This document shows, one piece after another, positions 1 to 64,000 of a stretch of DNA of 64,000 nucleotides. Position 1 is the first letter of the stretch; each line of letters opens with the position of its first letter. The notes under the pieces are model-generated. The model was not told where the DNA came from. It worked only from the letters and a program-made list of their open reading frames with translations, and did not search any database. The stretch is from Nodosilinea sp. FACHB-141 (GTDB lineage Bacteria > Cyanobacteriota > Cyanobacteriia > Phormidesmidales > Phormidesmidaceae): contig NZ_JACJPP010000007.1 in the NCBI RefSeq assembly GCF_014696135.1, positions 372,001-436,000 on the forward strand, in the 5' to 3' direction. The translations under genes and the position numbers were made by a program.

Positions 1-469
1 CCCAGGTAATCATTTGTCCGGCATCGAGCCGGAGCTGGCTGGGTTGCAGGGTAAGGGCCGCATTGCCGCCGATGCGAAACATTGCTCCGTTGACTAAGCC
101 CACCTCAGCTAGAGCCTGATCGGCGGTGCGAATTTGGTCGCCGTAGGCCATGGTCTGGTTAATCTGAGCTGGCTCAGGCTCTCCCTGTCCTAGGGTGACC
201 GATACGGGGTTGGCGACAATGGCTTGAATGGTGGCGATCGCCTCAGTTTGCCCCTCCGAGCCGGTTGCCGGTTGTGATTCTTGGGCTGGCTCAACCGGCG
301 TCTCAGGGGTGGAGGCGCGATTCCGGAACGGATCGCTCTGCGAATCGCAGCCTGCTAGGGCTATGCCCCCTGCAATTGCCAAGGCAATGGTTAAAGATTG
401 CCCCTTAAGGGCGACGGTTAAAGAGCGGCCCCGCAGGGCCAACGCGATTCCTCTTAAAACATGTTGCAT
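1..469 (-). CDS. FecR-domain lipoprotein (partial, C-terminus outside window)
   Basis: Reading the minus strand from the ATG at 469 gives an open frame of about 156 codons that runs off the left edge. The N-terminus has a hydrophobic stretch (about residues 26-40) ending in the lipobox L-A-G-C with Cys41, so the product should be a lipid-anchored exported protein. A Pro/Glu/Gln/Thr-rich linker follows to about residue 80. The rest resembles the start of a FecR domain (YGDQIRTADQALAEV, then a run on avoiding or storing a value and LDAGQMI). Such domains are usually periplasmic and bind surface components or transduce signals. The role here is unknown; the missing C-terminus would decide the subfamily. 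Confidence 0.75.
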   Translation of the reverse strand, partial: MQHVLRGIALALRGRSLTVALKGQSLTIALAIAGGIALAGCDSQSDPFRNRASTPETPVEPAQESQPATGSEGQTEAIATIQAIVANPVSVTLGQGEPEPAQINQTMAYGDQIRTADQALAEVGLVNGAMFRIGGNAALTLQPSQLRLDAGQMITW

Positions 470-643
470 AGTTAGGGTGGGGCTAAGTGTCAGAAGGCTA
501 GGTCGTACCTTTAGGTTATTCAGTTTGAGACGCTGATTTTCCGGCAGGGTGGGGCAGCGAGTCGGTGCTATCGTCGGGTTGACCTCGGCCTTTGGCAGAC
601 GCGTCAAAACGGTTGTTGGTCTAATTATTGGAGGTTGAACCCC

Positions 644-1081
644 GTGGAACTGGTGATTTGGCTATCGGTGGTGCTGGCTGTGCTGGGCTTTGGCATGGGG
701 GTGATGGTGCGGGCTTATCGCCGCCCTCTGGGCAACAGCGCCCTCTTTCCGTCCCCAGTGATGGAACTCTCTATGCCTATCGGTGACGATGCTAGAACTC
801 AGTTTGAGGCGGGCTGTGCGGCTTTTGCTAAGGGCCGTTACCCGGCTGCTATCGACCAGTTCACCGCCGTGATGGTGGCCGAGCCTAACTGTGCCGAAGC
901 CTTCCACAACGGTGGACTGGCCTACGCCAACATGGGCACCGATGGGCAGGCCGTGCAGGCGTTGCTCAAAGCCAGCGAGCTGTACGATCGCCAAAGCACC
1001 AAGCCTGGGCTCGATCTGGTCAAGCAGCAGCTCGAACAAATCGCCAGCCGCCGGGGCCTCAAACCCAGCACCGCTGCCTAG
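644..1081 (+). CDS. Membrane-anchored TPR protein
   Basis: 145 residues. Residues 1-20 form one hydrophobic helix (LVIWLSVVLAVLGFGMGVMV), then a linker, then about two tetratricopeptide helix pairs (FEAGCAAFAKGRYPAAIDQF; EAFHNGGLAYANMG). It is probably an anchored scaffold; the partner is unknown. I prefer the GTG at 644 because GGAGG at 630-634 lies 9 nt upstream; the TTG at 635 directly abuts that site and is unlikely. tlyA starts 11 nt downstream, so the two are probably co-transcribed. Confidence 0.8.
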   Translation: MELVIWLSVVLAVLGFGMGVMVRAYRRPLGNSALFPSPVMELSMPIGDDARTQFEAGCAAFAKGRYPAAIDQFTAVMVAEPNCAEAFHNGGLAYANMGTDGQAVQALLKASELYDRQSTKPGLDLVKQQLEQIASRRGLKPSTAA

Positions 1082-1092
1082 GGGATTTACCG

Positions 1093-1917
1093 ATGGCCAA
1101 ACAGCGTCTAGATGCCCTGCTGGTAGATCGGGGCTTGTGCGAATCGCGGCAGCAGGCCCAGCGGTTAATTAGAGCTGGGGAGGTGCAGGTGAACCACGCC
1201 GTTGTGGATAAACCGGGCACGGCCTTTGCTGAGGATGTGGAATTGCTGGTGAAGTCGCGATCGCCCTTTGTCTCGCGCGGCGGCGAAAAGCTGGCCAAAG
1301 CCCTGAGCGAATTCCCGATCGAGCCCAAGGGAAGGATTGCGTTGGATGGGGGGATTTCGACCGGCGGCTTTACCGACTGTCTGCTGCAAGCCGGGGCCGA
1401 GCAGGTCTACGGCATTGATGTGGGCTACGGCCAGGTGGCCTGGGCGCTGCGCCAAGACCCGCGTGTGATGCTGCGGGAGCGCACTAACCTGCGCCACCTT
1501 ACCCCCGAGCAGCTCTACGGCGAGAATGCTCCTCGCCCTGATCTGGGGGTGATGGATGTGTCGTTTATTTCGCTGACCAAGGTGCTGCCCGCTTTTTGGG
1601 CGCTGCTAGTGCCGCCACGCGAGGTGGTGCTGCTGGTGAAGCCGCAGTTTGAGGTGGGCCGCGATCGCGTCGGCAAAAAGGGCGTCGTGCGCGACGCTGG
1701 GGATCAGGCCGATGCGATCGCCAGCGTGCTAGCCTCGGCCCAATCCCTCGGGTGGACATACCAAGGGCTCACCTGGTCACCCCTGCTCGGCCCAGCGGGC
1801 AACATCGAGTACCTGCTGTGGTTGAGCCAGCCACAGACGGAAGAGAGCTGCCCGGTACCCAGCCTGGATGACCTGAAAACCCTGGCGATCAACGCCCGCC
1901 TCAGCCTGGAAAATTAG
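1093..1917 (+). CDS. tlyA: TlyA family rRNA (cytidine-2'-O)-methyltransferase / hemolysin-like
   Basis: 274 residues, the usual TlyA size. An N-terminal S4 RNA-binding domain (about residues 1-60: RLDALLVDRGLCESRQQAQR) is followed by an FtsJ/RrmJ-type methyltransferase fold, with the SAM-binding segment ALDGGISTGGFTDCLL and the later LGVMDVSFISL and VKPQFEVG motifs. Family members 2'-O-methylate cytidines in 16S and 23S rRNA in the cytoplasm. The family motif usually reads ALDVGASTGGFTD; here it is ALDGGISTGGFTD, a mild variation next to the SAM site. Its stop overlaps the convergent TetR stop by 3-4 nt. Confidence 0.93.
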   Translation: MAKQRLDALLVDRGLCESRQQAQRLIRAGEVQVNHAVVDKPGTAFAEDVELLVKSRSPFVSRGGEKLAKALSEFPIEPKGRIALDGGISTGGFTDCLLQAGAEQVYGIDVGYGQVAWALRQDPRVMLRERTNLRHLTPEQLYGENAPRPDLGVMDVSFISLTKVLPAFWALLVPPREVVLLVKPQFEVGRDRVGKKGVVRDAGDQADAIASVLASAQSLGWTYQGLTWSPLLGPAGNIEYLLWLSQPQTEESCPVPSLDDLKTLAINARLSLEN

Positions 1918-2510
1918 CCTTGGGCTGCGGCCTTGATTAAAGTGGTCGCGGCGGCTTTGGCCTGGCTAGCGGCATTGGGGCAGCCGTGCATCATGGCGAC
2001 GACGGTAGCTCCTTGGATCAAAATCAGCAGCTGCTGGGCTAGAGCTTCGGGGTTGGGCAGGTTAGCTTCTTTGACCAGGTTGAGAATGTAGTCGGCGACG
2101 GCCTGCTCGTGGGCGAGGGTAATCTGGTAGCCAGGATGCTCGGCATCGACCAGTTCTACCGCTGAGTTGATAAAGGCGCAGCCGCGAAAGTTGGGTTTCT
2201 CAATTCCCTCCTGCAAGACGTCAAAAATAGCCAGCAGTGGTGATTCGCCAGAGGCAGCAGCGTGGCGAGCGATCGCGTTTTGGAAGCACTCACGCCAGCT
2301 GTGGTGCTGCTCATCGAGCCAAGCGGCAATCAGGGCATCTTTTGACTTGAAGTGGTTGTAGAGCGACATTTTAGCCACCCCCGACTCGGCAATGATGCGA
2401 TCGATGCCGACGCTGTGAACGCCCTCTTTGTAGAACAGCTCAGAGGCCGCCGCCATAATGCGATTGCGGGCGCAAGGGCGCGAAGCAGATGAGCGAGCCA
2501 TGAAGTGCAT
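1914..2510 (-). CDS. TetR/AcrR family transcriptional regulator
   Basis: 198 residues. The N-terminal TetR helix-turn-helix spans about residues 15-60 (RNRIMAAASELFYKEGVHSV, then GVAKMSLYNHFKSKDALI). The ligand-binding half resembles the TetR_C_6/YcdC-like group, with a GCAFINSAVE segment typical of regulators of redox and electrophile genes. The ATG at 2510 is used; a second ATG at 2501 is equally possible, and neither has a clear ribosome-binding site. A palindrome almost touching the start, plus two more in the cysH promoter about 200 nt away, suggest it represses itself and the divergent cysH-led genes. The ligand is unknown. Confidence 0.9.
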   Translation of the reverse strand: MHFMARSSASRPCARNRIMAAASELFYKEGVHSVGIDRIIAESGVAKMSLYNHFKSKDALIAAWLDEQHHSWRECFQNAIARHAAASGESPLLAIFDVLQEGIEKPNFRGCAFINSAVELVDAEHPGYQITLAHEQAVADYILNLVKEANLPNPEALAQQLLILIQGATVVAMMHGCPNAASQAKAAATTLIKAAAQG

Positions 2511-2512
2511 GA

Positions 2513-2532
2513 TATACAGGTCTGTCTGTATA
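2513..2532. promoter_or_regulatory. Predicted TetR operator O1 (autoregulation)
   Basis: The 20-nt near-palindrome TATACAGGTCTGTCTGTATA lies 2 nt upstream of the TetR start. It shares sequence with two sites at 2718-2737 and 2746-2765. Binding here would block the regulator's own expression. The match is seen; binding by this protein is inferred. Confidence 0.65.
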
Positions 2533-2710
2533 ATAACTCAGATGACAGCCCTTTGCCTAAACGCCGTTACCGGGCCAAGCCTTGTTTGTCCGCCTACAGA
2601 ATTTCTCCAGCTAGTGCAGCAAGATGAATGAGTGCTTTTGCCCCAAGGCTTTTGGCGACTCTTCTAACGATGCTTAGCTAGGCTCTCAAACAAGGGTGTT
2701 CTCAGCAGGC

Positions 2711-2739
2711 TTGACAATATACAGACCTGTCTACATAAT
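2711..2739 (+). promoter_or_regulatory. cysH promoter
   Basis: A perfect -35 box TTGACA (2711-2716) is followed after 17 nt by CATAAT (2734-2739), placing the start of transcription near 2746. The spacer is occupied by an operator-like palindrome, so repressor binding would directly exclude RNA polymerase. Confidence 0.6.
2718..2737. promoter_or_regulatory. Predicted TetR operator O2
   Basis: TATACAGACCTGTCTACATA lies between the -35 and -10 boxes of the cysH promoter and matches the site beside the TetR start, with the half-site TATACAGACC. Confidence 0.6.
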
Positions 2740-2745
2740 TAAAAG

Positions 2746-2765
2746 TATACAGACCGTTCTACTTA
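2746..2765. promoter_or_regulatory. Predicted TetR operator O3
   Basis: TATACAGACCGTTCTACTTA is a third copy of the motif, placed at about +1 to +20 relative to the predicted cysH start site. The left half is perfect and the right half is degenerate. Its start lies 28 nt from that of O2, which could allow two repressor dimers to bind together. Confidence 0.5.
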
Positions 2766-2815
2766 GATTGTTTCACCCCGCAACCCGAGTCTCAGCCTTT
2801 TAAGGAGGCATTTGC

Positions 2816-3586
2816 ATGACTGCTACCCTTGCTCCAACTGCCAGCGCAGAACGTTTGACCGCCTTGGCCGAAGGGTTGCGCTCCGTTAGCCCCTTGCCAG
2901 CCTGGCCCGGTTTGCCAAGCGCAGAGGCAACTCCTGCAACCTCTGCCGCCATTGTCGAATGGGCCGCCGATGCCTTTGGCCCTGGGCTAGTGATGAGCAC
3001 TAGCTTTGGTATTCAGGCGGCGGTGATGCTGCACTTGGTCACTGAGGTTATCCCCAATATTCCTGTCGTCTGGGTCGATACAGGCTACCTTCCCGAGGAA
3101 ACCTACCGCTTTGCTGACCAGCTCACCCAGCGGCTAAATCTGAACCTCAAGCCCTACCAGTCGCCCCTCAGCCCCGCCCACATGGAAGCCCTCTACGGCA
3201 AACTGTGGGCCGCAGACAGCGTTGAGGCTCTGAATCAGTACGACCAGATTCGCAAGGTTGAGCCCATGGGGCGGGCACTGCGGGAATTGGGGGCAACGGC
3301 CTGGCTGGCGGGGCTGCGATCGCAGCAAACTCACCACCGCAAAACGCTCGATGTGGTGGGTCAACAGCACGGCATTCACAAAATTTTGCCCATCTTGCAC
3401 TGGAACTCCAAGGATGTTTATGAGTACCTGCAAGCCCACGATCTGCCCTACCACCCGTTCTTTGACCAGGGCTACGTTACCGTCGGTGATTGGCACTCTA
3501 GCCGTCCGCTTGTGGCCAGCGATTTAGATGAGCGCGACACCCGATTCCAGGGGCTGAAGCAAGAGTGCGGTATTCACCTAGCGTAG
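2816..3586 (+). CDS. cysH: Phosphoadenylyl-sulfate (PAPS) reductase
   Basis: 256 residues. It reduces activated sulfate to sulfite with thioredoxin in assimilatory sulfate reduction. Visible features are the PP-loop-type segment [12 protein letters not shown] (about residues 62-73), [28 protein letters not shown] and the C-terminal catalytic ECGIHL motif with its single Cys. The paired Cys-Cys and CxxC ligands of iron-sulfur APS reductases are absent, which favours PAPS as substrate. The ATG has AAGGAGG about 8 nt upstream. The promoter is overlaid by TetR operators, which is unusual for a sulfur-assimilation gene and suggests demand for reduced sulfur or glutathione during electrophile stress. 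Confidence 0.92.
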
Positions 3587-3637
3587 TGGCGTCTGGTTGG
3601 AGATCTAGATTCTTCTAAATTTCGGCATCGGTTTGGC

Positions 3638-3662
3638 TAGGGCAAACGACTGTTTGCCCCTA
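3638..3662. repeat. Dispersed palindrome, GTAGGGGC family, copy 1
   Basis: A hairpin with arms GGGCAAAC (3640-3647) and GTTTGCCC (3652-3659), flanked by TAG and CTA. A near-identical but longer copy lies at 41314-41341. It sits between cysH and the glutathione S-transferase gene. Confidence 0.7.
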
Positions 3663-3692
3663 CGAGAGACACTACACCTGGAGCTGACCTCA

Positions 3693-4337
3693 ATGATTGA
3701 CCTGTACACCTTTACGACTCCCAACGGTCGCAAGCCCGCTATTCTGCTTGAAGAGTTGGAGATGCCTTACACCATTCACTCGGTCAACATCGGCAAGGGC
3801 GAGCAGTTTGCCCCCGAGTTTGTGACCATTAGCCCCAACAGCAAAATTCCGGCCATTGTCGATCGTGACACCGACTTGGCGATCTTTGAGTCGGGGGCCA
3901 TTTTGATTTACCTGGCGGAAAAAGCGGGTAAGCTGCTGCCTACAGAAACCGGGGAGCGCATCAAGGCGATCGAGTGGCTGATGTTTCAAATGGCGAGCGT
4001 TGGCCCCATGTTTGGCCAATTTGGCCACTTTCGCAACTTTGCTCCAGAAAAGCTGCCCTACGCCATCAACCGCTACGAGAAAGAAACCCTGCGGCTGCTG
4101 GGCGTGATGGAAGGGCAGCTGGCTAAAACCCCCTTTCTAGCGGGCGACTACTCCATTGCCGATATCGCCACCTATCCCTGGGTAGCGGCGGCTCAGAGCC
4201 CCTACATGGAGCTGTCCTTCGATGAGTTCCCCCATGTGCAGCGCTGGGTTGAGGCGATCGCGGCGCGTCCGGCCGTGAAAGCTGGCATGGATGTGTTGCA
4301 GCCAACCTTTGAGAGCCAGGTTGGCACCGTGGCCTAA
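3693..4337 (+). CDS. Glutathione S-transferase, Nu-class / YfcG-like
   Basis: 214 residues. An N-terminal thioredoxin fold (about 1-82) opens with MIDLYTFTTPNGRKP, the TPNG(R/H)K signature of Nu-class enzymes such as YfcG, which act as glutathione-dependent disulfide reductases. The all-helical C-terminal domain contains GPMFGQFGHF, also typical of that group. The ATG at 3693 has GGAG at 3680-3683 with a 9-nt gap; the longer reading from 3633 includes translated repeat DNA and is rejected. The gene follows cysH in the same direction and is flanked by other glutathione or redox enzymes. The physiological substrate is unknown. Confidence 0.88.
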   Translation: MIDLYTFTTPNGRKPAILLEELEMPYTIHSVNIGKGEQFAPEFVTISPNSKIPAIVDRDTDLAIFESGAILIYLAEKAGKLLPTETGERIKAIEWLMFQMASVGPMFGQFGHFRNFAPEKLPYAINRYEKETLRLLGVMEGQLAKTPFLAGDYSIADIATYPWVAAAQSPYMELSFDEFPHVQRWVEAIAARPAVKAGMDVLQPTFESQVGTVA

Positions 4338-4502
4338 GGGGCTGCTGGCAGATCCTTAGGCCGCTCTGTCTTAGCTGTGTACCCCACCGTGCCCCACCGA
4401 CAAATTATCAGCTTCTGCTGACCTTTCTAAACTCAGTCTCAGCTCCAAGCTTTAAGGTTTTTCCCGGTCCCTTGTTCTGATCTTCCTCTCTGAAGTATTC
4501 CC

Positions 4503-5246
4503 ATGTCTTTTGATATCAACGGCAAAGTAGCTTTCGTCACTGGTGCCAACCGCGGCATTGGTAAAGCGATCGCAGCATCTCTCCTCCAGCACGGGGCCAC
4601 CAAAGTCTACGCCGCGGTGCGGAACCTCGATTCCGCCGCTCCTTTAGTGGCAACCTATGGCGATCGCGTCGTTCCCCTACGCTTTGATTTGGCCCAGCCC
4701 GAGACCATTGCCGAGGCCGCCCAAATCGCCACCGATGTAGCGCTGGTGGTCAACAATGCCGGGGTGCTGCGCAATGCCGGGCCGCTGGCTGGAGATGCGA
4801 TCGCGGCGCTGCAGTACGAGATTGACATGAACGTGTTTGGCCTGATGCGGATGGCCCAGGCCTTTGCCCCGGTCCTCAAAGCCAATGGCGGTGGTGCCTT
4901 TGTGCAGCTCAACTCGGTAGCCTCGCTCAAGAGCTTTGCTGACTTTGCTACCTATGCAGCCTCAAAGGCGACGGCCTACTCGATCACCCAGGCGCTGCGG
5001 GAGGTGCTGGGCGCTCAGGGCACTGCCGTGGTCAGTGTGCACCCCGGCCCCATTGCCACCGATATGGCCAATAGTGCCGGCTTGGGAGAAATCGCTGAGT
5101 CACCGGCTCTCGTAGGCGAAGGCATTGTCATGGCGCTAAAGGATGGCAAATTTCACCTCTTCCCCGACACCATGGCCAAGCAAGTTGGCGCTGCCTACGC
5201 CAGCTTTGCCACCAACGTGGTCGAGGCCAGCCTGGTGGAAGGCTAA
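4503..5246 (+). CDS. Short-chain dehydrogenase/reductase (SDR)
   Basis: 247 residues, classical SDR length. Rossmann motif TGANRGIG (about 15-22), NNAG (about 87-90) and the active-site pair Tyr151 and Lys155 in YAASK are all present. Asn-Arg and an AAVRN segment after beta-strand 2 fit NADP(H) preference (inference). It would reduce or oxidise a carbonyl or alcohol in the cytoplasm; the substrate cannot be assigned. It follows the GST gene after about 165 nt, and its stop overlaps the stop of the convergent glutathionyl-hydroquinone reductase by 4 nt. Confidence 0.88.
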
Positions 5247-6208
5247 ATTCGATCGCGATCGCGGGGCTGCCCGTAATCAATTGCTGGCCCAGCAGGCACA
5301 ATGCCGCTAGGGTTAAGCTCGGGCAGCCCCGCGTAGTAGAGCTGCTTGACATGCTCCGCGCTGCACCACTCGGCCACCCCCGGCCGCTGGTAGAGCTCAC
5401 GGCAGTAGCCCCATAGATTGGGGTAGTCCACCAGGCGTTTAAGGTTAGTTTTAAACAGCCCGTAGTAGGCCAAATCAAAGCGAAACAGGGTGGTGAACAT
5501 ACACCAGTCGGCCAGGGTGATCTGGTCACCCACTAGGTAACGCTGCTGCCCTAGCACCTCCTCCCAGTGATCCAGCGCTTCGAACAGTTCCGTCACCGCG
5601 TCATTGTAGGCCGCTTGGGAAGCCGCAAAGCCGCTGCGGTACACGCCGTTGTTGATTGGCTGGTAGATGGCATCCATCGCTGCGTCGATTTGGGGCCGCA
5701 GCGCATTGGGGTAGAAGTCGCGCCTGGGAAACTCCGCAAAATCGTTGAATGCCGAGTTCAGCATTTGAATGATTTGGCGCGACTCGTTGTTGACAATGGT
5801 TTGGGTCTGCGTATCCCACAGAACGGGCACGGTGACGCGTCCGGTGTAGCTGGCCTTGGCGCGGGTGTATAGCTGCCATAGGTATTCCGCCCCGTAGAGG
5901 CTGTCGGGAATGCTGCTGAAGCGCTGTGAGAATTTCCAGCCCTGGTCGCTGATCACTGGGTCAACGATGGAGAGGCCGATCGCCCCTTGCAGCCCTTTGA
6001 GTGATCGCAGTAGCACCGTACGGTGCGCCCAGGGACAGCCCAGCGATACATATAAGTGGTAGCGCCCCGGCTCGGCCTTAAAGCCGCTAGAGCCATCCGC
6101 CGTGACCCAGTCGTGAAACAGGGTCGGCATGCGCTGAAATTCGCCCGATTCGCTGCGCTCTGTCCATTCTGTGGACCATTTGCCGTTGATCAATCTGCCG
6201 AGTGCCAT
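5243..6208 (-). CDS. Glutathionyl-hydroquinone reductase (Xi-class GST, YqjG/ECM4 family)
   Basis: 321 residues from the ATG at 6208. The family reduces glutathionyl-hydroquinones to hydroquinones using a second glutathione, helping recycle or detoxify quinones. The active-site motif CPWAHR carries the nucleophile Cys58, preceded by [10 protein letters not shown]. The C-terminal helical domain keeps [20 protein letters not shown] longer reading from 6286 would translate a hairpin repeat and is not credible. Together with the neighbouring GST, SDR and ring-cleaving dioxygenase it points to quinone or catechol chemistry. Confidence 0.9.
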
Positions 6209-6248
6209 GGGGATGTCCTGGGGTGAGGGGAAAGGTTTGAGTTTTGAA

Positions 6249-6302
6249 TTTTGAGTTCTAAGTTGTGGAGTGAATTCAACACTCAAAACTTAGAACTCAA
6301 AA
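6249..6302. repeat. TTTTGAGTT-type hairpin repeat, copy 1
   Basis: Perfect 16-nt arms, TTTTGAGTTCTAAGTT at 6249-6264 and its complement at 6287-6302, separated by 22 nt. Similar TTGAGTTT-rich hairpins lie at 25036-25083 and 49171-49236. It separates the DODA-type gene from the downstream reductase gene, about 40 nt upstream of the latter's start. Confidence 0.75.
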
Positions 6303-7100
6303 CTAATTGAATTGGTAGGCGGCCATGCTGAAGGCTCCGTAGGTGAAGCCGTGATGAATTTGTTTGCCGGGGCCGCCAGCGCCGAGGGCCACGAACAGGG
6401 GCAGCAGGTGCTCTTCGCTGGGGTGGTTTTTGGCGGCGTAGGGGGCGTGCTGACGGTAGTCGAGCAGGGCTTGGATATCGTTGGCGGCGTTGGTTGAAGA
6501 CCTACCCGCCTGGGTAATCGCCTCTGCCAGCCAGTCATCAAAGGCTACGGCCCAAGCGGGCGGTGGGGCATCGTAGTTGCCGTCAAAGGCCCCTAGGTTG
6601 TGGGTGGCGGCACCGCTGGCAAAAATCAGTACGCCTTCATCGCGCAGGGGGGCGAGGGCTTTGCCGAGTTGGTAGTGGTACAGCGGCGTTTCGTGGGGTT
6701 GCAAAGAGAGCTGCACGACGGGGATGGTGGCCTTTGGGGCTGCCAGAAGCAGCGGCGTCCAAACGCCGTGGTCGAAGCCGCGATCGCAATCTACACGGGT
6801 CGAAAACCCGGCCTCAGTGAGTCTAGATATCACCTGCTCTGCCAGCTTTGGACTGCCTGGGGCGGGGTAATTCAACTCGTAGAGCGCCTGGGAAAAACCG
6901 CCGAAGTCGTAGATTGTCTTGGGCTGCTCGGCAGCGCTAACGGTGGGCTGCGCCGTGAGCCAGTGGGCCGAGATCGCCAAGATAGCCTTTGGCCTCGGCA
7001 TGGTCTGCAAGAGCGATCGCAGAAAGTCTTGGGTCGGGCCAGCGCGCAGGGGCAAATCGGGTGCCCCGTGAGTGACAAATAAACTGGGTAGGGAAGCCAT
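6303..7100 (-). CDS. DODA-type class III extradiol ring-cleavage dioxygenase
   Basis: 265 residues, typical of the LigB-like/YgiD (4,5-DOPA dioxygenase) family, which opens catechol rings using a mononuclear metal and O2. Candidate metal and catalytic histidines are visible in FVTHGAPD (His11), ISAHWLT, FDHGVWTPLL and GAATHNLGAF. It reads toward the glutathionyl-hydroquinone reductase gene, with only a hairpin repeat between, so the two may be co-transcribed. The start region carries overlapping inverted repeats (7099-7135). The natural substrate in cyanobacteria is not known to me. Confidence 0.88.
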   Translation of the reverse strand: MASLPSLFVTHGAPDLPLRAGPTQDFLRSLLQTMPRPKAILAISAHWLTAQPTVSAAEQPKTIYDFGGFSQALYELNYPAPGSPKLAEQVISRLTEAGFSTRVDCDRGFDHGVWTPLLLAAPKATIPVVQLSLQPHETPLYHYQLGKALAPLRDEGVLIFASGAATHNLGAFDGNYDAPPPAWAVAFDDWLAEAITQAGRSSTNAANDIQALLDYRQHAPYAAKNHPSEEHLLPLFVALGAGGPGKQIHHGFTYGAFSMAAYQFN

Positions 7101-7135
7101 AGTTCTAATCTAGATAGTTTTAACTAGAACTATCT
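7099..7135. promoter_or_regulatory. Overlapping inverted repeats at the dioxygenase start
   Basis: AGATAGTT (7112-7119) and AACTATCT (7128-7135) form an 8-nt inverted repeat; ATAGTTCTA (7099-7107) and TAGAACTAT (7125-7133) form a second, 9-nt one sharing the same right arm. The arrangement covers the probable promoter and start codon and looks like a repressor operator. No regulator gene is adjacent, so this is only a candidate. Confidence 0.4.
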
Positions 7136-7179
7136 GATACAAGACTAGCACCTCCGTCTTGAAACCGACAAGCCGATGC

Positions 7180-7590
7180 TTAAGGGCTGCTGGTGTCGCT
7201 TTCTGCTGCAAGCTCGTGGAGTAGGGCGATCGCGGCTTCAGCCTGAGCCACGGGCACAAACAGGTGGTCGTGGTAAAAGGCTGAGACGGGGTTGACACTA
7301 ATGCCATGGCTGGCGAGTTTGGTGGCGATCGCCGCCAAAAACCCCACCGCCTCCAGGCTGGAGTGCACCGAGAGCGTAATCATGGCGAAGGTGGCTGAGT
7401 AGGGCAGGCCCGCCGCCTCGGCCTGGTGCCGCAGCAAGATCAGCGTTACCCCCTCATCTTCCCTAAAGAACCCAATGGGGTCGAGGTCGAGACCGCTTGA
7501 AGCTGCAACGGTGCAAAACACATATTCCCCCTCGCGGAGAGTGGGTTGCATAGACGATAACAGCCGCGTGAGGTTGGTTTCGCCGACCAT
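7180..7590 (-). CDS. ACT domain-containing protein
   Basis: 136 residues. The sequence matches the CASTOR/DUF2241-like ACT proteins: an N-terminal half with GEYVFCTV and DPIGFFREDEGVTLIL, and a C-terminal ACT-type fold with FAMITLSVHSSLEAVGFLAA and HGISVNPVSAFYHDHLFVP. These small proteins bind amino acids or related ligands; the regulated partner is unknown. Downstream is the dioxygenase gene after about 80 nt, which could put it in the same transcript, although the inverted repeats suggest a separate promoter. Confidence 0.8.
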   Translation of the reverse strand: MVGETNLTRLLSSMQPTLREGEYVFCTVAASSGLDLDPIGFFREDEGVTLILLRHQAEAAGLPYSATFAMITLSVHSSLEAVGFLAAIATKLASHGISVNPVSAFYHDHLFVPVAQAEAAIALLHELAAESDTSSP

Positions 7591-7635
7591 CTGTTGTTAC
7601 CTGCTGCTGGTTCTTCCTGAAGAGTAGGGAGCCAA

Positions 7636-7678
7636 ACTCTTGTCCCCTCTCCTCTCGGGAGAGGGCTAGGGAAAGGGT
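7636..7678. repeat. CCCTCTCC / GGAGAGGG dispersed repeat, copy 1
   Basis: The segment around 7642-7668 has the imperfect hairpin CCCTCTCC...GGGAGAGGG followed by CTAGGG. Related CCCTCTCCC units occur at 55095-55190. It lies between the ACT gene and a divergent glycosyltransferase gene and appears non-coding. Confidence 0.5.
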
Positions 7679-7840
7679 CAATTTTGGCCAATCATACGCT
7701 ACTCAGCAACGCCTGAGAATTTAGAAACAATGTTGCCGACGGAATATTGACTCGGCGCTGTCTAGAGTTTTCTGCCCCAGTGGAGAGGACGCAGCCAGCG
7801 AAACGCTGCTGAATAAATAGCGTAGGGATGCCATGAATGA

Positions 7841-8992
7841 ATGATCAACGCAGACTCGCTATCGTCTGGCTGTAATTCTCAACCTGCTCCGCGAGTTGTG
7901 GTCTACACAGATTCTTTGGGAATGGGGGGCGCGGAGTTTAGCCTAGGTCATTTGGTGGCAGCGGTGTCGAGGGATATTGCCATTACGGTGCTAGGGGTCT
8001 CGGCTACCGTGGTCGATGCGATCGCCAGCCAGCGGCCCGGTGCTGAAAAAATTGTCTTACCCCCTACAGGGTTTACCTCTATCGCCGCCCATCTCGCTAC
8101 TCTGCATCGGCTGCGCCCCGACATTGTGCATCTCAATCTGTGTACACCCTGGGCTGGAGCGACGGGCCTGGCGGCGGCTCTGACTCTGCCCCAGGCGCGG
8201 GTCGTGCGGGTCGATCAGCTACCGCTGCGAACTACGGACGCGATCGCCCTATGGCGGACGCGATCGCTGTCGCTGCGGGTCGATGCTCACGTCGCGGTAG
8301 GCGAAGCCTCGGCCCGGCGAATGGAGGATTTCTATGCTTTGGGCCGCAACACGGTCATCTCTGTGCCCAACGGCGTGCCCGACGTCGAAGTTGAACCTGC
8401 CCCAAGCCCAGTCTTAAAAGAGCCCATGCTGGTGGTAGGCAGCGTGGGCCGCCTAGACGCGATGAAGGCCCATGATATTTTGTTGCGGGCGATCGCTCAG
8501 GTTGACGATACCCACGTGGTCGTGTGGGGCGATGGGGCAGAACGCCAAGCCCTGGAACATCTGGCTCAGGATCTGGGCATTGGCGATCGCGTTTCTCTGC
8601 CGGGATGGGTCAATAACCCTCGCGCCCACTTGCCCAACGTCGATATTTTTGTCTTGCCGTCGCGCTCTGAGGGTTTTCCCTTAGCCATTGTGGAAGCCAT
8701 GCTGGCGGCCCGACCCGTGATTGCCACGCGCGTGGGCAGTGTAGCAGAAGCCGTGATTGAGCAGGAAACAGGGCTACTGATTGAGAAGAACGATGTCATG
8801 GGGCTAGTCAACGCCCTGCGTCGCCTCAAAAATGATGCTGCCCTGCGTGAGCAGATGGGTCAGCGGGGTCGAGCGGTGGCGGTGGCGCAGTTTACGGCTC
8901 AGGCGATGGCCCAGCGCTACGAACAGATTTGGCGACAGCTGCTGGCCTCACCGCGATCGCCCCGGCTACGGGTTCCCCGCCCCCGCGACTGA
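7841..8992 (+). CDS. Glycosyltransferase family 4
   Basis: 383 residues with a GT-B architecture. The N-terminal half begins with the glycine-rich acceptor-side loop DSLGMGGAEFSL. The C-terminal half has GSVGRLDAMKAHDILLRA and the conserved EX7E segment SEGFPLAIVEAM followed by ARPVIATRVG, the nucleotide-sugar binding region of GT4 enzymes. It likely transfers a sugar in the synthesis of a surface or exopolysaccharide; substrate and product are not predictable. It stands alone, and its last 27 nt overlap the 3' end of the convergent histidine kinase gene. Confidence 0.88.
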   Translation: MINADSLSSGCNSQPAPRVVVYTDSLGMGGAEFSLGHLVAAVSRDIAITVLGVSATVVDAIASQRPGAEKIVLPPTGFTSIAAHLATLHRLRPDIVHLNLCTPWAGATGLAAALTLPQARVVRVDQLPLRTTDAIALWRTRSLSLRVDAHVAVGEASARRMEDFYALGRNTVISVPNGVPDVEVEPAPSPVLKEPMLVVGSVGRLDAMKAHDILLRAIAQVDDTHVVVWGDGAERQALEHLAQDLGIGDRVSLPGWVNNPRAHLPNVDIFVLPSRSEGFPLAIVEAMLAARPVIATRVGSVAEAVIEQETGLLIEKNDVMGLVNALRRLKNDAALREQMGQRGRAVAVAQFTAQAMAQRYEQIWRQLLASPRSPRLRVPRPRD

Positions 8993-10207
8993 CGGAGCGG
9001 GCGGCTCCCCCTGCTTAAGCCCATGCTGTTCGATTGGGAAGATCACCGTAAAGGTGGAGCCTTGGCCTGATTGTGATGACACCAAAATTTCACCCTGCAT
9101 CAAATTCACCAGCTGGGCCACAATGGCTAGGCCCAAGCCTGTGCCTTGTTCGGTATCAGGTGTAGGGCGATGGCTAACCCGGTAGTAGGGTTCAAAAATA
9201 TGTTTTTGCTCAGCCTCAGTGATGCCGATGCCGCTGTCGGTGACGGTAATTGACCAGCGGCCATCGCTCAGGGTTTCGGCCGCAATAGAGACATGGCCAG
9301 TCTCAGTATAACGAATCGCGTTGCTCAGCAGGTTGGTAATGATCTGCTGTAGGCGCAGGGGGTCAGTTTGCACCACTGGGGGAATGCGATCGCACGCCAC
9401 CTTCAGCTCCAACCCCTTGTTGCGCACTAGCGGTTCAATAATCTCGATGACCGACTGAATCAGCTCGTGAGGGTCGATCGTGACGAGCTTGAGCTTAATT
9501 TGGCCATCACCTTTCTGAAGTTGGAGAGTGTCGTTGATCAACCGCAGCAAAAGCCGACCGCTGCGCAATACGCGCTCAATACTTTCTAGATGAGCATAGG
9601 AATCTTTGATTTCGGTCTGCTGCTGCTGGCGCAGAAATAAGTCGGCATAGCCAATAATTGAGGTCAGCGGAGTTTTAAGCTCGTGGGTCAGTTTTGACAT
9701 GTTGTCGTGGCTGGCCCGCACTAAACGCGTCAGCTCTTGATTGGTGAGCTGCATTTGAGCTCGGAGCTGGTCTAGCTCCTCCATGCGGGTTTGGGTATAG
9801 CTGTCAAAACAGCGGGCGATCGCCTCGTCAATTACCGCATCAATCAGCCGAATCGCCCACAGCACATCCTTGGGTTCGGCCTGCACCAAATCGGCTTCTA
9901 GCTCTGAAAAAATCACCGATCGCAGCAGACGATACTCGCGCGCAATTTCTGCCGGTTCAAACCCTTGCTCAGCGCGAATCAGCCCGTGTTCTAGACTGGC
10001 ATCATCGATAGTCTCAAAATTTTCTGCCTCGCTGTCGGCCATCATGGCGGCGAGAGATTCGAGCACCCTGGGCAAACTGTCGCGGACCGCATTGAAAGTT
10101 AATTCATTGGTGGCTTCAATTTGCTGATCGTTAAAAACCGCGTTGATCCACAACTCAATAATCGTGTCGCGTTTTTGATTCAAAATGGTGCTGAAATCAA
10201 TTTTCAC
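8966..10207 (-). CDS. Sensor histidine kinase with RsbRD-like N-terminal domain
   Basis: 413 residues, with no membrane segment, so it should be soluble. The first ~150 residues are helical and resemble the RsbRD N-terminal sensory domain (RDTIIELWINAV, FEPAEIAREYRLLRSVI). A HisKA domain follows, with the phospho-accepting His in LTHELKTPLTSIIGY (near residue 175). The HATPase domain shows the N box LLSNAIRY, G1 DSGIGI, F box FEPYYR and G2 GTGLGLAI. No response regulator gene is adjacent, making this an orphan kinase. The signal is unknown. Confidence 0.9.
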   Translation of the reverse strand: MKIDFSTILNQKRDTIIELWINAVFNDQQIEATNELTFNAVRDSLPRVLESLAAMMADSEAENFETIDDASLEHGLIRAEQGFEPAEIAREYRLLRSVIFSELEADLVQAEPKDVLWAIRLIDAVIDEAIARCFDSYTQTRMEELDQLRAQMQLTNQELTRLVRASHDNMSKLTHELKTPLTSIIGYADLFLRQQQQTEIKDSYAHLESIERVLRSGRLLLRLINDTLQLQKGDGQIKLKLVTIDPHELIQSVIEIIEPLVRNKGLELKVACDRIPPVVQTDPLRLQQIITNLLSNAIRYTETGHVSIAAETLSDGRWSITVTDSGIGITEAEQKHIFEPYYRVSHRPTPDTEQGTGLGLAIVAQLVNLMQGEILVSSQSGQGSTFTVIFPIEQHGLKQGEPPAPSVAGAGNP

Positions 10208-10211
10208 AGCA

Positions 10212-11720
10212 TTAGCGACTATAGAGCTGAGTCAGGGTCCGGAGGCGATCGCTCAAAGCATTGGTCAGCAACGCCGAACTGCGGTAGCGCCAGCGCCAGT
10301 TGCCGTCGTTGCGGCTGGGGTCATTCATGCGCGATCGCCCGTCTAGGTCCAGCAGGTCTTGCAGCGGAATGATTGCCAGATCGGCCACGGAGGCCAACGC
10401 CATGCGAATCAGCAGCCAGTTGATGTCTTCGATCGCCTCGGGCGAGTTGTAGCCAGCATAGCGGGCCACAAACTGTTTCTCGGTGTCGCTAGCCTGCTGC
10501 CACCAGCCGATCGCCGTGTCGTTGTCGTGGGTGCCGGGGTAGACCACGGTGTTGCGGGTGTAATTGTGGGGCAGGTAGGCGTTGTTGGGGTCATCGCCAA
10601 AGGCAAACATTAGAATGCGCATGCCGGGAAAGTCGAAGCGATCGCGCAGCGCTTCAACCTCAGGCGTAATGATGCCCAGGTCTTCCGCCATAATCGGCAG
10701 CGTTCCCAGGGCTTCACCCAGGGCAGTGAAAAATTTCTCGCCGGGGGCTTCAATCCATTCGCCGTTGATCGCTGTTTCTTCGCCCGCTGGCACCTGCCAG
10801 TAGGCTTCAAAGCCGCGAAAGTGGTCGACCCGCACAATATCGACGTACTGCAAGGTCACCTGAAAGCGCTTAATCCACCAGGCAAAATTAGTTTTTTCGG
10901 CCTTATCCCAGTTGTAGACCGGGTTGCCCCAGAGCTGGCCGGTCTCGCTGAAATAGTCGGGGGGCACGCCAGCAATAAAGGCGGGTTCAAAGGTGTCGGG
11001 GTCGAGCTTAAATAGCTCGGGAGCGGCCCAAACGTCGGAGCTGTTGTGGCACACGTAAATCGAAATATCGCCAACAATTTTGATGTTTTTGTCGTTGGCA
11101 TACTGGCGCAGATTCTGCCACTGCTCAAAGAATTTGAACTGCACAAACTGATGGTATTGAATCTGGGCTTTCAGCCTCTCCCGCTGAGCTTGCAGCGCCT
11201 CCGGTTCGCGGCGGGCGATCGCCGGTTCCCAAAAATTCCAGCTTTTGCCGTCGTGGTCCTCTAGCAGGGCCATAAACAGCACAAAGTCATCTAGCCAGGA
11301 GGCTTGCTCTTGGCAGAACTGGTCAAACTTGGCCTGCTGCTCGGGCGATCGCGCATTCAAAAAGCGCTCGTGGGCCTGTTTGAGATACTGCGTTTTGTGG
11401 GCAATCACCTTGTCAAAATCGACCTTCTCCGGATCGACGTCTGTCAGAGGCATCAGCTCGTCCTCCTCCAGCAAACCCTCGGCGGCCAGCTGATCTAAAT
11501 TGATCAGCAGCGGGTTGCCCGCAAAGGTGCTGAAGTTCATGATGTAGGGCGAATGCTCGTAGCCAGTGGGCCCCAGGGGCAAAATTTGCCACAGCGTTTG
11601 GCCACTCTTCGCCAAAAAATCGACAAAGGTATAAGCGGCTGGGCCCAAATCCCCAATGCCGTAGCGGCTGGGAAACGAGGTGGGATGCAGTAAAACACCA
11701 CTGGCACGTTGAAAGCTCAT
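10212..11720 (-). CDS. malQ: 4-alpha-glucanotransferase (amylomaltase)
   Basis: 502 residues, the usual length for GH77. It transfers alpha-1,4-glucan segments between maltodextrins in glycogen or starch turnover. Motifs include RASGVLLHPTSFPSRYGIGDLG at the start, VRVDHFRGFEAYW with the nucleophile Asp, MAEDLGIITPEV with the acid/base Glu, and GTHDNDTAIGWW. The start at 11720 is chosen because the family begins here; the extra 15 codons upstream are not conserved-looking. Its 3' end lies 5 nt from the histidine kinase start, so the two genes may be co-transcribed. The trehalose synthase-maltokinase gene is divergent, making an alpha-glucan neighbourhood. Confidence 0.95.
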   Translation of the reverse strand: MSFQRASGVLLHPTSFPSRYGIGDLGPAAYTFVDFLAKSGQTLWQILPLGPTGYEHSPYIMNFSTFAGNPLLINLDQLAAEGLLEEDELMPLTDVDPEKVDFDKVIAHKTQYLKQAHERFLNARSPEQQAKFDQFCQEQASWLDDFVLFMALLEDHDGKSWNFWEPAIARREPEALQAQRERLKAQIQYHQFVQFKFFEQWQNLRQYANDKNIKIVGDISIYVCHNSSDVWAAPELFKLDPDTFEPAFIAGVPPDYFSETGQLWGNPVYNWDKAEKTNFAWWIKRFQVTLQYVDIVRVDHFRGFEAYWQVPAGEETAINGEWIEAPGEKFFTALGEALGTLPIMAEDLGIITPEVEALRDRFDFPGMRILMFAFGDDPNNAYLPHNYTRNTVVYPGTHDNDTAIGWWQQASDTEKQFVARYAGYNSPEAIEDINWLLIRMALASVADLAIIPLQDLLDLDGRSRMNDPSRNDGNWRWRYRSSALLTNALSDRLRTLTQLYSR

Positions 11721-12090
11721 AGGGGTTCGGCGATCGCACTTGCAAAAGAGTAATTTAGGCCGCATCGAGCAGCCAAGCTGAAACAGTGTGTTGCCACACC
11801 ATCAGCAATGCTATTGATAGAGGCAAATGTCGGTCGCACGCATCCTCCTAAGGGGTGGGGGTGCCTGGTTCCCGAATACTTGGATAAGCGCGCGTTCTTA
11901 GCGTTCTATTTACGTTCTTGGCCTTCCTGTGAATTCTGTGAACGTGTCGCTGCGCAGTCTGACGCGCCGCAGTTGGCAATGGTGCTGTGCTCACTCTGTT
12001 GAAGATTCAAGGCTTTCGGCGCTCAGCCGTAGGTTCAAACCAACGCCGTAGCCTGGGGCGCGATCGCGGGATCGCTATTACTTCGGGACG
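11721..12090. other. Intergenic region between malQ and treS-mak
   Basis: 370 nt between divergent genes, presumably holding both promoters. A 64-codon plus-strand frame (11808-12002) has atypical composition and no family resemblance. A HIP1 site with an extra GATCGC lies near 12061-12078. I see no clear operator. Confidence 0.4.
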
Positions 12091-15000
12091 ATGACGCTCC
12101 TGGCGAATTCCGCTACCGTGGGGGCGGACATTGCGTTGCTAGTGGGTAGGTTGACCTTGAAGAATGAGCCCCTGTGGTTTAAGAATGCCATCATCTACGA
12201 AGTGCCTGTGCGGGCCTTCGCCGACAGCAACGGCGACGGCATTGGCGACTTTCGCGGCCTGACTGGCAAGCTAGACTACCTTCAAGACCTAGGCGTCACC
12301 GCTATTTGGCTGCTGCCCTTCTTTCCGTCGCCGCTGCGAGATGACGGCTACGACATTGCCGACTATGTGAATGTCAACCCGATCTACGGCACCCTGGACG
12401 ATTTTAAGGATCTGCTACAGGCGGCGCACCAGCGGGGCATTCGCGTCATTATTGAGCTGATCGTCAACCACACCTCCGACCAGCACCCCTGGTTTCAGCG
12501 GGCGCGGCGATCGCCCAAGGGCAGCCCCGAGCGCGATTTCTACGTCTGGAGCGATACCTACGAGAAATACCAGGAAGCGCGGATCATCTTCCAGGATTTT
12601 GAAACCTCCAATTGGACCTGGGACTCGGTGGCCAATGCCTATTTTTGGCACCGATTTTATTCCCACCAGCCCGACTTGAACTATGACAACCCGGCGGTGC
12701 AGCAGGCCGTGTTTGACGTCATGGATTTTTGGCTAGAAATGGGCGTTGACGGGCTGCGCATGGATGCCGTGCCCTACCTCTACGAGCGCGAAGGCACCAA
12801 CTGCGAAAACCTGCCCGAAACCCATGCCTTTCTGAAAAAGCTGCGGAAGCACGTCGACGAGAAGTTTCCCAACCGCATGCTGTTGGCCGAGGCCAACCAG
12901 TGGCCTGAAGATGCCGCCGCCTACTATGGCGACGGCGACGAGTGCCACATGAACTTTCACTTTCCCCTGATGCCGCGCCTGTTCATGGCCCTGCGCATGG
13001 AGGACAGCTTTCCGATCGCCGATATTTTGCAGCAGACGCCTGCCATTCCTGACAACTGCCAGTGGGGCCTGTTTCTGCGCAACCACGACGAGCTGACGCT
13101 GGAAATGGTTACCGATGAAGACCGCGACTTTATGTATCGCGTCTATGCCCAAGACCCCGAAATGCGTGTGAACTTAGGCATTCGGCGGCGGCTGGCCCCG
13201 CTGCTGGGCAACGATCGCCGCCAGATCGAGCTGCTCAACAGCCTGCTGCTGTCGCTGCCGGGCACGCCTGTGCTCTACTACGGCGACGAAATTGGCATGG
13301 GCGACAACGTCTATGTGGGCGATCGCAACGGCGTGCGCACCCCCATGCAGTGGAACTTTGACCGCAACGCCGGCTTTAGCAACGCCAGTCCCCAGCGGCT
13401 GTTTTTGCCCCTGATCGTCGAGGCTGAGTACCACTACGCCACGGTCAACGTTGAGGCCCAGCGGGCCAACCCCAGCTCGCTGCTCAACGCCACCAAGCGG
13501 CTGATCTCCATGCGCAATCACTTTCGCGCCTTGGGCAGCGGCGATTTTCAAATTCTGCATCCCGACAACCGCAAGGTGCTGGCCTTTACCCGCACCTACG
13601 AAGACGAGCGGATTTTGGTGGTGGCAAACCTGTCTCGCTTTGTGCAAACCGTTGAGCTTGATCTACCGGGGTTGAAGGGGTGGGTGCCGGTCGAGATCTT
13701 TGGCCGCACCGAGTTTCCCCCCATCGATGAGTCGCCCTACTTCTTGAGCATTGGGGCCTACGCGGTCTACTGGTTTATGCTCAAGCCCCAGGTTGTGCCC
13801 CTACCCGAGGTCAAACCCAAGGTAGAGCTGCCGATGCTGCAGCTAGCGGGGGCTTGGCCTACGGCGTTTTCTCAGCTGCAATCGGCCCAGACGCGCGGGT
13901 TCACGGCGAGCTTAGAGATCCTGCTGCCCCAGTATTTGTCTAGCCACCCCTGGTTTGGCGGCAGAACCCGCACGGTGCAGACGGCTCGCATTACTGAAGT
14001 CATCGCCATCCCCTATCGGGATAGACATGCTCAGATGCTGGAGCTACAGGTCGATTACATCCAGGGCAGCCCCCAGACCTACGTGCTGTTTTTGGCGATG
14101 GCCGAAGGGGAGAAGGCGCTCCGTCTGCTCAATGAGGCCCCGCAGTCGGTGGTGGCACGACTCAATCTGGCCAGCAGCGACAACGTAGCGGTGCTATTTG
14201 ATGCGATCGCCGACAAGTCGTTCTTGACCGCCCTGCTCGAAGGCATTGCTCAGCACCGAGTCTATGAAAATGCCGCCGGTAAGCTGGTGGCTGACACCAC
14301 AGCCCTATTTGCTGAGCTGAGCAAGGGTGATCCCAACCCATCCCTGGGTGAGGAGCCAACGGGAGACGGCCTGCCCTTTGAAGCTTCGCTGATGAAAGGC
14401 TTCCACAACAACACGTCGATTGCCTACGCTAAGACCGGCAGCGTCGCCGCCCAAAACCGACTGATTCTCAAGCTCTTTCAAAAAGTTGAAGAGGGTCAGC
14501 ACCCCGACTTGGAAGTGCGCCGCTTTTTGGACGAACACCAGCACTTTACCCACATTCCTTCGATCGCGGGCACGCTGACCTACCATCGCCCGGCGGCGGA
14601 GCCGATCACCATCGGTCTGCTGCAGGAGTTTATCCCCGACACCCGCAGCGGTTGGGACTACACCCTCGACCATTTGCGCGACTACTTCGACCTCGTGGTG
14701 ATGGATCAGTCGGATATCGCTGAAGCGCCCATGCCGGTTGGGTCGCCCCTGGCAATGGAGCCAGTGGCCGTGGATGAGCCTCCGACCGAGGTCTTCTTCC
14801 CGTTGCCCTACTGCCCGCTGCCCTCCGTTGATTCTCCGATTCCGGCCTGTAAGGCGATCAACAGCTACCTGGCCAACATGCAGCTGCTGGGGCAGCGCAC
14901 CGCTGAACTCCACCTGGCCCTGGCGGTGGATGCGGATCAGCCCGCCTTCACGCCGGAGCCCTTTACCTCGCTCTATCAGCGATCGGTCTACCAGTACAGC

Positions 15001-15663
15001 CGCAACCTGACCGGTCAGGTCTTTTTGCTGTTAAAGAATCGCCTGAGTACGCTGCCGCCGGAGACGCGAGCGCTCGCCACCCTGGTCTTAGAGCAGCACG
15101 ATGCCTGTTTGCAGCAGTTTCAGTCGGTGTTAAACCACAAAATTACCGCTCTGCGGACTCGCTACCACGGCGACTATCACCTGGAGCAGGTGCTCTACAC
15201 CGGCAAAGACTTCTACATCATTGACTTTGAAGGTGATCCAGCTCGCAGTCTCAACGAGCGCCGCATGAAGCGATCGCCCCTGCGCGATGTCGCCTGCATG
15301 CTGCAGTCGTTTTACTATGCCGTCAACGTTGCCCTCGACAAGGAAGTCGAGAGCGGCATGGGGCAATCCGACCATCACCATCAAATGGAGCAGTGGGCCG
15401 AATTTTGGTATCGCTGGGTCAGCAGCACCTTTGTTAAGGCCTACTTGGCTACCGCTACCCGCGATAGCTTTTTGCCCAAGACCCAGCAAGAGCTAGAGGT
15501 GCTGCTCAATAACTACCTGGTCGAGCAGGCAATCTACAACCTGGGCCGCGAGCTCACCAACCGAACCAACCGCATCAATATTCCTCTGCGCCGCATTCTT
15601 CATCTTCTGAAGATCGCCCCCGAGGGCGCTCTGGCTGAGCCTAGAGCCTTGAAGAAGGCCTAA
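12091..15663 (+). CDS. treS: Trehalose synthase / maltokinase fusion protein
   Basis: 1190 residues, about the sum of the two enzymes. Residues ~25-570 are a GH13 trehalose synthase (maltose alpha-D-glucosyltransferase): [12 protein letters not shown], nucleophile Asp in [12 protein letters not shown] (near 224), acid/base Glu in LLAEANQ (near 266) and NHDE (near 332). Residues ~620-1185 are a maltokinase of the aminoglycoside phosphotransferase-like fold, with catalytic [11 protein letters not shown] (near 1026) and IDFEGDP (near 1046). The pair interconverts trehalose and maltose and phosphorylates maltose, feeding glucan synthesis via GlgE or degradation. Start is uncertain: homologues usually begin near [12 protein letters not shown], so TTG codons at 12151 or 12157 are alternatives to the ATG at 12091. 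Confidence 0.93.
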
Positions 15664-15671
15664 CTCAAACC

Positions 15672-17177
15672 TCAAACTTTAGAAGCCAGCAAGTTGTCCC
15701 TGCGGTGGCCATCGTCCCGCAGGAAATTTTCTGCCACCTGCTTTTTGGCCAACAGACCCAGGGTTTGCATCGCCTGCTCAACCTGCTCTGACCAAGGGAC
15801 CGCCGTATTCAGCCGAAAGCAGTTGCCGTAGCACTGCCCCGAAGCCGAAAACATGACGCCGGGGGCGATCGCAATTCCTTGGGCGAGCGCCTCCTGGTAC
15901 AGCCGCAGTGAGTCAAACCCTGCTGGCATTTCGAGCCACAGCACATGGCCCCCGGTGGGCCGGGTCACGCAGGTCTCGGCGGGAAAGTAGTCGCGAATTG
16001 CCTGTTGAATGTGCACCATTTGGTCTTGGTAAACGCGGCGCAGGTGGCGCAGGTGGCGATCGTAGCCGCCGTTGGCCAGAAAGGCCGCCACCGTGAGCTG
16101 AGGTGCGATCGCCGTGTTTTGGTTGAGAATTGACTTCATGTGAGCGATCTTGCCGTGGTAACGGCCCCCGGTGCACCAGCCTATCCGCAGGCCTGGCGAC
16201 AGAGTTTTGCTCACCGAAGCACAGTAGAGCACGCGATTTTCGGTATCAAAGGCTTTGATTGCCTTAGGGCGGGTGCCTTCAAAGCAGAGATCGCCATAGA
16301 CATCGTCTTCGATCAGTGGCGTGTCGTACTGGTTGAGCAGCTCCACCAGGTGCTTTTTCTTGCGATCATCCATGCAGCTGCCCAGGGGGTTGCTGAAATT
16401 CGACACCAGCAGCACTACCTTGACATCGCCGGTTTGCAGCGCTTCTTCGAGGTGGGGCAGGCTAATGCCGTCGCGGGGGTGGGTGGGCAGGGTCAGCGCC
16501 TTCAACCCCAAACACTTCAGCGCTTCTAGCACGGCGAAGTAGGTGGGCGACTCGATCGCCACGGTGTCGCCAGGCTGAGTCAGCGCTTGCAGACAAAAAT
16601 AGATCGCCTCGTTGGCCCCGTTGGTAATCACCATCTGGTCAGGGTGCACCGAGCAGCCCGCGTCGAGCATGCGCTTGGCAAACTCGGCCCGCAGCTCAGG
16701 GCAGCCCAGGGGCGTGCCGTAGGCGTGGGCCGCATTGGTGTTGTCTCGCAGCACCTTGCCCATCAGTCGGTTGAGCTGGGCTAGGGGTAGGTGTTCTAGG
16801 GCTGGCAGCGCCGCCCCCAGCTGAATCAACCCCGGATCGCGCATCAGACTAATCACCTCAAAGGCCAGGGAGATATCAATGTCGGTGGCCTGGCGCGGTG
16901 GCGCGGTGGGGGCGGGCTCCTGGGGCAGCTGTAGGGTTGTCTGTTTGACGTAGTAGCCCGACTGGGGCCGCACCACCACCATGCCCCGATCTTCTAGTAG
17001 GCGGTAGGCTTCCATCACTGTGGAAGTGCTGACCGACAGCTGGGCGCGCAGTTTTCGCACTGAGGGCAGGCGATCGCCCGGTTTGAGGGTGCCCTCGGTA
17101 ATCAGTTGCTGAAGGCGATCGGCCACCTGTTCGTAGAGGATCTGGTGCGGGGCGAGGGTGATAGGGGAGAGGGGCAT
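15672..17177 (-). CDS. MocR-like regulator: GntR wHTH fused to a PLP aminotransferase fold
   Basis: 501 residues. A GntR-type winged helix occupies about residues 10-78 (LYEQVADRLQQLITEGTLKP, LSVSTSTVMEAYRLLEDRGM), then a class I aminotransferase-like domain with the PLP lysine in SVSKTLSPGLRIGWCTGG. MocR proteins usually regulate transcription using PLP or an amino-acid adduct as signal, for example in vitamin B6 or amino-acid metabolism. No target is obvious: the nearest gene upstream is a small protein of unknown function, and the treS-mak gene is convergent, 8 nt away. Confidence 0.88.
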   Translation of the reverse strand: MPLSPITLAPHQILYEQVADRLQQLITEGTLKPGDRLPSVRKLRAQLSVSTSTVMEAYRLLEDRGMVVVRPQSGYYVKQTTLQLPQEPAPTAPPRQATDIDISLAFEVISLMRDPGLIQLGAALPALEHLPLAQLNRLMGKVLRDNTNAAHAYGTPLGCPELRAEFAKRMLDAGCSVHPDQMVITNGANEAIYFCLQALTQPGDTVAIESPTYFAVLEALKCLGLKALTLPTHPRDGISLPHLEEALQTGDVKVVLLVSNFSNPLGSCMDDRKKKHLVELLNQYDTPLIEDDVYGDLCFEGTRPKAIKAFDTENRVLYCASVSKTLSPGLRIGWCTGGRYHGKIAHMKSILNQNTAIAPQLTVAAFLANGGYDRHLRHLRRVYQDQMVHIQQAIRDYFPAETCVTRPTGGHVLWLEMPAGFDSLRLYQEALAQGIAIAPGVMFSASGQCYGNCFRLNTAVPWSEQVEQAMQTLGLLAKKQVAENFLRDDGHRRDNLLASKV

Positions 17178-17441
17178 GGGTAGGGGGTGGGAGGGTAGGG
17201 GAGTGGGGAGATGAGGGAGTTGGCGAAGGGGGAGGATTCTGAAAAGGGGTTTGTTTTGGGGTGAAGTGGGAACAGTTTTGGGGTGAGGTGACCAGAACAG
17301 TTGTAAAAACTCAAACTGTTACCAAGACAATTTACGCTAACTGCCTCTGTTTCGATAGGGGGCGATCGCAGAAACTTTACCTATGCCGAATCGATTCGTG
17401 CTGTTCCCGTTGGCCAATCGCCTTTCTTAGAGGACAGCTCC

Positions 17442-17738
17442 ATGAAACCCAATAGTTTGTACGCTCAGCTTGAGCTAATTCAAGAGCCGCTTGATCGCCC
17501 CATCCAAACCGATTACTCTATTGCTCGGGCTTGGGCAGAGGCTAAGCGGCGTCTCAGTCTGGTAGGCAGTGCCCTGCTGACTTACCTCTGTGGTTCCGCC
17601 GACCTAAGCGTGACTGTGAAGCGCGATCGCTGGGGCAATACGCTGTTTGTTGCCCACGACCCAGTCAGCCAGCAGCGCCGTACCTTCAGCTCTGAGCAAG
17701 AGCTGCGGGTGTGGGTTGACCAACGCTATTACCAGTAG
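17442..17738 (+). CDS. Small protein of unknown function
   Basis: 98 residues with normal composition, starting at an ATG preceded by AGAGGA about 8 nt upstream. It has an amphipathic N-terminal half (YSIARAWAEAKRRLSLVG), a short hydrophobic patch SALLTYLCG and a basic/aromatic end (VKRDRWGNTLFVAHDP, LRVWVDQRYYQ). I do not recognise a family. It is divergent from the MocR-like regulator and could be its target, but nothing in the sequence proves it. Confidence 0.7.
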   Translation: MKPNSLYAQLELIQEPLDRPIQTDYSIARAWAEAKRRLSLVGSALLTYLCGSADLSVTVKRDRWGNTLFVAHDPVSQQRRTFSSEQELRVWVDQRYYQ

Positions 17739-17963
17739 TGGGTGACATCTTCGATCCTGCGGGGCGGGCCAGCCGACTGGCCTGCCCGCGGGATGGGAGC
17801 CAGGGAATAGCAAAGGCTGCGCCCTCAGGGTTTGCGGTGACTACATAGACCTGTGAACTTTGCTCGACGGCACGGGTTATGTGCCAAAGTGAGCGTGCAG
17901 ATGAGTAGGCTAGACTTGAGAATTTTCTCGGGACTCGCCTTTCTCAAGGCTCAGGAAACTGCC

Positions 17964-18788
17964 ATGCTAGAGCCACTTCGGACTGATTTTGCGCGACGTT
18001 GGCCAAAATTAACCTGGAAGCTGGGTTACTGGTTTTTTAGCCCCAAAAAAGTCACCCCGGTTCTGTTGGTGGTTATCGCAGTAGTTTTAGTTACCAGTGA
18101 GCCTGAATACAGTTGGCGTATGGCTGTGGCAGGTTTGGCGTTACTGGTCGCCTATGGGGTGGTGATGTCGCCGCTATTTTCAATCCCAGCAACGGCGCTG
18201 CTGTCGAGTTGTGTGCCCCGAGACACTGGGGAGTCAGCCGATGCCATTGTGGTGCTGGCCCGGAACGGCCGCATTCAAGGCGATCGCTACAATACAGCGG
18301 TCGATATGTTGGCCGAGGGGCGATCGCCCAATCTTTTGATTATGGGCCTCTCCCAGGGAGTCACTGTGCTTAAAGCCCTCGATCAGCGCCACCTGTCGCC
18401 CAACCTCATGCTCAGCGCCGTCTGCGTCAAAACCACCAAGCAAGAGGCAGAGTCAGCCGCCGTCGCCCTTGGCGCTAGGGGGTTGAAGCGGGTTATTTTA
18501 ATCACCGATACTCCCCACATGCTGCGGGCTTGGTTGACGTTCAAGGGGCTGGGGTTTGCCGTCGTCCCTCACATTGAGCCGTTGCCCGTTGGGGTGGCTG
18601 GTCGTGAGCGATCGCTGCTAGCCATTCGCGAATATCTAGGCCTGGTTAGCTATGCTGGCCTGGGGCGTTTTCAAAGGAAGTCACCCATTACCCTGCCCCA
18701 AGTGGCCGGGGCAATGGCCGACGACTTATCTGCCGATCGCCGCTTTATGACCGCTGAGCAAATTCGGCAAACGTTTAGACTCAGCTGA
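17964..18788 (+). CDS. YdcF/SanA-like DUF218 membrane protein
   Basis: 274 residues from the ATG at 17964, which has AGGA at 17953-17956. An N-terminal basic segment is followed by two membrane helices (about residues 30-45 and 52-75: VTPVLLVVIAVVLV, MAVAGLALLVAYGVV). A DUF218 fold then begins with ADAIVVLARNGRIQGDRYNTA and contains a TKQEAESAAV stretch and VILITDTPHMLRA, the usual DUF218 landmarks. Family members (ElyC, SanA) affect envelope integrity; the biochemical activity is not established. A longer frame begins at 17853 but lacks a convincing start. Confidence 0.82.
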   Translation: MLEPLRTDFARRWPKLTWKLGYWFFSPKKVTPVLLVVIAVVLVTSEPEYSWRMAVAGLALLVAYGVVMSPLFSIPATALLSSCVPRDTGESADAIVVLARNGRIQGDRYNTAVDMLAEGRSPNLLIMGLSQGVTVLKALDQRHLSPNLMLSAVCVKTTKQEAESAAVALGARGLKRVILITDTPHMLRAWLTFKGLGFAVVPHIEPLPVGVAGRERSLLAIREYLGLVSYAGLGRFQRKSPITLPQVAGAMADDLSADRRFMTAEQIRQTFRLS

Positions 18789-18814
18789 AATTTTAAGGAA
18801 AAGGGTGGAGCCCG

Positions 18815-19603
18815 ATGACCATTTCGCTAACTCAGGTTGATGCCTTTACCGACGCTGCCTTTGGCGGTAACCCCGCGGCAGTGTGCGCCTTACCCGAGGC
18901 CCGCCCCGATCGCTGGATGCAGCAGGTGGCCCAAGAGATGAACCTCTCAGAAACCGCCTTTTTCTACCCCGAGGGCGACGGCTACCGGCTGCGCTGGTTT
19001 ACCCCCACCGTAGAGGTCGACCTGTGCGGCCATGCTACCCTGGCCACCTGCCACGTGCTGTGGAGCGAGGGTCACCTGAGCAACGAACAGCCCGCTATGT
19101 TCCATACCCGCAGCGGTGTGCTCACGGCCCGCCGCCTCGGCGATTGGATTGAGCTCAACTTTCCAGCTAACCCGTCTCACCCCATCGCTGAACCTGACGG
19201 TTTAGCAGAGGCTCTAGGCGCAACCCCCCAAGCCGTCGTAGAAAATTCCCTAGGCTATCTAGTCGAGCTAGAGTCGGCGGCGGTGGTGCGCGATCTGAGA
19301 CCCGACTTTGTCGCCCTCGGGCAATTCCCCGTTCACGGCGTGATTGTCACCAGCCGGGGCGAAGCGCCCTACGATTTTGTCTCTCGGTTTTTTGCCCCTG
19401 CCCTCGGCATCAATGAAGACCCAGTCACCGGGGCAGCCCACTGCTGCCTCGGCCCCTACTGGCGCGAAAAACTGGGCAAAACCACTTTTCTCGCCCACCA
19501 GTCATCGACCCGAGGTGGCATAGTCAAAGTGCAGGATGAGGGCGATCGCATTCGCCTCAGCGGTCAGGCTATCACCGTCTTTAAAGGAGATTTGCTCCAC
19601 TGA
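18815..19603 (+). CDS. PhzF family epimerase/isomerase
   Basis: 262 residues, matching the PhzF/diaminopimelate-epimerase-like fold with two similar halves. Signature segments are VDAFTDAAFGGNPAAVC, ETAFFYP, WFTPTVEVDLCGHATLATCHVL and a C-terminal NEDPVTGAAHCCLGPYW. The active-site acid of PhzF is the Glu in SETAFF. The reaction in cyanobacteria is unknown and does not imply phenazine synthesis. GTGGAG lies a few nt before the ATG. The stop overlaps the start of the GNAT gene by 1 nt, so the two are translationally coupled. Confidence 0.9.
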   Translation: MTISLTQVDAFTDAAFGGNPAAVCALPEARPDRWMQQVAQEMNLSETAFFYPEGDGYRLRWFTPTVEVDLCGHATLATCHVLWSEGHLSNEQPAMFHTRSGVLTARRLGDWIELNFPANPSHPIAEPDGLAEALGATPQAVVENSLGYLVELESAAVVRDLRPDFVALGQFPVHGVIVTSRGEAPYDFVSRFFAPALGINEDPVTGAAHCCLGPYWREKLGKTTFLAHQSSTRGGIVKVQDEGDRIRLSGQAITVFKGDLLH

Positions 19604-20163
19604 TGCAGATCGAGGTCACCACCTGGTATTTGGAAATGCTCGACCCGGCCCAGTTGCGGCCCAAGCTCAGCGAGCATCCCCATCTGGAGATTCGCCAGGC
19701 CGAGGTGCCCTGCCCAGAGTTGAGCCGGTTCCTCTATGCCAGCGTGGGCGGCCAGTGGTACTGGTGCGATCGCCTCCCCTGGAGCCGCGATCGCTGGCTC
19801 ACCTACCTCAACCGCCCCCAGGTCGAAACCTGGATAGCCTACATCTCGGGTACCCCAGCGGGCTATATCGAGCTAGAAGAACACCCCCAAGGCGACGTCG
19901 AAATCACCTGCTTTGGTCTGCTGCCCCAGTTTATTGGCCAGGGCATTGGAGGCCATCTGCTCACGGTGGGCATACAGCGCGCCTGGAACTGGGGAGCCAA
20001 CCGCGTATGGGTACATACCTGTAGCCTCGATGGCCCCTTCGCCTACAAAAACTACGAGTCACGTGGGTTCACCCGCTACGACACCAAAGTCGCGATCGAA
20101 GATCTGCCGGATAGCCCCCCCGGCCCTTGGCCAAACAGCAACATCTCGCTCCCTGCCTCCTGA
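19603..20163 (+). CDS. GNAT family N-acetyltransferase
   Basis: 186 residues. The acetyl-CoA-binding motif A reads QFIGQGIGGHLLTVGI (about residues 103-118), following the beta-4 strand EITCFGLLP. The segment HTCSLDGPFAYKNYESRGF corresponds to the GNAT motif B region. It is probably cytoplasmic and acetylates a small molecule or protein amine. Translational coupling (ATGA overlap) with the PhzF gene suggests the two act in one pathway, possibly amino-acid or antimicrobial-compound modification; this is inference. Confidence 0.87.
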   Translation: MQIEVTTWYLEMLDPAQLRPKLSEHPHLEIRQAEVPCPELSRFLYASVGGQWYWCDRLPWSRDRWLTYLNRPQVETWIAYISGTPAGYIELEEHPQGDVEITCFGLLPQFIGQGIGGHLLTVGIQRAWNWGANRVWVHTCSLDGPFAYKNYESRGFTRYDTKVAIEDLPDSPPGPWPNSNISLPAS

Positions 20164-20296
20164 GCGCTACTTCATCGCTTTCTCAGGACGTTGTGCGTTG
20201 ACGCTCATCGAACAGCATTGTGCTGAGTTGCGCCTTAGGAATGCAGTCCACGCAAATTGTCAACGATCAGAAGCTCCTTGACAAAGCAAGATTCTT

Positions 20297-20596
20297 TTAA
20301 TGACGTAGCTTTGGCGCAGGCCGACCGCTCTTTAAAGCGCCCGGCATCACCAGCTTTAGCGGAGCGAGATAATATTTTGGGGACGGCTGATGACTATATA
20401 TCGAGAATCTTCTGCTGCTGGTCAAGAAATACCTCAGGTCTTTGCCATAGCCTCGCTGCTCAATCAGCCTCTCTAGGTCTAATCCATAGGCAGCCAAAAA
20501 TAATTTCCCTAGCTGGTGGCTGCCTACCCAAGGTGAACCCGTGCGCTCTAACTCAGCCACAAAAAGATCGTCGATGGCCTCCAACACCTGATTCAT
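20297..20596 (-). CDS. Small protein with a LOTUS/OST-HTH-like winged helix
   Basis: 99 residues from the ATG at 20596 (111 from the ATG at 20632; neither has a clear ribosome-binding site). The central part reads SPWVGSHQLGKLFLAAYGLD, then LIEQRGYGKDLRYFLTSSRR, then FSIYSHQPSPKYYLAPL. This follows the LOTUS (OST-HTH) pattern: a W/G start, helix, GY-L repeat, then a beta wing ending in an F-x-I strand. LOTUS domains bind RNA or Vasa-type helicases. The assignment is by eye and needs a profile search. The gene is isolated in about 780 nt with no other convincing gene. Confidence 0.55.
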   Translation of the reverse strand: MNQVLEAIDDLFVAELERTGSPWVGSHQLGKLFLAAYGLDLERLIEQRGYGKDLRYFLTSSRRFSIYSHQPSPKYYLAPLKLVMPGALKSGRPAPKLRH

Positions 20597-20632
20597 GGAA
20601 GAAAACGTTGACAAACTTTGCTGAGATACCAT

Positions 20633-20944
20633 AGTTGCTCAACTGCCTGTAGCGACAAATAATCATCTCCGTAACTACAGACTTGCTTAGTGCTATTTCA
20701 TACCTGAATTTGTGCGGGTTTCCCTACGGCGAGGGCAGAATCATGGCGGCAATCTTCACTGTCCTGCGTTCCTCACAGCATTCGTCCAGATAACGCTTGG
20801 TGTTGTTTAGATCACAGTGCCAGAAAATCCCCTGCTCCTACACCAAGTAAAGCCCTTGGGTTTGAACAGCCCAAAATGAATGGATTTAGGCCCATCGGGC
20901 GTTTTCGATTTTTGCTCTTGTACTCTCGCTCTTTTGCTATGGCG
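20633..20944. other. Intergenic stretch with a startless minus-strand open frame
   Basis: Between the small LOTUS-like gene and the TetR fusion gene. On the minus strand 20727-20837 is open with protein-like composition (EQGIFWHCDLNNTKRYL, then DECCEERRTVKIAAMILPSP) between a TAG at 20838-20840 and a TAG at 20724-20726, but it has no early start codon. It could be a remnant of a lost gene. No tRNA or clear hairpin was seen. Confidence 0.3.
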
Positions 20945-22249
20945 CTAGTCTTTGGCCCCAGCGCTAGTCTCACCAGGCTTGTCGAGAGTAGCTGAGGCTG
21001 AACCAGATTGTTGATCGAGGCGCAAGGCCTGGGCTAAGGCCGATCGCGCCTGGGCTTTTTGTACCAGCGGGTCGAGTTGCTCTACCGATAGCCCACTCAA
21101 CAGACTCAGTTCCTGGCGGTTCAGCCCCCTCAGCAGCATCTCAACACACCAGGTGGCACGGGCCTGCTCAACGCCAATTGGTTCGCCAGTAGGCGACATA
21201 ATGCCGGTTGTTACCTCGGCCCATAGCTGCCGCACTCTTAAGGGCGTAATCGGCTGATCGTCTGGCCCCAAAAACATGGCCGATGAAGCATCATTGCGGC
21301 TTTTGAGCCAGCGGGTGAGCGGGTTTTTGGTGTAGGTGCCGTAGCGCCGACCCATGATCCACTGATTGAGGGGCACCTGGCGATGCTGAGGGCCAACAAG
21401 CAAAATGTGCTGGCTGCTGTCGTAGAGGGCGCTAGCGCGGCTGAGCAGCGGCACCTCTGCTGCCGCTACCCCGGCCCCCAGCAGTACGTAGATCAAGGCA
21501 TGGGTCTGGTTGCCAGCCTTGCGGGCCGCTTGCATAATCTCATGGACTAATGGGGCGGGTAGGTCGCTCCAGCTCTCTGTGTTGGCGGGAGTAAGGCTAA
21601 GCTGGGCTGGGCTAATAGCGGCCACATCGGTCGGGGGGCGCAAGCTGAGCAGCCAACTGACGACACTATCGATAAAAGCGCTCCGGCTGGACCACAGACT
21701 GTGAAATTCTGCGCTGCCTTCACCGGCTCCACTGGTGGTGCCGTCGATCGCGGCATAGCCCAGCAGCAGCGCCATCACTAACCCTGCTACTTCCTCAGGG
21801 GGGAGGCCGACGGCTTCCCCTGGGGCCAGATGCGCCTCCAGGTACTCAGCAATGAAGTTGCGAATGGTTTGTAGGCCCCGCCCCATGGCCTGGCTATTGT
21901 CTGCAGAAAACTGTCCGGCTTCACCAACTACCGATCGCACCAGCTCGGAGAGCTGATCGAGGGTGGCCAAGCACTGGCCCAGAAACTCCCTCAAGGCCTG
22001 GTCGATGGGAGCTTGGGCTAGAGCTGCCAGATCAAAGCCGTGGTCTGGGCCAGACAACACCTCAGCCTCAGTCATGACCGCTGCAAGCAAGCTGTGCTTG
22101 CTACCAAACTGGCGGAACAGCGTGACCTCGTTAACCCCCGCCAAATCAGCCACCTGCCGAGTGGTAGTAGCGCTTACTCCCTGGCTAGAAAATAGCTGAA
22201 ATGCCGCATCTACTAGACGCTGTCGAGCTGATTTGCGCTGATCTGCCAT
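20945..22249 (-). CDS. TetR regulator fused to a degenerate tyrosine-recombinase-like domain
   Basis: 434 residues, about twice a normal TetR. Residues ~5-55 are a TetR helix-turn-helix (ARQRLVDAAFQLFSSQGVSA, GVNEVTLFRQFGSKHSLLA) followed by a regulator-type helical domain to about 205. Residues ~225-410 resemble a phage-integrase catalytic fold (IYVLLGAGVAAAEVPLLSRA, HRQVPLNQWI, PITPLRVRQLWAEV, ARATWCVEMLLRG). The usual Arg after GTGL is Ala, the H-x-x-R His is replaced by Glu, and no C-terminal Tyr nucleophile is seen, so recombination is not expected. It is divergent from a desaturase gene and probably regulates it. The integrase similarity is my own reading. Confidence 0.8.
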   Translation of the reverse strand: MADQRKSARQRLVDAAFQLFSSQGVSATTTRQVADLAGVNEVTLFRQFGSKHSLLAAVMTEAEVLSGPDHGFDLAALAQAPIDQALREFLGQCLATLDQLSELVRSVVGEAGQFSADNSQAMGRGLQTIRNFIAEYLEAHLAPGEAVGLPPEEVAGLVMALLLGYAAIDGTTSGAGEGSAEFHSLWSSRSAFIDSVVSWLLSLRPPTDVAAISPAQLSLTPANTESWSDLPAPLVHEIMQAARKAGNQTHALIYVLLGAGVAAAEVPLLSRASALYDSSQHILLVGPQHRQVPLNQWIMGRRYGTYTKNPLTRWLKSRNDASSAMFLGPDDQPITPLRVRQLWAEVTTGIMSPTGEPIGVEQARATWCVEMLLRGLNRQELSLLSGLSVEQLDPLVQKAQARSALAQALRLDQQSGSASATLDKPGETSAGAKD

Positions 22250-22260
22250 GGCAAAAAGAA

Positions 22261-22323
22261 AGCAACACTTGCATTTTACCAGAGAAGTTTGTTAGGATTA
22301 ATTTGCAAGCGACACTTGCAAAA
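22261..22323. promoter_or_regulatory. Predicted operator between TetR-fusion gene and desaturase
   Basis: A perfect inverted repeat TTTGCAAG (22302-22309) / CTTGCAAA (22315-22322) with a 5-nt spacer. A partial copy, GCAACACTTGCA at 22262-22273, repeats the right half in direct orientation (compare GCGACACTTGCA at 22309-22320). Placement in the divergent promoter region suggests the TetR fusion binds here to control both genes. Confidence 0.6.
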
Positions 22324-22432
22324 GACTCCAGCCGGTCCCTCAGGGGTGCAAAGGAGGCGGGCAAGGACTTCCCTTCGGTCGGACTAACAGACTGGTCGAG
22401 GGTTTAACCCTAAAAGAAGAAAAGGACGTGCT

Positions 22433-23290
22433 ATGACAACACTACTGAAACCAGCCCCAGAGAAACGGGAAATCAAAGGCCTAGATTGGACATTGGTCGG
22501 CTTTTTAACCGCCATTCACGGCGTTGCCCTGCTAGCCCCGTGGTTCTTTTCGTGGTCGGCCTTGGGGGTGATGGTGGCGCTGCACTGGCTGTTTGGCAGC
22601 ATCGGCATTTGTTTGGGCTATCACCGACTGCTCACCCACCGCAGCTTGCAGGTGCCCCAGTGGTTAGAGTACGTCATTGCCACCATTGGTGCGATGGCGC
22701 TTCAGGGGGGCCCGATCTTTTGGGTGGCAGGGCATCGTCAGCACCACCTCTACACCGAGGATGCTGAAAAGGATCCCTATGCCGCCAGTCGGGGGTTTTG
22801 GTGGAGCCACATGTTGTGGATGGTGTACCGCAATCCGGCAGTCTTTAATGGCCAGATTTACCGTCGCTATGCTCCAGATATTGCCCGTGACCCTTACTAC
22901 CGCTGGCTCGATCGCAACTTTCTACTGCTGCAAGTGCCGGTTGCGATCGCCCTCTTTGCCCTCGGCGGCTGGTCCTTTGTAATCTATGGTGGCTTTCTGC
23001 GAATTGCGTTGCTGTGGCACTCGACCTGGCTGATCAACTCGGCAACCCACATGTGGGGCAAGCGACGCTTTCATATTGAAGACAACTCGGGCAATCTGTG
23101 GTGGACAGCGCTGCTCACCTACGGCGAAGGCTGGCACAATAACCACCACGCGTTTCCTAACGTGGCCCCGGCTGGCTGGCGCTGGTGGGAAGTCGATGTC
23201 ACCTGGTACGCCATTCTGTTGCTAGAAAAACTGGGTTTGGCCCGACGGGTAGTGCGGCCTCCAGTGGAAGCTATGGCTCAAGCGCGGTGA
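22433..23290 (+). CDS. desC: Fatty acid desaturase, acyl-lipid delta-9 (DesC-like)
   Basis: 285 residues. The three histidine boxes that hold the di-iron centre are intact: HRLLTHRS (near 64), HRQHH (near 103) and HNNHH (near 237). Four membrane helices are visible (for example LVGFLTAIHGVALLAPWFF and WSALGVMVALHWLF). The family introduces the first double bond at C9 of lipid-bound acyl chains in membranes, using ferredoxin, and is usually cold-regulated. RBS-like AAAGGACG precedes the ATG. A divergent TetR-fusion regulator and an inverted repeat suggest local repression. The delta-9 assignment rests on overall similarity; other positions are not excluded. Confidence 0.88.
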   Translation: MTTLLKPAPEKREIKGLDWTLVGFLTAIHGVALLAPWFFSWSALGVMVALHWLFGSIGICLGYHRLLTHRSLQVPQWLEYVIATIGAMALQGGPIFWVAGHRQHHLYTEDAEKDPYAASRGFWWSHMLWMVYRNPAVFNGQIYRRYAPDIARDPYYRWLDRNFLLLQVPVAIALFALGGWSFVIYGGFLRIALLWHSTWLINSATHMWGKRRFHIEDNSGNLWWTALLTYGEGWHNNHHAFPNVAPAGWRWWEVDVTWYAILLLEKLGLARRVVRPPVEAMAQAR

Positions 23291-23323
23291 TACGTGAGGA
23301 GCTGTAGCTGTCTCCAGCAATCT

Positions 23324-23343
23324 CTAGGCTGAGCAGAGCCTAG
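23324..23343. terminator. Hairpin between desaturase and ferredoxin genes
   Basis: CTAGGCT (23324-23330) and AGCCTAG (23337-23343) form a stem, extended outward by CAATC and GATTG. It lies between two convergent genes and may end both transcripts. No strong T-run follows. Confidence 0.4.
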
Positions 23344-23345
23344 GC

Positions 23346-23651
23346 TTAGGGATTGCTCAGATTATCAGGGGGATGGAAGCGAGGGTGGAGGCGATCGCGC
23401 ACCAGTTCCCCCCTCCCCAAATGCTCTTCGACAATTCGCGGCACATCCCCAGGGGTGACCCGGCAGTACCAGGTATTGCCGGGCATCACTTTAACCGTAG
23501 GCCCAGCGCTACATTGGCCCATGCAGTCGCTCTCGGTCACTAAAATGTTGGGGCTCTGGTGCTGCTGAAATGCCGCTAGTACCGCCGCCGAACCGCCGCG
23601 ATCGCACGAGCGATGCCGACACACCTGCACTAGCCAACGCTTAGAAACCAC
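23346..23651 (-). CDS. Thioredoxin-like [2Fe-2S] ferredoxin domain protein
   Basis: 101 residues. The four cluster ligands are Cys11 and Cys16 (VCRHRSC) and Cys43 and Cys47 (SDCMGQCSAGPTV), the spacing of thioredoxin-like 2Fe-2S ferredoxins (NuoE/HoxE and CbiW-like). The segment TVKVMPGNTWYCRVTPGDVPRIVEEHL is the usual C-terminal strand-helix unit. It likely transfers single electrons in the cytoplasm. Whether it serves the nearby desaturase is not known: the genes are convergent and cyanobacterial desaturases normally use plant-type ferredoxin. Confidence 0.85.
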   Translation of the reverse strand: MVSKRWLVQVCRHRSCDRGGSAAVLAAFQQHQSPNILVTESDCMGQCSAGPTVKVMPGNTWYCRVTPGDVPRIVEEHLGRGELVRDRLHPRFHPPDNLSNP

Positions 23652-23748
23652 AGATCGATATCCCTCTCAATGGGTGTCTTGTCGTGAAGCAGTTGTCCTT
23701 ATATCCACAATGCCCCTGGGATGACTCTCACACCCTACGACAAGCGGG

Positions 23749-24066
23749 TTAGAGGCTGGTCTTTGAGCAGGGTCCGTAGGCGGCTAACAGTTCGTTCACC
23801 CAGAGCGCATCGATCGCACCCTGAAGCTGCCGCTGCTGCTGGCGGAGCGTCTGGGGACTGAGACAGGGCTGCAAGCACGCCACTAGCTCATCGGCTTCGT
23901 CAATCAAAAAGTTGAGCAACGGCTCTGCTTCAGCCTGCTGCAAAATCTCACCCATGCGCTCTGCGGCGGCCTGATCAAGGGTAGGGAGCAGCGCTAGCTG
24001 GCAATATTCATAGACCGTGGGGCGGTAGGCTAGGGCGCTACTGAGCCATTCGTCAGAGTCTGACAT
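23749..24066 (-). CDS. Protein of unknown function (all-helical)
   Basis: 105 residues, predicted largely helical and acidic, with no membrane segment or recognisable motif. Landmarks are YRPTVYEYCQLALLPTLDQA and EPLLNFLIDEADELVACLQP. The start ATG at 24066 has GGAG a few nt upstream on the minus strand. It lies in the same direction as the ferredoxin gene, about 100 nt upstream of it, so the two could be co-transcribed. I do not recognise the family. Confidence 0.65.
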   Translation of the reverse strand: MSDSDEWLSSALAYRPTVYEYCQLALLPTLDQAAAERMGEILQQAEAEPLLNFLIDEADELVACLQPCLSPQTLRQQQRQLQGAIDALWVNELLAAYGPCSKTSL

Positions 24067-24300
24067 GGAGGTCTCCTACAGCCATTAACCCAAGCCAATT
24101 AGGCTCAGGGTTTGATCGAACAACACAGCAATGGGTTACTGTACGGCAACCCGCAAACCAACCAACGGCCCATGACGATACCCAGACCAAGGTTGGTTCC
24201 TTGAGGGTTAAGTGTACCCAGCTGCACCGCCGTGACAAGGGTTTTGGTGAAGTTTATGCCCCGGGAGGCAGATCTTGTTAAAGGAATGACGAAGCTTAAC

Positions 24301-24996
24301 CTAGGTGGCTACTAGCGATCGCACCAACCCCTCAAACAGCGGCAGCCCATCTACCCCGCCCAGCACCGCATCGGCAGCCCGCTCGGGGTGGGGCATCAGG
24401 CCCAGCACGTTGCCCTGTCGGTTACAAATACCCGCAATGTTACCTAGAGAGCCGTTGAGGTTGGATTCCTCATCCACAGACCCATCGATGCCGCTGTACC
24501 GAAACACGATTTGCTTATTGGCCTCTAGCTCGGCTAGGGTAGCCTCGTCGGCGTAGTAGCAGCCCTCACCATGGGCTATAGGCAGGGTGATCACCTGACC
24601 CGTGGAATAATTAGATGTCCACAGCAGGTCGGTGCGCTCGACTTTGAGGGGCACGCGATCGCAGATGAACCGCATATCTCGGTTGCGCACCAGCGCTCCC
24701 GGCAGCAGCCCAACCTCGGTCAAGATTTGGAACCCGTTGCAAATGCCCAGTACCGGCTTGCCTGCCTTGGCGTGCTCTACCGTAGCCTGCATGGCGGGCG
24801 AAAAGCGGGCGATCGCTCCACACCGCAGATAATCCCCATAGCTAAAGCCCCCAGGCACCACCACGATATCCACATCGCTCAGGTCGCTGTCTTCATGCCA
24901 GACCATACGGGTGGGCTGCCCAAGAATGTCGCGAGTGACGTAGGCCACGTCGCGATCACAGTTGGCCCCAGGGAAAACGATGACGGCGAATTTCAT
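24301..24996 (-). CDS. purQ: Phosphoribosylformylglycinamidine synthase, glutaminase subunit
   Basis: 231 residues from ATG at 24996. It is the class I glutamine amidotransferase that feeds ammonia to PurL in step four of purine synthesis, in a complex with PurS. Start [14 protein letters not shown], oxyanion segment [13 protein letters not shown], nucleophile Cys in [11 protein letters not shown] and the His-Glu pair in PHPERAAD are all present. A longer frame from 25077 would translate the hairpin repeat and is rejected. purS lies upstream in the same direction, separated by that repeat. Confidence 0.95.
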
Positions 24997-25035
24997 GGAG
25001 AAGGGAGAGGTAAGGGGGAAGTTTTGAATTTTGAA

Positions 25036-25083
25036 TTTTGAGTGTTGAATGAGTTGCCTGAACTCAAAACTAAACACTCAAAA
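25036..25083. repeat. TTTTGAGTT-type hairpin repeat, copy 2
   Basis: TTTTGAGTGTT (25036-25046) pairs with AACACTCAAAA (25073-25083), with GAGTT (25051-25055) and AACTC (25061-25065) as an inner stem. Repeated TTTTGAAT units precede it. It sits between purS and purQ and may affect the balance of their expression or mRNA stability. Confidence 0.7.
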
Positions 25084-25093
25084 CTCAAAGCTT

Positions 25094-25357
25094 TTACGCT
25101 GTCGCTAGGGTTTGCAGCTCAAAACGGTAGTTTTCAATCACCGGGTTAGCCAAGAGCTGATCGCACATGCGATCGAGTTGCTGGCTGGCAGCGGCTTCAT
25201 TTTCAGCATCGAGGGTGAGCTCAATGTATTTGCCAATGCGAATCGGGCCGACGTTGTCGTAGCCCATGTGGGCCAGTCCAGACTGCACTGCGGTGCCCGC
25301 CGGGTCGAGCACCGAGGGGCGCAGGGTGACATAGATGCGAGCGCTGTAGTGGGGCAA
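25094..25357 (-). CDS. purS: Phosphoribosylformylglycinamidine synthase subunit PurS
   Basis: 87 residues from a TTG at 25357, which has GGAG 6 nt upstream; this gives the normal PurS length. An ATG at 25405 would add 16 residues not typical of the family. Signature text is ARIYVTLRPSVLDPAGTAVQ, followed by GLAHMGYDNVGPIRIGKYIEL. PurS is a small bridging subunit of the PurLQS complex. The gene is divergent from zur, 98 nt between the proposed start and the zur ATG. Confidence 0.92.
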   Translation of the reverse strand: MPHYSARIYVTLRPSVLDPAGTAVQSGLAHMGYDNVGPIRIGKYIELTLDAENEAAASQQLDRMCDQLLANPVIENYRFELQTLATA

Positions 25358-25412
25358 GGCTGACTCCGGTGGCGGGGAAAATCCACAATAGTTTGTACCC
25401 CTCATCCTACCG

Positions 25413-25428
25413 TATCAACCGATTGATA
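25413..25428. promoter_or_regulatory. Palindrome in the purS-zur intergenic region
   Basis: TATCAA (25413-25418) and TTGATA (25423-25428) around CCGA form a perfect 16-nt palindrome, 27 nt upstream of the Fur-family ATG. Cyanobacterial Zur boxes are AT-rich palindromes containing TGATA-like half-sites, so autoregulation is plausible, but the fit to the known consensus is only partial. Confidence 0.45.
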
Positions 25429-25455
25429 AAATTGAGTCAGTACAAGTGAGCCAGC

Positions 25456-25863
25456 ATGGTACGACGCACCCGCAGCCAAGAGAAAGTTTTGACCGTTCTA
25501 AAGGGTTTGAGTAAGCCAATTTCGGCCCAAGCTCTCTACGTCGAAATGCGGCAGGACGGCAACACCACAGGGCTTGCCACGGTCTACCGAGCGCTGGATG
25601 CTCTCAAGCTGGAGGGGGCAGTGCAGATGCGCACCCTGCCCTCGGGCGAAGCGCTCTACAGCCTGCCCCAAGAAGACCGCCACCACCTCACCTGCCTTCA
25701 GTGCGGCAACACTATCGCCATTGACCAGTGCCCCGTCCACGACCTGGAAAAACAGCTGCACAAGGCCCACGAATTCAAAATCTTCTACCACACCCTGGAA
25801 TTCTTCGGCCTCTGTCCCCGCTGCCAGGGCAGTCTGTCCAGCGCCGAAGCTTCAGTTTCTTAA
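25456..25863 (+). CDS. zur: Fur family regulator, Zur/FurB type
   Basis: 135 residues. Winged helix about 1-80 (RSQEKVLTVLKGLSKPISAQ, GLATVYRALDALKLEGAVQM), then the dimerisation domain with HHLTCLQCG and LCPRCQ, the two CxxC pairs of the structural zinc site. The text closely follows cyanobacterial FurB/Zur, the zinc-sensing repressor of zinc uptake genes, rather than iron Fur. A palindrome stands in its promoter. No zinc transporter gene is adjacent. Confidence 0.88.
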   Translation: MVRRTRSQEKVLTVLKGLSKPISAQALYVEMRQDGNTTGLATVYRALDALKLEGAVQMRTLPSGEALYSLPQEDRHHLTCLQCGNTIAIDQCPVHDLEKQLHKAHEFKIFYHTLEFFGLCPRCQGSLSSAEASVS

Positions 25864-26155
25864 AGTTCAAGGCTACGGATTGGACTCCTGTTGCCATCGG
25901 TAAACCCGCCTGCGTCAATGGGGCAATAGATGACTCCCTAGGGCAAACCAACTAAACGTTCTGCCTTGTAAGTAGGGACGGCACCGATCGGTAGATAGTG
26001 CCGGCGAGGGGGGCGATCGCAACTACTACCGATGATTGATGGCGAAGCCAGCCAAGAGAACAATAATCAAAGCTTGAAGGCAGCGGCTATGCGGATTTAC
26101 TCTACTCCAGTCCAATGCCGGTAGCTCAGTCCTTGTGCTCCTAGGCCGCTTATCC

Positions 26156-27565
26156 ATGGTCAAGTTTAAATCTTACTTTGAGCGCCACTATCCCAACCTA
26201 GAGCGCGTTATCGCCATCATTGCTTTAGTCAACTTGGCGCTAGTCTTTTTTGATCTCACCTATCTCAATTTGCGGCCGGTTTATAGGCAGTATTTGTCCC
26301 CTGTTACCCAAGTCTATGACCCCGTTAAAGGCATTAAGGCCCATCCTCTAACCGAGCGCTATTCATCTCAAGTTGAACAGCTCAAAAGCCAGCTTGATCA
26401 AACTGGACTGCGATCGCAGCCCACCCAAAATTCACTATCAGACTTGCAGAATCTCAGTCAGCAACTGTCGACAGAGCGAGCCTTTGCCGAGCCCCACGGC
26501 GACCTTGCCCTAGTTGCCATTCAGCAGGCCCTGCGATCGAGAACAGGTCAGCTCTCAGCCCAGGATGCTTTTAGCCAATTTTGGAGTGCGGATTATCTCG
26601 AACAGGCGAATTGGCAAACGGAGCTTGAGTTTTGGGACAGGCAAATTCGACCGTTTTTCCAGGGCAACTATTACCGCACCGTCAACCGGTGGGGTGCGCC
26701 AACCGATTATTTTTGGCTGATTGATCTGCCATTTGTCCTAATTTTTGCGGTAGACATTCTGGCGCGCATTAGTGCTACCCGGCGGCGCAACCCGGACTTA
26801 ACCTGGGTAGAGGCTGGCCTGCGGCGATGGTATGACCTGTTTTTGTTGCTGCCATTTTGGCGCGGATGGCGAGCTTTGCCTGTAGCCCTGCGCTTGTACC
26901 AAGTAGATTTGCTAGCGCTAGAAGCGGTGCAGGCCGAGGCCCAGCGGGATGTAATTGTCACGGTTGGGGCTGATATTGCCGGTATTGCCGGCATTGAGAT
27001 CATCGAGCAACTTCAGGATTCGATCCGACAGGGAGAACTGTTGAATTGGATAGCTCTAATTGACCCAGTGGCTGACTCTGAAAACTCAGTTGATCTGGTG
27101 GCCGAGGAAGAGATCACGGCGATCGCCAGCCGCCTCTACCAAGTTGGGGTAGACAACATCTTGCCCCAGGTTCAACCCGACATTGAGGAGCTGGTGCAGC
27201 ACAGTATTGCCAGAACGCTAGAGCAGATGCCAGGATACCCCCAGCTCAACTATCTACCAGGCTTAGAACAGGTATCTGTGCAGATGATTAAGCACCTGTC
27301 TCATTCGGTGGCTCAGGGCCTTTACCGCAGTGTTGCGGGGAGCTTGTTAGACGCTAGAGGTGCAGAAATTACCGCTCGCTTACAGCACAATCTGCGAGAG
27401 GCGCTCGCCAGTGAATTGAGTCAATACAACACCCGCAAAGAGATTGAATCGAGGTTAGTCAGCGCCTTAGACAAATTCAAAATCAAATATGTGAAGGCCT
27501 TGGCAGAGGCGGGTGGCGAAACGCTGGCTAACCACACAGAGCTCTTGCGCAAGCAGCTCAGCTAA
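26156..27565 (+). CDS. Membrane protein of unknown function with coiled-coil and helical C-terminal region
   Basis: 469 residues from the ATG at 26156 (a GTG at 26135 adds 7). A membrane helix lies near residues 13-32 (VIAIIALVNLALVFFDLTYL) and a second near 185-200 (YFWLIDLPFVLIFAVDIL), with a hydrophobic WYDLFLLLPFW element behind it. Between them is an extracytoplasmic or lumenal region with a coiled-coil (QVEQLKSQLDQTGL). The C-terminal ~230 residues are amphipathic helices. The layout recalls ion-channel-like DUF families, but I cannot assign one. It stands alone. Confidence 0.8.
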   Translation: MVKFKSYFERHYPNLERVIAIIALVNLALVFFDLTYLNLRPVYRQYLSPVTQVYDPVKGIKAHPLTERYSSQVEQLKSQLDQTGLRSQPTQNSLSDLQNLSQQLSTERAFAEPHGDLALVAIQQALRSRTGQLSAQDAFSQFWSADYLEQANWQTELEFWDRQIRPFFQGNYYRTVNRWGAPTDYFWLIDLPFVLIFAVDILARISATRRRNPDLTWVEAGLRRWYDLFLLLPFWRGWRALPVALRLYQVDLLALEAVQAEAQRDVIVTVGADIAGIAGIEIIEQLQDSIRQGELLNWIALIDPVADSENSVDLVAEEEITAIASRLYQVGVDNILPQVQPDIEELVQHSIARTLEQMPGYPQLNYLPGLEQVSVQMIKHLSHSVAQGLYRSVAGSLLDARGAEITARLQHNLREALASELSQYNTRKEIESRLVSALDKFKIKYVKALAEAGGETLANHTELLRKQLS

Positions 27566-27903
27566 CATTGCTGCTCTCATAAGCCTTTGCATCAAGCAGC
27601 TATATCTTTGATCCCCTAACCTATTCCCTCCCAAGTAAGAGGGTGAACAGGTCGAAAAACCTTAAACTTTTAAATATTGTTTAGCCGCGAGCTGACCCAC
27701 CTAGAGTTGGTCAGGCTTGAAATGGCGCCAGCTTAAGTTTGAGGCTGTCTTATTGCAAAAATAGATTGGTAGCGATACCTCAAGGACGGCCTTAATACGG
27801 TTATCAAAAGACTCTAGTTGAAGGGTTTTGCTTAGTTAGTTTTTAACTTCTATTCTTCTAAAAACTTTTGGTAGCTATGAATTGCAGATATTAACCACAA
27901 ATT
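27566..27903. other. Intergenic region, nothing identified
   Basis: 338 nt, AT-richer than its flanks, between two co-directional genes. No convincing hairpin, tRNA or ORF is visible. It must carry the promoter of the next gene. Confidence 0.4.
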
Positions 27904-29022
27904 ATGCAACGAGTACTAATCATCGGCGGCTGCGGACGAATCGGCGGCAGTATTGCTAAAGACATTTTGGCTCACACTGATGCTGAAGTGACTATTACCG
28001 GGCGCAACCCCCAACTGGGTACCGCAGCTTTAGAAAGACTGGGTTCCAAAGTGCAGTTTCAGCTGTTGGACCTGACGAATCAACCGGAGGTGGAAACAGC
28101 GGTCGCTAAGGCAGATCTGGTCATTCATTCGGCTGGCCCTTTTCACTACCGAGATGTTGGTGTTTTGCGCGCCTGTATTGATCAGGGAGTTGGCTACACC
28201 GACGTTAGCGATGAACGCAGTTTTACCCGCAAAGCCCTAGCCTTGCACGCTGAGGCCGAGGCTGCCGGGGTGACAGCCGTCATCAATACTGGGGTGTTTC
28301 CTGGTATCTCAAACAGCATGGTGCGCCAAGGGGTCGAAGCCTTAGACAAAGCGACCTCGATTCAACTGAGCTACATCGTTGCTGGTTCTGGTGGTGCTGG
28401 CGTGACGGTGATGCGAACTACTTTTATTGGTCTGCAACGCCCCTTCGAGGCCTGGCTGAACGGTATCTGGCAATCGGTGAAACCTTACTCAGGTCGAGAA
28501 ACTTTGGAGTTCCCGGCTCCCTACGGCAAGGCCAATGTCTACTGGTATGACATGCCCGAGTCGATTACTCTACAGGAAACCTTTCCGGTAGATAATGTAA
28601 TTACAAAGTTTGGCGTAGTGCCCGACTTTTATAACCACGCTACTTGGGCAATGGCCAACTGGCTGCCACCAGTGGTGTTGCGCAATCGGCAAACGGTAGA
28701 GTTTTTAGCCCATGTCAGTCATTCTATGACCAGTGTGACCGATCGCTTTAGCGGTACTGGGGTGGCTATGCGCTGTGACATCAAGGGGCAGCAAGGGGGG
28801 CAGGATGCTCACTACGTCAGTACCTTTGCCCATGAAAGCGCTGCGATCGCCACTGGCCTGGGCACAGGCAGTATTGCAGAGCTGATGCTAACTGGCAAGC
28901 TCAAATGCCCTGGGGTGCACCCCGTGGAGCAAGCGCTACCCACAGATTTATTCAAAGCCACGATGGATTCTCGTCAGCTAGAGATTCGTGAAACCATGAG
29001 CCAAGTCGAGGTGACTGCTTAA
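27904..29022 (+). CDS. Saccharopine dehydrogenase-like NAD(P)-binding protein
   Basis: 372 residues. The N-terminal Rossmann fold starts with VLIIGGCGRIGGSIAKDILA (GGxGxxG), then LLDLTNQPEVETAVAKADLV and SAGPFHYRDVGVLRACI. The C-terminal part carries the family's catalytic-domain fold (GVTAVINTGVFPGISNSMVR). The family includes true saccharopine dehydrogenases and trans-acting enoyl reductases; the reaction here is unknown. The flanks are AT-rich intergenic regions with strong hairpins, so it is probably monocistronic. Confidence 0.85.
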   Translation: MQRVLIIGGCGRIGGSIAKDILAHTDAEVTITGRNPQLGTAALERLGSKVQFQLLDLTNQPEVETAVAKADLVIHSAGPFHYRDVGVLRACIDQGVGYTDVSDERSFTRKALALHAEAEAAGVTAVINTGVFPGISNSMVRQGVEALDKATSIQLSYIVAGSGGAGVTVMRTTFIGLQRPFEAWLNGIWQSVKPYSGRETLEFPAPYGKANVYWYDMPESITLQETFPVDNVITKFGVVPDFYNHATWAMANWLPPVVLRNRQTVEFLAHVSHSMTSVTDRFSGTGVAMRCDIKGQQGGQDAHYVSTFAHESAAIATGLGTGSIAELMLTGKLKCPGVHPVEQALPTDLFKATMDSRQLEIRETMSQVEVTA

Positions 29023-29073
29023 CTTGCTCAAGAGCAAAAATAGAAGGGCGAAAAACTAAAAAATGCTCAATAG

Positions 29074-29114
29074 GCTTGAATCAGGACATTCTGCGCTGTC
29101 CTGATTCAAGCTTT
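29074..29114 (+). terminator. Rho-independent terminator after the saccharopine dehydrogenase-like gene
   Basis: A perfect 15-bp stem, GCTTGAATCAGGACA (29074-29088) with its complement at 29097-29111, is followed by TTTATCT. The stem is unusually long for a terminator and could alternatively be a remnant repeat. Confidence 0.6.
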
Positions 29115-29434
29115 ATCTGCTATATAAATCACACTTTTGGGCTGGGCGCGATCGCACAACCTATTGAGTTAAGGCTCTAGGTGTCGATACGCCTTTTTTT
29201 GTGCTAAATCATAGGGATTTTTGTTTTAGTGCTCATTGAACAAGCACTTAGGAGAGCCCCTTTGTAGCTATTCCTGAGCTTAAGCGAGAAGTACCTCGGA
29301 AGATTTTTTTAATCTATCTACCTGTAGATTGTCAAACCATCTCATCCTTGGGGTTGAGGTTGGTATTACGACGAAAAAATTATTGTTTGGTTAAGTAACA
29401 AATTTTTTTCTTATTCCCGAAAAAGGGGATTGTT
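29115..29434. other. Intergenic region with a second short terminator-like hairpin
   Basis: At 29179-29200 a 6-bp stem (AGGTGT / ACGCCT) is followed by seven T residues, as if ending a small transcript reading rightward. The rest is AT-rich with a T-run close to the next gene and the RBS AGGGG 10 nt before its start. No ORF is convincing. Confidence 0.4.
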
Positions 29435-30352
29435 ATGTATCGGCCAGAAAAAGTACAGGCTTACTTGACCTCCATCAGTGAAAGCCGTTCTCCTGTGGAA
29501 GACGCTTTAAAGCGCAACATTTTTAAGTATGGTTTGTGGTTGCTAGGAATTCCGGCAATTATTTATGGTGCGATTGACCGAGGTGTGGCAGCCTTCTCCG
29601 GTCCTGTATTCGATGTGACTGACGTTTCCTACTGTTTAATAGGTCTAGTCATTCTGCTGGGATGGGTTTGCATTGGTTTGGCCGAAGATCATTCTGACGG
29701 GACCATCCTAAAGGCAGCTCAATCAATTGATTCTGCGATCGCCCCAGCCTCAGAATACATTGCTCAGCAGACCTATCGGCTACCGTTTCCCTACCTGTGT
29801 CAGGTTTACCATCTGCTCAACGTTCAACATTTAGAAGACATTCATCGCTTCAGCTTAGGAAATTTGAAGGTAGTTAAAGTCAGCGACTTCCAAGCAACCC
29901 AAGAGGGCGGCAAAATTCGCTTTGAAACGATGCTAGACTCTCCTTTCAACGTTCTTCGCATGTGGCGAAACCCAGTGGTTGAAGTGGAGCTGACGATTCA
30001 TTCACCCCATCAAATTGAGCTAAAAGTGCCAACTTACGGCCAAAAGTTTATTCGGGTTCTATTTAACGTGTTGCCTCTCAATGACAAAGAGCATCACCTG
30101 TCAATTCAATTGTTTAGCAACTTAGCATGGCCCAAGGAATTGCTGAAAGCCATATTAATTGTGGCTTCTAGCCTCACCCTTCTTGAGGACCTGCCCTACC
30201 TAAACCACTTAGCCAGACGTAACTATGACCGACTGTTTAGCCAAACTTCTGAAAAACGTCGGTCAAGTCAGGCCATGCAGCTCTTTCATCGCTATGCCGA
30301 TCTCTACAATGGCTCTTGGAAATATCGGCAAATGCAGCTGCTAGATAATTAA
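29435..30352 (+). CDS. Membrane protein of unknown function
   Basis: 305 residues. Two membrane helices are visible, about 31-48 (YGLWLLGIPAIIYGAI) and 66-85 (YCLIGLVILLGWVCIGL), then a soluble domain of about 200 residues with mixed strands (LEDIHRFSLGNLKVVKVSDF, NPVVEVELTIHSPHQIELKV), and a C-terminal helical tail. Codon use is more AT-rich than most neighbours, hinting at a different history. I recognise no family. Confidence 0.75.
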   Translation: MYRPEKVQAYLTSISESRSPVEDALKRNIFKYGLWLLGIPAIIYGAIDRGVAAFSGPVFDVTDVSYCLIGLVILLGWVCIGLAEDHSDGTILKAAQSIDSAIAPASEYIAQQTYRLPFPYLCQVYHLLNVQHLEDIHRFSLGNLKVVKVSDFQATQEGGKIRFETMLDSPFNVLRMWRNPVVEVELTIHSPHQIELKVPTYGQKFIRVLFNVLPLNDKEHHLSIQLFSNLAWPKELLKAILIVASSLTLLEDLPYLNHLARRNYDRLFSQTSEKRRSSQAMQLFHRYADLYNGSWKYRQMQLLDN

Positions 30353-30452
30353 TGGCTCGTCAATATGGAAAGTCATTCTTCAGACAGTTGCAGTTTACTA
30401 CAAGTGGCGCAAATTTAGAGGTAGACGAACCTTAGTAGGCTTGGAGGTAAAA

Positions 30453-30887
30453 ATGCCCTGGACTTACGACGAATTCCCAACCTCCATGAAGAATCTGACT
30501 GCTGAGGTGCGGCGAAAGGCGATTGATATTGCCAATGCTCTTTTAGACGATGGGTATGAAGAAGGTCGGGCGATCGCGATCGCCACTGCCCAGTCTGAAA
30601 AGTGGGCTAAACGCCGCCACAAGCAAATCGCTAAGAAAAATACCGGTGGCACCACAGGTCAGGCCGTTGCTCCCGATGATGAAAAAGATAATGGAGAATC
30701 CATTCACGTCTTTGCCGATCCGGAAGAGTCGGGCTGGATTGCAACCCAGGGCCAAAAACGGATTGCTCAAGGTAGCAAAAAGACTGACGTAGTCGACGAA
30801 GCAAAAGAGAAGGCCAAGGCTCAAAAGACGGAACTTTGTATTCACAACAAGCAGGGCGACCTTGTTGAAGAACACGACTATTCATAA
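30453..30887 (+). CDS. Small two-part protein with DUF2188-like C-terminus
   Basis: 144 residues from the ATG at 30453, which has GGAGG at 30443-30447. The first ~50 residues (MPWTYDEFPTSMKNLTAEVR, ...AIDIANALLDDG) resemble the short helical motif of ChaB-like/uncharacterised small proteins. The last ~60 (ESIHVFADPEESGWIATQGQ, ...VVDEAKEKAKAQ, LCIHNKQGDLVEEHDY) fit the DUF2188 pattern, in which a conserved HV...W strand is followed by an A-rich helix and an I-H-x-x-D-G strand. Function unknown; DUF2188 proteins are common in stress-related loci. Confidence 0.75.
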   Translation: MPWTYDEFPTSMKNLTAEVRRKAIDIANALLDDGYEEGRAIAIATAQSEKWAKRRHKQIAKKNTGGTTGQAVAPDDEKDNGESIHVFADPEESGWIATQGQKRIAQGSKKTDVVDEAKEKAKAQKTELCIHNKQGDLVEEHDYS

Positions 30888-31400
30888 GAGCGCTAGATCC
30901 CTACTTAGATAAAACCCAAATCTCTTTCTTTTCAGGACTTTTCTGAAGATCTTAGAAATGTCGGTCAGTTTCGCAGGATGTGAGTGTACTGGCTTAGCGT
31001 GGATTGTGTGATCATCAGGATGGTCAGCGCTAGTTTCTTGAAAATTCTTCAGCTTCAAGCGGCCACCCTTCAATAAAAGCTGCTTGGAAGATGCTAATAG
31101 CTTGTAAAGCCTTAATCTGCTGCCGGTACGATGCAGGAGAACTAGCATTTGCTTTAAAGGCGCTGCTGGAAGCGAGCCTATTTAGTGCGCGCGCTTAGTG
31201 AAGTAGGGTGGTCTAGACGGTTGTTGGGTCACTTCCAAACTGGCTCGGCAAGTTGCGTTGGATAGCGTAAACGGTGGCCGAAGCGACGTTAGAAGGGGGC
31301 TTTCACCCGGTAGGATACTACAGGATATTTAACGCTTCAGCGCGTGCGCCCTCAATGGCGGGGTTGCAAGGTCTATGGAATTACCAACGGAGTAGTCGTT
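30888..31400. other. Long intergenic region upstream of enolase, with a startless open frame
   Basis: 513 nt. The last part must carry the eno promoter and a leader. On the minus strand 31033-31194 is open for 54 codons with natural-looking composition (SPASYRQQIKALQAISIFQA, then AFIEGWPLEAEEFSRN) but no start codon, and an adjacent frame continues downstream as 30882-31148. Together these could be a frameshifted gene remnant. No tRNA or named RNA was seen. Confidence 0.35.
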
Positions 31401-32699
31401 ATGGTCGCAATTACATCGGTTCACGGTAGGCAGATTCTAGATTCGCGGGGCAACCCCACGGTTGAAGTCGATGTAGTGCTAGAGGGTGGAGCTAAGGGGC
31501 GTGCTGGCGTGCCTTCTGGAGCGTCCACCGGTATTCGCGAAGCGCTAGAGCTGCGGGATGACGACAAAGCCGTCTACGGCGGTAAAGGGGTGCTCAAAGC
31601 CGTAGCCAACGTCAACGACACCATTGCCCCAGCCATCCTCGGCATGGATGCAATGGATCTCGCCGCCGTAGATCACAAAATGCTGGCCTTGGACGGTACC
31701 GAGAACAAGGGCACCCTAGGCGCTAACGCCATTCTGGGCGTGTCGATGGCCGTAGCTCGGGCTGCTGCCGTTGCCGCCGATATTCCCCTATACGTGCATT
31801 TGGGTGGGTCCGACTCGGTGCTGCTGCCGGTGCCCTGCTTCAACATCATCAACGGCGGTGCCCATGCCGACAACAGCGTCGATTTTCAAGAATTTATGAT
31901 TGCCCCGGTGGGTGCGCCGACCTTTTCTGAGTCGCTGCGCTACGGAGCCGAGGTCTACCACGCGCTCAAGTCGGTGCTGAAAGCGGCAGGATACAGCACC
32001 GCTATCGGCGACGAGGGCGGGTTTGCCCCTAACCTCAAGAGCAATGTGGAAGCGATCGAGGTCATTCTCAAGGGCATTGAGAAAGCCGGTCTGCGGCCTG
32101 GGGATGACATTGCGATCGCCCTCGACCCAGCCGTCAGCGAGCTGTACCAAGAGGACGGCAGCTATCTATTCTACAAATCCGACAACAGTCGCAAGTCCAC
32201 CGCCGACATGATTGACCTGTGGGAAAGCTGGGTCAACCAGTTTCCCATTGTGTCGATTGAGGATGGCCTCGGCGAGCAGGACTGGGCAGGTTGGCAAGCT
32301 ATGACTCAGCGGTTGGGCGATCGCATTCAGCTAGTCGGCGACGATGCTTTTGTCACTAACCCAGCCATCATTGCCCAGGCGATCAAAGACGGCGTTGGCA
32401 ACTCGACCCTGGTCAAGGTCAATCAAATTGGCTCGATTACTGAAACCCTCGAAGCAATCAAAATGTCCCACGAGGCGGGCTACACCTGCATGGTCAGCCA
32501 CCGCTCCGGCGAAACCCCCGACGACTTCATCGCCGACCTAGTGGTAGGAGCAATGACCGGCCAAATTAAGTCCGGTGCTCCCTGCCGAGGCGAACGCCTA
32601 TCGAAGTACAACCAGCTGCTGCGCATCGAAGAAGAACTAGGTGCTAAGGCCCAATACGCCGGTCTCAACACCTTTAAGCGCAAAACTCTGACTGCCTAG
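31401..32699 (+). CDS. eno: Enolase (phosphopyruvate hydratase)
   Basis: 432 residues from the ATG at 31401 (GGAG 8 nt upstream); the longer frame from 31344 is not family-like. It catalyses 2-phosphoglycerate to phosphoenolpyruvate in glycolysis. Motifs include [34 protein letters not shown], the metal ligands in [20 protein letters not shown] and VGDDAF, catalytic Lys in [13 protein letters not shown], and the [10 protein letters not shown] segment. It is monocistronic, with a terminator downstream. Confidence 0.98.
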
Positions 32700-32713
32700 G
32701 GATCACAACCTCC

Positions 32714-32780
32714 CATCCCTCTCACGCAAAAGAGGGATGCCTGAACTCAGACTGCCGTGGCCCTGCTGCGGCAGTTTTTG
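32714..32780 (+). terminator. Terminator region after eno
   Basis: Two hairpins: CATCCCTCT (32714-32722) with AGAGGGATG (32731-32739), then CTGCCG (32752-32757) with CGGCAG (32769-32774), followed by TTTTTG. The second has the classic stem plus T-run form. Confidence 0.65.
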
Positions 32781-32781
32781 T

Positions 32782-32813
32782 CTGTAGGGACTGAGCATGC
32801 TCAGCCCCTACAG
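32782..32813. repeat. Dispersed palindrome, GTAGGGGC family, copy 2
   Basis: CTGTAGGG...CCCCTACAG with a central perfect palindrome TGAGCATGCTCA. One internal pair is a G-T wobble. It lies just after the eno terminator. Confidence 0.65.
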
Positions 32814-32846
32814 CGGAGTTCACTAAACAGCAATTCGGTAAGAGCC

Positions 32847-32876
32847 AAAAAATCCCGGCTAAGTCAAGCCGGGATT
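32847..32876 (-). terminator. Rho-independent terminator for the small membrane protein gene
   Basis: A 10-bp perfect stem, AATCCCGGCT (32851-32860) with AGCCGGGATT (32867-32876), loop AAGTCA. Read on the minus strand it is followed by a run of T residues (A-run at 32847-32852). It ends a minus-strand transcript and supports the gene at 32909-33115. Confidence 0.7.
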
Positions 32877-32908
32877 CGCCATGCCTTCCTAATCCGAACA
32901 TCGGACTC

Positions 32909-33115
32909 CTATGGATCGCTAGGCCTAAAGTTATCTGGCAGCTCACACTGCCCCGTCGGTCCCACAACTCTGATATAGCCTCCTCCATCCTGCAATTCCA
33001 TCTCAAACTCCCCCTGAAATTCAGACAGCACTAGCGCCACCAGCGCCCCGACCAACACAAAACCCGCCGCCGCTGCCACCCCTTTCAACCCCTGCTGAAA
33101 CGATTCGCTCAACAT
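32909..33115 (-). CDS. Small single-pass membrane protein
   Basis: 68 residues. It has one strong membrane helix (about 11-32: GVAAAAGFVLVGALVALVLS) and a short soluble tail (GGGYIRVVGPTGQCELPDNF). GAGGGGGC lies just before the ATG on the minus strand, and an excellent minus-strand terminator lies 33 nt after the stop, so it is likely expressed. Family and function are unknown. It is co-directional with the S9 peptidase gene and 93 nt downstream of its stop codon. Confidence 0.6.
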   Translation of the reverse strand: MLSESFQQGLKGVAAAAGFVLVGALVALVLSEFQGEFEMELQDGGGYIRVVGPTGQCELPDNFRPSDP

Positions 33116-33208
33116 CCCCGCCCCCTCGGCAATGCCTAAACAACCCTCTAGTGCTTAGTAAGCGTTAGCGAGCAACTGAGACAGCAAGCTGGGTACGGTT
33201 ATCCCCGT

Positions 33209-35311
33209 CTAGGGCTGCAAATATTGTCGAAAAAATTCGATTTGCAGCTGTGCGGCTAGAGGCTGATGGCCCGACCCATAGAGGCTGTGCCCTACCCCCT
33301 GAAACTCATAAAGGGTAACGGGCACCTCTGCCCGCTCAATCACATCGTGGAAGTTGCGGGCTACATCGACCTGCAAAAAATCTTCGGCCCCATGAAACAA
33401 CAGCGTGGGGGTGCGAATTGATGCCGCATTGTAGAGGGGCGACGTCTGTAGGTAGGCGCTAGGAGCTTCCATCGGTGTTTGCCCCACCAGGTACGACAGC
33501 AGCGACGAGTAGCCCAGCTGCCACTCAGTCAGCGTGTCGAGCAGTGAGCACTGGGGGTTGGCCGCCGCCACTAGCTGAGGGTACTGGCTGGTGAACTGGG
33601 CTGTGTAGTAGCCCCCATAGGAGCAGCCCGTGATCCCCACCTGGTCGGCGGTCGTCCACCCCTGCTGAATCATTTGGCGAACGATCTCGGCCCCCTCTTG
33701 GAGGTCAAGCTGCCCAAAGTTTTGGTTGTCGGCCAGAGCGCGGTAAAACTCGGGGCCAAAGCCCTCGCGCCCTGACAGGGGCACCACCAGCACCGCTAGG
33801 CCAAAGTTGGGCAGCAGATTCAGCGGCATTTCTACCTCGGTGGCAAACTCGTTCGCCATCGAGAAGCCCGGCCCCCCCTGCTGCCAAACTACGATCGGCA
33901 CCTTTTGGGGCGGGAAGGCGCTGTCCGCGGGTTGAATCAGAAAGCCCTGGCGCTCCCCCTGAGCAGTGGTAAAGCTTACCGGATCCATCCGCACCCGGTT
34001 ACTGCTGGTCACGGCTTCGTTGATGGTAGTAAGCGATCGCGGCTCTGACGCCCCATCGGTGGTAAGCGCAAACAGCTCGGGCGGCTGGGTCACCGATGAA
34101 AAGCCGTAGACCACGGTGTCACCCTTCTCACTAGTCACAATCGACGCCGCATCCACGGAGCCTGGCGGCATCGGCAGGGGAGTAAGGGTTCGCTGGCTCA
34201 GGTCGTAGACATGCAGATGGCGGTTGATGCCCTCGGTGCCCCAAAACAGCAGGCGATCGCCGCCTAAAAACTGCCCTCCCGACTCCGTTGGCCCCCGCAG
34301 CGCGTTGGCTGCAATCGTATCTAGCACCGTCCCCGCCAGGTCATACACCTCAAAGTAGGCCGACTCAGGAAACACGTAGGAGGGGTATTCCCGACCCGCC
34401 ACCGCGCTAGGCCGATAGCGCTTGAGCAGCAGCCGAGTGCCATCGGGACTGAGGCTGGCCCCAGCAAAGGTATCGCTACCACGAGCCGGAGCGGTTAGCT
34501 CTAGACGTAGCGGTTCAGACTGGGTGAAGTCGAACACCCGCACAGTGCTGTGCTGGTGAAAGGGGTTATCTACCGGATCCAGACGACCCAGGGCATCTTG
34601 CACTACGGGCTTGGCCAGGCTAGGGGTGTTGGGAGTGCGATCGTACAGGCGGCGTTCCTCCCCTGATGACATTACCAGGGCCACCTGGTCGCCGCTCTCT
34701 GACCAGGCCAAGGGCTGAATCTGCAACCCCTCGGGCAGTTTGGCTACCTCCACTCGACGCAGCGACGGCAAAAACACCACGTAGATGGTGTCCTCGTCTT
34801 CGCCGTAGACCCGCAGGGCAAACTTAGAAAAGTCGGGGGCCATGCCCAAGATTTCCCCCTCTTCGGGCTGGGTGGGGTAGACCTGGGTGCGCGATGCGAT
34901 CTCCGTCACCCGGTTGACGCTGATAATTTCCCAAGGACCGTAGGGATCCTGCTGCACAAACCGCAGGGTGTCGTTGCTGACCCAGCGCAGGGGCAGGTCA
35001 GGGCTGACCATGTCGTACTCCAGGGCGAGGGCGTCGCTCAGGGCCCCGGTGCGCAAGTTGAGAAAGTGCAGACTGCGATCTTCTGTAAAGATGCGGCTAC
35101 TGACAGCTACTACCAAGGTAGATCCGTCGGGGCTCAGGGTGCTGAGCACCTCAATCTGCCGCACCCCGAGCAGGGCATCGAGCCGAGTTTGTTCGGCCTC
35201 GGGCAGGGGCGGCACTTCAAATCCCTCAAGCTCTACGGAGATGATCTCTGCTTGGCCTGGAACTGCCGCTATCAGAGCCGTCAGGGTGGCCAGGGTGAGC
35301 GATCGCAGCAT
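33209..35311 (-). CDS. Exported S9 family peptidase (prolyl oligopeptidase-like)
   Basis: 700 residues from the ATG at 35311; a GTG at 35383 opens a longer frame but lacks a signal-like start. Residues 1-22 (MLRSLTLATLTALIAAVPGQ) form a signal peptide with an AEI cleavage region. A beta-propeller-like domain (about 40-480) precedes an alpha/beta hydrolase domain with the nucleophile Ser in GCSYGGYYTAQF (near 565), Asp in HGAEDFLQVD and His in GVGHSLYG. It should cleave short peptides outside the cytoplasm. The gene is divergent from the CHAT-TPR gene. Confidence 0.87.
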   Translation of the reverse strand: MLRSLTLATLTALIAAVPGQAEIISVELEGFEVPPLPEAEQTRLDALLGVRQIEVLSTLSPDGSTLVVAVSSRIFTEDRSLHFLNLRTGALSDALALEYDMVSPDLPLRWVSNDTLRFVQQDPYGPWEIISVNRVTEIASRTQVYPTQPEEGEILGMAPDFSKFALRVYGEDEDTIYVVFLPSLRRVEVAKLPEGLQIQPLAWSESGDQVALVMSSGEERRLYDRTPNTPSLAKPVVQDALGRLDPVDNPFHQHSTVRVFDFTQSEPLRLELTAPARGSDTFAGASLSPDGTRLLLKRYRPSAVAGREYPSYVFPESAYFEVYDLAGTVLDTIAANALRGPTESGGQFLGGDRLLFWGTEGINRHLHVYDLSQRTLTPLPMPPGSVDAASIVTSEKGDTVVYGFSSVTQPPELFALTTDGASEPRSLTTINEAVTSSNRVRMDPVSFTTAQGERQGFLIQPADSAFPPQKVPIVVWQQGGPGFSMANEFATEVEMPLNLLPNFGLAVLVVPLSGREGFGPEFYRALADNQNFGQLDLQEGAEIVRQMIQQGWTTADQVGITGCSYGGYYTAQFTSQYPQLVAAANPQCSLLDTLTEWQLGYSSLLSYLVGQTPMEAPSAYLQTSPLYNAASIRTPTLLFHGAEDFLQVDVARNFHDVIERAEVPVTLYEFQGVGHSLYGSGHQPLAAQLQIEFFRQYLQP

Positions 35312-35453
35312 TGCGGCCCTAAGAGAACAGCGGCGACTTAACCCACTGCCCCAACCACTAAAATTACGCCAGGAATTCGCCACCGTGGCCCTGTAATTAA
35401 AGACAAGTCATCATAGCGCCATCCCCATACCTGGCGGGCGATCTAACCAGAGT

Positions 35454-37949
35454 TTGTTAACAACCCCGCCGCCCCTCTCGCCGAGAGCAGCCCAGCGAGC
35501 TACCGTGAAAGAAATTCACCCCCTACCGCCCGTGACCCAGGTCGTGACCCAGGAATTTCAGCTTTCGATCACCCCCCTGGGGCCAGACACTTACCTGCTG
35601 CGCACCGAAGTCGTGGCTCCTGGGGTACCCCTGGCCGAGGCCCAGGTCACCTGGCCTCTAGCAACCTGGCTGTCCCAGGCCGAGGCGTTGTTTCAGGATC
35701 CACTACAGGCCCTGCTCGCTGCCCCTGCTGCCCCCGTCCCCACCTCTGACCCTTGGACACAACTTGGTCAAACCCTCCACCAGGGCTTGTTTCAGGGACG
35801 CATTCGCGATAGCTGGGTCGCCGCTCAAGGCGTTGCTCAAAACCGACGGCAACCTCTGCGGCTGCGCTTGGGGTTTAAAGATAGCCGGGTGCAGCGCCTC
35901 CCCTGGGAACTGCTTTACGACGACGATCGCCCCCTAGCCACCGGCCTCGATGTCACCCTGTGCCGCTATTACCAAGCCCAAACGGTAACCGACCTAGCGG
36001 CCATGGTGCCACTCTCCCCCGCCAGCGATCCCATCCGCTTACTGGTGATTATCTCGGCCCCCAGCGACCAGGAGCGCCTAGCCCTGCGCCAGGAGGTACA
36101 AAGTTTAATCGATAGTCTCCAAGCAACCCGGCTAGGCTACCTAACCTTAGAACTGACGATTTTAGAACAGCCGGGACGGCCTGAGCTGGCCCAGGCCTTA
36201 GAGCAGGGCAAGTTCCAAATTCTTCACTATGCAGGCCACAGCGAGGCCGGCGATACTGGCGGCGATCTGTTTCTAGTCAACCGTCAGACTGGTCTGACGG
36301 AAAGGCTCAGCGGCGAAGACCTGGCGGGCCTGCTAGTCAATAATGGCGTTCGCCTAGCGGTGTTTAACTCCTGTCGCGGGGCCTACACTCCCCAAGATGA
36401 TGCTCAGGCCGGCTGGCGTGACCAAAACCTGGTGCAGGCCTTAGTCAACCGAGGGGTTCCTGGCGTCATCGCCATGGCCGATCGCATCCCCGACGATGTG
36501 GCTCTCACCTTTACCCAACTGCTTTACCGCAACCTGCACCAGGGCCATCCCATCGACCTCTGCCTCAGCCGAGTACGACAGGGACTGATGTCAGCCTACG
36601 GATCAGATCAGCCCTTTTGGATGCTGCCTTTGCTCTACCTGCGCCCCGACTTCGACGGTTATCTCTATGCCCATGACAGCGCCGCTACTTCAGAAAGTGG
36701 TTTTGGCGATGATGATCTAGCCGAAACCGCCCTGCTGCTGCCTGACTACAGCACCGACCCCGAAATCTCTAGTTTGGCGGCGGAGGTCTTTACCCAGCAG
36801 GCTAAAGATGTCGCCATCGACAGCGCTGCCTCACCCCTCTACGACTGGCTGCAAGATCTGGAGCAGCCCGAGCCTGCTGATCCCGCTGTGACCAACCTGG
36901 TACAGCGGTTATCTCAGCCCCAACCTTCAAATAATGGCAGCGGGCCGGGCTCCGATCGCCCCCTAATCGCCGACCCCGCCGAAAGCCTGCTGCCCCAGAC
37001 CCAGCCTAGCCCGACGCCGCTGTACCCCCTACCCCCAGACCCGAACGCTACTTCAACCGCAGGAGTGCCGCCGCTGACTTGGGCGCTGCCTCGGCGCTGG
37101 TCGATGTCTCCTAACCTGCTGGTGTGGGGTAGCTTGGGCCTAGCGGGGTTAGGGGCAGTGCTGGGGCTAGCGACCATCACCCTGACCACCGTCAACCGCC
37201 CCACGGTGAGCGACCCGGTTGAGCCACCGGTGGCTAATGACGCTGGCGGAACCTCGTCAACTGCCAGCCCGGCGCTGCTGTCAGGGGCGCTAAATGCGAT
37301 CGCCCTAGGGCGTACTGACACCGCTCGCATTTTGATCGAGCAGTTACTCGATCGCAACGATCTGACCACCGCTGAGTCAGCGGTGAGCGCCATAGCCGAG
37401 TCACAGCTGCTCGACCCAGACCTTGCCTATGTGCGAGGGCGATTGGCCTGGCAGCAAATGGTCGCTGGTAGCGCCGCCGATACCTCCCCCAACGATGCCC
37501 TACGCGCTTGGACTCAGGCCATTGAAAGTCGCCCCGACTTTCTTGAGGCTTGGGTGGCGCTGGGGTTTGCCCACATGGCTATGGATGACTACGACCAGGC
37601 CATAGTGGCTTGGCAACGGGCGATCGACATTGACCAGCGCCAGCGGCGCGACATTAACCCCGGCAGTGGTCCCCAAGTGGCCGTTCCCGTAACGGTCAAT
37701 GCCTATGCGGGGTTGGCCCTGGCTCACCACAAGAACAGCGAGCTTGCCATTGCGGCCGAAGAGCAGGCCCAGCTCCAGCAGCAGGCCCAGTCCTACTTCG
37801 CCCAGACCCTGGCCCTCGATTCCACCATGGTTAACCCCAATGCCCTATCCCTCAACTGGCGGTGGTCGCCAGCTCTGATTGGCAGTTGGCAAACCACTGT
37901 CAGCCAGCTGGCCGTTAGCAGCGGCAACGCAGTAGAGACCAATAACTGA
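35454..37949 (+). CDS. CHAT domain protein with membrane segment and C-terminal TPRs
   Basis: 831 residues from a TTG; GTG codons at 35505, 35529 and 35541 are alternatives, and none has a strong ribosome-binding site. Residues ~30-220 are an N-terminal region common to CHAT proteins (RLPWELLYDDDRPLATGLDV). The CHAT protease core keeps both catalytic residues, His in ILHYAGHSEAG (near 262) and Cys in FNSCRGAYTP (near 307), so it may be an active caspase-like protease. One membrane helix (near 555-580, LLVWGSLGLAGLGAVLGLAT) precedes TPR-like repeats (WVALGFAHMAMDDYDQAIVA). CHAT-TPR proteins occur in signalling and immune-like systems; the target is unknown. Confidence 0.85.
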   Translation: MLTTPPPLSPRAAQRATVKEIHPLPPVTQVVTQEFQLSITPLGPDTYLLRTEVVAPGVPLAEAQVTWPLATWLSQAEALFQDPLQALLAAPAAPVPTSDPWTQLGQTLHQGLFQGRIRDSWVAAQGVAQNRRQPLRLRLGFKDSRVQRLPWELLYDDDRPLATGLDVTLCRYYQAQTVTDLAAMVPLSPASDPIRLLVIISAPSDQERLALRQEVQSLIDSLQATRLGYLTLELTILEQPGRPELAQALEQGKFQILHYAGHSEAGDTGGDLFLVNRQTGLTERLSGEDLAGLLVNNGVRLAVFNSCRGAYTPQDDAQAGWRDQNLVQALVNRGVPGVIAMADRIPDDVALTFTQLLYRNLHQGHPIDLCLSRVRQGLMSAYGSDQPFWMLPLLYLRPDFDGYLYAHDSAATSESGFGDDDLAETALLLPDYSTDPEISSLAAEVFTQQAKDVAIDSAASPLYDWLQDLEQPEPADPAVTNLVQRLSQPQPSNNGSGPGSDRPLIADPAESLLPQTQPSPTPLYPLPPDPNATSTAGVPPLTWALPRRWSMSPNLLVWGSLGLAGLGAVLGLATITLTTVNRPTVSDPVEPPVANDAGGTSSTASPALLSGALNAIALGRTDTARILIEQLLDRNDLTTAESAVSAIAESQLLDPDLAYVRGRLAWQQMVAGSAADTSPNDALRAWTQAIESRPDFLEAWVALGFAHMAMDDYDQAIVAWQRAIDIDQRQRRDINPGSGPQVAVPVTVNAYAGLALAHHKNSELAIAAEEQAQLQQQAQSYFAQTLALDSTMVNPNALSLNWRWSPALIGSWQTTVSQLAVSSGNAVETNN

Positions 37950-38005
37950 GCTTTTCTCACCGGCTAAAGCGGGTGTTAGCATGATTAGACTACTGAGAAT
38001 CATTT

Positions 38006-39310
38006 ATGCCCAGCACTCTCGCGATTCTGGCCCATCCCACTCAGGCTACCGCCGTCCTGGATTGGCTCTCAAAGCATGAGGGGGTGTTGACCCACTTTCA
38101 AATTATGGCCCCGGCAGAAATGGCCCGAGGCATTGAGCAGGGTTGGGATCTACAAAAAATAGAGCTAGTTGCCCTCAAAGAATCCAACCAGGGGGGCGAC
38201 ATTGAGCTAGCTGCCCACATTCTTGCCGGGGAGGTGGCAGGGGTAATTTTCTTCACTGACCCGGAGGCGCTCGCCTTCGCCTTTCCCAGTTTTTCCCTGG
38301 TGCTGCGGGCCTGCCAACTTCAGGGTATTCCCGCCGCCCTCAACGCCATGTCGGCCACACTGCTGCTGCGGGGCATTGCCGAAAGCCAGATTGCTTACCT
38401 GATCTTTAACCCGGTGGCCGGTCAGGGTAACCCCAACACCGATCTGGCCTTGATTAAAGAGGTGCTCGAGCCTCAGATTCTGGTCAACGTGATCATGACT
38501 AAGCCCGAGCTTGATCCGGCGGAGCAGGCCCAGGAGGTGATCGCTCACATTCAGTCCAAGACTGAGCACGACATGGGCCGCAGCCTGATCATTGCCTCCG
38601 GCGGTGATGGCACGGTGTCGGCAGTCGCCGGAGCCACCATCGGGACGGGTATTCCTCTAGGCGTAATTCCGCGGGGCACAGCCAACGCGTTTTCAGTGGG
38701 CTTGGGCATTCCCACCAACCTGCGCGCTGCCTGCGAAACGATTTTGGCGGGCAACACCCACGTGATTGATGCCGCCCGCTGCAACGACATTCCTATGATC
38801 TTGCTGGCTGGGTTAGGCTTCGAGGCCGGCATGGTCGATGGGGCCAGCCGCCAGCTCAAAAACGAACTGGGTAACTTGGCCTATGTGCTCTCGGGGGTGC
38901 GACAACTGGCCGCCGCTGAACCCTTTACCGCCACCCTCGAAATCGACGGTGAGGTGACGACGGTGGTTACTACCGCTATTACTGTCGCTAACGTAGCTCC
39001 GCCGACCTCTGTGCTGGCTCAGGGTTTAGGGGAGGTGATCCCTGACGACGGCCTGCTAGAGATTACCATTGCCACCAGCACGACCCGGCTCCAGGGCATT
39101 AATGCTCTGGCGTCTCTAGTGGCGGCAGCGGCCTGGGGTAACCCAACCCAACGGGACGACATTACCTGCCTGCGGGCTCGCCGCATTAAGGTAAGTACCG
39201 ACCCGCCGCAAAAGCTGGTGGTCGATGGCGAGATTTTAGAAGTCAACCCAGTATTGTTTGAGTGCCTACCCGACGCGCTCACGGTATTTGCGCCCCTCCA
39301 AACGCTTTAG
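38006..39310 (+). CDS. Methylglyoxal synthase-like domain fused to a diacylglycerol kinase-like domain
   Basis: 434 residues. Residues ~1-125 resemble methylglyoxal synthase (LAILAHPTQATAVLDWLSKH, LAAHILAGEVAGVIFFTDP). Residues ~130-430 are a YegS/BmrU-type lipid kinase, with YLIFNPVAGQGN, the nucleotide motif IASGGDGTVSAVAGA, GVIPRGTANAFS and VVDGEILEVNPV. The second half would phosphorylate a diacylglycerol-like lipid. The fusion is unusual because the two activities belong to different pathways; it may use the first half as a ligand-binding module. It is known to me as a recurrent cyanobacterial arrangement. Confidence 0.85.
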   Translation: MPSTLAILAHPTQATAVLDWLSKHEGVLTHFQIMAPAEMARGIEQGWDLQKIELVALKESNQGGDIELAAHILAGEVAGVIFFTDPEALAFAFPSFSLVLRACQLQGIPAALNAMSATLLLRGIAESQIAYLIFNPVAGQGNPNTDLALIKEVLEPQILVNVIMTKPELDPAEQAQEVIAHIQSKTEHDMGRSLIIASGGDGTVSAVAGATIGTGIPLGVIPRGTANAFSVGLGIPTNLRAACETILAGNTHVIDAARCNDIPMILLAGLGFEAGMVDGASRQLKNELGNLAYVLSGVRQLAAAEPFTATLEIDGEVTTVVTTAITVANVAPPTSVLAQGLGEVIPDDGLLEITIATSTTRLQGINALASLVAAAAWGNPTQRDDITCLRARRIKVSTDPPQKLVVDGEILEVNPVLFECLPDALTVFAPLQTL

Positions 39311-39476
39311 CCAATTCCAGAGCTGGCAATACGCTTAGCTGAAGGGTCTGGTCATGAACCTATGGGTTGGGTCCAAAGTCATGACCGCGTACCAAGTGCA
39401 AACCTTACTTACAGAAAAGGGCTTTGGAGTTGCGATCGCCCAAAGCAAACGTCTATTGGGTCAGAACAGATTCGAC

Positions 39477-39505
39477 GTAGGGGCACTGCATTGCAGTGCC
39501 CCTAC
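39477..39505. repeat. Dispersed palindrome, GTAGGGGC family, copy 3
   Basis: GTAGGGGCACTGCA (39477-39490) and TGCAGTGCCCCTAC (39492-39505) are perfect complements around one central T. It shares the outer GTAGGGGC / GCCCCTAC with copies at 3638, 32782 and 41314 but has a different centre. Confidence 0.75.
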
Positions 39506-39626
39506 CAGAAGATTTTGCCTGTCAACGTGTTCTAACTAAATTAACAGCTGCAATAGCCTGGTTCTTTTTAACGAACCGCGCTATGGGCTGTGCTCAGTAA
39601 CTGAGGAAGTCTAATAGAATTTAGCA

Positions 39627-39785
39627 TTAGGGGCTGTGGTGCCGTTCAGGCCGATACTCCCGCAGCCAGCAGCGTTCTAGGTAGCGCACTTGGTGCAAAT
39701 ACCAAAACCGCCAAGGATTAAGGACGGTTTTGTAGTTGCGACAAAAAACTGGTTGGTGAAGATAGGGCAGGATGGGAAACCGCAT
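39627..39785 (-). CDS. Candidate small protein, aromatic and basic
   Basis: A 52-codon frame with ATG at 39785 and TAA at 39627. The product is rich in Tyr, Trp, Arg and His (MRFPILPYLHQPVFCRNYKT, then VLNPWRFWYLHQVRYLERCW). The composition looks protein-like and not random, but there is no clear ribosome-binding site and I know no family. It lies downstream of tmRNA in the same direction, beyond its terminator. Confidence 0.35.
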   Translation of the reverse strand: MRFPILPYLHQPVFCRNYKTVLNPWRFWYLHQVRYLERCWLREYRPERHHSP

Positions 39786-39897
39786 TGTTCTAAATAGGAT
39801 GATCAATAGTGACGAAGCTGGGCTAGCATTCGCTCAAGGTCTTGTTTCAAGGGCAACACAGCAGTCAGCCGGGGCTGCTTCCTCAGTATAGGCAGAT

Positions 39898-39925
39898 GAA
39901 AAAAGAGACCCAACACTGGGTCTCT
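39898..39925 (-). terminator. tmRNA terminator
   Basis: AGAGACCC (39904-39911) with GGGTCTCT (39918-39925), loop AACACT; on the minus strand the stem is followed by a T-run (A-run at 39899-39904). It lies about 43 nt beyond the tmRNA 3' end. Confidence 0.8.
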
Positions 39926-39967
39926 CAGATGGAAAGATAATTAATAATCGAACACAGAATTTAGAGA

Positions 39968-40368
39968 TGGAGCTGACGGGAGTCGAACCCGTGTCCGCTT
40001 TGAGTATTAACACACCACTCATTCACAGGCTTAGCCCGTCTAATCCTCAGGGCCGGAACCGCCACTTATCCCGGACGGCGGGATTCTCTGGCTAAGTCTT
40101 AGTCAATGAATCCACCAGAGGAGAATCATTGAAGCATCCGTTGGGGTTTGTTCATAGCTCTTAACGGAGTCAAACTATGAACGCTCGCTAACTAAGTTAG
40201 AACTAAACTAGGTTTAGGTTAAGCGGCAACAGGTGCAGCTTTACGAGCAAAAGGAACGATGTTGTTCGCATTTACGTTTGTTTTGAGCCTTGATTTACGA
40301 GAGTAGACTCACTCTCGGCCTGTATCACAGCGTGACTTTCGTCAAAACGTCGAAACCGTTACAGCCCC
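39968..40368 (-). ncRNA. ssrA: tmRNA (transfer-messenger RNA)
   Basis: About 401 nt. The 5' end reads GGGGCTGTAACGGTTTCGAC and the 3' end GGGTTCGACTCCCGTCAGCTCC plus A, forming the tRNA-like acceptor and T arms; CCA is not encoded. The tag reading frame (40222-40269, minus strand) gives ANNIVPFARKAAPVAA followed by TAA, a typical cyanobacterial proteolysis tag. tmRNA rescues stalled ribosomes and marks their products for degradation with SmpB. It is the one-piece form, since both ends lie in one continuous region. Confidence 0.97.
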
Positions 40369-40783
40369 ACGATATTGCTTACCTAACCATTATAGATCAT
40401 TGATTTGGATGATCGGTATTTCCCCTGTTCCCTAAATGGGATCAGAGGAATGAAATAGCGGCTAAACGGCTTTGTGAAGGCGATCGCGCCATGGAGACTC
40501 TGCCCTCAACATCTCTCTGGGGCAGAAAACCAACGATTCCCACTCTACCCTTGAGCCCACTGCAACCTTGATTAGAAATCCCTTATGCCGCCAATAATCT
40601 TTCGTAAACTCGATGGTGTAGTCATCAAAGTATAATATTTGCTTAACGGTTCTGTTTCTGGTGGGGGTTGCCCATTGGCAGCATGCGCCGAAGCAGGCTC
40701 TAGATTTTAATCACATCTCATAGTCATAATCAGCATTTTGCCCCATGGGCAGCTGTTTGCAGCAATAAGGACTTCTTACCCCT
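40369..40783. other. Region upstream of tmRNA and of the DTLP-repeat protein gene
   Basis: TATAAT on the minus strand (40389-40394) lies about 21 nt before the tmRNA 5' end and is the likely -10 box, which fits a short processed leader. No good -35 is visible. Rightward, a TATAATATT stretch near 40631 could serve the next gene, giving a leader of about 140 nt. No other RNA is recognised. Confidence 0.4.
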
Positions 40784-41215
40784 ATGACCACGACCAACGA
40801 CTCTAGCAACGGTAGTGCCGATACCCCCGAAAAAGAACCAGCCCGCGCCACCCGGGGCCGCACTAAGCGTGCTGCTGCTGGTGGCATTGTCAAAGCCAGC
40901 CCTGAGAACGGCGATGTTTTGGTGCTGGCCGACAGCACTCGGGTTGTAGAGACCGATACGCTGCCCAACCATCGTCCTATTGGCTTGGACACCTTTGAGA
41001 TTGTGGGCACCCTCGGCCCCAGTCACTCCATAGGTCGTCCGATCGGCGCTAACACCTTTGAAATTTTCACTACCGACACCCTGCCGGGCCACCGCCCAGT
41101 GGCCGTAAGCACCCTGCACATTGCTGATATTCACACGCTGCCCGGCGATCGCCCCATTGCCGACAATGACGATGTGGATCCCCATCCTTCTATTTTGATG
41201 GGCTATCTAGATTAG
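40784..41215 (+). CDS. Repeat protein of unknown function with DTLPxHRPI motifs
   Basis: 143 residues. After a basic, Ser/Thr/Ala-rich head (residues 1-40) come three to four copies of a ~20-residue unit: TDTLPNHRPIGLDTFEIV, GRPIGANTFEIFTTDTLPGH, RPVAVSTLHIADIHTLPGD, RPIADND. The conserved core is (D/H)TLPxxRPI followed by a T(F/L)(E/H)I strand, suggesting a small repetitive beta structure. There is no signal peptide or membrane helix. I do not recognise a characterised family. It is preceded by a long AT-rich leader. Confidence 0.75.
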   Translation: MTTTNDSSNGSADTPEKEPARATRGRTKRAAAGGIVKASPENGDVLVLADSTRVVETDTLPNHRPIGLDTFEIVGTLGPSHSIGRPIGANTFEIFTTDTLPGHRPVAVSTLHIADIHTLPGDRPIADNDDVDPHPSILMGYLD

Positions 41216-41313
41216 CTAAACGTCGGGCTGCTGCTGGTGCCCGAATGGGTTGAGCTAAAGGAAATCCGGAGCGTTGCTAGATATAGGTATGAACCAAAAC
41301 TCCAACGTCTCTT

Positions 41314-41341
41314 GTAGGGGCAAACGGCCGTTTACCCCTAC
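41314..41341. repeat. Dispersed palindrome, GTAGGGGC family, copy 4
   Basis: GTAGGGGCAAACGG / CCGTTTACCCCTAC, 28 nt with one mismatch, around a CGGCCG-type centre. The arms GGGCAAAC / GTTT are shared with copy 1 at 3638. Confidence 0.75.
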
Positions 41342-41400
41342 CCGCATTCATGCTTCGGTTCAGCGACACCAAATCTGGGTTTCCTAAATCCTTTCAACAA

Positions 41401-41427
41401 AAAAGCTCCTCTAAATGAGGAGCTTTT
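41401..41427. terminator. Bidirectional terminator downstream of rpmA
   Basis: AAAAGCTCCTC (41401-41411) pairs with GAGGAGCTTTT (41417-41427) around TAAAT. A- and T-runs flank both sides, so it can end the minus-strand rplU-rpmA transcript and the plus-strand transcript of the repeat protein. Confidence 0.85.
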
Positions 41428-41486
41428 TTGTTTGGGAAACTGTCTGAATTGAATCAGCAGTTACCTAATCTGCAATCATCTCAAAG

Positions 41487-41756
41487 CTATACGGCGGGTA
41501 CGGCAGCAGGATAAACGCTAACTTTCTTGCCGTTCTTGCCGCGACGCTCGAAGGTAACAACACCGTCTACTAGGGCAAACAGCGTATCGTCACCGCCGCG
41601 ACCCACGTTGTTGCCGGGGTGAATTTTGGTGCCCCGCTGACGAATCAAAATGTTGCCAGCGATCACGGCTTCGCCACCATAGCGCTTGACGCCAAGGCGC
41701 TTAGCGTTTGAGTCGCGCCCGTTGCGAGTACTACCTGTACCTTTCTTGTGAGCCAT
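41487..41756 (-). CDS. rpmA: 50S ribosomal protein L27
   Basis: 89 residues, beginning [20 protein letters not shown] and containing [20 protein letters not shown] and [20 protein letters not shown], the full L27 signature. L27 reaches the peptidyl transferase centre of the large subunit; here the N-terminus starts directly at AHKKG without the cleaved extension found in Firmicutes. It is 53 nt downstream of rplU in the same transcript. Confidence 0.98.
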
Positions 41757-41809
41757 GGGTGTATTCCTTCAACCTACCTACTGTTTAATTTAGCGTGAGT
41801 TGGGGAGGC

Positions 41810-42196
41810 TTAGCTTTCGGCTTCGGCCTCGACCGCCGCCTGCGCAGGAGCGGCAGCAGATTCGCCGGCGATCGCCTTGCCGTTCATCTCAATGGAGTTA
41901 ATCATGACTCGGGTGAGATCTTGGCGGTGGCCCTGCTTTTTGCGGGTTTTCTTCTTGGGCTGCATCTTGTAAACGATCACCTTGCGGCCTCGCAGATGGC
42001 TGACTACGCTGCCTACGACGGTTGCCCCTTCAACTACAGGCTGACCCACCACAGATTCGCCATCGTTGTTGATAAACAGCACCCGTTCTAGGGTGACTTG
42101 GTCATCTACATCTAGGGCTAGGCGGTCTACGTCATAGAAGCGACCCGGCTCTACCCGCAGCTGCTTTCCGCTGGTTTCAACAATTGCGTACGTCAT
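41810..42196 (-). CDS. rplU: 50S ribosomal protein L21
   Basis: 128 residues. The L21 core spans about 1-102 ([51 protein letters not shown]), followed by an Ala/Glu-rich C-terminal tail of about 20 residues, an extension common in cyanobacteria. It binds 23S rRNA in the large subunit. GAGG is placed a few nt before the ATG. It is the first gene of the rplU-rpmA operon. Confidence 0.97.
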
Positions 42197-42489
42197 TCTT
42201 TTACCTCATAACCGCCGTACAGGTGCCAACGACCCCAAGACTGGGGCTCCGCTACGGGAGGCGTTAGCCTTAGGAACCTGATCCGAGCGCATAAACACAG
42301 TCTTTCATTATTACGAGGCAGTTCCAGCTCTGTCAAGGGGTAAAGACAGCTGTCTGGGGCTGCGATCGGGGTGAATTTTGGTTTGCCCGTTAGCTGTGCT
42401 GCATAAATGGCACAGAATGCTGCCATTTCATCCTGATGGGCGACGGGCCGGCCTGGAAAACGAATTGGGATGTTGAGGCACGTGGGTTT

Positions 42490-43503
42490 ATGGATATTTG
42501 GCTATTGGCGGCTCAGCTTGCCTTGGGTGGCGGGGTGCCCCCCTTAGAGATTGAGGAGACAGAGGCACCTCTACAGAGAGGTATCGCAAATGCGGCCCTA
42601 CCCTCCCTAGCTGGCCCAAACTTGTGCTCCCCTGCAACTAACCCCGACAATATTGAGGCTTGCCCTGCGAAGGGGGGCAGCATGGCGACGGTAGCCCCCA
42701 CGCCGCCGCCTCGGTCGATGAGTGCTGCCGCCGCTCGCTGGCCTAGCCCCGAGCAGGTTATGACCCCTGGCCGCCGTCCCACCCTTCCCCAGGTAGACCC
42801 TCAAGCGCGCCCTGTTACTGGGGCGCAGCTGTATCAATTTCGCACCGCTGCTCTCCAGGCTGGAGAACTCTACGCCCAGGTGGCCCCCTACCGCTACATA
42901 ACCCGGTGGCAGCGGGCATTTGTCTCCCCGACCCACGGTGACTGGCAGCGGCTGCTGGCGGCAGAGGCGGCAGCTATGGCTCGCGACCAAAGGCAAGCTC
43001 CGCTAACCGTGATGGTCGGCGATTCGCTGGCGCTGTGGCTGCCGATAGACGAGCTGCCCGCTGACCAACTGTGGCTGAACCAAAGCATTTCGGGGGAGAC
43101 CACGACCCACATGCTGGAGCGGCTGCACTATTTTGCCGACACCCAGCCCCAAACCATTCACCTGATGGCCGGTATTAACGACCTCAAAGCCGGAGTGCCC
43201 GAGGCTCAGGTGGTCGACAATCTCTATCGAATGATGACCCGTTTACAGCAGCAGCACCCCCAGTCGCGGTTGGTGGTGTATTCCATTTTGCCGACGCGGC
43301 TGCGCGAAGTGTCGAGCGATCGCATTCAGCGAGTCAACCAGCGCTTGGCAGCCCTAGCGGTTCACCAGGGGGCTACCTATGTGGATTTGTACACTACCTT
43401 CAGCGATCGCCAGGGGCTACTGCGGGTAGACCTCACCACCGATGGGCTGCACTTGAGTTCTCAGGGCTATACCCTGTGGCAGGCAGCGTTAGTCAGTTAT
43501 TAG
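42490..43503 (+). CDS. SGNH/GDSL family hydrolase, probably exported
   Basis: 337 residues from the ATG at 42490; an ATG at 42436 adds 18. The start MDIWLLAAQLALGGG is hydrophobic and may be a signal or anchor, followed by a long Pro/Ala-rich linker to about residue 150. The hydrolase core has block I VMVGDSLALWLP (Ser nucleophile), block III Gly/Asn in MAGINDL, and block V DGLHLSSQGY (Asp and His). The family includes esterases and polysaccharide deacetylases acting in the envelope. It is divergent from rplU. Confidence 0.83.
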   Translation: MDIWLLAAQLALGGGVPPLEIEETEAPLQRGIANAALPSLAGPNLCSPATNPDNIEACPAKGGSMATVAPTPPPRSMSAAAARWPSPEQVMTPGRRPTLPQVDPQARPVTGAQLYQFRTAALQAGELYAQVAPYRYITRWQRAFVSPTHGDWQRLLAAEAAAMARDQRQAPLTVMVGDSLALWLPIDELPADQLWLNQSISGETTTHMLERLHYFADTQPQTIHLMAGINDLKAGVPEAQVVDNLYRMMTRLQQQHPQSRLVVYSILPTRLREVSSDRIQRVNQRLAALAVHQGATYVDLYTTFSDRQGLLRVDLTTDGLHLSSQGYTLWQAALVSY

Positions 43504-43618
43504 CTAGCTTCATATTTGGCGGCAACTCAGGTGAAACGCTATGAGGATACGGCATCGTTGTGGGTCGATGGCGCGCCATAATAGGATCACAATTGCCCTT
43601 TGCCAGAGCGAATCACCT

Positions 43619-44671
43619 GTGCCTAAGCGAGCTGCCAAACCCAAGCTGGGACGACTGGAAAAACTCGACCCCACCGATTATTGGCAGACACAGGCCGATT
43701 TTCAGCAGTGGCTCACTGAGGCAGAAACCCTAGACCTGCTGGGTGAAGCGGCTGGGCTGAGCTTAGACTCGCCAGAGAGTGATTCCCCTCCTGAGCTTGG
43801 CTATGCCCTGCTGACCGAGACCGACACTGGGGCGCTGGTTCTGGTGGCAGCTCACCTAGAGGAGCCTGATTTGAGCGATCTGGGCCAGCTGCTAGCTTGG
43901 GCTGCTACTGAGAATGCCGCCACGGTGATCTGGGTCGCCCCCGATTTTTCTGCGGCAGCCGCGCTAACCCTTGACTGGCTTGACCAAAGCAGTGAGGTCA
44001 TGTTTTTAGGAATGACCGTGGAGCTTTGGCAGATTGGTAAGGCCGCTATGGCCGCCAACTTTATGCCGGTGTGCGGAGCGGTGGACGATAGTGAAGCGGA
44101 TCCAGAAGCCGAGAACGTTGAAGACGTTTCCCCCAAGGAGCCAGAGCCAGAGCCGCTGACGCCTTTACAGCAGCAGAATTTAGAGTTTTGGAGCGGATTG
44201 TGCGATCGCATGGATCGCCAGGGCAGTTTGGTTAAGCCCGGTTCGCCTACCCCTGAAGCCACCATGGGCTTTGCCATTGCTCGAGCAGGGTTTCGCCTCA
44301 ACGCCATTCTCGATCGCGACCACGGCAGTCTCTACACCGAGCTGCTGCTCTCAGGTATCGATGCTCAGCCCCACTTTCACCTGCTGGCCGAGGAGCGCGA
44401 GGCCATCGCCGACGAAATGGGCCTGCCCTTGATATGGGACGGCACCGGCGACCAGGCCTGCATGGTGGCCAGCACCCTAGCAGAGGTGACTTTGGACGAT
44501 CGCGATCGCTGGCCCGATTACCAGGCCTGGTTCTGCGACTGCCTAGAGCGGTTCTACGAAGCCTTCTTTGACCGCATCAAGCGACTCGATGCCAACGGCT
44601 ATCAGCCCTTGCCCAAGCGGGCGGCGGGTTTGACCGATGCGCTGATTTTACCAGCGCGGCCTCGGGGGTAG
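43619..44671 (+). CDS. DUF4268 protein with a degenerate nuclease-like N-terminal half
   Basis: 350 residues from a GTG at 43619; family members begin near LGRLEKLD, and a -10-like CATAAT lies upstream at about 43577, so longer starts (43541, 43568) are doubtful. Residues ~45-160 resemble a PD-(D/E)xK nuclease fold (DLGQLLAWAATENAATVIWV, LDWLDQSSEVMFLG), but the catalytic IEN(K/Q) strand reads VAAHLEEPDLSD, so the acidic and basic residues are gone. Residues ~190-340 are DUF4268 (LEFWSGLCDRMDRQGSLVKP, ERFYEAFFDRIKRLD). The family occurs near restriction-like or DNA-repair loci. Activity is not expected. Confidence 0.78.
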   Translation: MPKRAAKPKLGRLEKLDPTDYWQTQADFQQWLTEAETLDLLGEAAGLSLDSPESDSPPELGYALLTETDTGALVLVAAHLEEPDLSDLGQLLAWAATENAATVIWVAPDFSAAAALTLDWLDQSSEVMFLGMTVELWQIGKAAMAANFMPVCGAVDDSEADPEAENVEDVSPKEPEPEPLTPLQQQNLEFWSGLCDRMDRQGSLVKPGSPTPEATMGFAIARAGFRLNAILDRDHGSLYTELLLSGIDAQPHFHLLAEEREAIADEMGLPLIWDGTGDQACMVASTLAEVTLDDRDRWPDYQAWFCDCLERFYEAFFDRIKRLDANGYQPLPKRAAGLTDALILPARPRG

Positions 44672-44710
44672 GGGAGTGGATGGGTAGATGGGTGGATGGG
44701 TGAGGGGCGT

Positions 44711-45190
44711 ATGGGGATAGGGGCTGCGGAGCGGTGTCCTTGCGGCAGTGGGGAGAGTTTTGGGGATTGTTGTCGGCCCTATTTACTCGGGAAGGCGGAG
44801 GCTCCAACGGCAGAGACACTGATGCGATCGCGCTATACGGCCTACTACCAGGGCAACATTGACTATTTGATCGCTACCCACCACCCGACCCAGCGGTACG
44901 GAGGCCAGCGGGCGGCGATCGGGCAGAGCGTGGCGACTACTACCTGGCTGGGGCTGCGGGTGGTTGCTACGGAGGCTGGGCAAGCCGCTGACAGCAAAGG
45001 CGTTGTCGAGTTCATTGCCTATTACGCGGGCCCTCGATTGGGTCAAGTGCATGAGCGATCGCGCTTTGTGCGGCAAAAACAGCGCTGGTTTTATCTGGAC
45101 GGGGATGCTCTGCCCCCGGTGGAGCCTAAGCGCAGCGACCCTTGCTGGTGCGGCAGCGGCCAAAAGTATAAAGCCTGCCACGGCCCCTAA
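44711..45190 (+). CDS. YchJ-like SEC-C motif protein
   Basis: 159 residues from the ATG at 44711 (44696 is an alternative inside a GGATGGGT-type repeated stretch). An N-terminal SEC-C zinc motif (RCPCGSGESFGDCC) precedes an NTF2-like YchJ core (LMRSRYTAYYQGNIDYLIAT, ...RSRFVRQKQRWFYLDGD), and a second C-terminal SEC-C motif ends the protein (DPCWCGSGQKYKACHG). SEC-C motifs bind zinc and often protein partners such as SecB. The function of YchJ proteins is not established. The gene begins 39 nt after the DUF4268 stop. Confidence 0.85.
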   Translation: MGIGAAERCPCGSGESFGDCCRPYLLGKAEAPTAETLMRSRYTAYYQGNIDYLIATHHPTQRYGGQRAAIGQSVATTTWLGLRVVATEAGQAADSKGVVEFIAYYAGPRLGQVHERSRFVRQKQRWFYLDGDALPPVEPKRSDPCWCGSGQKYKACHGP

Positions 45191-45295
45191 GGAAAATTTG
45201 AAGAATTATCGGAAACCCCAGCCATCCTTGCGGCGGCATTCCATACTCATGGCAATCCTGTCCTGATGTTTTGTCAATGTATCTGGGCCGCTACT

Positions 45296-46222
45296 ATGAC
45301 CGATACCCTACAACCCGCTGAGCTAACTGCTGCACTGACGCCAGAGGCCATCGTGCGAGTACAAGAGGGGGTGGCCACGTCGCAAAATCCAGCGGTGCGC
45401 CAGTGCATTGCGATCGATTTGGCCGAGCTGAGTGCGATCGCCCAGGGCACCGCCGATCGGCGCGTGAGCGGTGGCATTCGCCGCTGGGTGATGCGCCGCT
45501 TTATCAAAGCCTGCTTTCGGGTGCGCATCGAAAATCCAGAGCATATTCCTACTGAGCCCAATGTGCTGACGGCTAACCACCTCAGTCATTTAGACCCGTT
45601 CCTGCTGCTGGCTTTTTGCCCCCCTACCCCCTACTACTACATCCTGGGCGATGCCCGCACCCTCTACAACAAACGCTGGAAGCGCTGGCTGATTGGCTGG
45701 GCGGGGGGCGTGATTCCTCTGGAGCGCTGGTGGAAGGAAGAAATGGCCGTAATGGCCGCCGCCGACAACGGACGGGACGATCTCAAGCCCCTAGCGGCGG
45801 CGATTCGCGATCACGTGCCCAACGGTAGCTCAATTCAGCAAATGCGGCAGATCGATCAGGCGGTGCAGGCTTTACTAGCCAGGGGCGACGGCGTCATGCT
45901 CTTTCCCGAAGGTCGCTTGGGAGAACGGGAGGGGCACATGCATCCCCTGCGGCGCGGCACCGTGCTCTACGCCATGCGCTCTGGGGTACCTATTTACCCA
46001 GTGGCGATCATTGGCACCAAAATTCTCTACTTTCGCAAACAAATTACCCTGCGGTTTGGCCCAGCCGTGCATGTTCCCCACCAGGCCCGACCCAAGCGAG
46101 TCGCCATCGATGCCGCTCTGGCCGAGCTAGAACAAGCCTTTCAGGCTCTATTGCCGTCCCATTACCAAGAGCCCGAGGGGCCACAGCCGCTGCGCCACTG
46201 GCTGAGCCATCTGTTCTGGTAG
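45296..46222 (+). CDS. Lysophospholipid acyltransferase (PlsC-like)
   Basis: 308 residues from the ATG at 45296 (an ATG at 45266 adds 10). The acyltransferase motif I HxxxxD is NHLSHLDP (near 103), motif III is FPEGRLGERE, and PVAIIGT completes motif IV. The insertion between motifs is longer than in E. coli PlsC. It acylates a lysolipid such as lysophosphatidic acid at the inner membrane; the specific acceptor is not known. An Ala/Glu-rich N-terminal extension of about 60 residues is unusual. Confidence 0.87.
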   Translation: MTDTLQPAELTAALTPEAIVRVQEGVATSQNPAVRQCIAIDLAELSAIAQGTADRRVSGGIRRWVMRRFIKACFRVRIENPEHIPTEPNVLTANHLSHLDPFLLLAFCPPTPYYYILGDARTLYNKRWKRWLIGWAGGVIPLERWWKEEMAVMAAADNGRDDLKPLAAAIRDHVPNGSSIQQMRQIDQAVQALLARGDGVMLFPEGRLGEREGHMHPLRRGTVLYAMRSGVPIYPVAIIGTKILYFRKQITLRFGPAVHVPHQARPKRVAIDAALAELEQAFQALLPSHYQEPEGPQPLRHWLSHLFW

Positions 46223-46333
46223 CTATTCGCCTTAAATAATCGAGCGGAATTCGCGCAGCACAGATTGCCGATAAAAACCCGAAGCCTTGATGTCCAGAGC
46301 ATTGTGGATTAGCCCTAGGCAAAATATTTGGAA

Positions 46334-46404
<71 letters not shown>

Positions 46405-46417
46405 AAGTTGTCGTGGA

Positions 46418-46499
46418 TGGGCCGGGCTGGATTTGAACCAGCGTAGGCGTAGCCAGCGGATTTACAGTCCGCCCCCATTAACCACTCGGGCACCGACCC
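46418..46499 (-). tRNA. tRNA-Tyr (GTA anticodon)
   Basis: A class II tRNA: acceptor GGGTCGG / CCGGCCC, D arm GCCCGAGTGGTTAATGGGGGC, anticodon loop ACTGTAAAT with anticodon GTA, a long variable arm (GCTGGCTACGCCTACGC) and T arm with GGTTCAAATCC. It is followed by tRNA-Thr in the same direction. Confidence 0.95.
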
Positions 46500-46589
46500 G
46501 CTCTATCCACGATTTATAATCCTAGCATGGAAGGGGAATTACTTTTGGTCAACTTAAAAAAGTTCTGCCTATTTTTTTTGGAAATACGT

Positions 46590-46970
46590 TTATCGGGCAT
46601 AGACAAACCAGGCCAAAGCCCAGCCCAGCAAGAGTCCCAGCCCGCCAAACCGCACCGCCTGCCAGAATGGTTCTTGCAGATGCTGCCACGATACAACTCG
46701 GCTGGCCAGCTCCATTTCAAAACTGTCGGCGGCTTCCTGCAAGTTTGTTACTTCCTGGGCTGAGTGCTGAGCATCCTCCTCCGCCCCGCCCGCTTGAATC
46801 TGCTGAAGCTGTAGCAAATTGGAGACTCCGACCTTAAGCTGGTGTAGGCGTGCTTCTAGCCCTTCTAGCTGATGCATAAGGTCCGTAAGAGAACGGGGCG
46901 CTTCGTCGGCACTGCTGCCTATGGTGCCGCGCTGGCTGTGATATCGCTTTTGCCGGTAGCCTGGTTTCAT
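46590..46970 (-). CDS. Coiled-coil protein with C-terminal membrane anchor
   Basis: 126 residues. A basic N-terminus is followed by two heptad-rich helical stretches (LMHQLEGLEARLHQLKVGVS, NLLQLQQIQ; NLQEAADSFEMELAS) and a C-terminal membrane helix (near 107-124: AVRFGGLGLLLGWALAWFV). A tail-anchored scaffold or polar organiser is likely; no family recognised. It lies just past the tRNA pair on the same strand. Confidence 0.7.
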   Translation of the reverse strand: MKPGYRQKRYHSQRGTIGSSADEAPRSLTDLMHQLEGLEARLHQLKVGVSNLLQLQQIQAGGAEEDAQHSAQEVTNLQEAADSFEMELASRVVSWQHLQEPFWQAVRFGGLGLLLGWALAWFVYAR

Positions 46971-47060
46971 TGTGCAGAATAGAGAAATAGGGATGTTTCC
47001 CCAGCAGGGCTGCTAGGGCAGGGTACATCTTCTAGTTAACCCCAACTGGTTTCAGTAACT

Positions 47061-47390
47061 ATGGCTTTTTCGTTTGATCCGTCAATGACGCCCCAGTCGA
47101 TCGCCCGGGCTGCTAAACCGGCTGCTGAGCTAACCGACCTGGAGCTGGCTCAAATACTGGCGGAGCGCCTAGCCGTTAAGCCTGCTGACTGGCACCGCCT
47201 CAACCGCGATCGCCGCGTGCGTGCCAGCGAACAGCTAGCGGCGGCGCTAGTGTTTCTGCTCAAGCAAAATTCTGAGGAAGCTTTGGTACGAGTTGAGCAG
47301 GCTGCCGGCTGGCTGAACCGCAGTCTGCAAGCGCCCCCCTGCCCTAGCCACGGCGATCGCAAAACTCGTCTAGCCGAGCACAGCGACTAA
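47061..47390 (+). CDS. Small helical protein of unknown function
   Basis: 109 residues, largely amphipathic helices (ELTDLELAQILAERLAVKPA, DWHRLNRDRRVRASEQLAAA, LVFLLKQNSEEALVRVEQAA). It has normal codon use and no membrane segment. It resembles short cyanobacterial proteins that cluster with cell-division or tRNA genes, but I cannot name a family. It is divergent from the coiled-coil gene. Confidence 0.65.
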   Translation: MAFSFDPSMTPQSIARAAKPAAELTDLELAQILAERLAVKPADWHRLNRDRRVRASEQLAAALVFLLKQNSEEALVRVEQAAGWLNRSLQAPPCPSHGDRKTRLAEHSD

Positions 47391-47451
47391 CTGCCCAAAT
47401 TTGGCTGAGGAAGCCAAATCAGCTGTCTACAATACTGCTTAGCGAAATTAG

Positions 47452-47901
47452 TTAGCGAATGAGCGGTAGCCGACGAGGCTGCCGCACCACTTTGCCCAAG
47501 TGCAGCTCTCGGCCCTCGTTGTGCCAAATCACTTGATCAAATATTTGGTAGAGAATGTAGAGACCGCGACCGCATTCTCCAGGGTTAGAGGTGCAGTTGT
47601 CATCAACGGCTTCGTCGCAGCTACAGGGATGGCTAAATCCGCCGCCTTGGTCAGTGATCACCCACCATAGATGAGACGCTGATGTAGTATATTTAACCGA
47701 AATGCACTTAGCCGGATCAAGGCGATTGCCGTGCTTAGCAGCGTTGACAAGGGCTTCTTGCAAGCCTAGCCGCACCTCGGCTTGCCAGGTCGCAGGAACA
47801 TCTCTCAGCAAGAGTTCTAGAACTGGCTGCAAATATAGGGTAGACACGAAACTCAGGGTGTCCCACTTTTGCTGCTGTGCAGATGGAGAAGTTGCTATCA
47901 C
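47452..47901 (-). CDS. RsbW-like ATP-binding protein (anti-sigma/anti-anti-sigma kinase type)
   Basis: 149 residues, a stand-alone HATPase_c_2 domain. The N box EALVNAAKHGN, G1 DQGGGF and G2-like GRGLYILYQI are present, and a Cys-rich loop (HPCSCDEAVDDNCTSNPGEC) between them is unusual. RsbW-type kinases bind sigma factors or phosphorylate STAS antagonists. No STAS gene is adjacent. The Cys-rich insert could bind metal or respond to redox state (inference). Confidence 0.83.
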   Translation of the reverse strand: MIATSPSAQQQKWDTLSFVSTLYLQPVLELLLRDVPATWQAEVRLGLQEALVNAAKHGNRLDPAKCISVKYTTSASHLWWVITDQGGGFSHPCSCDEAVDDNCTSNPGECGRGLYILYQIFDQVIWHNEGRELHLGKVVRQPRRLPLIR

Positions 47902-48400
47902 TCAGGCCATCTCCAATGTCTTGAGTTGAATATTGGTTGAAGACTCTGACTCGCAGTTCAGAGATTAATCAATAAAAACGAATGTGTAACAAGCGATAAA
48001 ATATTTATATTTTTTGTGGCTTGCTCAGAGTTAGCATTTGTGCAAACCCTCTAACAACACTTCCTCAAAAGCTCCAAACCAAAACAGTAGTTGGTCTAGA
48101 AACTTGTGGGAGTGAAATTGTTTTAGGCAGAGCATTACAGCCACTATTTCACTATAGCAAACTTTGCCAGGGCTTCGTCAACGGGAGGCAGTTTTTGGAG
48201 CAAACCGCTATTTCAGCACCTGTTTACCTGCACAGAGTGCGGCGAGCCGCATGTTTGAGCCTGCTTGCCTATACCAGGGTAAACGCAACTCTATCTACGC
48301 TAAACTCAATCTCCAAGGCATAGAAACGTAATCTGAAAGAGAGATTGCGTAATATTAAGTAACTTAGAAGCGTGAATTTACCCTGGCAAAAGCCGTTTTT
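47902..48400. other. Intergenic region, AT-rich, no confident gene
   Basis: 499 nt between two minus-strand genes. A plus-strand frame 48021-48323 is open for 100 codons, but its composition does not look like a neighbour and no ribosome-binding site or family is seen. Poly-T and AT-rich runs (48001-48015) could be a promoter element. Nothing else is identified. Confidence 0.35.
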
Positions 48401-49063
48401 TTAGAGGCCTAGGTGCTGTTTGGCCGTACCAGCAACAATGTCAGATGTATCGGTGGTGAGCTGTTGCAGCGCCGATTTAGCATCGGGCTCAGAAAACTGA
48501 GCTAGGGCCTGCACTAAGCGGTGGCGCACCTGCCAGTCAGGATGAGTAGTGTAATTGAGCAGCAGGGGTAGGGCACGGCGATCGCCCAGTTCGCCCAGAG
48601 CACCAATGGCAGCAGTGGCAATCAGCTCATTGTCTGAGCCTAGGGCTTCTTGCAGAAGGTCAAAGGCCTGAGGCTCACCCAGCTCACCTAGGGCCGCGAC
48701 TATGCTAAATTTCACTAGCCACTCGTCGGTGCTGTGGTAAAGCGTAGCCAGTTCAGGATAGGCACTTTTGAGCTTGAGCCCACCAATGGTGTCGGCGGCG
48801 GCGGCTTGGACGTCGGGGTCAGGGTCTTGGGTGAGCGATCGCCGCAGTAAGGGCTCTACGGTGGCTACGTCTTGCTGCCCCAAACTGGCAATCTGGCTAA
48901 TAGCGGCATAACGCACCCGAGCATTGCTGTCGTTAGCCGCTAGTTGCACTAGCTCAAAGGCATCGGAGGAGTCCAATTCGCGCATTTGGTTGACCGCCCG
49001 CAGCCGATCCCCGTAGTCATCGGAGTGGAGCAGTTCTCGAACCGAGTTTGGGGTAATAGCCAT
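48401..49063 (-). CDS. HEAT-repeat protein, NblB/CpcE-like
   Basis: 220 residues from the ATG at 49063; the longer 49108 start is not family-like. It consists of about six HEAT repeats (DGDRLRAVNQMRELDS-type, VRYAAISQIASLGQ, DVQAAAADTIGGLKLKS, VKFSIVAALGELGEPQAFDL, ATAAIGALGELGDRRALPLL). The order and opening text (ITPNSVRELLHSDDYGDRLR) match cyanobacterial NblB-type proteins, which are required for phycobilisome degradation. The assignment to NblB is based on text similarity alone; CpcE-type lyases share the fold. A hairpin repeat follows upstream. Confidence 0.8.
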   Translation of the reverse strand: MAITPNSVRELLHSDDYGDRLRAVNQMRELDSSDAFELVQLAANDSNARVRYAAISQIASLGQQDVATVEPLLRRSLTQDPDPDVQAAAADTIGGLKLKSAYPELATLYHSTDEWLVKFSIVAALGELGEPQAFDLLQEALGSDNELIATAAIGALGELGDRRALPLLLNYTTHPDWQVRHRLVQALAQFSEPDAKSALQQLTTDTSDIVAGTAKQHLGL

Positions 49064-49160
49064 TTTTGTAGAGATAAGTACAAATCTGCTTTCTCTACTA
49101 TCGGCCATTTTGGGGATCGGCGATAGGGGGAGCGGAGTGGGGGAGTGATGGAGTGGAGAG

Positions 49161-49236
49161 TTTTGAATGTTGAGTGTTTAGTTTTGAATTGAAGCATTAG
49201 CAGGAGAACTCAACACTCAAAACCAAACACTTAAAA
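49161..49236. repeat. TTTTGAGTT-type hairpin repeat, copy 3
   Basis: AGTGTTTAGTTTTGA (49173-49187) pairs with a complement with one mismatch (around 49214-49232, CACTCAAAACCAAACACTT). It lies in the gap between the CBS gene and the HEAT gene, as copies 1 and 2 lie between neighbouring co-directional genes. Confidence 0.65.
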
Positions 49237-49253
49237 TTCACCGCCCCATCGCC

Positions 49254-49718
49254 CTAGGCGTAGCTATTCGCCATTTCTCGCACAATGTCGCCTCGGGTGA
49301 GGATGCCGACCACCTGCTTATCAGCATCTATCACCGGCAGACGGCGCACCTGCTTGTCGTGCATCAGGTGGGCGGCTTCGCGCAGAGATTTATCTGGGGC
49401 AATGGTGACAACGTGATCGGTCATGACGTCTTTGACCAGTTGGCCGAGGGCTTTGTGGAGTTCCTGGTTGTACTGGTTAGGGGTCTTTAAATAGATCACG
49501 CTGTCGAGCAGCATGATATAGGCGGGCATATCGACCCCGGTAGTTTGCCACATCAGATCAGATTCCGACAAAATGCCGACCAGATGATTGTCTGCATTGA
49601 TCACAGGCAGCCCGCCCACGTGGTTGTCGGCCATCAGCTGAATGGCATCCTTCAGCACGGTGTCGGGGGCTACCGAGATCGGGTTTGAGGTCATTACATC
49701 CGCAACGGTTTTGGCCAT
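49254..49718 (-). CDS. Two-CBS-domain protein
   Basis: 154 residues, a tandem CBS pair (Bateman module): VADVMTSNPISVAPDTVLKD, LMADNHVGGLPVINADNHLV, and the second VKDVMTDHVVTIAPDKSLRE, LMHDKQVRRLPVIDADKQVV. CBS pairs bind adenine nucleotides and act as energy sensors. An insert between the two domains (LLDSVIYLKTPNQYNQELHK) is typical of plant and cyanobacterial CBSX-like proteins. No enzyme domain is attached. The target protein is unknown. Confidence 0.9.
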   Translation of the reverse strand: MAKTVADVMTSNPISVAPDTVLKDAIQLMADNHVGGLPVINADNHLVGILSESDLMWQTTGVDMPAYIMLLDSVIYLKTPNQYNQELHKALGQLVKDVMTDHVVTIAPDKSLREAAHLMHDKQVRRLPVIDADKQVVGILTRGDIVREMANSYA

Positions 49719-49803
49719 GGGGTTAGTTCAATACGGGTTGGATGGGTGGGCTGACTGGAATTGATTTCATTCTAGAAAAGGTTCATCGCTAACCGGGTGG
49801 CTG

Positions 49804-50838
49804 TCACAGGTCGTTACAGTAGTGCTCTAGAATGGCGGCGCAGTGGGCGATCGCCCCTAAATGAGCGATCTCATAGCCGTGGGTGTTGTGGGTTGGGAAG
49901 CTCAGGCAGGCGGCCCGCGACACGTGGCCAAACTTCATGGCGATCGAGCCGTCGCTGCCAAAGCCGCTAATCACCGCCATTTGAATGGGTAGGTCGTGGG
50001 CGGTTGCAGCCCGGCTCAGCTCTGCATTTAGGCCTTCGTCGTAGAGGCCGTAGCCGTCTTGACTCAGCAACACCGGCACCTCGCCTGGCTGAATAGAATA
50101 TTCAGCCGCTAAAGGGCAAATTTCTAGAGCGATTAGAGCCTCTAGTCGATGGCGTTGGGAGAAGTACAGAGCGCCTACCGCCCCCACTTCTTCTTTGGCA
50201 GACGCGACCAGGTAGACGGTCACGGGCGGTTGCTGCAGCCGCTCGGCCAGCATCAGCAAAATCGCCAGTGAGGCTTTGTTGTCGAGGGTGTAGCTGGCGA
50301 TATGGTCGCCCAGGCGAAAGGGCTGTTTGCGGTGCTTGCCCACCACCACTCGGGTGCCGGGGCGAATGCCGGCGGCAGCGAGCTCTTGGGGCGATCGCTT
50401 GGTCTCTACCCAGGCGGTCTCCCAGGTGACCGGCTGGCTCTCTTGCTGGGCTTTCTGGGGCGACTCGTGGGAGACGTGGCGCGAGCCAAAGCTCAAAACA
50501 CCGCTGATGGTGTGCTGATCCCCCAGCAGATCCATCACGCCCTCACCGTAGACCCAGGGAAACGAGCCGCCCAGCTTGCGCACCGACACTCGCCCGTCGG
50601 CGTAGATGCTTTTGACCAAGGTGCCGATCTCATCTTTGTGGGCGGTGATCGCAATGGCCCGGCTGTCATCGCGCCCTGGAATTTTTGCAATGACGTTGTC
50701 GGCCTCATCGCGCCAGTGCTCTACCCCCAAGTTGGCCAAGTCAGCCATCAAATGTTGATTGATTTCGTCCTCCGCACCACTGGGCGAATGGCACATGACT
50801 AGGTCGGAAATCTTTGTAAACAGAGCGTCGTAGGACAT
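49804..50838 (-). CDS. M42 family metallopeptidase (aminopeptidase-like)
   Basis: 344 residues. The di-metal centre residues are present: HKDEIG (His and Asp), ASYTLDNKA (bridging Asp), the catalytic Glu pair in AKEEVGAVGAL, ALEICPLA and the His in PTHNTHGYE. M42 enzymes (glutamyl aminopeptidase, TET) form dodecamers that trim peptides in the cytoplasm. The specificity is not predictable. The gene lies upstream of the CBS gene on the same strand. Confidence 0.92.
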   Translation of the reverse strand: MSYDALFTKISDLVMCHSPSGAEDEINQHLMADLANLGVEHWRDEADNVIAKIPGRDDSRAIAITAHKDEIGTLVKSIYADGRVSVRKLGGSFPWVYGEGVMDLLGDQHTISGVLSFGSRHVSHESPQKAQQESQPVTWETAWVETKRSPQELAAAGIRPGTRVVVGKHRKQPFRLGDHIASYTLDNKASLAILLMLAERLQQPPVTVYLVASAKEEVGAVGALYFSQRHRLEALIALEICPLAAEYSIQPGEVPVLLSQDGYGLYDEGLNAELSRAATAHDLPIQMAVISGFGSDGSIAMKFGHVSRAACLSFPTHNTHGYEIAHLGAIAHCAAILEHYCNDL

Positions 50839-51016
50839 GGGGGGCGGGGAAGATATGGGATGTGAGGAAGATAAAGCAGGTGAAACCCATTTTTGATAGG
50901 GGTTTTGATTCTAGCTACTTCCTTATCACCCCATCTTCCTCATCACCCCTATCTCTTCTCGTTAGTCAACTCTTTCCCTTGGGCTCTCTAAAAGCAGAAT
51001 TATTTGCTTTAAACTT

Positions 51017-52459
51017 GTGCATCAATCACGTCAGCCTCTCTGGCCTAGATCTCCTTGGGTGCGTTGGGGGATCGGCATTGGGATTGGGTTCCTGCTGTTT
51101 GTGGGGATCAGTAGCCAGTTTCGCAGCGAGGCTACGCTTCCCACCCTCGCTCCGCTGCCGCAGGATCCATACATTCGAGCGTATTTTAACCACAACCAGG
51201 CGGCGACCTATACCGACCCCTACCGCCAGATCACTCGCCATGGGGATGATTTAGAGCAGGTGGTGGTGGATGCGATCGCCACTGCCCAAACCTCCATTGA
51301 TGTGGCGGTCCATGAGTTCTCGCTGCCGGGGATCGCCCGCGCTCTGGCCGATCGCAAGGCCGCAGGGGTAGAGGTGAGGGTGGTGGTCGAGAACACCTAC
51401 AGCACGCCGGTAGCCAAGCGAAATTCTGGAGGGCTGGCCGAGCTAGACGAGCATTTCCAGGACAAGGTCAACGATCTGTATGCCTTCATTGATGCTGACC
51501 AGGATGGGGTGCTGAGTGATGATGAGTTGCGCGATCGCGACGTGCTCACCATTCTCGCCCAGGCCAACATTCCCCTCATTGACGACACAGCCGACGGCAG
51601 TAAGGGCAGCGGCCTGATGCACCACAAATTTATGGCGATCGATGGTCGTACCGTTGTCACTGGATCCGCCAACTGGACCTTGAGCTGCACCCATGGAGAC
51701 TTTTCGGATCCAGATAGTCGGGGAAACGCCAACAGCATTCTCGTGATCGATAGTCAGCCCCTGGCCCAGCGGTTTCAGCAAGAGTTTAACTGGCTGTGGG
51801 GCGATGGCCCCGGTGGGCAACCCAATAGTCTGTTTGGGCTACAAAAACCTCACCGGCCTTCGGCCCTAGTTTCGCCTCCCGGTTCGGCGCTGGAAGTGCA
51901 GTTTTCGCCCACCTCAAAAACTCGGCCCTGGGCCCAGAGCGTCAACGGGCTGATTGCCAAAACCCTGGGCCAGGCCACCCAGAGCATTCACCTAGCCCTG
52001 TTTGTCTTTTCTGAGCAGGCGATTAGCGACCAGCTGTTGCCGGTGGCCAATCGAGGAGTGCCCATCAAAACTTTGATTGATCCTGGCTTTGCCTACCGCA
52101 GCTATAGCGAAGGGCTCGACATGCTGGGGATCACTATCCCCGACCACAACTGCAAGCGCGACAACAGCGTACCCTGGGCGAATCCAATTACTACCGTTGG
52201 GGTGCCGGCCTTGCCGCCTGGCGATAAGCTGCACCACAAGTTTGCGGTGCTTGACCAGAGCGTAGTGCTGATTGGCTCTCAAAACTGGAGTCAGGCCGCC
52301 AACACCACCAATGACGAAAACCTGCTGGTGATTCGCAATGCCACGGTGGCGGCCCACTTTGAACGCGAGTTTCAGCGGCTGTACGACGGGGCAGAACTGG
52401 GCATGACGCCGCAGTTGCAGGGAGCAATCGCCCGTCAACAGGAAAAATGTGGGTTGTAG
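51017..52459 (+). CDS. Phospholipase D-like protein with an EF-hand-like loop
   Basis: 480 residues. A hydrophobic N-terminal helix (about 17-32, WGIGIGIGFLLFVGIS) suggests export or anchoring. Two HKD motifs are intact: HHKFMAIDGRTVVTGSANWT (near 202) and HHKFAVLDQSVVLIGSQNWS (near 406). Between the first strands and motif 1 lies DADQDGVLSDDEL (near 158), which follows the DxDxDGxLSxxE pattern of a single calcium-binding EF-hand loop. PLD-fold enzymes cleave phosphodiesters in lipids or DNA; the substrate here is unknown. Start codon is GTG at 51017; TTG 51015 is out of frame. Confidence 0.85.
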   Translation: MHQSRQPLWPRSPWVRWGIGIGIGFLLFVGISSQFRSEATLPTLAPLPQDPYIRAYFNHNQAATYTDPYRQITRHGDDLEQVVVDAIATAQTSIDVAVHEFSLPGIARALADRKAAGVEVRVVVENTYSTPVAKRNSGGLAELDEHFQDKVNDLYAFIDADQDGVLSDDELRDRDVLTILAQANIPLIDDTADGSKGSGLMHHKFMAIDGRTVVTGSANWTLSCTHGDFSDPDSRGNANSILVIDSQPLAQRFQQEFNWLWGDGPGGQPNSLFGLQKPHRPSALVSPPGSALEVQFSPTSKTRPWAQSVNGLIAKTLGQATQSIHLALFVFSEQAISDQLLPVANRGVPIKTLIDPGFAYRSYSEGLDMLGITIPDHNCKRDNSVPWANPITTVGVPALPPGDKLHHKFAVLDQSVVLIGSQNWSQAANTTNDENLLVIRNATVAAHFEREFQRLYDGAELGMTPQLQGAIARQQEKCGL

Positions 52460-52468
52460 CCTTTGCCC

Positions 52469-52801
52469 CTAGGCCGCCGGAGGACCGAACCAAAGCGCCA
52501 TGGCATCGCTCCAGCTAACCCGGTAGCTTAGCGGGTCTTCAACGATCAAGGCATCGACGTGGGCTGGCTGAAGTTCTAGCCAGCGTAGGGTTTGGCGCAC
52601 GCTCCAGCCGCGATATTGGGCAATGCAGCGAATGTCTTGCAGAGTAACGGTGGGCAAAGATGACTGCAACCAGTGGCTTAAGGTATGAGAAGGCACCTGC
52701 AATGCCGTTGACAAATCGCGAGAACTACCGTGGTGGCGCAGCTCGAGCCTGAGCCATTCGACTAGTACCTGTACGTTCCAGGGATAATACGCTGTGCTCA
52801 T
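52469..52801 (-). CDS. Small helix-turn-helix-like protein
   Basis: 110 residues, largely helical. The segment SSRDLSTALQVPSHTLSHWL resembles a helix-turn-helix, followed by VTLQDIRCIAQYRGWSVRQT and LRWLELQPAHVDALI. It may be a DNA-binding regulator, but the HTH match is by eye. The gene is convergent with the PLD-like gene, 9 nt from its stop. Confidence 0.6.
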   Translation of the reverse strand: MSTAYYPWNVQVLVEWLRLELRHHGSSRDLSTALQVPSHTLSHWLQSSLPTVTLQDIRCIAQYRGWSVRQTLRWLELQPAHVDALIVEDPLSYRVSWSDAMALWFGPPAA

Positions 52802-53095
52802 GGGAAAACCCGCTAAGTCAATCCCATCAAACTATGTATTTAGGCCTATGTTTCTTAAAGGCAGGTTCGAGGGAGCAGGTTTTTACAGTTCAGTTGATTC
52901 TTCAAAACCACGGCCTAAAAGTTGAATCCGCTCACCTCAGCGGCTCGTATCCTAAAAACGTCTTCGGTGACCTGACAGGCACTCTTCCTCAGAAAAGCAT
53001 CCTCAGGACTGTCCAGGAGATGGCATTTTGAGATGCGAAGACAGACTGAATCAGGGTTTGCATTCTCTAGAAGTGGGTGGGTGCAGGGGTTTGGC

Positions 53096-53404
53096 TTAGG
53101 CTTGTTCAGTCTGAGACTGTTGCCAGTGCTTCATTTCTTCGGCGATGAAGTGGTTGACTAGGTCGCGATAGAGGGCTTCGATCGCATCACCATTCAGCCC
53201 TTCTTCCTCGGCCCACACCCGGCGCTGCTGAAGCATGGCCTGAAAGCGATCGGGGGCTTTGACCGCAGTCTCGCTGGTTTTGAACTGAGACGCCGCTTTG
53301 ACGTAGGCAAAGCGCTGGCCCAGGAGGGCAATCACCTGGCGATCGAGCCGATCAATCTCGGCGCGAATGTCGGCCATGTTTTGGCACTGGTCGGGGGTAG
53401 GCAT
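53096..53404 (-). CDS. Chorismate mutase type II / isochorismate-pyruvate lyase-like protein
   Basis: 102 residues, one AroQ-type domain. MADIRAEIDRLDRQVIALLG, QRFAYVKAASQFK and the C-terminal YRDLVNHFIAEEMKHW fit the PchB/AroQ fold; the PchB-like text suggests isochorismate-pyruvate lyase or a chorismate mutase. It lies 5 nt after the gluconokinase gene on the same strand, so the two share a transcript. There is no obvious biochemical link between them. Confidence 0.83.
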   Translation of the reverse strand: MPTPDQCQNMADIRAEIDRLDRQVIALLGQRFAYVKAASQFKTSETAVKAPDRFQAMLQQRRVWAEEEGLNGDAIEALYRDLVNHFIAEEMKHWQQSQTEQA

Positions 53405-53409
53405 GGGGT

Positions 53410-54966
53410 TCAGGGTAAAGCGATGTTGCTGAGCTCGGCTTGCAGGGCGGCGATCGCATCATACTCCCGCTCAAACACCCCGGTTAGGTGCTCAAACACC
53501 GGCAATACCTTTTGGTAAACCGTCACATTTGCAGGGATTGGCAGATGGCGGTAAGTTTCCCCAATCATCGTCGTCACTGCATCTAGCGACGGCACTCGAC
53601 CCAAGGCATAGAGGCCCAGCACGGCGGCCCCCAGACATGAGCTTTCGTAATGCTCAGGGATTGTCACCTCGCGGTCAAAGATGTCAGCCATCATCTGCCG
53701 CCACAGGGCTGCTTCGGCAAAGCCCCCCGTCGCTTGAATCAGGGTAGCTGGGCCAGCAAAATCTTCTAGCGCCTTGAGCACTAGGTAGAGGTTGTAGACA
53801 ATGCCCTCTAGCACCGATCGCACCAGGTGTGATTTGGTGTGTTTGACGCTGAGGCCAAAGAACGAGGCCCGCGCGTTGGCATTCCATAGGGGCGATCGCT
53901 CGCCCATTAGGTAGGGGTGAAACAGCAGCCCCTCTGAACCGGGAGGCACAGTCTCTGCCATGGTCATCAACAGGCTATAAACGTCTTGGCCCAGGCGTTT
54001 GGCAGTGGCCACCTCGGCATCGGCCAGCTGGTCGCGCACCCAGCGCAGGGCAATGCCGCCGTTATTCACCGCGCCACCAATCACCCAGTGGTGCTCGGTG
54101 AGGGGGTAGCAAAACAGGCGCTCTCGTGGATCAGTGATGGGGCGATTGACCACAGCTCGCACGGCACCACTAGTACCTACGGTCACGGCCACTCGACCCG
54201 GGGTCACTGCCCCCACTCCCAGATTTGACAGCACGCCGTCGCTAGCCCCAGCGATTAGCGGGGTCTCAACTCGCAGGCCCATAGACCCGGCCATGACGGG
54301 TTTTAGCCCGGTGAGCACGGCGGTGGTGGGCACGAGTTCGGATAGGGATGAGGGGACAACTCCGGCGATCGCCAACGCCTCTGCATCCCAATCCAGCGTT
54401 TCTAAATTCAGCAGACCCATGGCCGTGGCAATGGAGTGGTCGACCACGTAGCGACCCAGCAGCCGATAAAACACAAATTCTTTAATCGAAATAAACCGCG
54501 CCGCCTGCTGAAAGAGTTCGGGCTGCTCGTGGCGCAGCCAGGTGAGTTTGACCAGGGGCGACATTGGGTGGAGGGGCATGCCCGTGCGCCGATAGACGGC
54601 GTGGCCATTCATCTCGGTCTTGATGCGCTTTTCCCAGCCAGCGCTGCGGTTGTCGGCCCAGGTGATGCTGCGGGTGAGAGGCTGGTCGTTGGCGTCAACC
54701 AAGATCAGGCTGTGCATCGCCGAGCTAAAACACAGCCCCAACACCTGCGCTGGGTCAAGGGCGTGGGTATCGACCAGCCCTCGCACGGTTTTGACCACGG
54801 CGGCGAAAATTTCTTCGGGGTCTTGTTCGGCGGTGGCTATGTTGGGGGTATAGAGGGGATAGGTCACCAGAGCTTTGCCCACCACCTGCCCCGCTTCGGT
54901 AAACAGCACCGACTTGGTACTGGTGGTGCCAATATCGACCCCAATGATGTAGTTCTGATTGGTCAT
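53410..54966 (-). CDS. gntK: FGGY-family gluconokinase
   Basis: 518 residues. The FGGY N-terminal domain opens with YIIGVDIGTTSTKSVLF (phosphate 1), and later has LCFSSAMHSLILVD and ITWADNRSAGWEKRI. The C-terminal domain carries ASDGVLSNLGVGAV, the AVTVGTSGAVRA loop and ATGGFAEAALWRQMMADIF. The family phosphorylates gluconate and related sugars; the gluconate call rests on similarity to gluconokinase-type FGGY kinases, and xylulose or glycerol kinase is less likely. It precedes a chorismate mutase-like gene. Confidence 0.85.
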   Translation of the reverse strand: MTNQNYIIGVDIGTTSTKSVLFTEAGQVVGKALVTYPLYTPNIATAEQDPEEIFAAVVKTVRGLVDTHALDPAQVLGLCFSSAMHSLILVDANDQPLTRSITWADNRSAGWEKRIKTEMNGHAVYRRTGMPLHPMSPLVKLTWLRHEQPELFQQAARFISIKEFVFYRLLGRYVVDHSIATAMGLLNLETLDWDAEALAIAGVVPSSLSELVPTTAVLTGLKPVMAGSMGLRVETPLIAGASDGVLSNLGVGAVTPGRVAVTVGTSGAVRAVVNRPITDPRERLFCYPLTEHHWVIGGAVNNGGIALRWVRDQLADAEVATAKRLGQDVYSLLMTMAETVPPGSEGLLFHPYLMGERSPLWNANARASFFGLSVKHTKSHLVRSVLEGIVYNLYLVLKALEDFAGPATLIQATGGFAEAALWRQMMADIFDREVTIPEHYESSCLGAAVLGLYALGRVPSLDAVTTMIGETYRHLPIPANVTVYQKVLPVFEHLTGVFEREYDAIAALQAELSNIALP

Positions 54967-55315
54967 AGAGTAATGGCCTGATGTAGCAGCGATCGCTCGG
55001 TGCGCTTAATCAGGCTATACCCCAGCGGCACCGACGACAAAATCAACGCTGCGTCAAATCATGTCGCAGGCTCAATAGATCGCAAAGTCCATGCTAGCCC
55101 TCTCCCCCAGCCCCTCTCCCAGGGAGGAGAGGGGAGCCGGAAAAGCCTTTAAAGTTCCTCTCCCAGCTTGGGAGAGGGATTGAGGGTGTAGCTTGCTTTC
55201 CGAAGGGCGGGCTAGATCCCGTCAGAAGGGATTGTTTTCGACCTACTGAGGCCATACAACCCGGTCCCATACCCTTTGGGCATGGGACCGAGCCTAGCCG
55301 GTTAGTCGACGATCG
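54967..55315. other. Intergenic region with CTCTCCC repeats and a hairpin
   Basis: 349 nt without a gene. It holds the CCCTCTCCC repeat cluster (about 55095-55190) and a hairpin CGGTCCCAT / ATGGGACCG (55262-55270 and 55282-55290) that lies just downstream of rsgA and may end its transcript, although no T-run follows on the minus strand. Confidence 0.5.
55095..55190. repeat. CCCTCTCCC dispersed repeat, copy 2 (cluster)
   Basis: CTCTCCC units alternate with GGGAGAG units (CCCCTCTCCCAGGGAGGAGAGGGG, then CCTCTCCCAGCTTGGGAGAGGG), giving two imperfect hairpins in about 95 nt. The same unit appears at 7636-7678. Such elements are spread by unknown means in many bacterial genomes. Confidence 0.6.
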
Positions 55316-56380
55316 CTACTCTTTGTAGTGATCGCGCATCGCCTTGTGAATCGTCTTCCACCGCCGTTTGCTGTTGAGAGCAGCGCGGGCATCGTGTCGC
55401 TGGTCGAGCCACTGCTGCTCGCGCTGGAGCTTGTGGTAGCTGTGCAGGCGATCGCCGCTTAGATCGCCTGCTGCGATCGCCGCTTCCACCGCACAACCGG
55501 GTTCGCCCTGGTGCCGACAGTCCCTAAATCGACAGTCTTCAGCGAAGGCCTCGATATCGGCAAAGGTCGCCTCCAGCCCCTCGCTAGTCGTCCAGAGCTG
55601 TAGCTCGCGCATGCCCGGCGTGTCGATCAGCAGTGCCCCCGAGGGCAGGGGCAGCAGGTGCCGCCCGGTGGTGGTGTGCCGTCCGCGACTGTCATCCTCG
55701 CGCACACTTTGAGTGGTCTGTTGCTGACTGCCCAAAAAATGGTTGGTCAGCGTAGACTTACCCACCCCCGAGGAGCCAATCAGCGCCACGGTTTGCCCTG
55801 CCCCCAGGTAAGGGACGAGCTGTTCTAACCCAACTTCCGTAGCGGCACTAACGGCGTGAACCGGTACGCCAATGGCAACGGATGCGACCTGGTCGAGACA
55901 GTCCGCCAGATTGTCGCAGGTGTCCGCTTTATTCAGCACCACAACGGGTGTGGCCCTGCTCTCCCATGCGGCCACCAGGTAACGCTCAAGGCGGCGCAGG
56001 TTGAAGTCGCCATCGAGACCAGTCACCAAAAACACAGTGTCGACGTTGGTGGCCACCACCTGGCCTTCGGTTTTGCCGCCCGCTGCCTTGCGCACAAACT
56101 CGCTCTGGCGCGGCAGCACCGCATGAATGACGGCATGGGTGCCCTCATCCTGCCGCTGTATGACAACCCAATCGCCTACCGCCGGGAAGGCTTGGCTGTC
56201 TGCTGCCTGGTGACGAAATTGCCCAGCGATTTCTGCTGATAGTTCTCCGGCTGGGGTTAAAAGCCGGTAGGCACCGCGATGCTCCAGTGCCACTCGGCCC
56301 GCTTCAAAACCGGCCTCTGCCCAAGGGGCAAAGGCGCGATCGCAGGTGGTGCTCCACCCGCCTAATTCAGTTAAGTTCAA
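55316..56380 (-). CDS. rsgA: Ribosome small subunit-dependent GTPase A
   Basis: 354 residues. An OB-fold N-terminal domain is followed by a circularly permuted GTPase: G4 NKAD, then G1 GSSGVGKST and G3 DTPG, with G2 region GRHTTTGRHL between. A C-terminal zinc finger CxxxxC...C is visible in DCRFRDCRHQGEPGC. It helps 30S subunit maturation by checking h44 and needs GTP. The 3' end lies near a hairpin. A stand-alone gene. Confidence 0.95.
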   Translation of the reverse strand: MNLTELGGWSTTCDRAFAPWAEAGFEAGRVALEHRGAYRLLTPAGELSAEIAGQFRHQAADSQAFPAVGDWVVIQRQDEGTHAVIHAVLPRQSEFVRKAAGGKTEGQVVATNVDTVFLVTGLDGDFNLRRLERYLVAAWESRATPVVVLNKADTCDNLADCLDQVASVAIGVPVHAVSAATEVGLEQLVPYLGAGQTVALIGSSGVGKSTLTNHFLGSQQQTTQSVREDDSRGRHTTTGRHLLPLPSGALLIDTPGMRELQLWTTSEGLEATFADIEAFAEDCRFRDCRHQGEPGCAVEAAIAAGDLSGDRLHSYHKLQREQQWLDQRHDARAALNSKRRWKTIHKAMRDHYKE

Positions 56381-56713
56381 GGGTTTTTCCTCAAATGAAG
56401 CCTACGTGGGGCAAGGCTTCACGCGGTCAGCCCAATATTTAGGTGCCGCCTAGCCTTGCCGGGAAAAATGTTGGTTGCCACACAAGACCGACTCAGCCAT
56501 AGGTCATCTCCTTGTCAATCACTTATGGGGCTTGCCCACGACTAGGGCTGCCCACATTCAAGCCTACAGCTCCGATCGCCGCGATCGCGGCAACTCGGTC
56601 AGCTTTGCAGCAAATCTATAAATATTGGCAAGCTCGCTAAGACTCTTGCGCGTTCAGGGAACACTAGCGCCCAGAGAACTTTCTATAGCAAACTAGCGAC
56701 TGTTGAAGGGATA
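56381..56713. other. Intergenic region, nothing identified
   Basis: 333 nt between divergent genes. HIP1-type GATCGC clusters occur (for example 56574-56590). No ORF, tRNA or clear operator is visible. Confidence 0.4.
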
Positions 56714-57160
56714 GTGATGATCAATGTTACTGCGGCTATCTTGTTAGCGCTTGGCATAACACTAGATTCTCTAGTAGAAAACTACACGCTTTTGGCGGCG
56801 ATCGGTATTCTGTTTGCCATGGGGTTCTTCTTATTGATGTATCTGCAATACCCGGTCTTGTTTACCGGCGCGGCGCGATATCCCTTAGCTAGAAAGTGCT
56901 TTCCGCTCGTTCGCTGGGCCATCTTTGGCATTTACTTCGCTGACCTGTCTGCTACGCTCCTGCGCTACTACGACGGTCCTGCCCTGAGTGTTTCTATCCA
57001 CGCCTACAGCATTTGGGCTGGAGTTTATCTGGTGGCCTACAGTCTAGCCATCTTGACCGGGCCACCTAAGCAGCGGCGACGCAAGAAAGTTCTTCGGCAC
57101 TATCAATGGCGGCAGTGGGAAGGGCAACTGGTTCCCGTGCCCATTTCATCGCTACGGTAG
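56714..57160 (+). CDS. Membrane protein of unknown function
   Basis: 148 residues with four hydrophobic segments (about 1-20, 25-45, 65-85 and 98-118: AILLALGITLDS, LAAIGILFAMGFFLLMYL, WAIFGIYFADLS, YSIWAGVYLVAYSLAILTG) and a basic tail. Its stop codon falls in DNA that duplicates the 3' end of the flavoprotein gene 900 nt away, so the last few codons may derive from that duplication. Function unknown. Confidence 0.65.
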   Translation: MMINVTAAILLALGITLDSLVENYTLLAAIGILFAMGFFLLMYLQYPVLFTGAARYPLARKCFPLVRWAIFGIYFADLSATLLRYYDGPALSVSIHAYSIWAGVYLVAYSLAILTGPPKQRRRKKVLRHYQWRQWEGQLVPVPISSLR

Positions 57161-57395
57161 CCAAAACTGGGGCAACCCCTGCAACCCCTGCCGCACGAAG
57201 CGATTGACCGATCGCAGCGCCTGAATATGCGGCTCATCGAGAATCACGGGCAAGATCTCCGCAGGCTGCCCTTGACCCGGCTTTGCAATCACCTGGTTCG
57301 CCGCCTCTAGCCCCGTCAGTAGGCCTTCTCCTGCGGCCAAAGGTCGTGATGGGGACGATTCAATCATCCGCTATGAGCAGGTTATTGATGGGTGT
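57152..57395 (-). pseudogene. Decayed partial copy of the adjacent flavoprotein gene
   Basis: The minus-strand frame 57152-57367 encodes LTGLEAANQVIAKPGQGQPA, then EPHIQALRSVNRFVRQGLQ, then LPQFWLP, which matches the C-terminus of the flavoprotein at 58080-59588 nearly residue for residue. Homology continues upstream of that frame to about 57395, but the codon for a conserved Trp (in AGDWIV) is TGA, and spacing is disturbed. This is a broken, partial, directly oriented copy and not an expressed gene. Confidence 0.85.
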
Positions 57396-58079
57396 CTTGG
57401 ATAACCTCTAACCTCACTATCAGTAACTCTCCTAATCAAGTCGTATCGCGAGGTAATTTACTCTCATCTAACAACCATGCTGTCTGTTAACTCTCAGCTG
57501 CACAAAACACCGTTCTAGTCTCATACCGTTCTCTAGGAGTAGTTGAAAGCGATGACAAACTTACCCTTTGAGAGACTGTAACTACCCCTATAGAGCCTGC
57601 AGAATGAAGGCTGATTATGTCAAAAATTGAAAGAACAAGTTGATGCAATGCTGAGGATAATAGATATGGCCAAGTCAATACGTTCCCGATGCAAATGCGG
57701 CCAAATTACTACAGTTCAGAACAATTTTTGCAAAGAATGCTGGAGCTTGCTGTGGTGGCAGGCGATCGATCTGTCTATGAAAGGACAGCTTCAAACCCCT
57801 GTTTCTTTAGGATTCGATAGTATAGGCCAGCATAACCATCGCAGGGTTAACGATTTAGCCGCTTAGTAAGTTGATTTGGATGGATTCGCTATTTGCGGTC
57901 AAAATAGTGGCGAACGTAAGAACTTTTCAGAATTAACGCGATTCAGCGTGCATCTAAGCTTTGTAAACGTGCTGCATCATTTTCGTCTAACTCGGTATCA
58001 GGAGCGTCATTCAAAAGCCGCTGTGACAATGGTATTTAGGCCTTGAGATGCTGTAAGGGCGGCCAATGCTCGCCAAACG
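57396..58079. other. Region between the pseudogene fragment and the intact flavoprotein gene
   Basis: 684 nt. It holds a candidate small zinc-ribbon gene (57666-57866, listed separately). The rest is AT-richer than the flanks with no confident ORF; a 63-codon minus-strand frame (57487-57678) opposite the candidate gene is rejected. It may have been inserted or reshuffled when the flavoprotein 3' end was duplicated. Confidence 0.35.
57666..57866 (+). CDS. Candidate small zinc-ribbon-like protein
   Basis: 66 residues from the ATG at 57666, which has GAGGA 8 nt upstream. CKCGQITTVQNNFCKEC gives Cys spaced C-x-C and C-x2-C, as in a short zinc ribbon, followed by a Trp-rich WSLLWWQAIDLSMKG. It lies in the disturbed region between the duplicate fragments. 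Real expression is uncertain. Confidence 0.4.
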   Translation: MAKSIRSRCKCGQITTVQNNFCKECWSLLWWQAIDLSMKGQLQTPVSLGFDSIGQHNHRRVNDLAA

Positions 58080-59588
58080 CTAGGGTAGCCAAAACTGAGG
58101 CAATTTCTGTAATCCCTGCCGCACCAAATGATTAACCGATCGCAGCGCCTGAATATGCGGCTCATCAGGAATCACCGGCAAAATCGTGGCGGGCTGCCCC
58201 TGCCCCAAAGTCGCAATCACGCGGTTCGCCGCCTCTAGCCCCGTTACATAGGCCTTCTCCTGCGACCACGAGCCGTGGCGCGTCACAATCCAATCGCCCG
58301 CCATGAATAGGTTGTCGAAGCTGGTGGTGACGGGCAGCAGGTAGCAATAGCTGCCGGGGGCAAAGTGGGTCACCCCCTGGGGAATGCGTACCACGCTGTG
58401 GTCGATAATCTTAGCCTCGCCAAAGGCGGGGATGCACCCAGCAAGATCCTGCTGCACCTGCCTGAGCACCTGGTCGTCATCCAGTGCCAGGAGTTGGTTG
58501 GCGTGATAGTAGTCGGCCTCAACCACGGTGCCCGGTTCGTCGCGATACTCGTCATGGAGGGCGTTGAGGTCAAAGAATGTCCAGCCGGTGGTGGGGTGAA
58601 AGCCAAAGCAGGCGTTGGAGGGCAGGGGAATATTGACTTTGCGATCGAGCCACAGCCGCGCCGCCAGCACGTCGATCGCCCCCAGGTTGCGAATGTCGCG
58701 GAATTCTTGGCGATCGCGCAACCCCGCCGACTGCTCCACAATTTTCTTGAGACCGCTGATACCGACGGCAAACACTACGGCATCGGCCTCAAACACTTCG
58801 TCGCCGCAAACCACCGCCGTCACCCGGTTGTTCTCCACCGTCACATCCGACACCCGGTGATTGGCGAGAATCTTGCCGCCCGCCCGCTCGATCGCCTCCG
58901 TCCAGGGCCGAAAGATCTGCGCCCCTACCGTGCCCCGGCACCAGCGCACGTCAAAATCGGGCTGGTGAGCCAGAATGAAGTAATAGAGCATTCCCAATGC
59001 CGCCGCCGCCGAGCACTGCTCGCCGGGGGCAAACAGACCCACCAGCAGCATTGGCTCAAACGACTCGTGGTAGAGCCGGGCCGACACGCCGTACTGGCGA
59101 AACAGTTCGCGGGCGGTGATGCGATCGTACTTTTGCCAAGCCTCGTCAGAGTTGTCGAAGTCGATTAGCGCTTGCAGCAGCGGCAGGGCCGAGAGGCGAT
59201 CGATCAACGGCAGGCGCTTGAAATCGGTATATAGAAAGGTGCCTAGCGGCGTGGGCAGATAGGGCTGCTCCTGAAACAGTGGCGACTCGACCTCTAGCCC
59301 CTGGGGTGAATACTGAGACGATCGCGTCCACTCGGTAAAGGGCTGAATGCCCAGCTGGTCGGTAAGGGCAAAAATATTGCGGTAGGGGTACCAAAACCCG
59401 TGAATGCCAGCCTCAACGGCGCGGCCCTGGGGCGTTTGCCAGCCCGCTACCAGGCCACCGGGGTAGGCTCCGGCTTCTAGAAGCGTAACCGCGTAACCCT
59501 GGCGAGCCAGGTGGTAGGCCGAGCCCAGCCCAGCCCAGCCGGCTCCCACGACAACTACCTTTTTCTGTCCGGTATATTCCGTTGTCAT
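58080..59588 (-). CDS. FAD-dependent oxidoreductase, carotenoid desaturase-like
   Basis: 502 residues. The N-terminal FAD-binding motif KVVVVGAGWAGLGSAYHLAR (about 10-29) and C-terminal DNLFMAGDWIV with the following GLEAANRV match amine oxidase-type flavoproteins of the phytoene/zeta-carotene desaturase and squalene-related group. The middle has a substrate-domain-like GVISLL-type region (LYYFILAHQPDFDVRWCRG). A carotenoid or other isoprenoid substrate is plausible, but the exact reaction is not determinable. A decayed copy of its 3' third lies about 700 nt downstream in the same orientation. Confidence 0.85.
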   Translation of the reverse strand: MTTEYTGQKKVVVVGAGWAGLGSAYHLARQGYAVTLLEAGAYPGGLVAGWQTPQGRAVEAGIHGFWYPYRNIFALTDQLGIQPFTEWTRSSQYSPQGLEVESPLFQEQPYLPTPLGTFLYTDFKRLPLIDRLSALPLLQALIDFDNSDEAWQKYDRITARELFRQYGVSARLYHESFEPMLLVGLFAPGEQCSAAAALGMLYYFILAHQPDFDVRWCRGTVGAQIFRPWTEAIERAGGKILANHRVSDVTVENNRVTAVVCGDEVFEADAVVFAVGISGLKKIVEQSAGLRDRQEFRDIRNLGAIDVLAARLWLDRKVNIPLPSNACFGFHPTTGWTFFDLNALHDEYRDEPGTVVEADYYHANQLLALDDDQVLRQVQQDLAGCIPAFGEAKIIDHSVVRIPQGVTHFAPGSYCYLLPVTTSFDNLFMAGDWIVTRHGSWSQEKAYVTGLEAANRVIATLGQGQPATILPVIPDEPHIQALRSVNHLVRQGLQKLPQFWLP

Positions 59589-59713
59589 GGCCCACCCATC
59601 GTATTGACCTTTTTTACCCTACGTCATTTAGCGGAGGTAGGCATCGACCAAGGCGGTAGATAAGGGCACTGCGACCCAGCAAATCCCCTTACAATTTCTA
59701 ATTAAAGGGGCTT

Positions 59714-60370
59714 GTGAAAAACGCTGTGAACGACGTTAGCCTGATCGAAGCCTGGACACTCTGGTTCTCTAAGGATTTGCCCACCAACACTATCCTTTGG
59801 GGAATCAGCATCTTTTGGTGGGAGCGCATCGGCAAACTGATGCAGCTTTTGGGCGCGGCTACCATTATTGCCGACATCATTGGTCCTGAAAAAATTCGCC
59901 GGTTTGGCACCTCTTTGCAAAGTACCATCGCGCCCAACATCCTAATTCAGTTCCTAAAACAGTGCTTTGATTGGTATGCCGTAATCTTTAGCCAAACTAT
60001 CCTGAAAGAGTTTGCCGACGGGTCAACAAGAACTGAAACAAAGCGCAAAAATTCTCAACTCGATTTTCTAAACCACGTAATTTGCTTCCTGTTAACGGTC
60101 TTGATTATGGCTTCGGCCAACCTATATTCTTTCCACTGGGTCTTCTTGATTGAATTTGTGATTATTTATGTCTGTTTATTGATTTCCGTCGCGCCAATAT
60201 TGACGGTTTTATTAATTATCGGCCTGACTCTACTGGGATTGGTCATTAATACCACCCTGATCAAGCCTGCGGCGTGGGTTTTAGAGCACCCCTCCCTCGA
60301 TCGCTCGACAAAAATTGCTAGCCTATTGCTTCTATTGGCTGGCTTTCACTTTGAACTGCTGGCCTCTTAG
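59714..60370 (+). CDS. Membrane protein of unknown function
   Basis: 218 residues from a GTG with AGGGG a few nt upstream. The first half is amphipathic with KLMQLLGAATIIADIIGPEK and IRRFGTSLQS. The second half has three membrane helices near 120-195 (FLNHVICFLLTVLIMASANL, VFLIEFVIIYVCLLISVAPI, LTVLLIIGLTLLGLVI). Codon use is AT-rich relative to neighbours. No family recognised. Confidence 0.7.
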   Translation: MKNAVNDVSLIEAWTLWFSKDLPTNTILWGISIFWWERIGKLMQLLGAATIIADIIGPEKIRRFGTSLQSTIAPNILIQFLKQCFDWYAVIFSQTILKEFADGSTRTETKRKNSQLDFLNHVICFLLTVLIMASANLYSFHWVFLIEFVIIYVCLLISVAPILTVLLIIGLTLLGLVINTTLIKPAAWVLEHPSLDRSTKIASLLLLLAGFHFELLAS

Positions 60371-60537
60371 TGAAAATACCGCCTGTGCCTCAACTAGGTT
60401 CATCTATAACTCTTGTTGCGGATTGAGTGCGCCCCGCCAACCAATTACTCGCCTGGTTTTCCCTCAACAGCTTAGGATCAAGGTCAGGCCGGGCATGCAT
60501 TGCCAATCTATTGTCTTAAACCACCATTTTTAGCTCG

Positions 60538-61275
60538 ATGAACCGTAAAAACCTTGTGAAAAGCGGCGTTAACACTGTGATGGGGGTCAACGAGGCTACC
60601 CGCGATACCACCATCCGCCCTGATTTAGCCAATCCCCAGTGGGACAAAGCGGCTACGCTAATCTATTTAGGGGCAACGATCGCCCAGATAGCTGCAATGA
60701 CTGGGCTGCTGTGGGCCATGGATTTTGCCCTGGGCTACCTCGACACCGCAGCGCTACCTCAGGGGGCGATGGGCGCAATTGCTTGTGCATTTTTTGCCGT
60801 GGTGACGCTGCGATCGCGCTTCTTTTCTCTGCTCGACAACACTCGCAACAGCGGGCGCTACCAGTCGCTCCAGCGTCCAGGTTGGGCACCGCCGCCGTTG
60901 GCTTTCCCCATCGTGTGGATGAGTATTGCCGTGCTGCGGGTGGTCTCGACCTATTTAGTGTGGTCGGCGATGGGGCAAACTTTCCTGTGTCTGCCGCTCA
61001 TTCTCTATGTAGCTCACCTCAGCCTAGGCGATACCTGGAATACAATTTTCACGGTCGAAGGGCGCCTAGGGGCCGCCGTGCCGATGGTGATTGTGGGGCC
61101 GTTGCTCTCGGCAGCGGTGGTCACGATCAGCTATTACCAAACGCTACCGCTGGCGGGGTGGATTATTTTGCCGTCGTTGGTGTGGCTGGCGATCGCCACC
61201 GCTCTTTGCATCAGCCTCTGGCGCTTGAATGGCCAGGAACCCCTCTATCCAGTAGTATCCACAGCCGAATCGTAG
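60538..61275 (+). CDS. TspO/MBR family membrane protein
   Basis: 245 residues. After a 40-residue N-terminus come five membrane helices; the signature RPGWAPPPLAFPIVWMSIAV spans about residues 117-136, with the later LGDTWNTIFTVEGRLG. TspO proteins bind tetrapyrroles and cholesterol-like ligands and respond to stress and light, with a degradation role in some bacteria. The second half has longer spacing than classic 160-residue TspO. The gene is isolated. Confidence 0.85.
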   Translation: MNRKNLVKSGVNTVMGVNEATRDTTIRPDLANPQWDKAATLIYLGATIAQIAAMTGLLWAMDFALGYLDTAALPQGAMGAIACAFFAVVTLRSRFFSLLDNTRNSGRYQSLQRPGWAPPPLAFPIVWMSIAVLRVVSTYLVWSAMGQTFLCLPLILYVAHLSLGDTWNTIFTVEGRLGAAVPMVIVGPLLSAAVVTISYYQTLPLAGWIILPSLVWLAIATALCISLWRLNGQEPLYPVVSTAES

Positions 61276-61411
61276 GGTGCATCCGCGCAGCGATGCACCA
61301 CGGGGGACTCGATCCTCGACAACACAAGCGGTACATTACGTTGAGGTCCGTTGACCAAGGTTGAGGGGCCGCGAATGCACCTTACGCAATGGTGCGGCTA
61401 CCCTAGCTCTT
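61276..61411. repeat. GGTGCAT-type repeat cluster
   Basis: GGTGCATC (61276-61283) and GATGCACC (61292-61299) form an 8-bp hairpin; further GGTGC / GCACC units occur up to about 61400 (GAATGCACCTTACGCAATGGTGC). Repeats of this GTAGGGTGCAT kind are widespread in cyanobacteria. No ORF overlaps. Confidence 0.6.
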
Positions 61412-61495
61412 TGCCACCGCTGACATAGGTTAGGCTAGCCGTAATGGCTGCTAACAATGCTGAGCATCCTGTTCTCTTTCCTTGGTGAAGCACCT

Positions 61496-62155
61496 ATGGT
61501 CACCCTTGAGCTACGCCAAATTGAGGTACCTCTGGGCAAGAGCCTAGTGCTACGCGACGTGAGCTGGGCCGAGTTTGAAGCCATTTTGGCCGAGCTAGGG
61601 AACCACCGCAGCACCCGCATCGCCTACGACAATGGATTTTTAGAGATTATGGCCCCTCTGCCAGAGCATGAATACTTTAAAGAGACCCTTGGCGACGCGG
61701 TCAAAGACATGGCCGAAGAACTCACTATAGAATTTGCAAGCTATGGCTCAGCAACTTGGCGGCGTAAGGCCAAGCAGGCCGGCATAGAACCCGATAATTG
61801 CTTTTACTTCCAAAACGAGACGCTGGTGCGCGGCAAGCTGGACTTTGATTTAGATCGCGACCCACCCCCCGATCTCGCCCTTGAAATCGATCTCACCAGC
61901 AAATCCCTCGATCGCTTCCCGATCTATGCCCGCCTAGGTATACCGGAAATTTGGTGCTACGACAGCGGTGTGCTGACAATTCATCTGCTGGAAGGCGATC
62001 GCTACGGGGCATCAGAACAAAGCCAAGTGTTTCCCACTCTGGATATTCGCGCCCTGCCTCAACTGATTGAATCGCAGCGATCGGCAGGGCGGCTGGCACT
62101 GCGACGAGCCGTAAGGAACTGGGTAAAAGAACAATCGCAGAGTGCACAGAGCTAA
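61496..62155 (+). CDS. Uma2 family endonuclease-like protein
   Basis: 219 residues from the ATG at 61496; an ATG at 61457 adds 13. The PD-(D/E)xK core of Uma2 is visible: LVRGKLDFDLDRDPPPDLAL with the metal-binding PDLALEIDLTSKSLD, then FPIYARLGIPEIWCYDSGVL. Uma2 proteins are abundant in cyanobacteria and of uncertain function, possibly restriction-like or mobile. It is convergent with the pentapeptide-repeat gene with a 4-nt overlap. Confidence 0.85.
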   Translation: MVTLELRQIEVPLGKSLVLRDVSWAEFEAILAELGNHRSTRIAYDNGFLEIMAPLPEHEYFKETLGDAVKDMAEELTIEFASYGSATWRRKAKQAGIEPDNCFYFQNETLVRGKLDFDLDRDPPPDLALEIDLTSKSLDRFPIYARLGIPEIWCYDSGVLTIHLLEGDRYGASEQSQVFPTLDIRALPQLIESQRSAGRLALRRAVRNWVKEQSQSAQS

Positions 62156-63675
62156 GGCTGCATGACCTCTCTGGTCAGGCCAATTCTCTCGCCAAGTTCA
62201 AACACGTTTTCGGTGAACTCGTTGACGTTACCAGAAAATGTAGCGGCTCCCCCGACAAGAGTGGCGGCTGCTGTCCCTGCCGCCATCAACCGCTGCAGCC
62301 GTTTGCCAATGCGCTTTGGTTCTTGCTTCTCTGGCTTGCTGAGGTCACTTTCTAGATCATCCAGTTCCATTAGAACATCTGCTTTTTGTTCTTCTGGAAA
62401 TGCTTCAGATAATTGACGGAGAGATGTTAGCAGACGAACAACATCATCAGCGTTTTGACCATAGTTGTTGATGATTCCGCCGACATTATTACCTTGAACT
62501 TGAATGGTTTCGGCAAACCCGCCCGCAAACTGAGCGCCGCGCATGTCATACTTAGGAGCTTTTTGCTCATTAGCCATTGTTTCTACAACCTTTGATAGTC
62601 GAGTTCGTTCTTGTCGCTCAAAGCTAAGAAAATCTCTGATGTCTCCTAAGTGGGCTCCTTGCAATCGGAGCTTTTGCTCATACTGAGCTTCGAGGGCAGC
62701 GAGTTGATAGGCATAGCGCTGCTTTATTTCTGTTTCAATAGCCGCTCTGTCGGCCTCAGCGCTAACCTCTAATCGAACAACAAAGGCACTTCCCTTGCTC
62801 TCCATACCTTGAATGGAGATGTCTTCGTCGGGGCAACTGGTTCTCAAGTCTTGGAAGGATTGGAAAAAGGCTTGCCAGTCAATGCCCTCGGTGAGAGTGA
62901 TGTCGATGGTTTCTAGCGCACTGGCGATAATCTGAAATCGCTGAGTAAATTCGCCTGAGGCAAACGTGCTCTCTGGGGCTATGGGAAGACGACTAGAGAA
63001 TTGCCCAGTTTGCTGGTCATAGGTGCGAAAAATGTAATCGCATTTGACATCCTCAAGGACGGTTGAGCTACCAATCTGCCAGTCGGCTATACAGGCTCCT
63101 GTGAGTCTTGTTTGGGTGAGATTGGCGTGAAGAATCTGAGATGCATTGAGGTTGGCGTTGCTGAGGTCGGCATTGCTTAAATTGGCGTTGCTGAGGTCGG
63201 CGTTGCTGAGGTTGGCATGGCTGAGGTTGGCGTTAATTAAGTAGGCTTTGCTGAGGCTAGCTTTGCTAAGGTTGGCATGGCTGAGGTCGGCGTAGCTGAG
63301 GTCGACGTTGCTCAGGATGGCGTTGCTGAAATTGGCCTCGTTGAGAGCGGCGTAGCTGAGGGCGGCATCATTGAGATTGGTGTTATTGAGATCGGCACTG
63401 CTGAGGCTAGTGTTGCTGAGGTTGGCGTTGCTAAGGTTGGCATGGCCGAGATTAGCGTTGCTAAGGTTGGCGTTGCTAAGGTTGGCGTTACTGAGGTTGG
63501 TGTTACTGAGGTTGGTGTTGCTGAAGTAGGCGTTGCTAAGGTCGGCACCGCTGAGGTCGGCACCGCTGAGGTCGTCGAACCAGAGGGATATTTCAATTCT
63601 GGGATTTTGCTGTCTCCAGGCATTCCAGACCTCGCTCCCTTGCTTGAGCAAAGTAACTTGGTTTTCATTTGCCAT
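62152..63675 (-). CDS. Pentapeptide-repeat protein with a C-terminal helical/effector-like region
   Basis: 507 residues. Residues ~34-185 are about 30 pentapeptide repeats of the A(D/N)LSx kind (DLSGADLSGADLSNAYFSNT, NLSNANLSNANLSNAN), which fold as a right-handed beta-helix. A central region (about 195-345) includes LETIDITLTEGIDWQAFFQS and a long coiled-coil. A glycine-rich VQGNNVGGIINNYGQ element near 400 precedes a C-terminal helical region with a hydrophobic patch (LMAAGTAAATLVGGAATFSG). The C-terminal layout recalls effector-associated regions in cyanobacterial proteins. Function unknown. The repeats show at DNA level as 15-nt units. Confidence 0.83.
   Translation of the reverse strand: MANENQVTLLKQGSEVWNAWRQQNPRIEISLWFDDLSGADLSGADLSNAYFSNTNLSNTNLSNANLSNANLSNANLGHANLSNANLSNTSLSSADLNNTNLNDAALSYAALNEANFSNAILSNVDLSYADLSHANLSKASLSKAYLINANLSHANLSNADLSNANLSNADLSNANLNASQILHANLTQTRLTGACIADWQIGSSTVLEDVKCDYIFRTYDQQTGQFSSRLPIAPESTFASGEFTQRFQIIASALETIDITLTEGIDWQAFFQSFQDLRTSCPDEDISIQGMESKGSAFVVRLEVSAEADRAAIETEIKQRYAYQLAALEAQYEQKLRLQGAHLGDIRDFLSFERQERTRLSKVVETMANEQKAPKYDMRGAQFAGGFAETIQVQGNNVGGIINNYGQNADDVVRLLTSLRQLSEAFPEEQKADVLMELDDLESDLSKPEKQEPKRIGKRLQRLMAAGTAAATLVGGAATFSGNVNEFTENVFELGERIGLTREVMQP
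63140..63578 (-). repeat. 15-nt tandem repeats encoding the pentapeptide solenoid
   Basis: GTTGGCGTTGCTGAG-type 15-nt units (plus strand) recur with small changes. They encode LSNAN/LSNAD on the minus strand and translate in the opposite frame to a long V-A-E-V-G-rich ORF, which is an artefact. Copy number can change by slippage. Confidence 0.85.
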
Positions 63676-63962
63676 TGCCGTTGAGCCTGCATCTTCTCAC
63701 CCTAGACTAGGCGTTTCGCCGATCGGTTCCCTATCCTTGCTGGCCCTTTGGCGAAATTGTTGGAGGAGATAGCGGCAACCGGGAAGCAAAATATTGACCG
63801 CGACTATTGCTATGAGCGATCGCAACTCGAAGCCCGTGGCCCTGCCAAATTATAATAAGATGCCAACGCTGGTAGAAGAACTGCAGGAAGCAGCGGCCTT
63901 TGACGGTGAAGCGCGATCGCTGCAACATTATTGGCCGCATTAGCCTACGACCAGCGCTAAGG
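63676..63962. other. Intergenic region before the right edge
   Basis: 287 nt. A 43-codon plus-strand frame (63812-63943, MPTLVEELQEAAAFDGEA near its end) contains a HIP1-type site and is weak. No other feature. Confidence 0.3.
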
Positions 63963-64000
63963 TTACTTGATCACGGCACAGGCAATGCGCCCGCCCGAAC
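63963..64000 (-). CDS. sodC: Cu/Zn superoxide dismutase (partial, C-terminus only)
   Basis: On the minus strand the last codons before TAA at 63963 read SGGRIACAVIK, the characteristic C-terminus of Cu/Zn superoxide dismutase (compare GGGARxACGVI). The rest of the gene lies to the right of the window. The enzyme dismutates superoxide outside the cytoplasm in bacteria. Confidence 0.65.
   Translation of the reverse strand, partial: SGGRIACAVIK

Follow-up and report, generated by a model that had tools for sequence, protein, structure and literature searches.

A TetR-Family Regulator Fused to a Putatively Dead Tyrosine-Recombinase Domain beside a Desaturase Gene in Cyanobacteria

Recombinase folds without recombinase activity have already been described. 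MrpR (YopR), the master repressor of the SPbeta prophage of Bacillus subtilis, has a recombinase fold, has lost the recombinase function and acts as a DNA-binding repressor (PMC10516654, consulted part). It is a phage protein made of core-binding and catalytic domains, and no TetR part is mentioned in the consulted part of that article. TnsF of Tn6022, a Tn7-like target selector, carries an inactivated recombinase domain; in the consulted part of its description it serves to target a transposon and combines zinc fingers and core-binding domains with part of a catalytic domain (PMC10293859). Among TetR-family proteins, FabR regulates fatty-acid genes (PMC6123915, consulted part). Here a 64,000-nucleotide stretch of a cyanobacterial genome (the window) was analyzed, in which the gene for a TetR regulator with a recombinase-like tail stands divergent to a fatty-acid desaturase gene. 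The control of membrane desaturation in cyanobacteria, as in cold acclimation, is a classic problem, and DesT is also a TetR-family regulator of fatty-acid genes.

The tail of this fusion was similar in structure to MrpR (8a0a_A, Z 11.1) and to phi3T SroF (9rgl_A, Z 13.2), the latter known here by its entry title. It shares with them the recombinase fold and the lost catalytic residues; DNA binding by the tail is putative. Unlike MrpR, the fusion has no core-binding domain, stands behind a complete TetR regulator and is encoded beside a desaturase gene; unlike TnsF, it has almost the whole catalytic domain and a TetR head. The closest solved fold was that of XerA and XerC-like proteins (5hxy, Z 19.9; 4a8e, Z 17.8), and 4a8e was also the closest sequence, but the fusion differs from them in its broken active site, the absence of a core-binding domain and the TetR part. 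The TetR regulators of lipid genes (FabR, DesT, and FadR) share the TetR architecture, and Bacillus FadR was among the structural matches of the TetR half. We know of no recombinase tail in these three, and to our knowledge the operator described below, TGCAAGTnnnACTTGCA, is not theirs. No description of the TetR-recombinase fusion, its operator or its desaturase link was found in the open-licence full-text literature, which is weak as evidence of absence. The TetR half, the recombinase fold and the repurposing of dead recombinase folds are known; what appears to be new in the literature searched is the fusion itself, together with its spread, its conservation, the desaturase beside it and the operator. 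The initial annotation, made from the letters of the window, had called such a reuse unusual. This holds for the TetR-recombinase fusion, but a dead recombinase fold serving as a repressor had a precedent in MrpR (PMC10516654, consulted part).

Anatomy of the fusion protein

The regulator and its parts lie in the window as follows.

20945-22249, minus strand: TetR / putatively dead tyrosine-recombinase fusion regulator, 434 aa (ORF translation and relatives of the fusion)
22070-22228, minus strand: TetR helix-turn-helix, residues 8-60 (PF00440, E 6.5e-14; median dN/dS 0.022)
21635-22069, minus strand: TetR dimerisation / ligand-type helical domain, residues 61-205 (structural matches, weak TetR_C_7)
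21578-21634, minus strand: poorly conserved linker, residues 206-224 (pLDDT <50, low identity, high dN/dS)
21008-21577, minus strand: predicted Xer-type tyrosine-recombinase catalytic domain, putatively dead, residues 225-414 (fold, profiles, residue alignments)

The reading frame, confirmed at the position given in the initial annotation, starts with an ATG at 22249 and stops at 20945-20947. A TetR regulator had been proposed for the first half, and this was confirmed: TetR_N (PF00440) matched residues 12-58 with 51.9 bits against a cut-off of 24 (E 6.5e-14), all 77 aligned sequences matched it at E <=1 (best 1.2e-16), and the solved TetR structures QacR, EthR, KstR, and FadR aligned with residues 4-207 of the model at Z 14-16. 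Considering that the TetR core is complete and includes the ligand-type domain, the tail is an addition to it and not a replacement.

Searched alone against Pfam and NCBIfam, the window protein matched TetR models and no recombinase model; in Pfam, TetR_C_7 and YlxR also matched, both below their own cut-offs. Since Pfam alone gave no recombinase signal for this protein, relatives or structure were needed to detect one. The tail predicted alone by AlphaFold (213 residues) had a mean pLDDT of 87.2 and a pTM of 0.82. Its top Foldseek matches were XerA chains (5hxy_F, E 3.4e-7), followed by XerH, Tn1549 Int, and lambda Int, and all 39 matches at E <=0.001 were, by title, recombinases, integrases or their complexes. 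VIA-align aligned it with XerA 5hxy over 175 residues (Z 19.9, 3.3 Å, 14% identity) and with 4a8e over 149 residues (Z 17.8, 1.9 Å, 23% identity), and ranked XerA first, then XerH, integron integrase, Cre, and lambda Int. At the sequence level, the archaeal XerC-like 4a8e was found by a profile of 18 tails (E 1.8e-7) and by one of 77 tails (E 7.5e-6). Phage_integrase (PF00589) matched 10 of the 18 tails at E <=10 (best 5.8e-9) and 69 of the 77 full-length relatives at E <=1 (best 8.9e-11). The proposed resemblance of the second half to a tyrosine recombinase was thus borne out by fold, structural search and profile alike, and structure prediction, set beforehand as the refuting check, returned a recombinase fold and not an unrelated one. 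By predicted fold and by sequence, the tail is an Xer-type tyrosine-recombinase catalytic domain. Two other matches of the 77-tail profile, RecC (E 0.13; 0.11 with the 18-tail profile) and a toxin chain (E 0.41), were taken as chance.

The full-length AlphaFold model, built from the window protein and 76 relatives, had a mean pLDDT of 80.7 and a whole-chain pTM of 0.50. The pLDDT was 85-97 in ten-residue blocks over residues 231-410 and below 50 at residues 206-225, and the modelled placement of the TetR half relative to the tail is uncertain. The model has no core-binding (SAM-like) domain, and only a low-confidence linker of about 20 residues stands between the TetR core and the catalytic-like domain. 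At the C-terminal end there is a single long helix, which covers residues 389-420 in the full-length model and residues 168-197 (389-418 of the protein) in that of the tail. The mean net charge was about +2.5 for the tail and about -7 for the TetR half.

Active site and conservation of the tail

The catalytic columns were mapped by profile alignment to 4a8e, not by superposed coordinates, and those of Lys and His/Trp are the least certain. At the six positions, the window protein has Ala262 (Arg-I), Pro287 (Lys), Glu361 (His), Arg364 (Arg-II), Leu387 (His/Trp), and Leu395 (Tyr), so that only Arg364 is retained. The profile alignments therefore agree with the initial annotation that the first Arg is Ala and that the His of HxxR is Glu. 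Its third point, the missing Tyr nucleophile, applied to the window and to its genus, where all 19 loci, including the window's own, have Leu in the Tyr column, but not to the wider alignment, in which 75 of the 77 rows have Tyr and the window row is one of the two exceptions. Across these 77 sequences, one catalytic residue was retained in 44 rows, two in 27 and three in 6; the first alignment, of 31 rows (the window and some loci repeated), likewise had no row with more than three of the six. Ser occupied the Arg-I column in 73 of the 77 rows and Gln the Arg-II column in 70, while the His/Trp column held Cys in 39 and Trp in 32. Arg290, Arg318, and Asp412 of the tail were invariant. The description of the domain as dead stood up, with no aligned row above three of six catalytic residues while the domain itself is conserved, and the alignments support a catalytically dead tail. 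In MrpR, the retained Tyr matters for DNA binding (PMC10516654, consulted part), which may be a parallel for the Tyr retained in the wider tail family.

One relative (L029:1474-2727) has Arg at both Arg positions and has also retained the Tyr, while its three remaining catalytic positions differ; its tail looks as if caught at an earlier stage of decay.

Selection was estimated by the Nei-Gojobori method from 18 sequences of the window's genus (153 pairs). The median dN/dS was 0.022 for the helix-turn-helix, 0.172 for the TetR C-domain and 0.110 for the tail, and reached 0.618 in the linker (residues 205-224; 105 usable pairs) and 0.517 in the last 20 residues (118 usable pairs). Mean pairwise identity over the 77 sequences followed the same domains: 0.80 for the helix-turn-helix, 0.66 for the C-domain, 0.22 for the linker and 0.67 for the tail. 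Judged by these substitutions, the tail is under purifying selection and not decaying.

Distribution, desaturase neighbour and candidate operators

A search for other TetR proteins with this tail, which the initial annotation had proposed, showed that the fusion recurs, with 143 distinct tailed loci in cyanobacteria. Among 57 genomes (the window's and its relatives), 53 had some match and 36 a match reaching the tail, two of these being in pieces and one partial. A pattern scan of the genomes of 84,980 species gave 282 tail relatives, of which 80 were retained, all with cyanobacterial titles. The least biased sample was a set of 291 genomes drawn across the phylum. A strong tail match was found in 31 of them, always in an open frame longer than 400 aa, and the tail profile revealed no separate strong tail gene in the 291. 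Outside the class, this profile also gave five weak matches (E 1.7e-7 to 2e-4), which lie in open frames of 294-337 aa and are putatively ordinary recombinases. With the TetR-half profile, 33 of the 291 genomes stood out (E <=1.1e-63; next match 3.8e-37), namely the 31 tailed ones and two tail-less ones, G037 and G056. In the family of G037 (f5), seven of eight genomes had a relative, all tail-less in open frames of 225-272 aa. In that of G056, 19 of 26 genomes matched, 16 of them in frames longer than 400 aa, and the short frames were those of G056 (248 aa), G342 (237 aa), and G349 (281 aa); at the locus of G342 (L211), a member of the same genus as G056, the contig ends 74 bases past the TetR match without a stop codon, so its tail is undecided. 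Altogether 152 distinct loci were surveyed (143 tailed, 8 tail-less and L211), a ratio that is not a frequency because many loci were found through the tail.

A tree of moderate support nested the tail-less row of G056 within the tailed ones (94/88, not starred) and placed that of G037, also tail-less, basally, next to an outgroup branch of great length (96/51); its bootstrap had not converged. Loss of the tail on the way to G056 is likely from this placement. The tree is compatible with, but does not prove, a tail acquired by an early cyanobacterium and lost later towards G056. Since tail-less relatives exist, the tail is apparently dispensable in some lineages. A single relative of 528 aa (L133:3934-5520) has a long low-complexity insert in its tail and one operator site only.

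The desaturase gene and the elements between the two genes are listed below.

22433-23290, plus strand: divergent fatty-acid desaturase, DesC1/DesC2-like, 285 aa (PF00487, E 5.3e-20)
22257-22273, no strand: candidate operator O1, AGAAAGCAACACTTGCA, 7 bp upstream of the regulator ATG
22304-22320, no strand: candidate operator O2, TGCAAGCGACACTTGCA, 47 bp from O1
22290-22298, plus strand: extended -10-like element for the desaturase, TGTTAGGAT, found by eye between O1 and O2
22273-22281, minus strand: extended -10-like element for the regulator gene, TGGTAAAAT, found by eye, abutting O1

The third His motif of the desaturase is HSTWLINSATH, which conforms to the DesC1/DesC2 type described in PMC4390868 (consulted part). 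The enzyme is probably a Delta9 acyl-lipid desaturase, and the sn position that it serves is likewise presumptive. Besides it, the window genome encodes two desaturase relatives (52% and 36% identical). The window desaturase had a match in 109 of the first 110 loci, the exception being L032, whose contig begins inside the regulator gene. In the full survey it was divergent in 141 of the 143 tailed loci, in all eight tail-less loci and in the undecided one; the exceptions among the tailed loci were L032 and L096, which has a broken reading frame.

The region between the regulator and the desaturase contains two copies of a palindrome with the consensus TGCAAGTnnnACTTGCA. In the window, the left half of O1 is degenerate (3 mismatches), a trait common to its genus. 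A promoter scan of 22200-22440 found no sigma-70 consensus promoter; a conserved TTGcTAg..T block underlies the desaturase -10-like element. At least two operator sites (<=3 mismatches) were found in 140 of the 143 tailed loci, the others being L032 and L096, whose intergenic stretch was unreadable, and L133 with its one site. The first two sites were 46-48 bp apart in 128 of these 140 loci, and intergenic length ranged from about 120 to more than 500 bp. The strict pattern TGYAAGYnnnRCTTGCA occurred at 16 distinct positions in ten genomes, 13 of them at the desaturase locus, against 0 for the reversed control. The loose pattern behaved differently: at <=2 mismatches, the window genome had 7 places versus 8 for the reversed control, with O2 the best, and at <=3 mismatches the 64-kb window had 12 versus a shuffle mean of 13.9. 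By these counts, the strict operator is nearly a one-locus site and the loose pattern is uninformative. The three strict sites away from the desaturase locus (G167:C1:5761793, G209:C3:1334700, and G323:C1:1391682) are possible extra targets or chance. A third palindrome, AGCAAGCTGTGCTTGCT, lies at 22086-22102 inside the helix-turn-helix coding region of the regulator, with 2 mismatches to the degenerate operator pattern; palindrome matches of this kind (<=3 mismatches) occur at chance level.

Both the desaturase and the operator motif are also present at the tail-less loci. In f5, six of the seven loci had one good site and one had two sites 49 bp apart, while G056 retained both operators 47 bp apart without a tail. 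Since the operator also stands beside tail-less relatives, the TetR half is the likely DNA reader. That the tail brought the second operator was considered from the counts (two sites in 140 of 143 tailed versus 2 of 8 tail-less loci) and is not claimed, because the six one-site tail-less loci are all from f5 and G056 has two sites without a tail, so that the comparison comes down to one or two evolutionary events and is no test.

Proposed regulation of the desaturase

The domain anatomy, the broken active site, the purifying selection, the constant desaturase neighbour and the conserved operators were established by computation. We hypothesized that the fusion represses the adjacent desaturase gene as its dedicated regulator, controls its own gene as well and uses the dead Xer fold as an accessory module, and we regard this reading as likely. 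It is highly probable that the fusion regulates the desaturase locally; that it represses the gene is a good deal more probable than the reverse; and whether the tail contributes DNA or dimer-dimer contacts is an even call. The TetR half would bind as dimers at the two TGCAAGTnnnACTTGCA palindromes, taken here as its putative sites, which flank the face-to-face promoter elements. The bound dimers would shut off both the desaturase and the regulator's own gene, and the repressor would come off when the TetR core receives a ligand or a membrane-lipid signal. The Xer fold, with DNA cleavage lost, would be retained most likely for an extra DNA contact and/or for contact between the operator-bound dimers. 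The distance between the operators might, however, be dictated by the promoter alone. The initial annotation had suggested an enzyme fold recycled as a regulator or ligand-sensing module. The constant desaturase neighbour and the operators support a regulator well, but ligand sensing by the tail found no support, since a complete TetR ligand-type domain precedes it. If so, the fusion would be a candidate dedicated desaturase regulator with a precise operator in many cyanobacterial families. In the open-licence literature searched, the fusion is also a so far undescribed case in which a regulator gained a recombinase catalytic domain by fusion, and comparison with the tail-less relatives, a natural experiment, could show what a TetR repressor gains from a dead enzyme domain.

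The role of the tail may be read in several other ways. One is a frozen synapse, in which the dead Xer domain would keep a pair of DNA-bound partners joined, the structural task of recombinase catalytic domains, and so lock the TetR dimers at O1 with those at O2 in a single complex that covers both promoters; this is doubtful. If true, a recombinase would have been domesticated early in cyanobacterial evolution, making a membrane-lipid switch cooperative. In Xer dimers, the C-terminal helix docks into the neighbour. It is possible, if somewhat unlikely, that the tail is a protein-interaction or oligomerisation module that joins two TetR dimers, or recruits another protein, without DNA contact, the Xer fold being retained for a docking of this kind. 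The single long C-terminal helix with its invariant Asp412 would suit such a module, operator choice seems independent of the tail, given tail-less relatives with the same operator, and the partial catalytic domain of TnsF binds its partner TniQ (PMC10293859, consulted part). On the other hand, the weakly basic tail and the invariant Arg290 and Arg318 would suit DNA contact, and MrpR binds DNA with this fold (PMC10516654, consulted part). A merely passive fusion relic, held by folding constraint while a plain TetR repressor does all the work, would account for tail-less relatives with the same locus and operator. It is quite improbable, as the tail, with a median dN/dS of 0.11 within the genus, lower than that of the TetR C-domain, and a mean pairwise identity of 67% across 77 sequences, similar to that domain, is too conserved for a relic. 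We give hardly any credence to the idea that the tail still recombines or nicks DNA, always or under some conditions, and so rearranges the promoter: the Tyr in 75 of 77 rows, the Trp at the His/Trp position in 32 and the two Arg plus Tyr of L029 would favour it, but no row of the 77, or of the first 31, has more than three of the six catalytic residues and the window protein has one, Ser replaces Arg-I in 73 and Gln replaces Arg-II in 70 of the 77 rows, and the desaturase stays divergent in 141 of the 143 tailed loci.

The sign of the regulation was weighed as well. In divergent pairs of regulator and target, the bound complex can act as an activator, and O1 is placed upstream of the -10-like element of the desaturase; both points would suit a fusion that activates the gene (for example in cold) or plays a dual role. 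However, O2 lies just downstream of the same element, where a bound protein would block, and TetR proteins are mostly repressors, which makes an activator unlikely; we infer repression as the preferred reading.

Further features were seen around the two genes. In the desaturase leader (22321-22432), a GACTCC ... GGAGTC-like inverted repeat occurs in same-genus relatives and is imperfect in the window, as seen by eye. Downstream of the regulator, an ORF of 111 aa (20297-20632, minus strand) matched nothing in Pfam or NCBIfam at E 0.001 but has a homologue in several loci of the same genus (L002, L003, L004, L007, and L014). The desaturase is followed, both in the window and at a number of loci of the same genus, by a gene for a 2Fe-2S thioredoxin-like ferredoxin (23346-23651, minus strand), a possible candidate for an electron-transfer partner.
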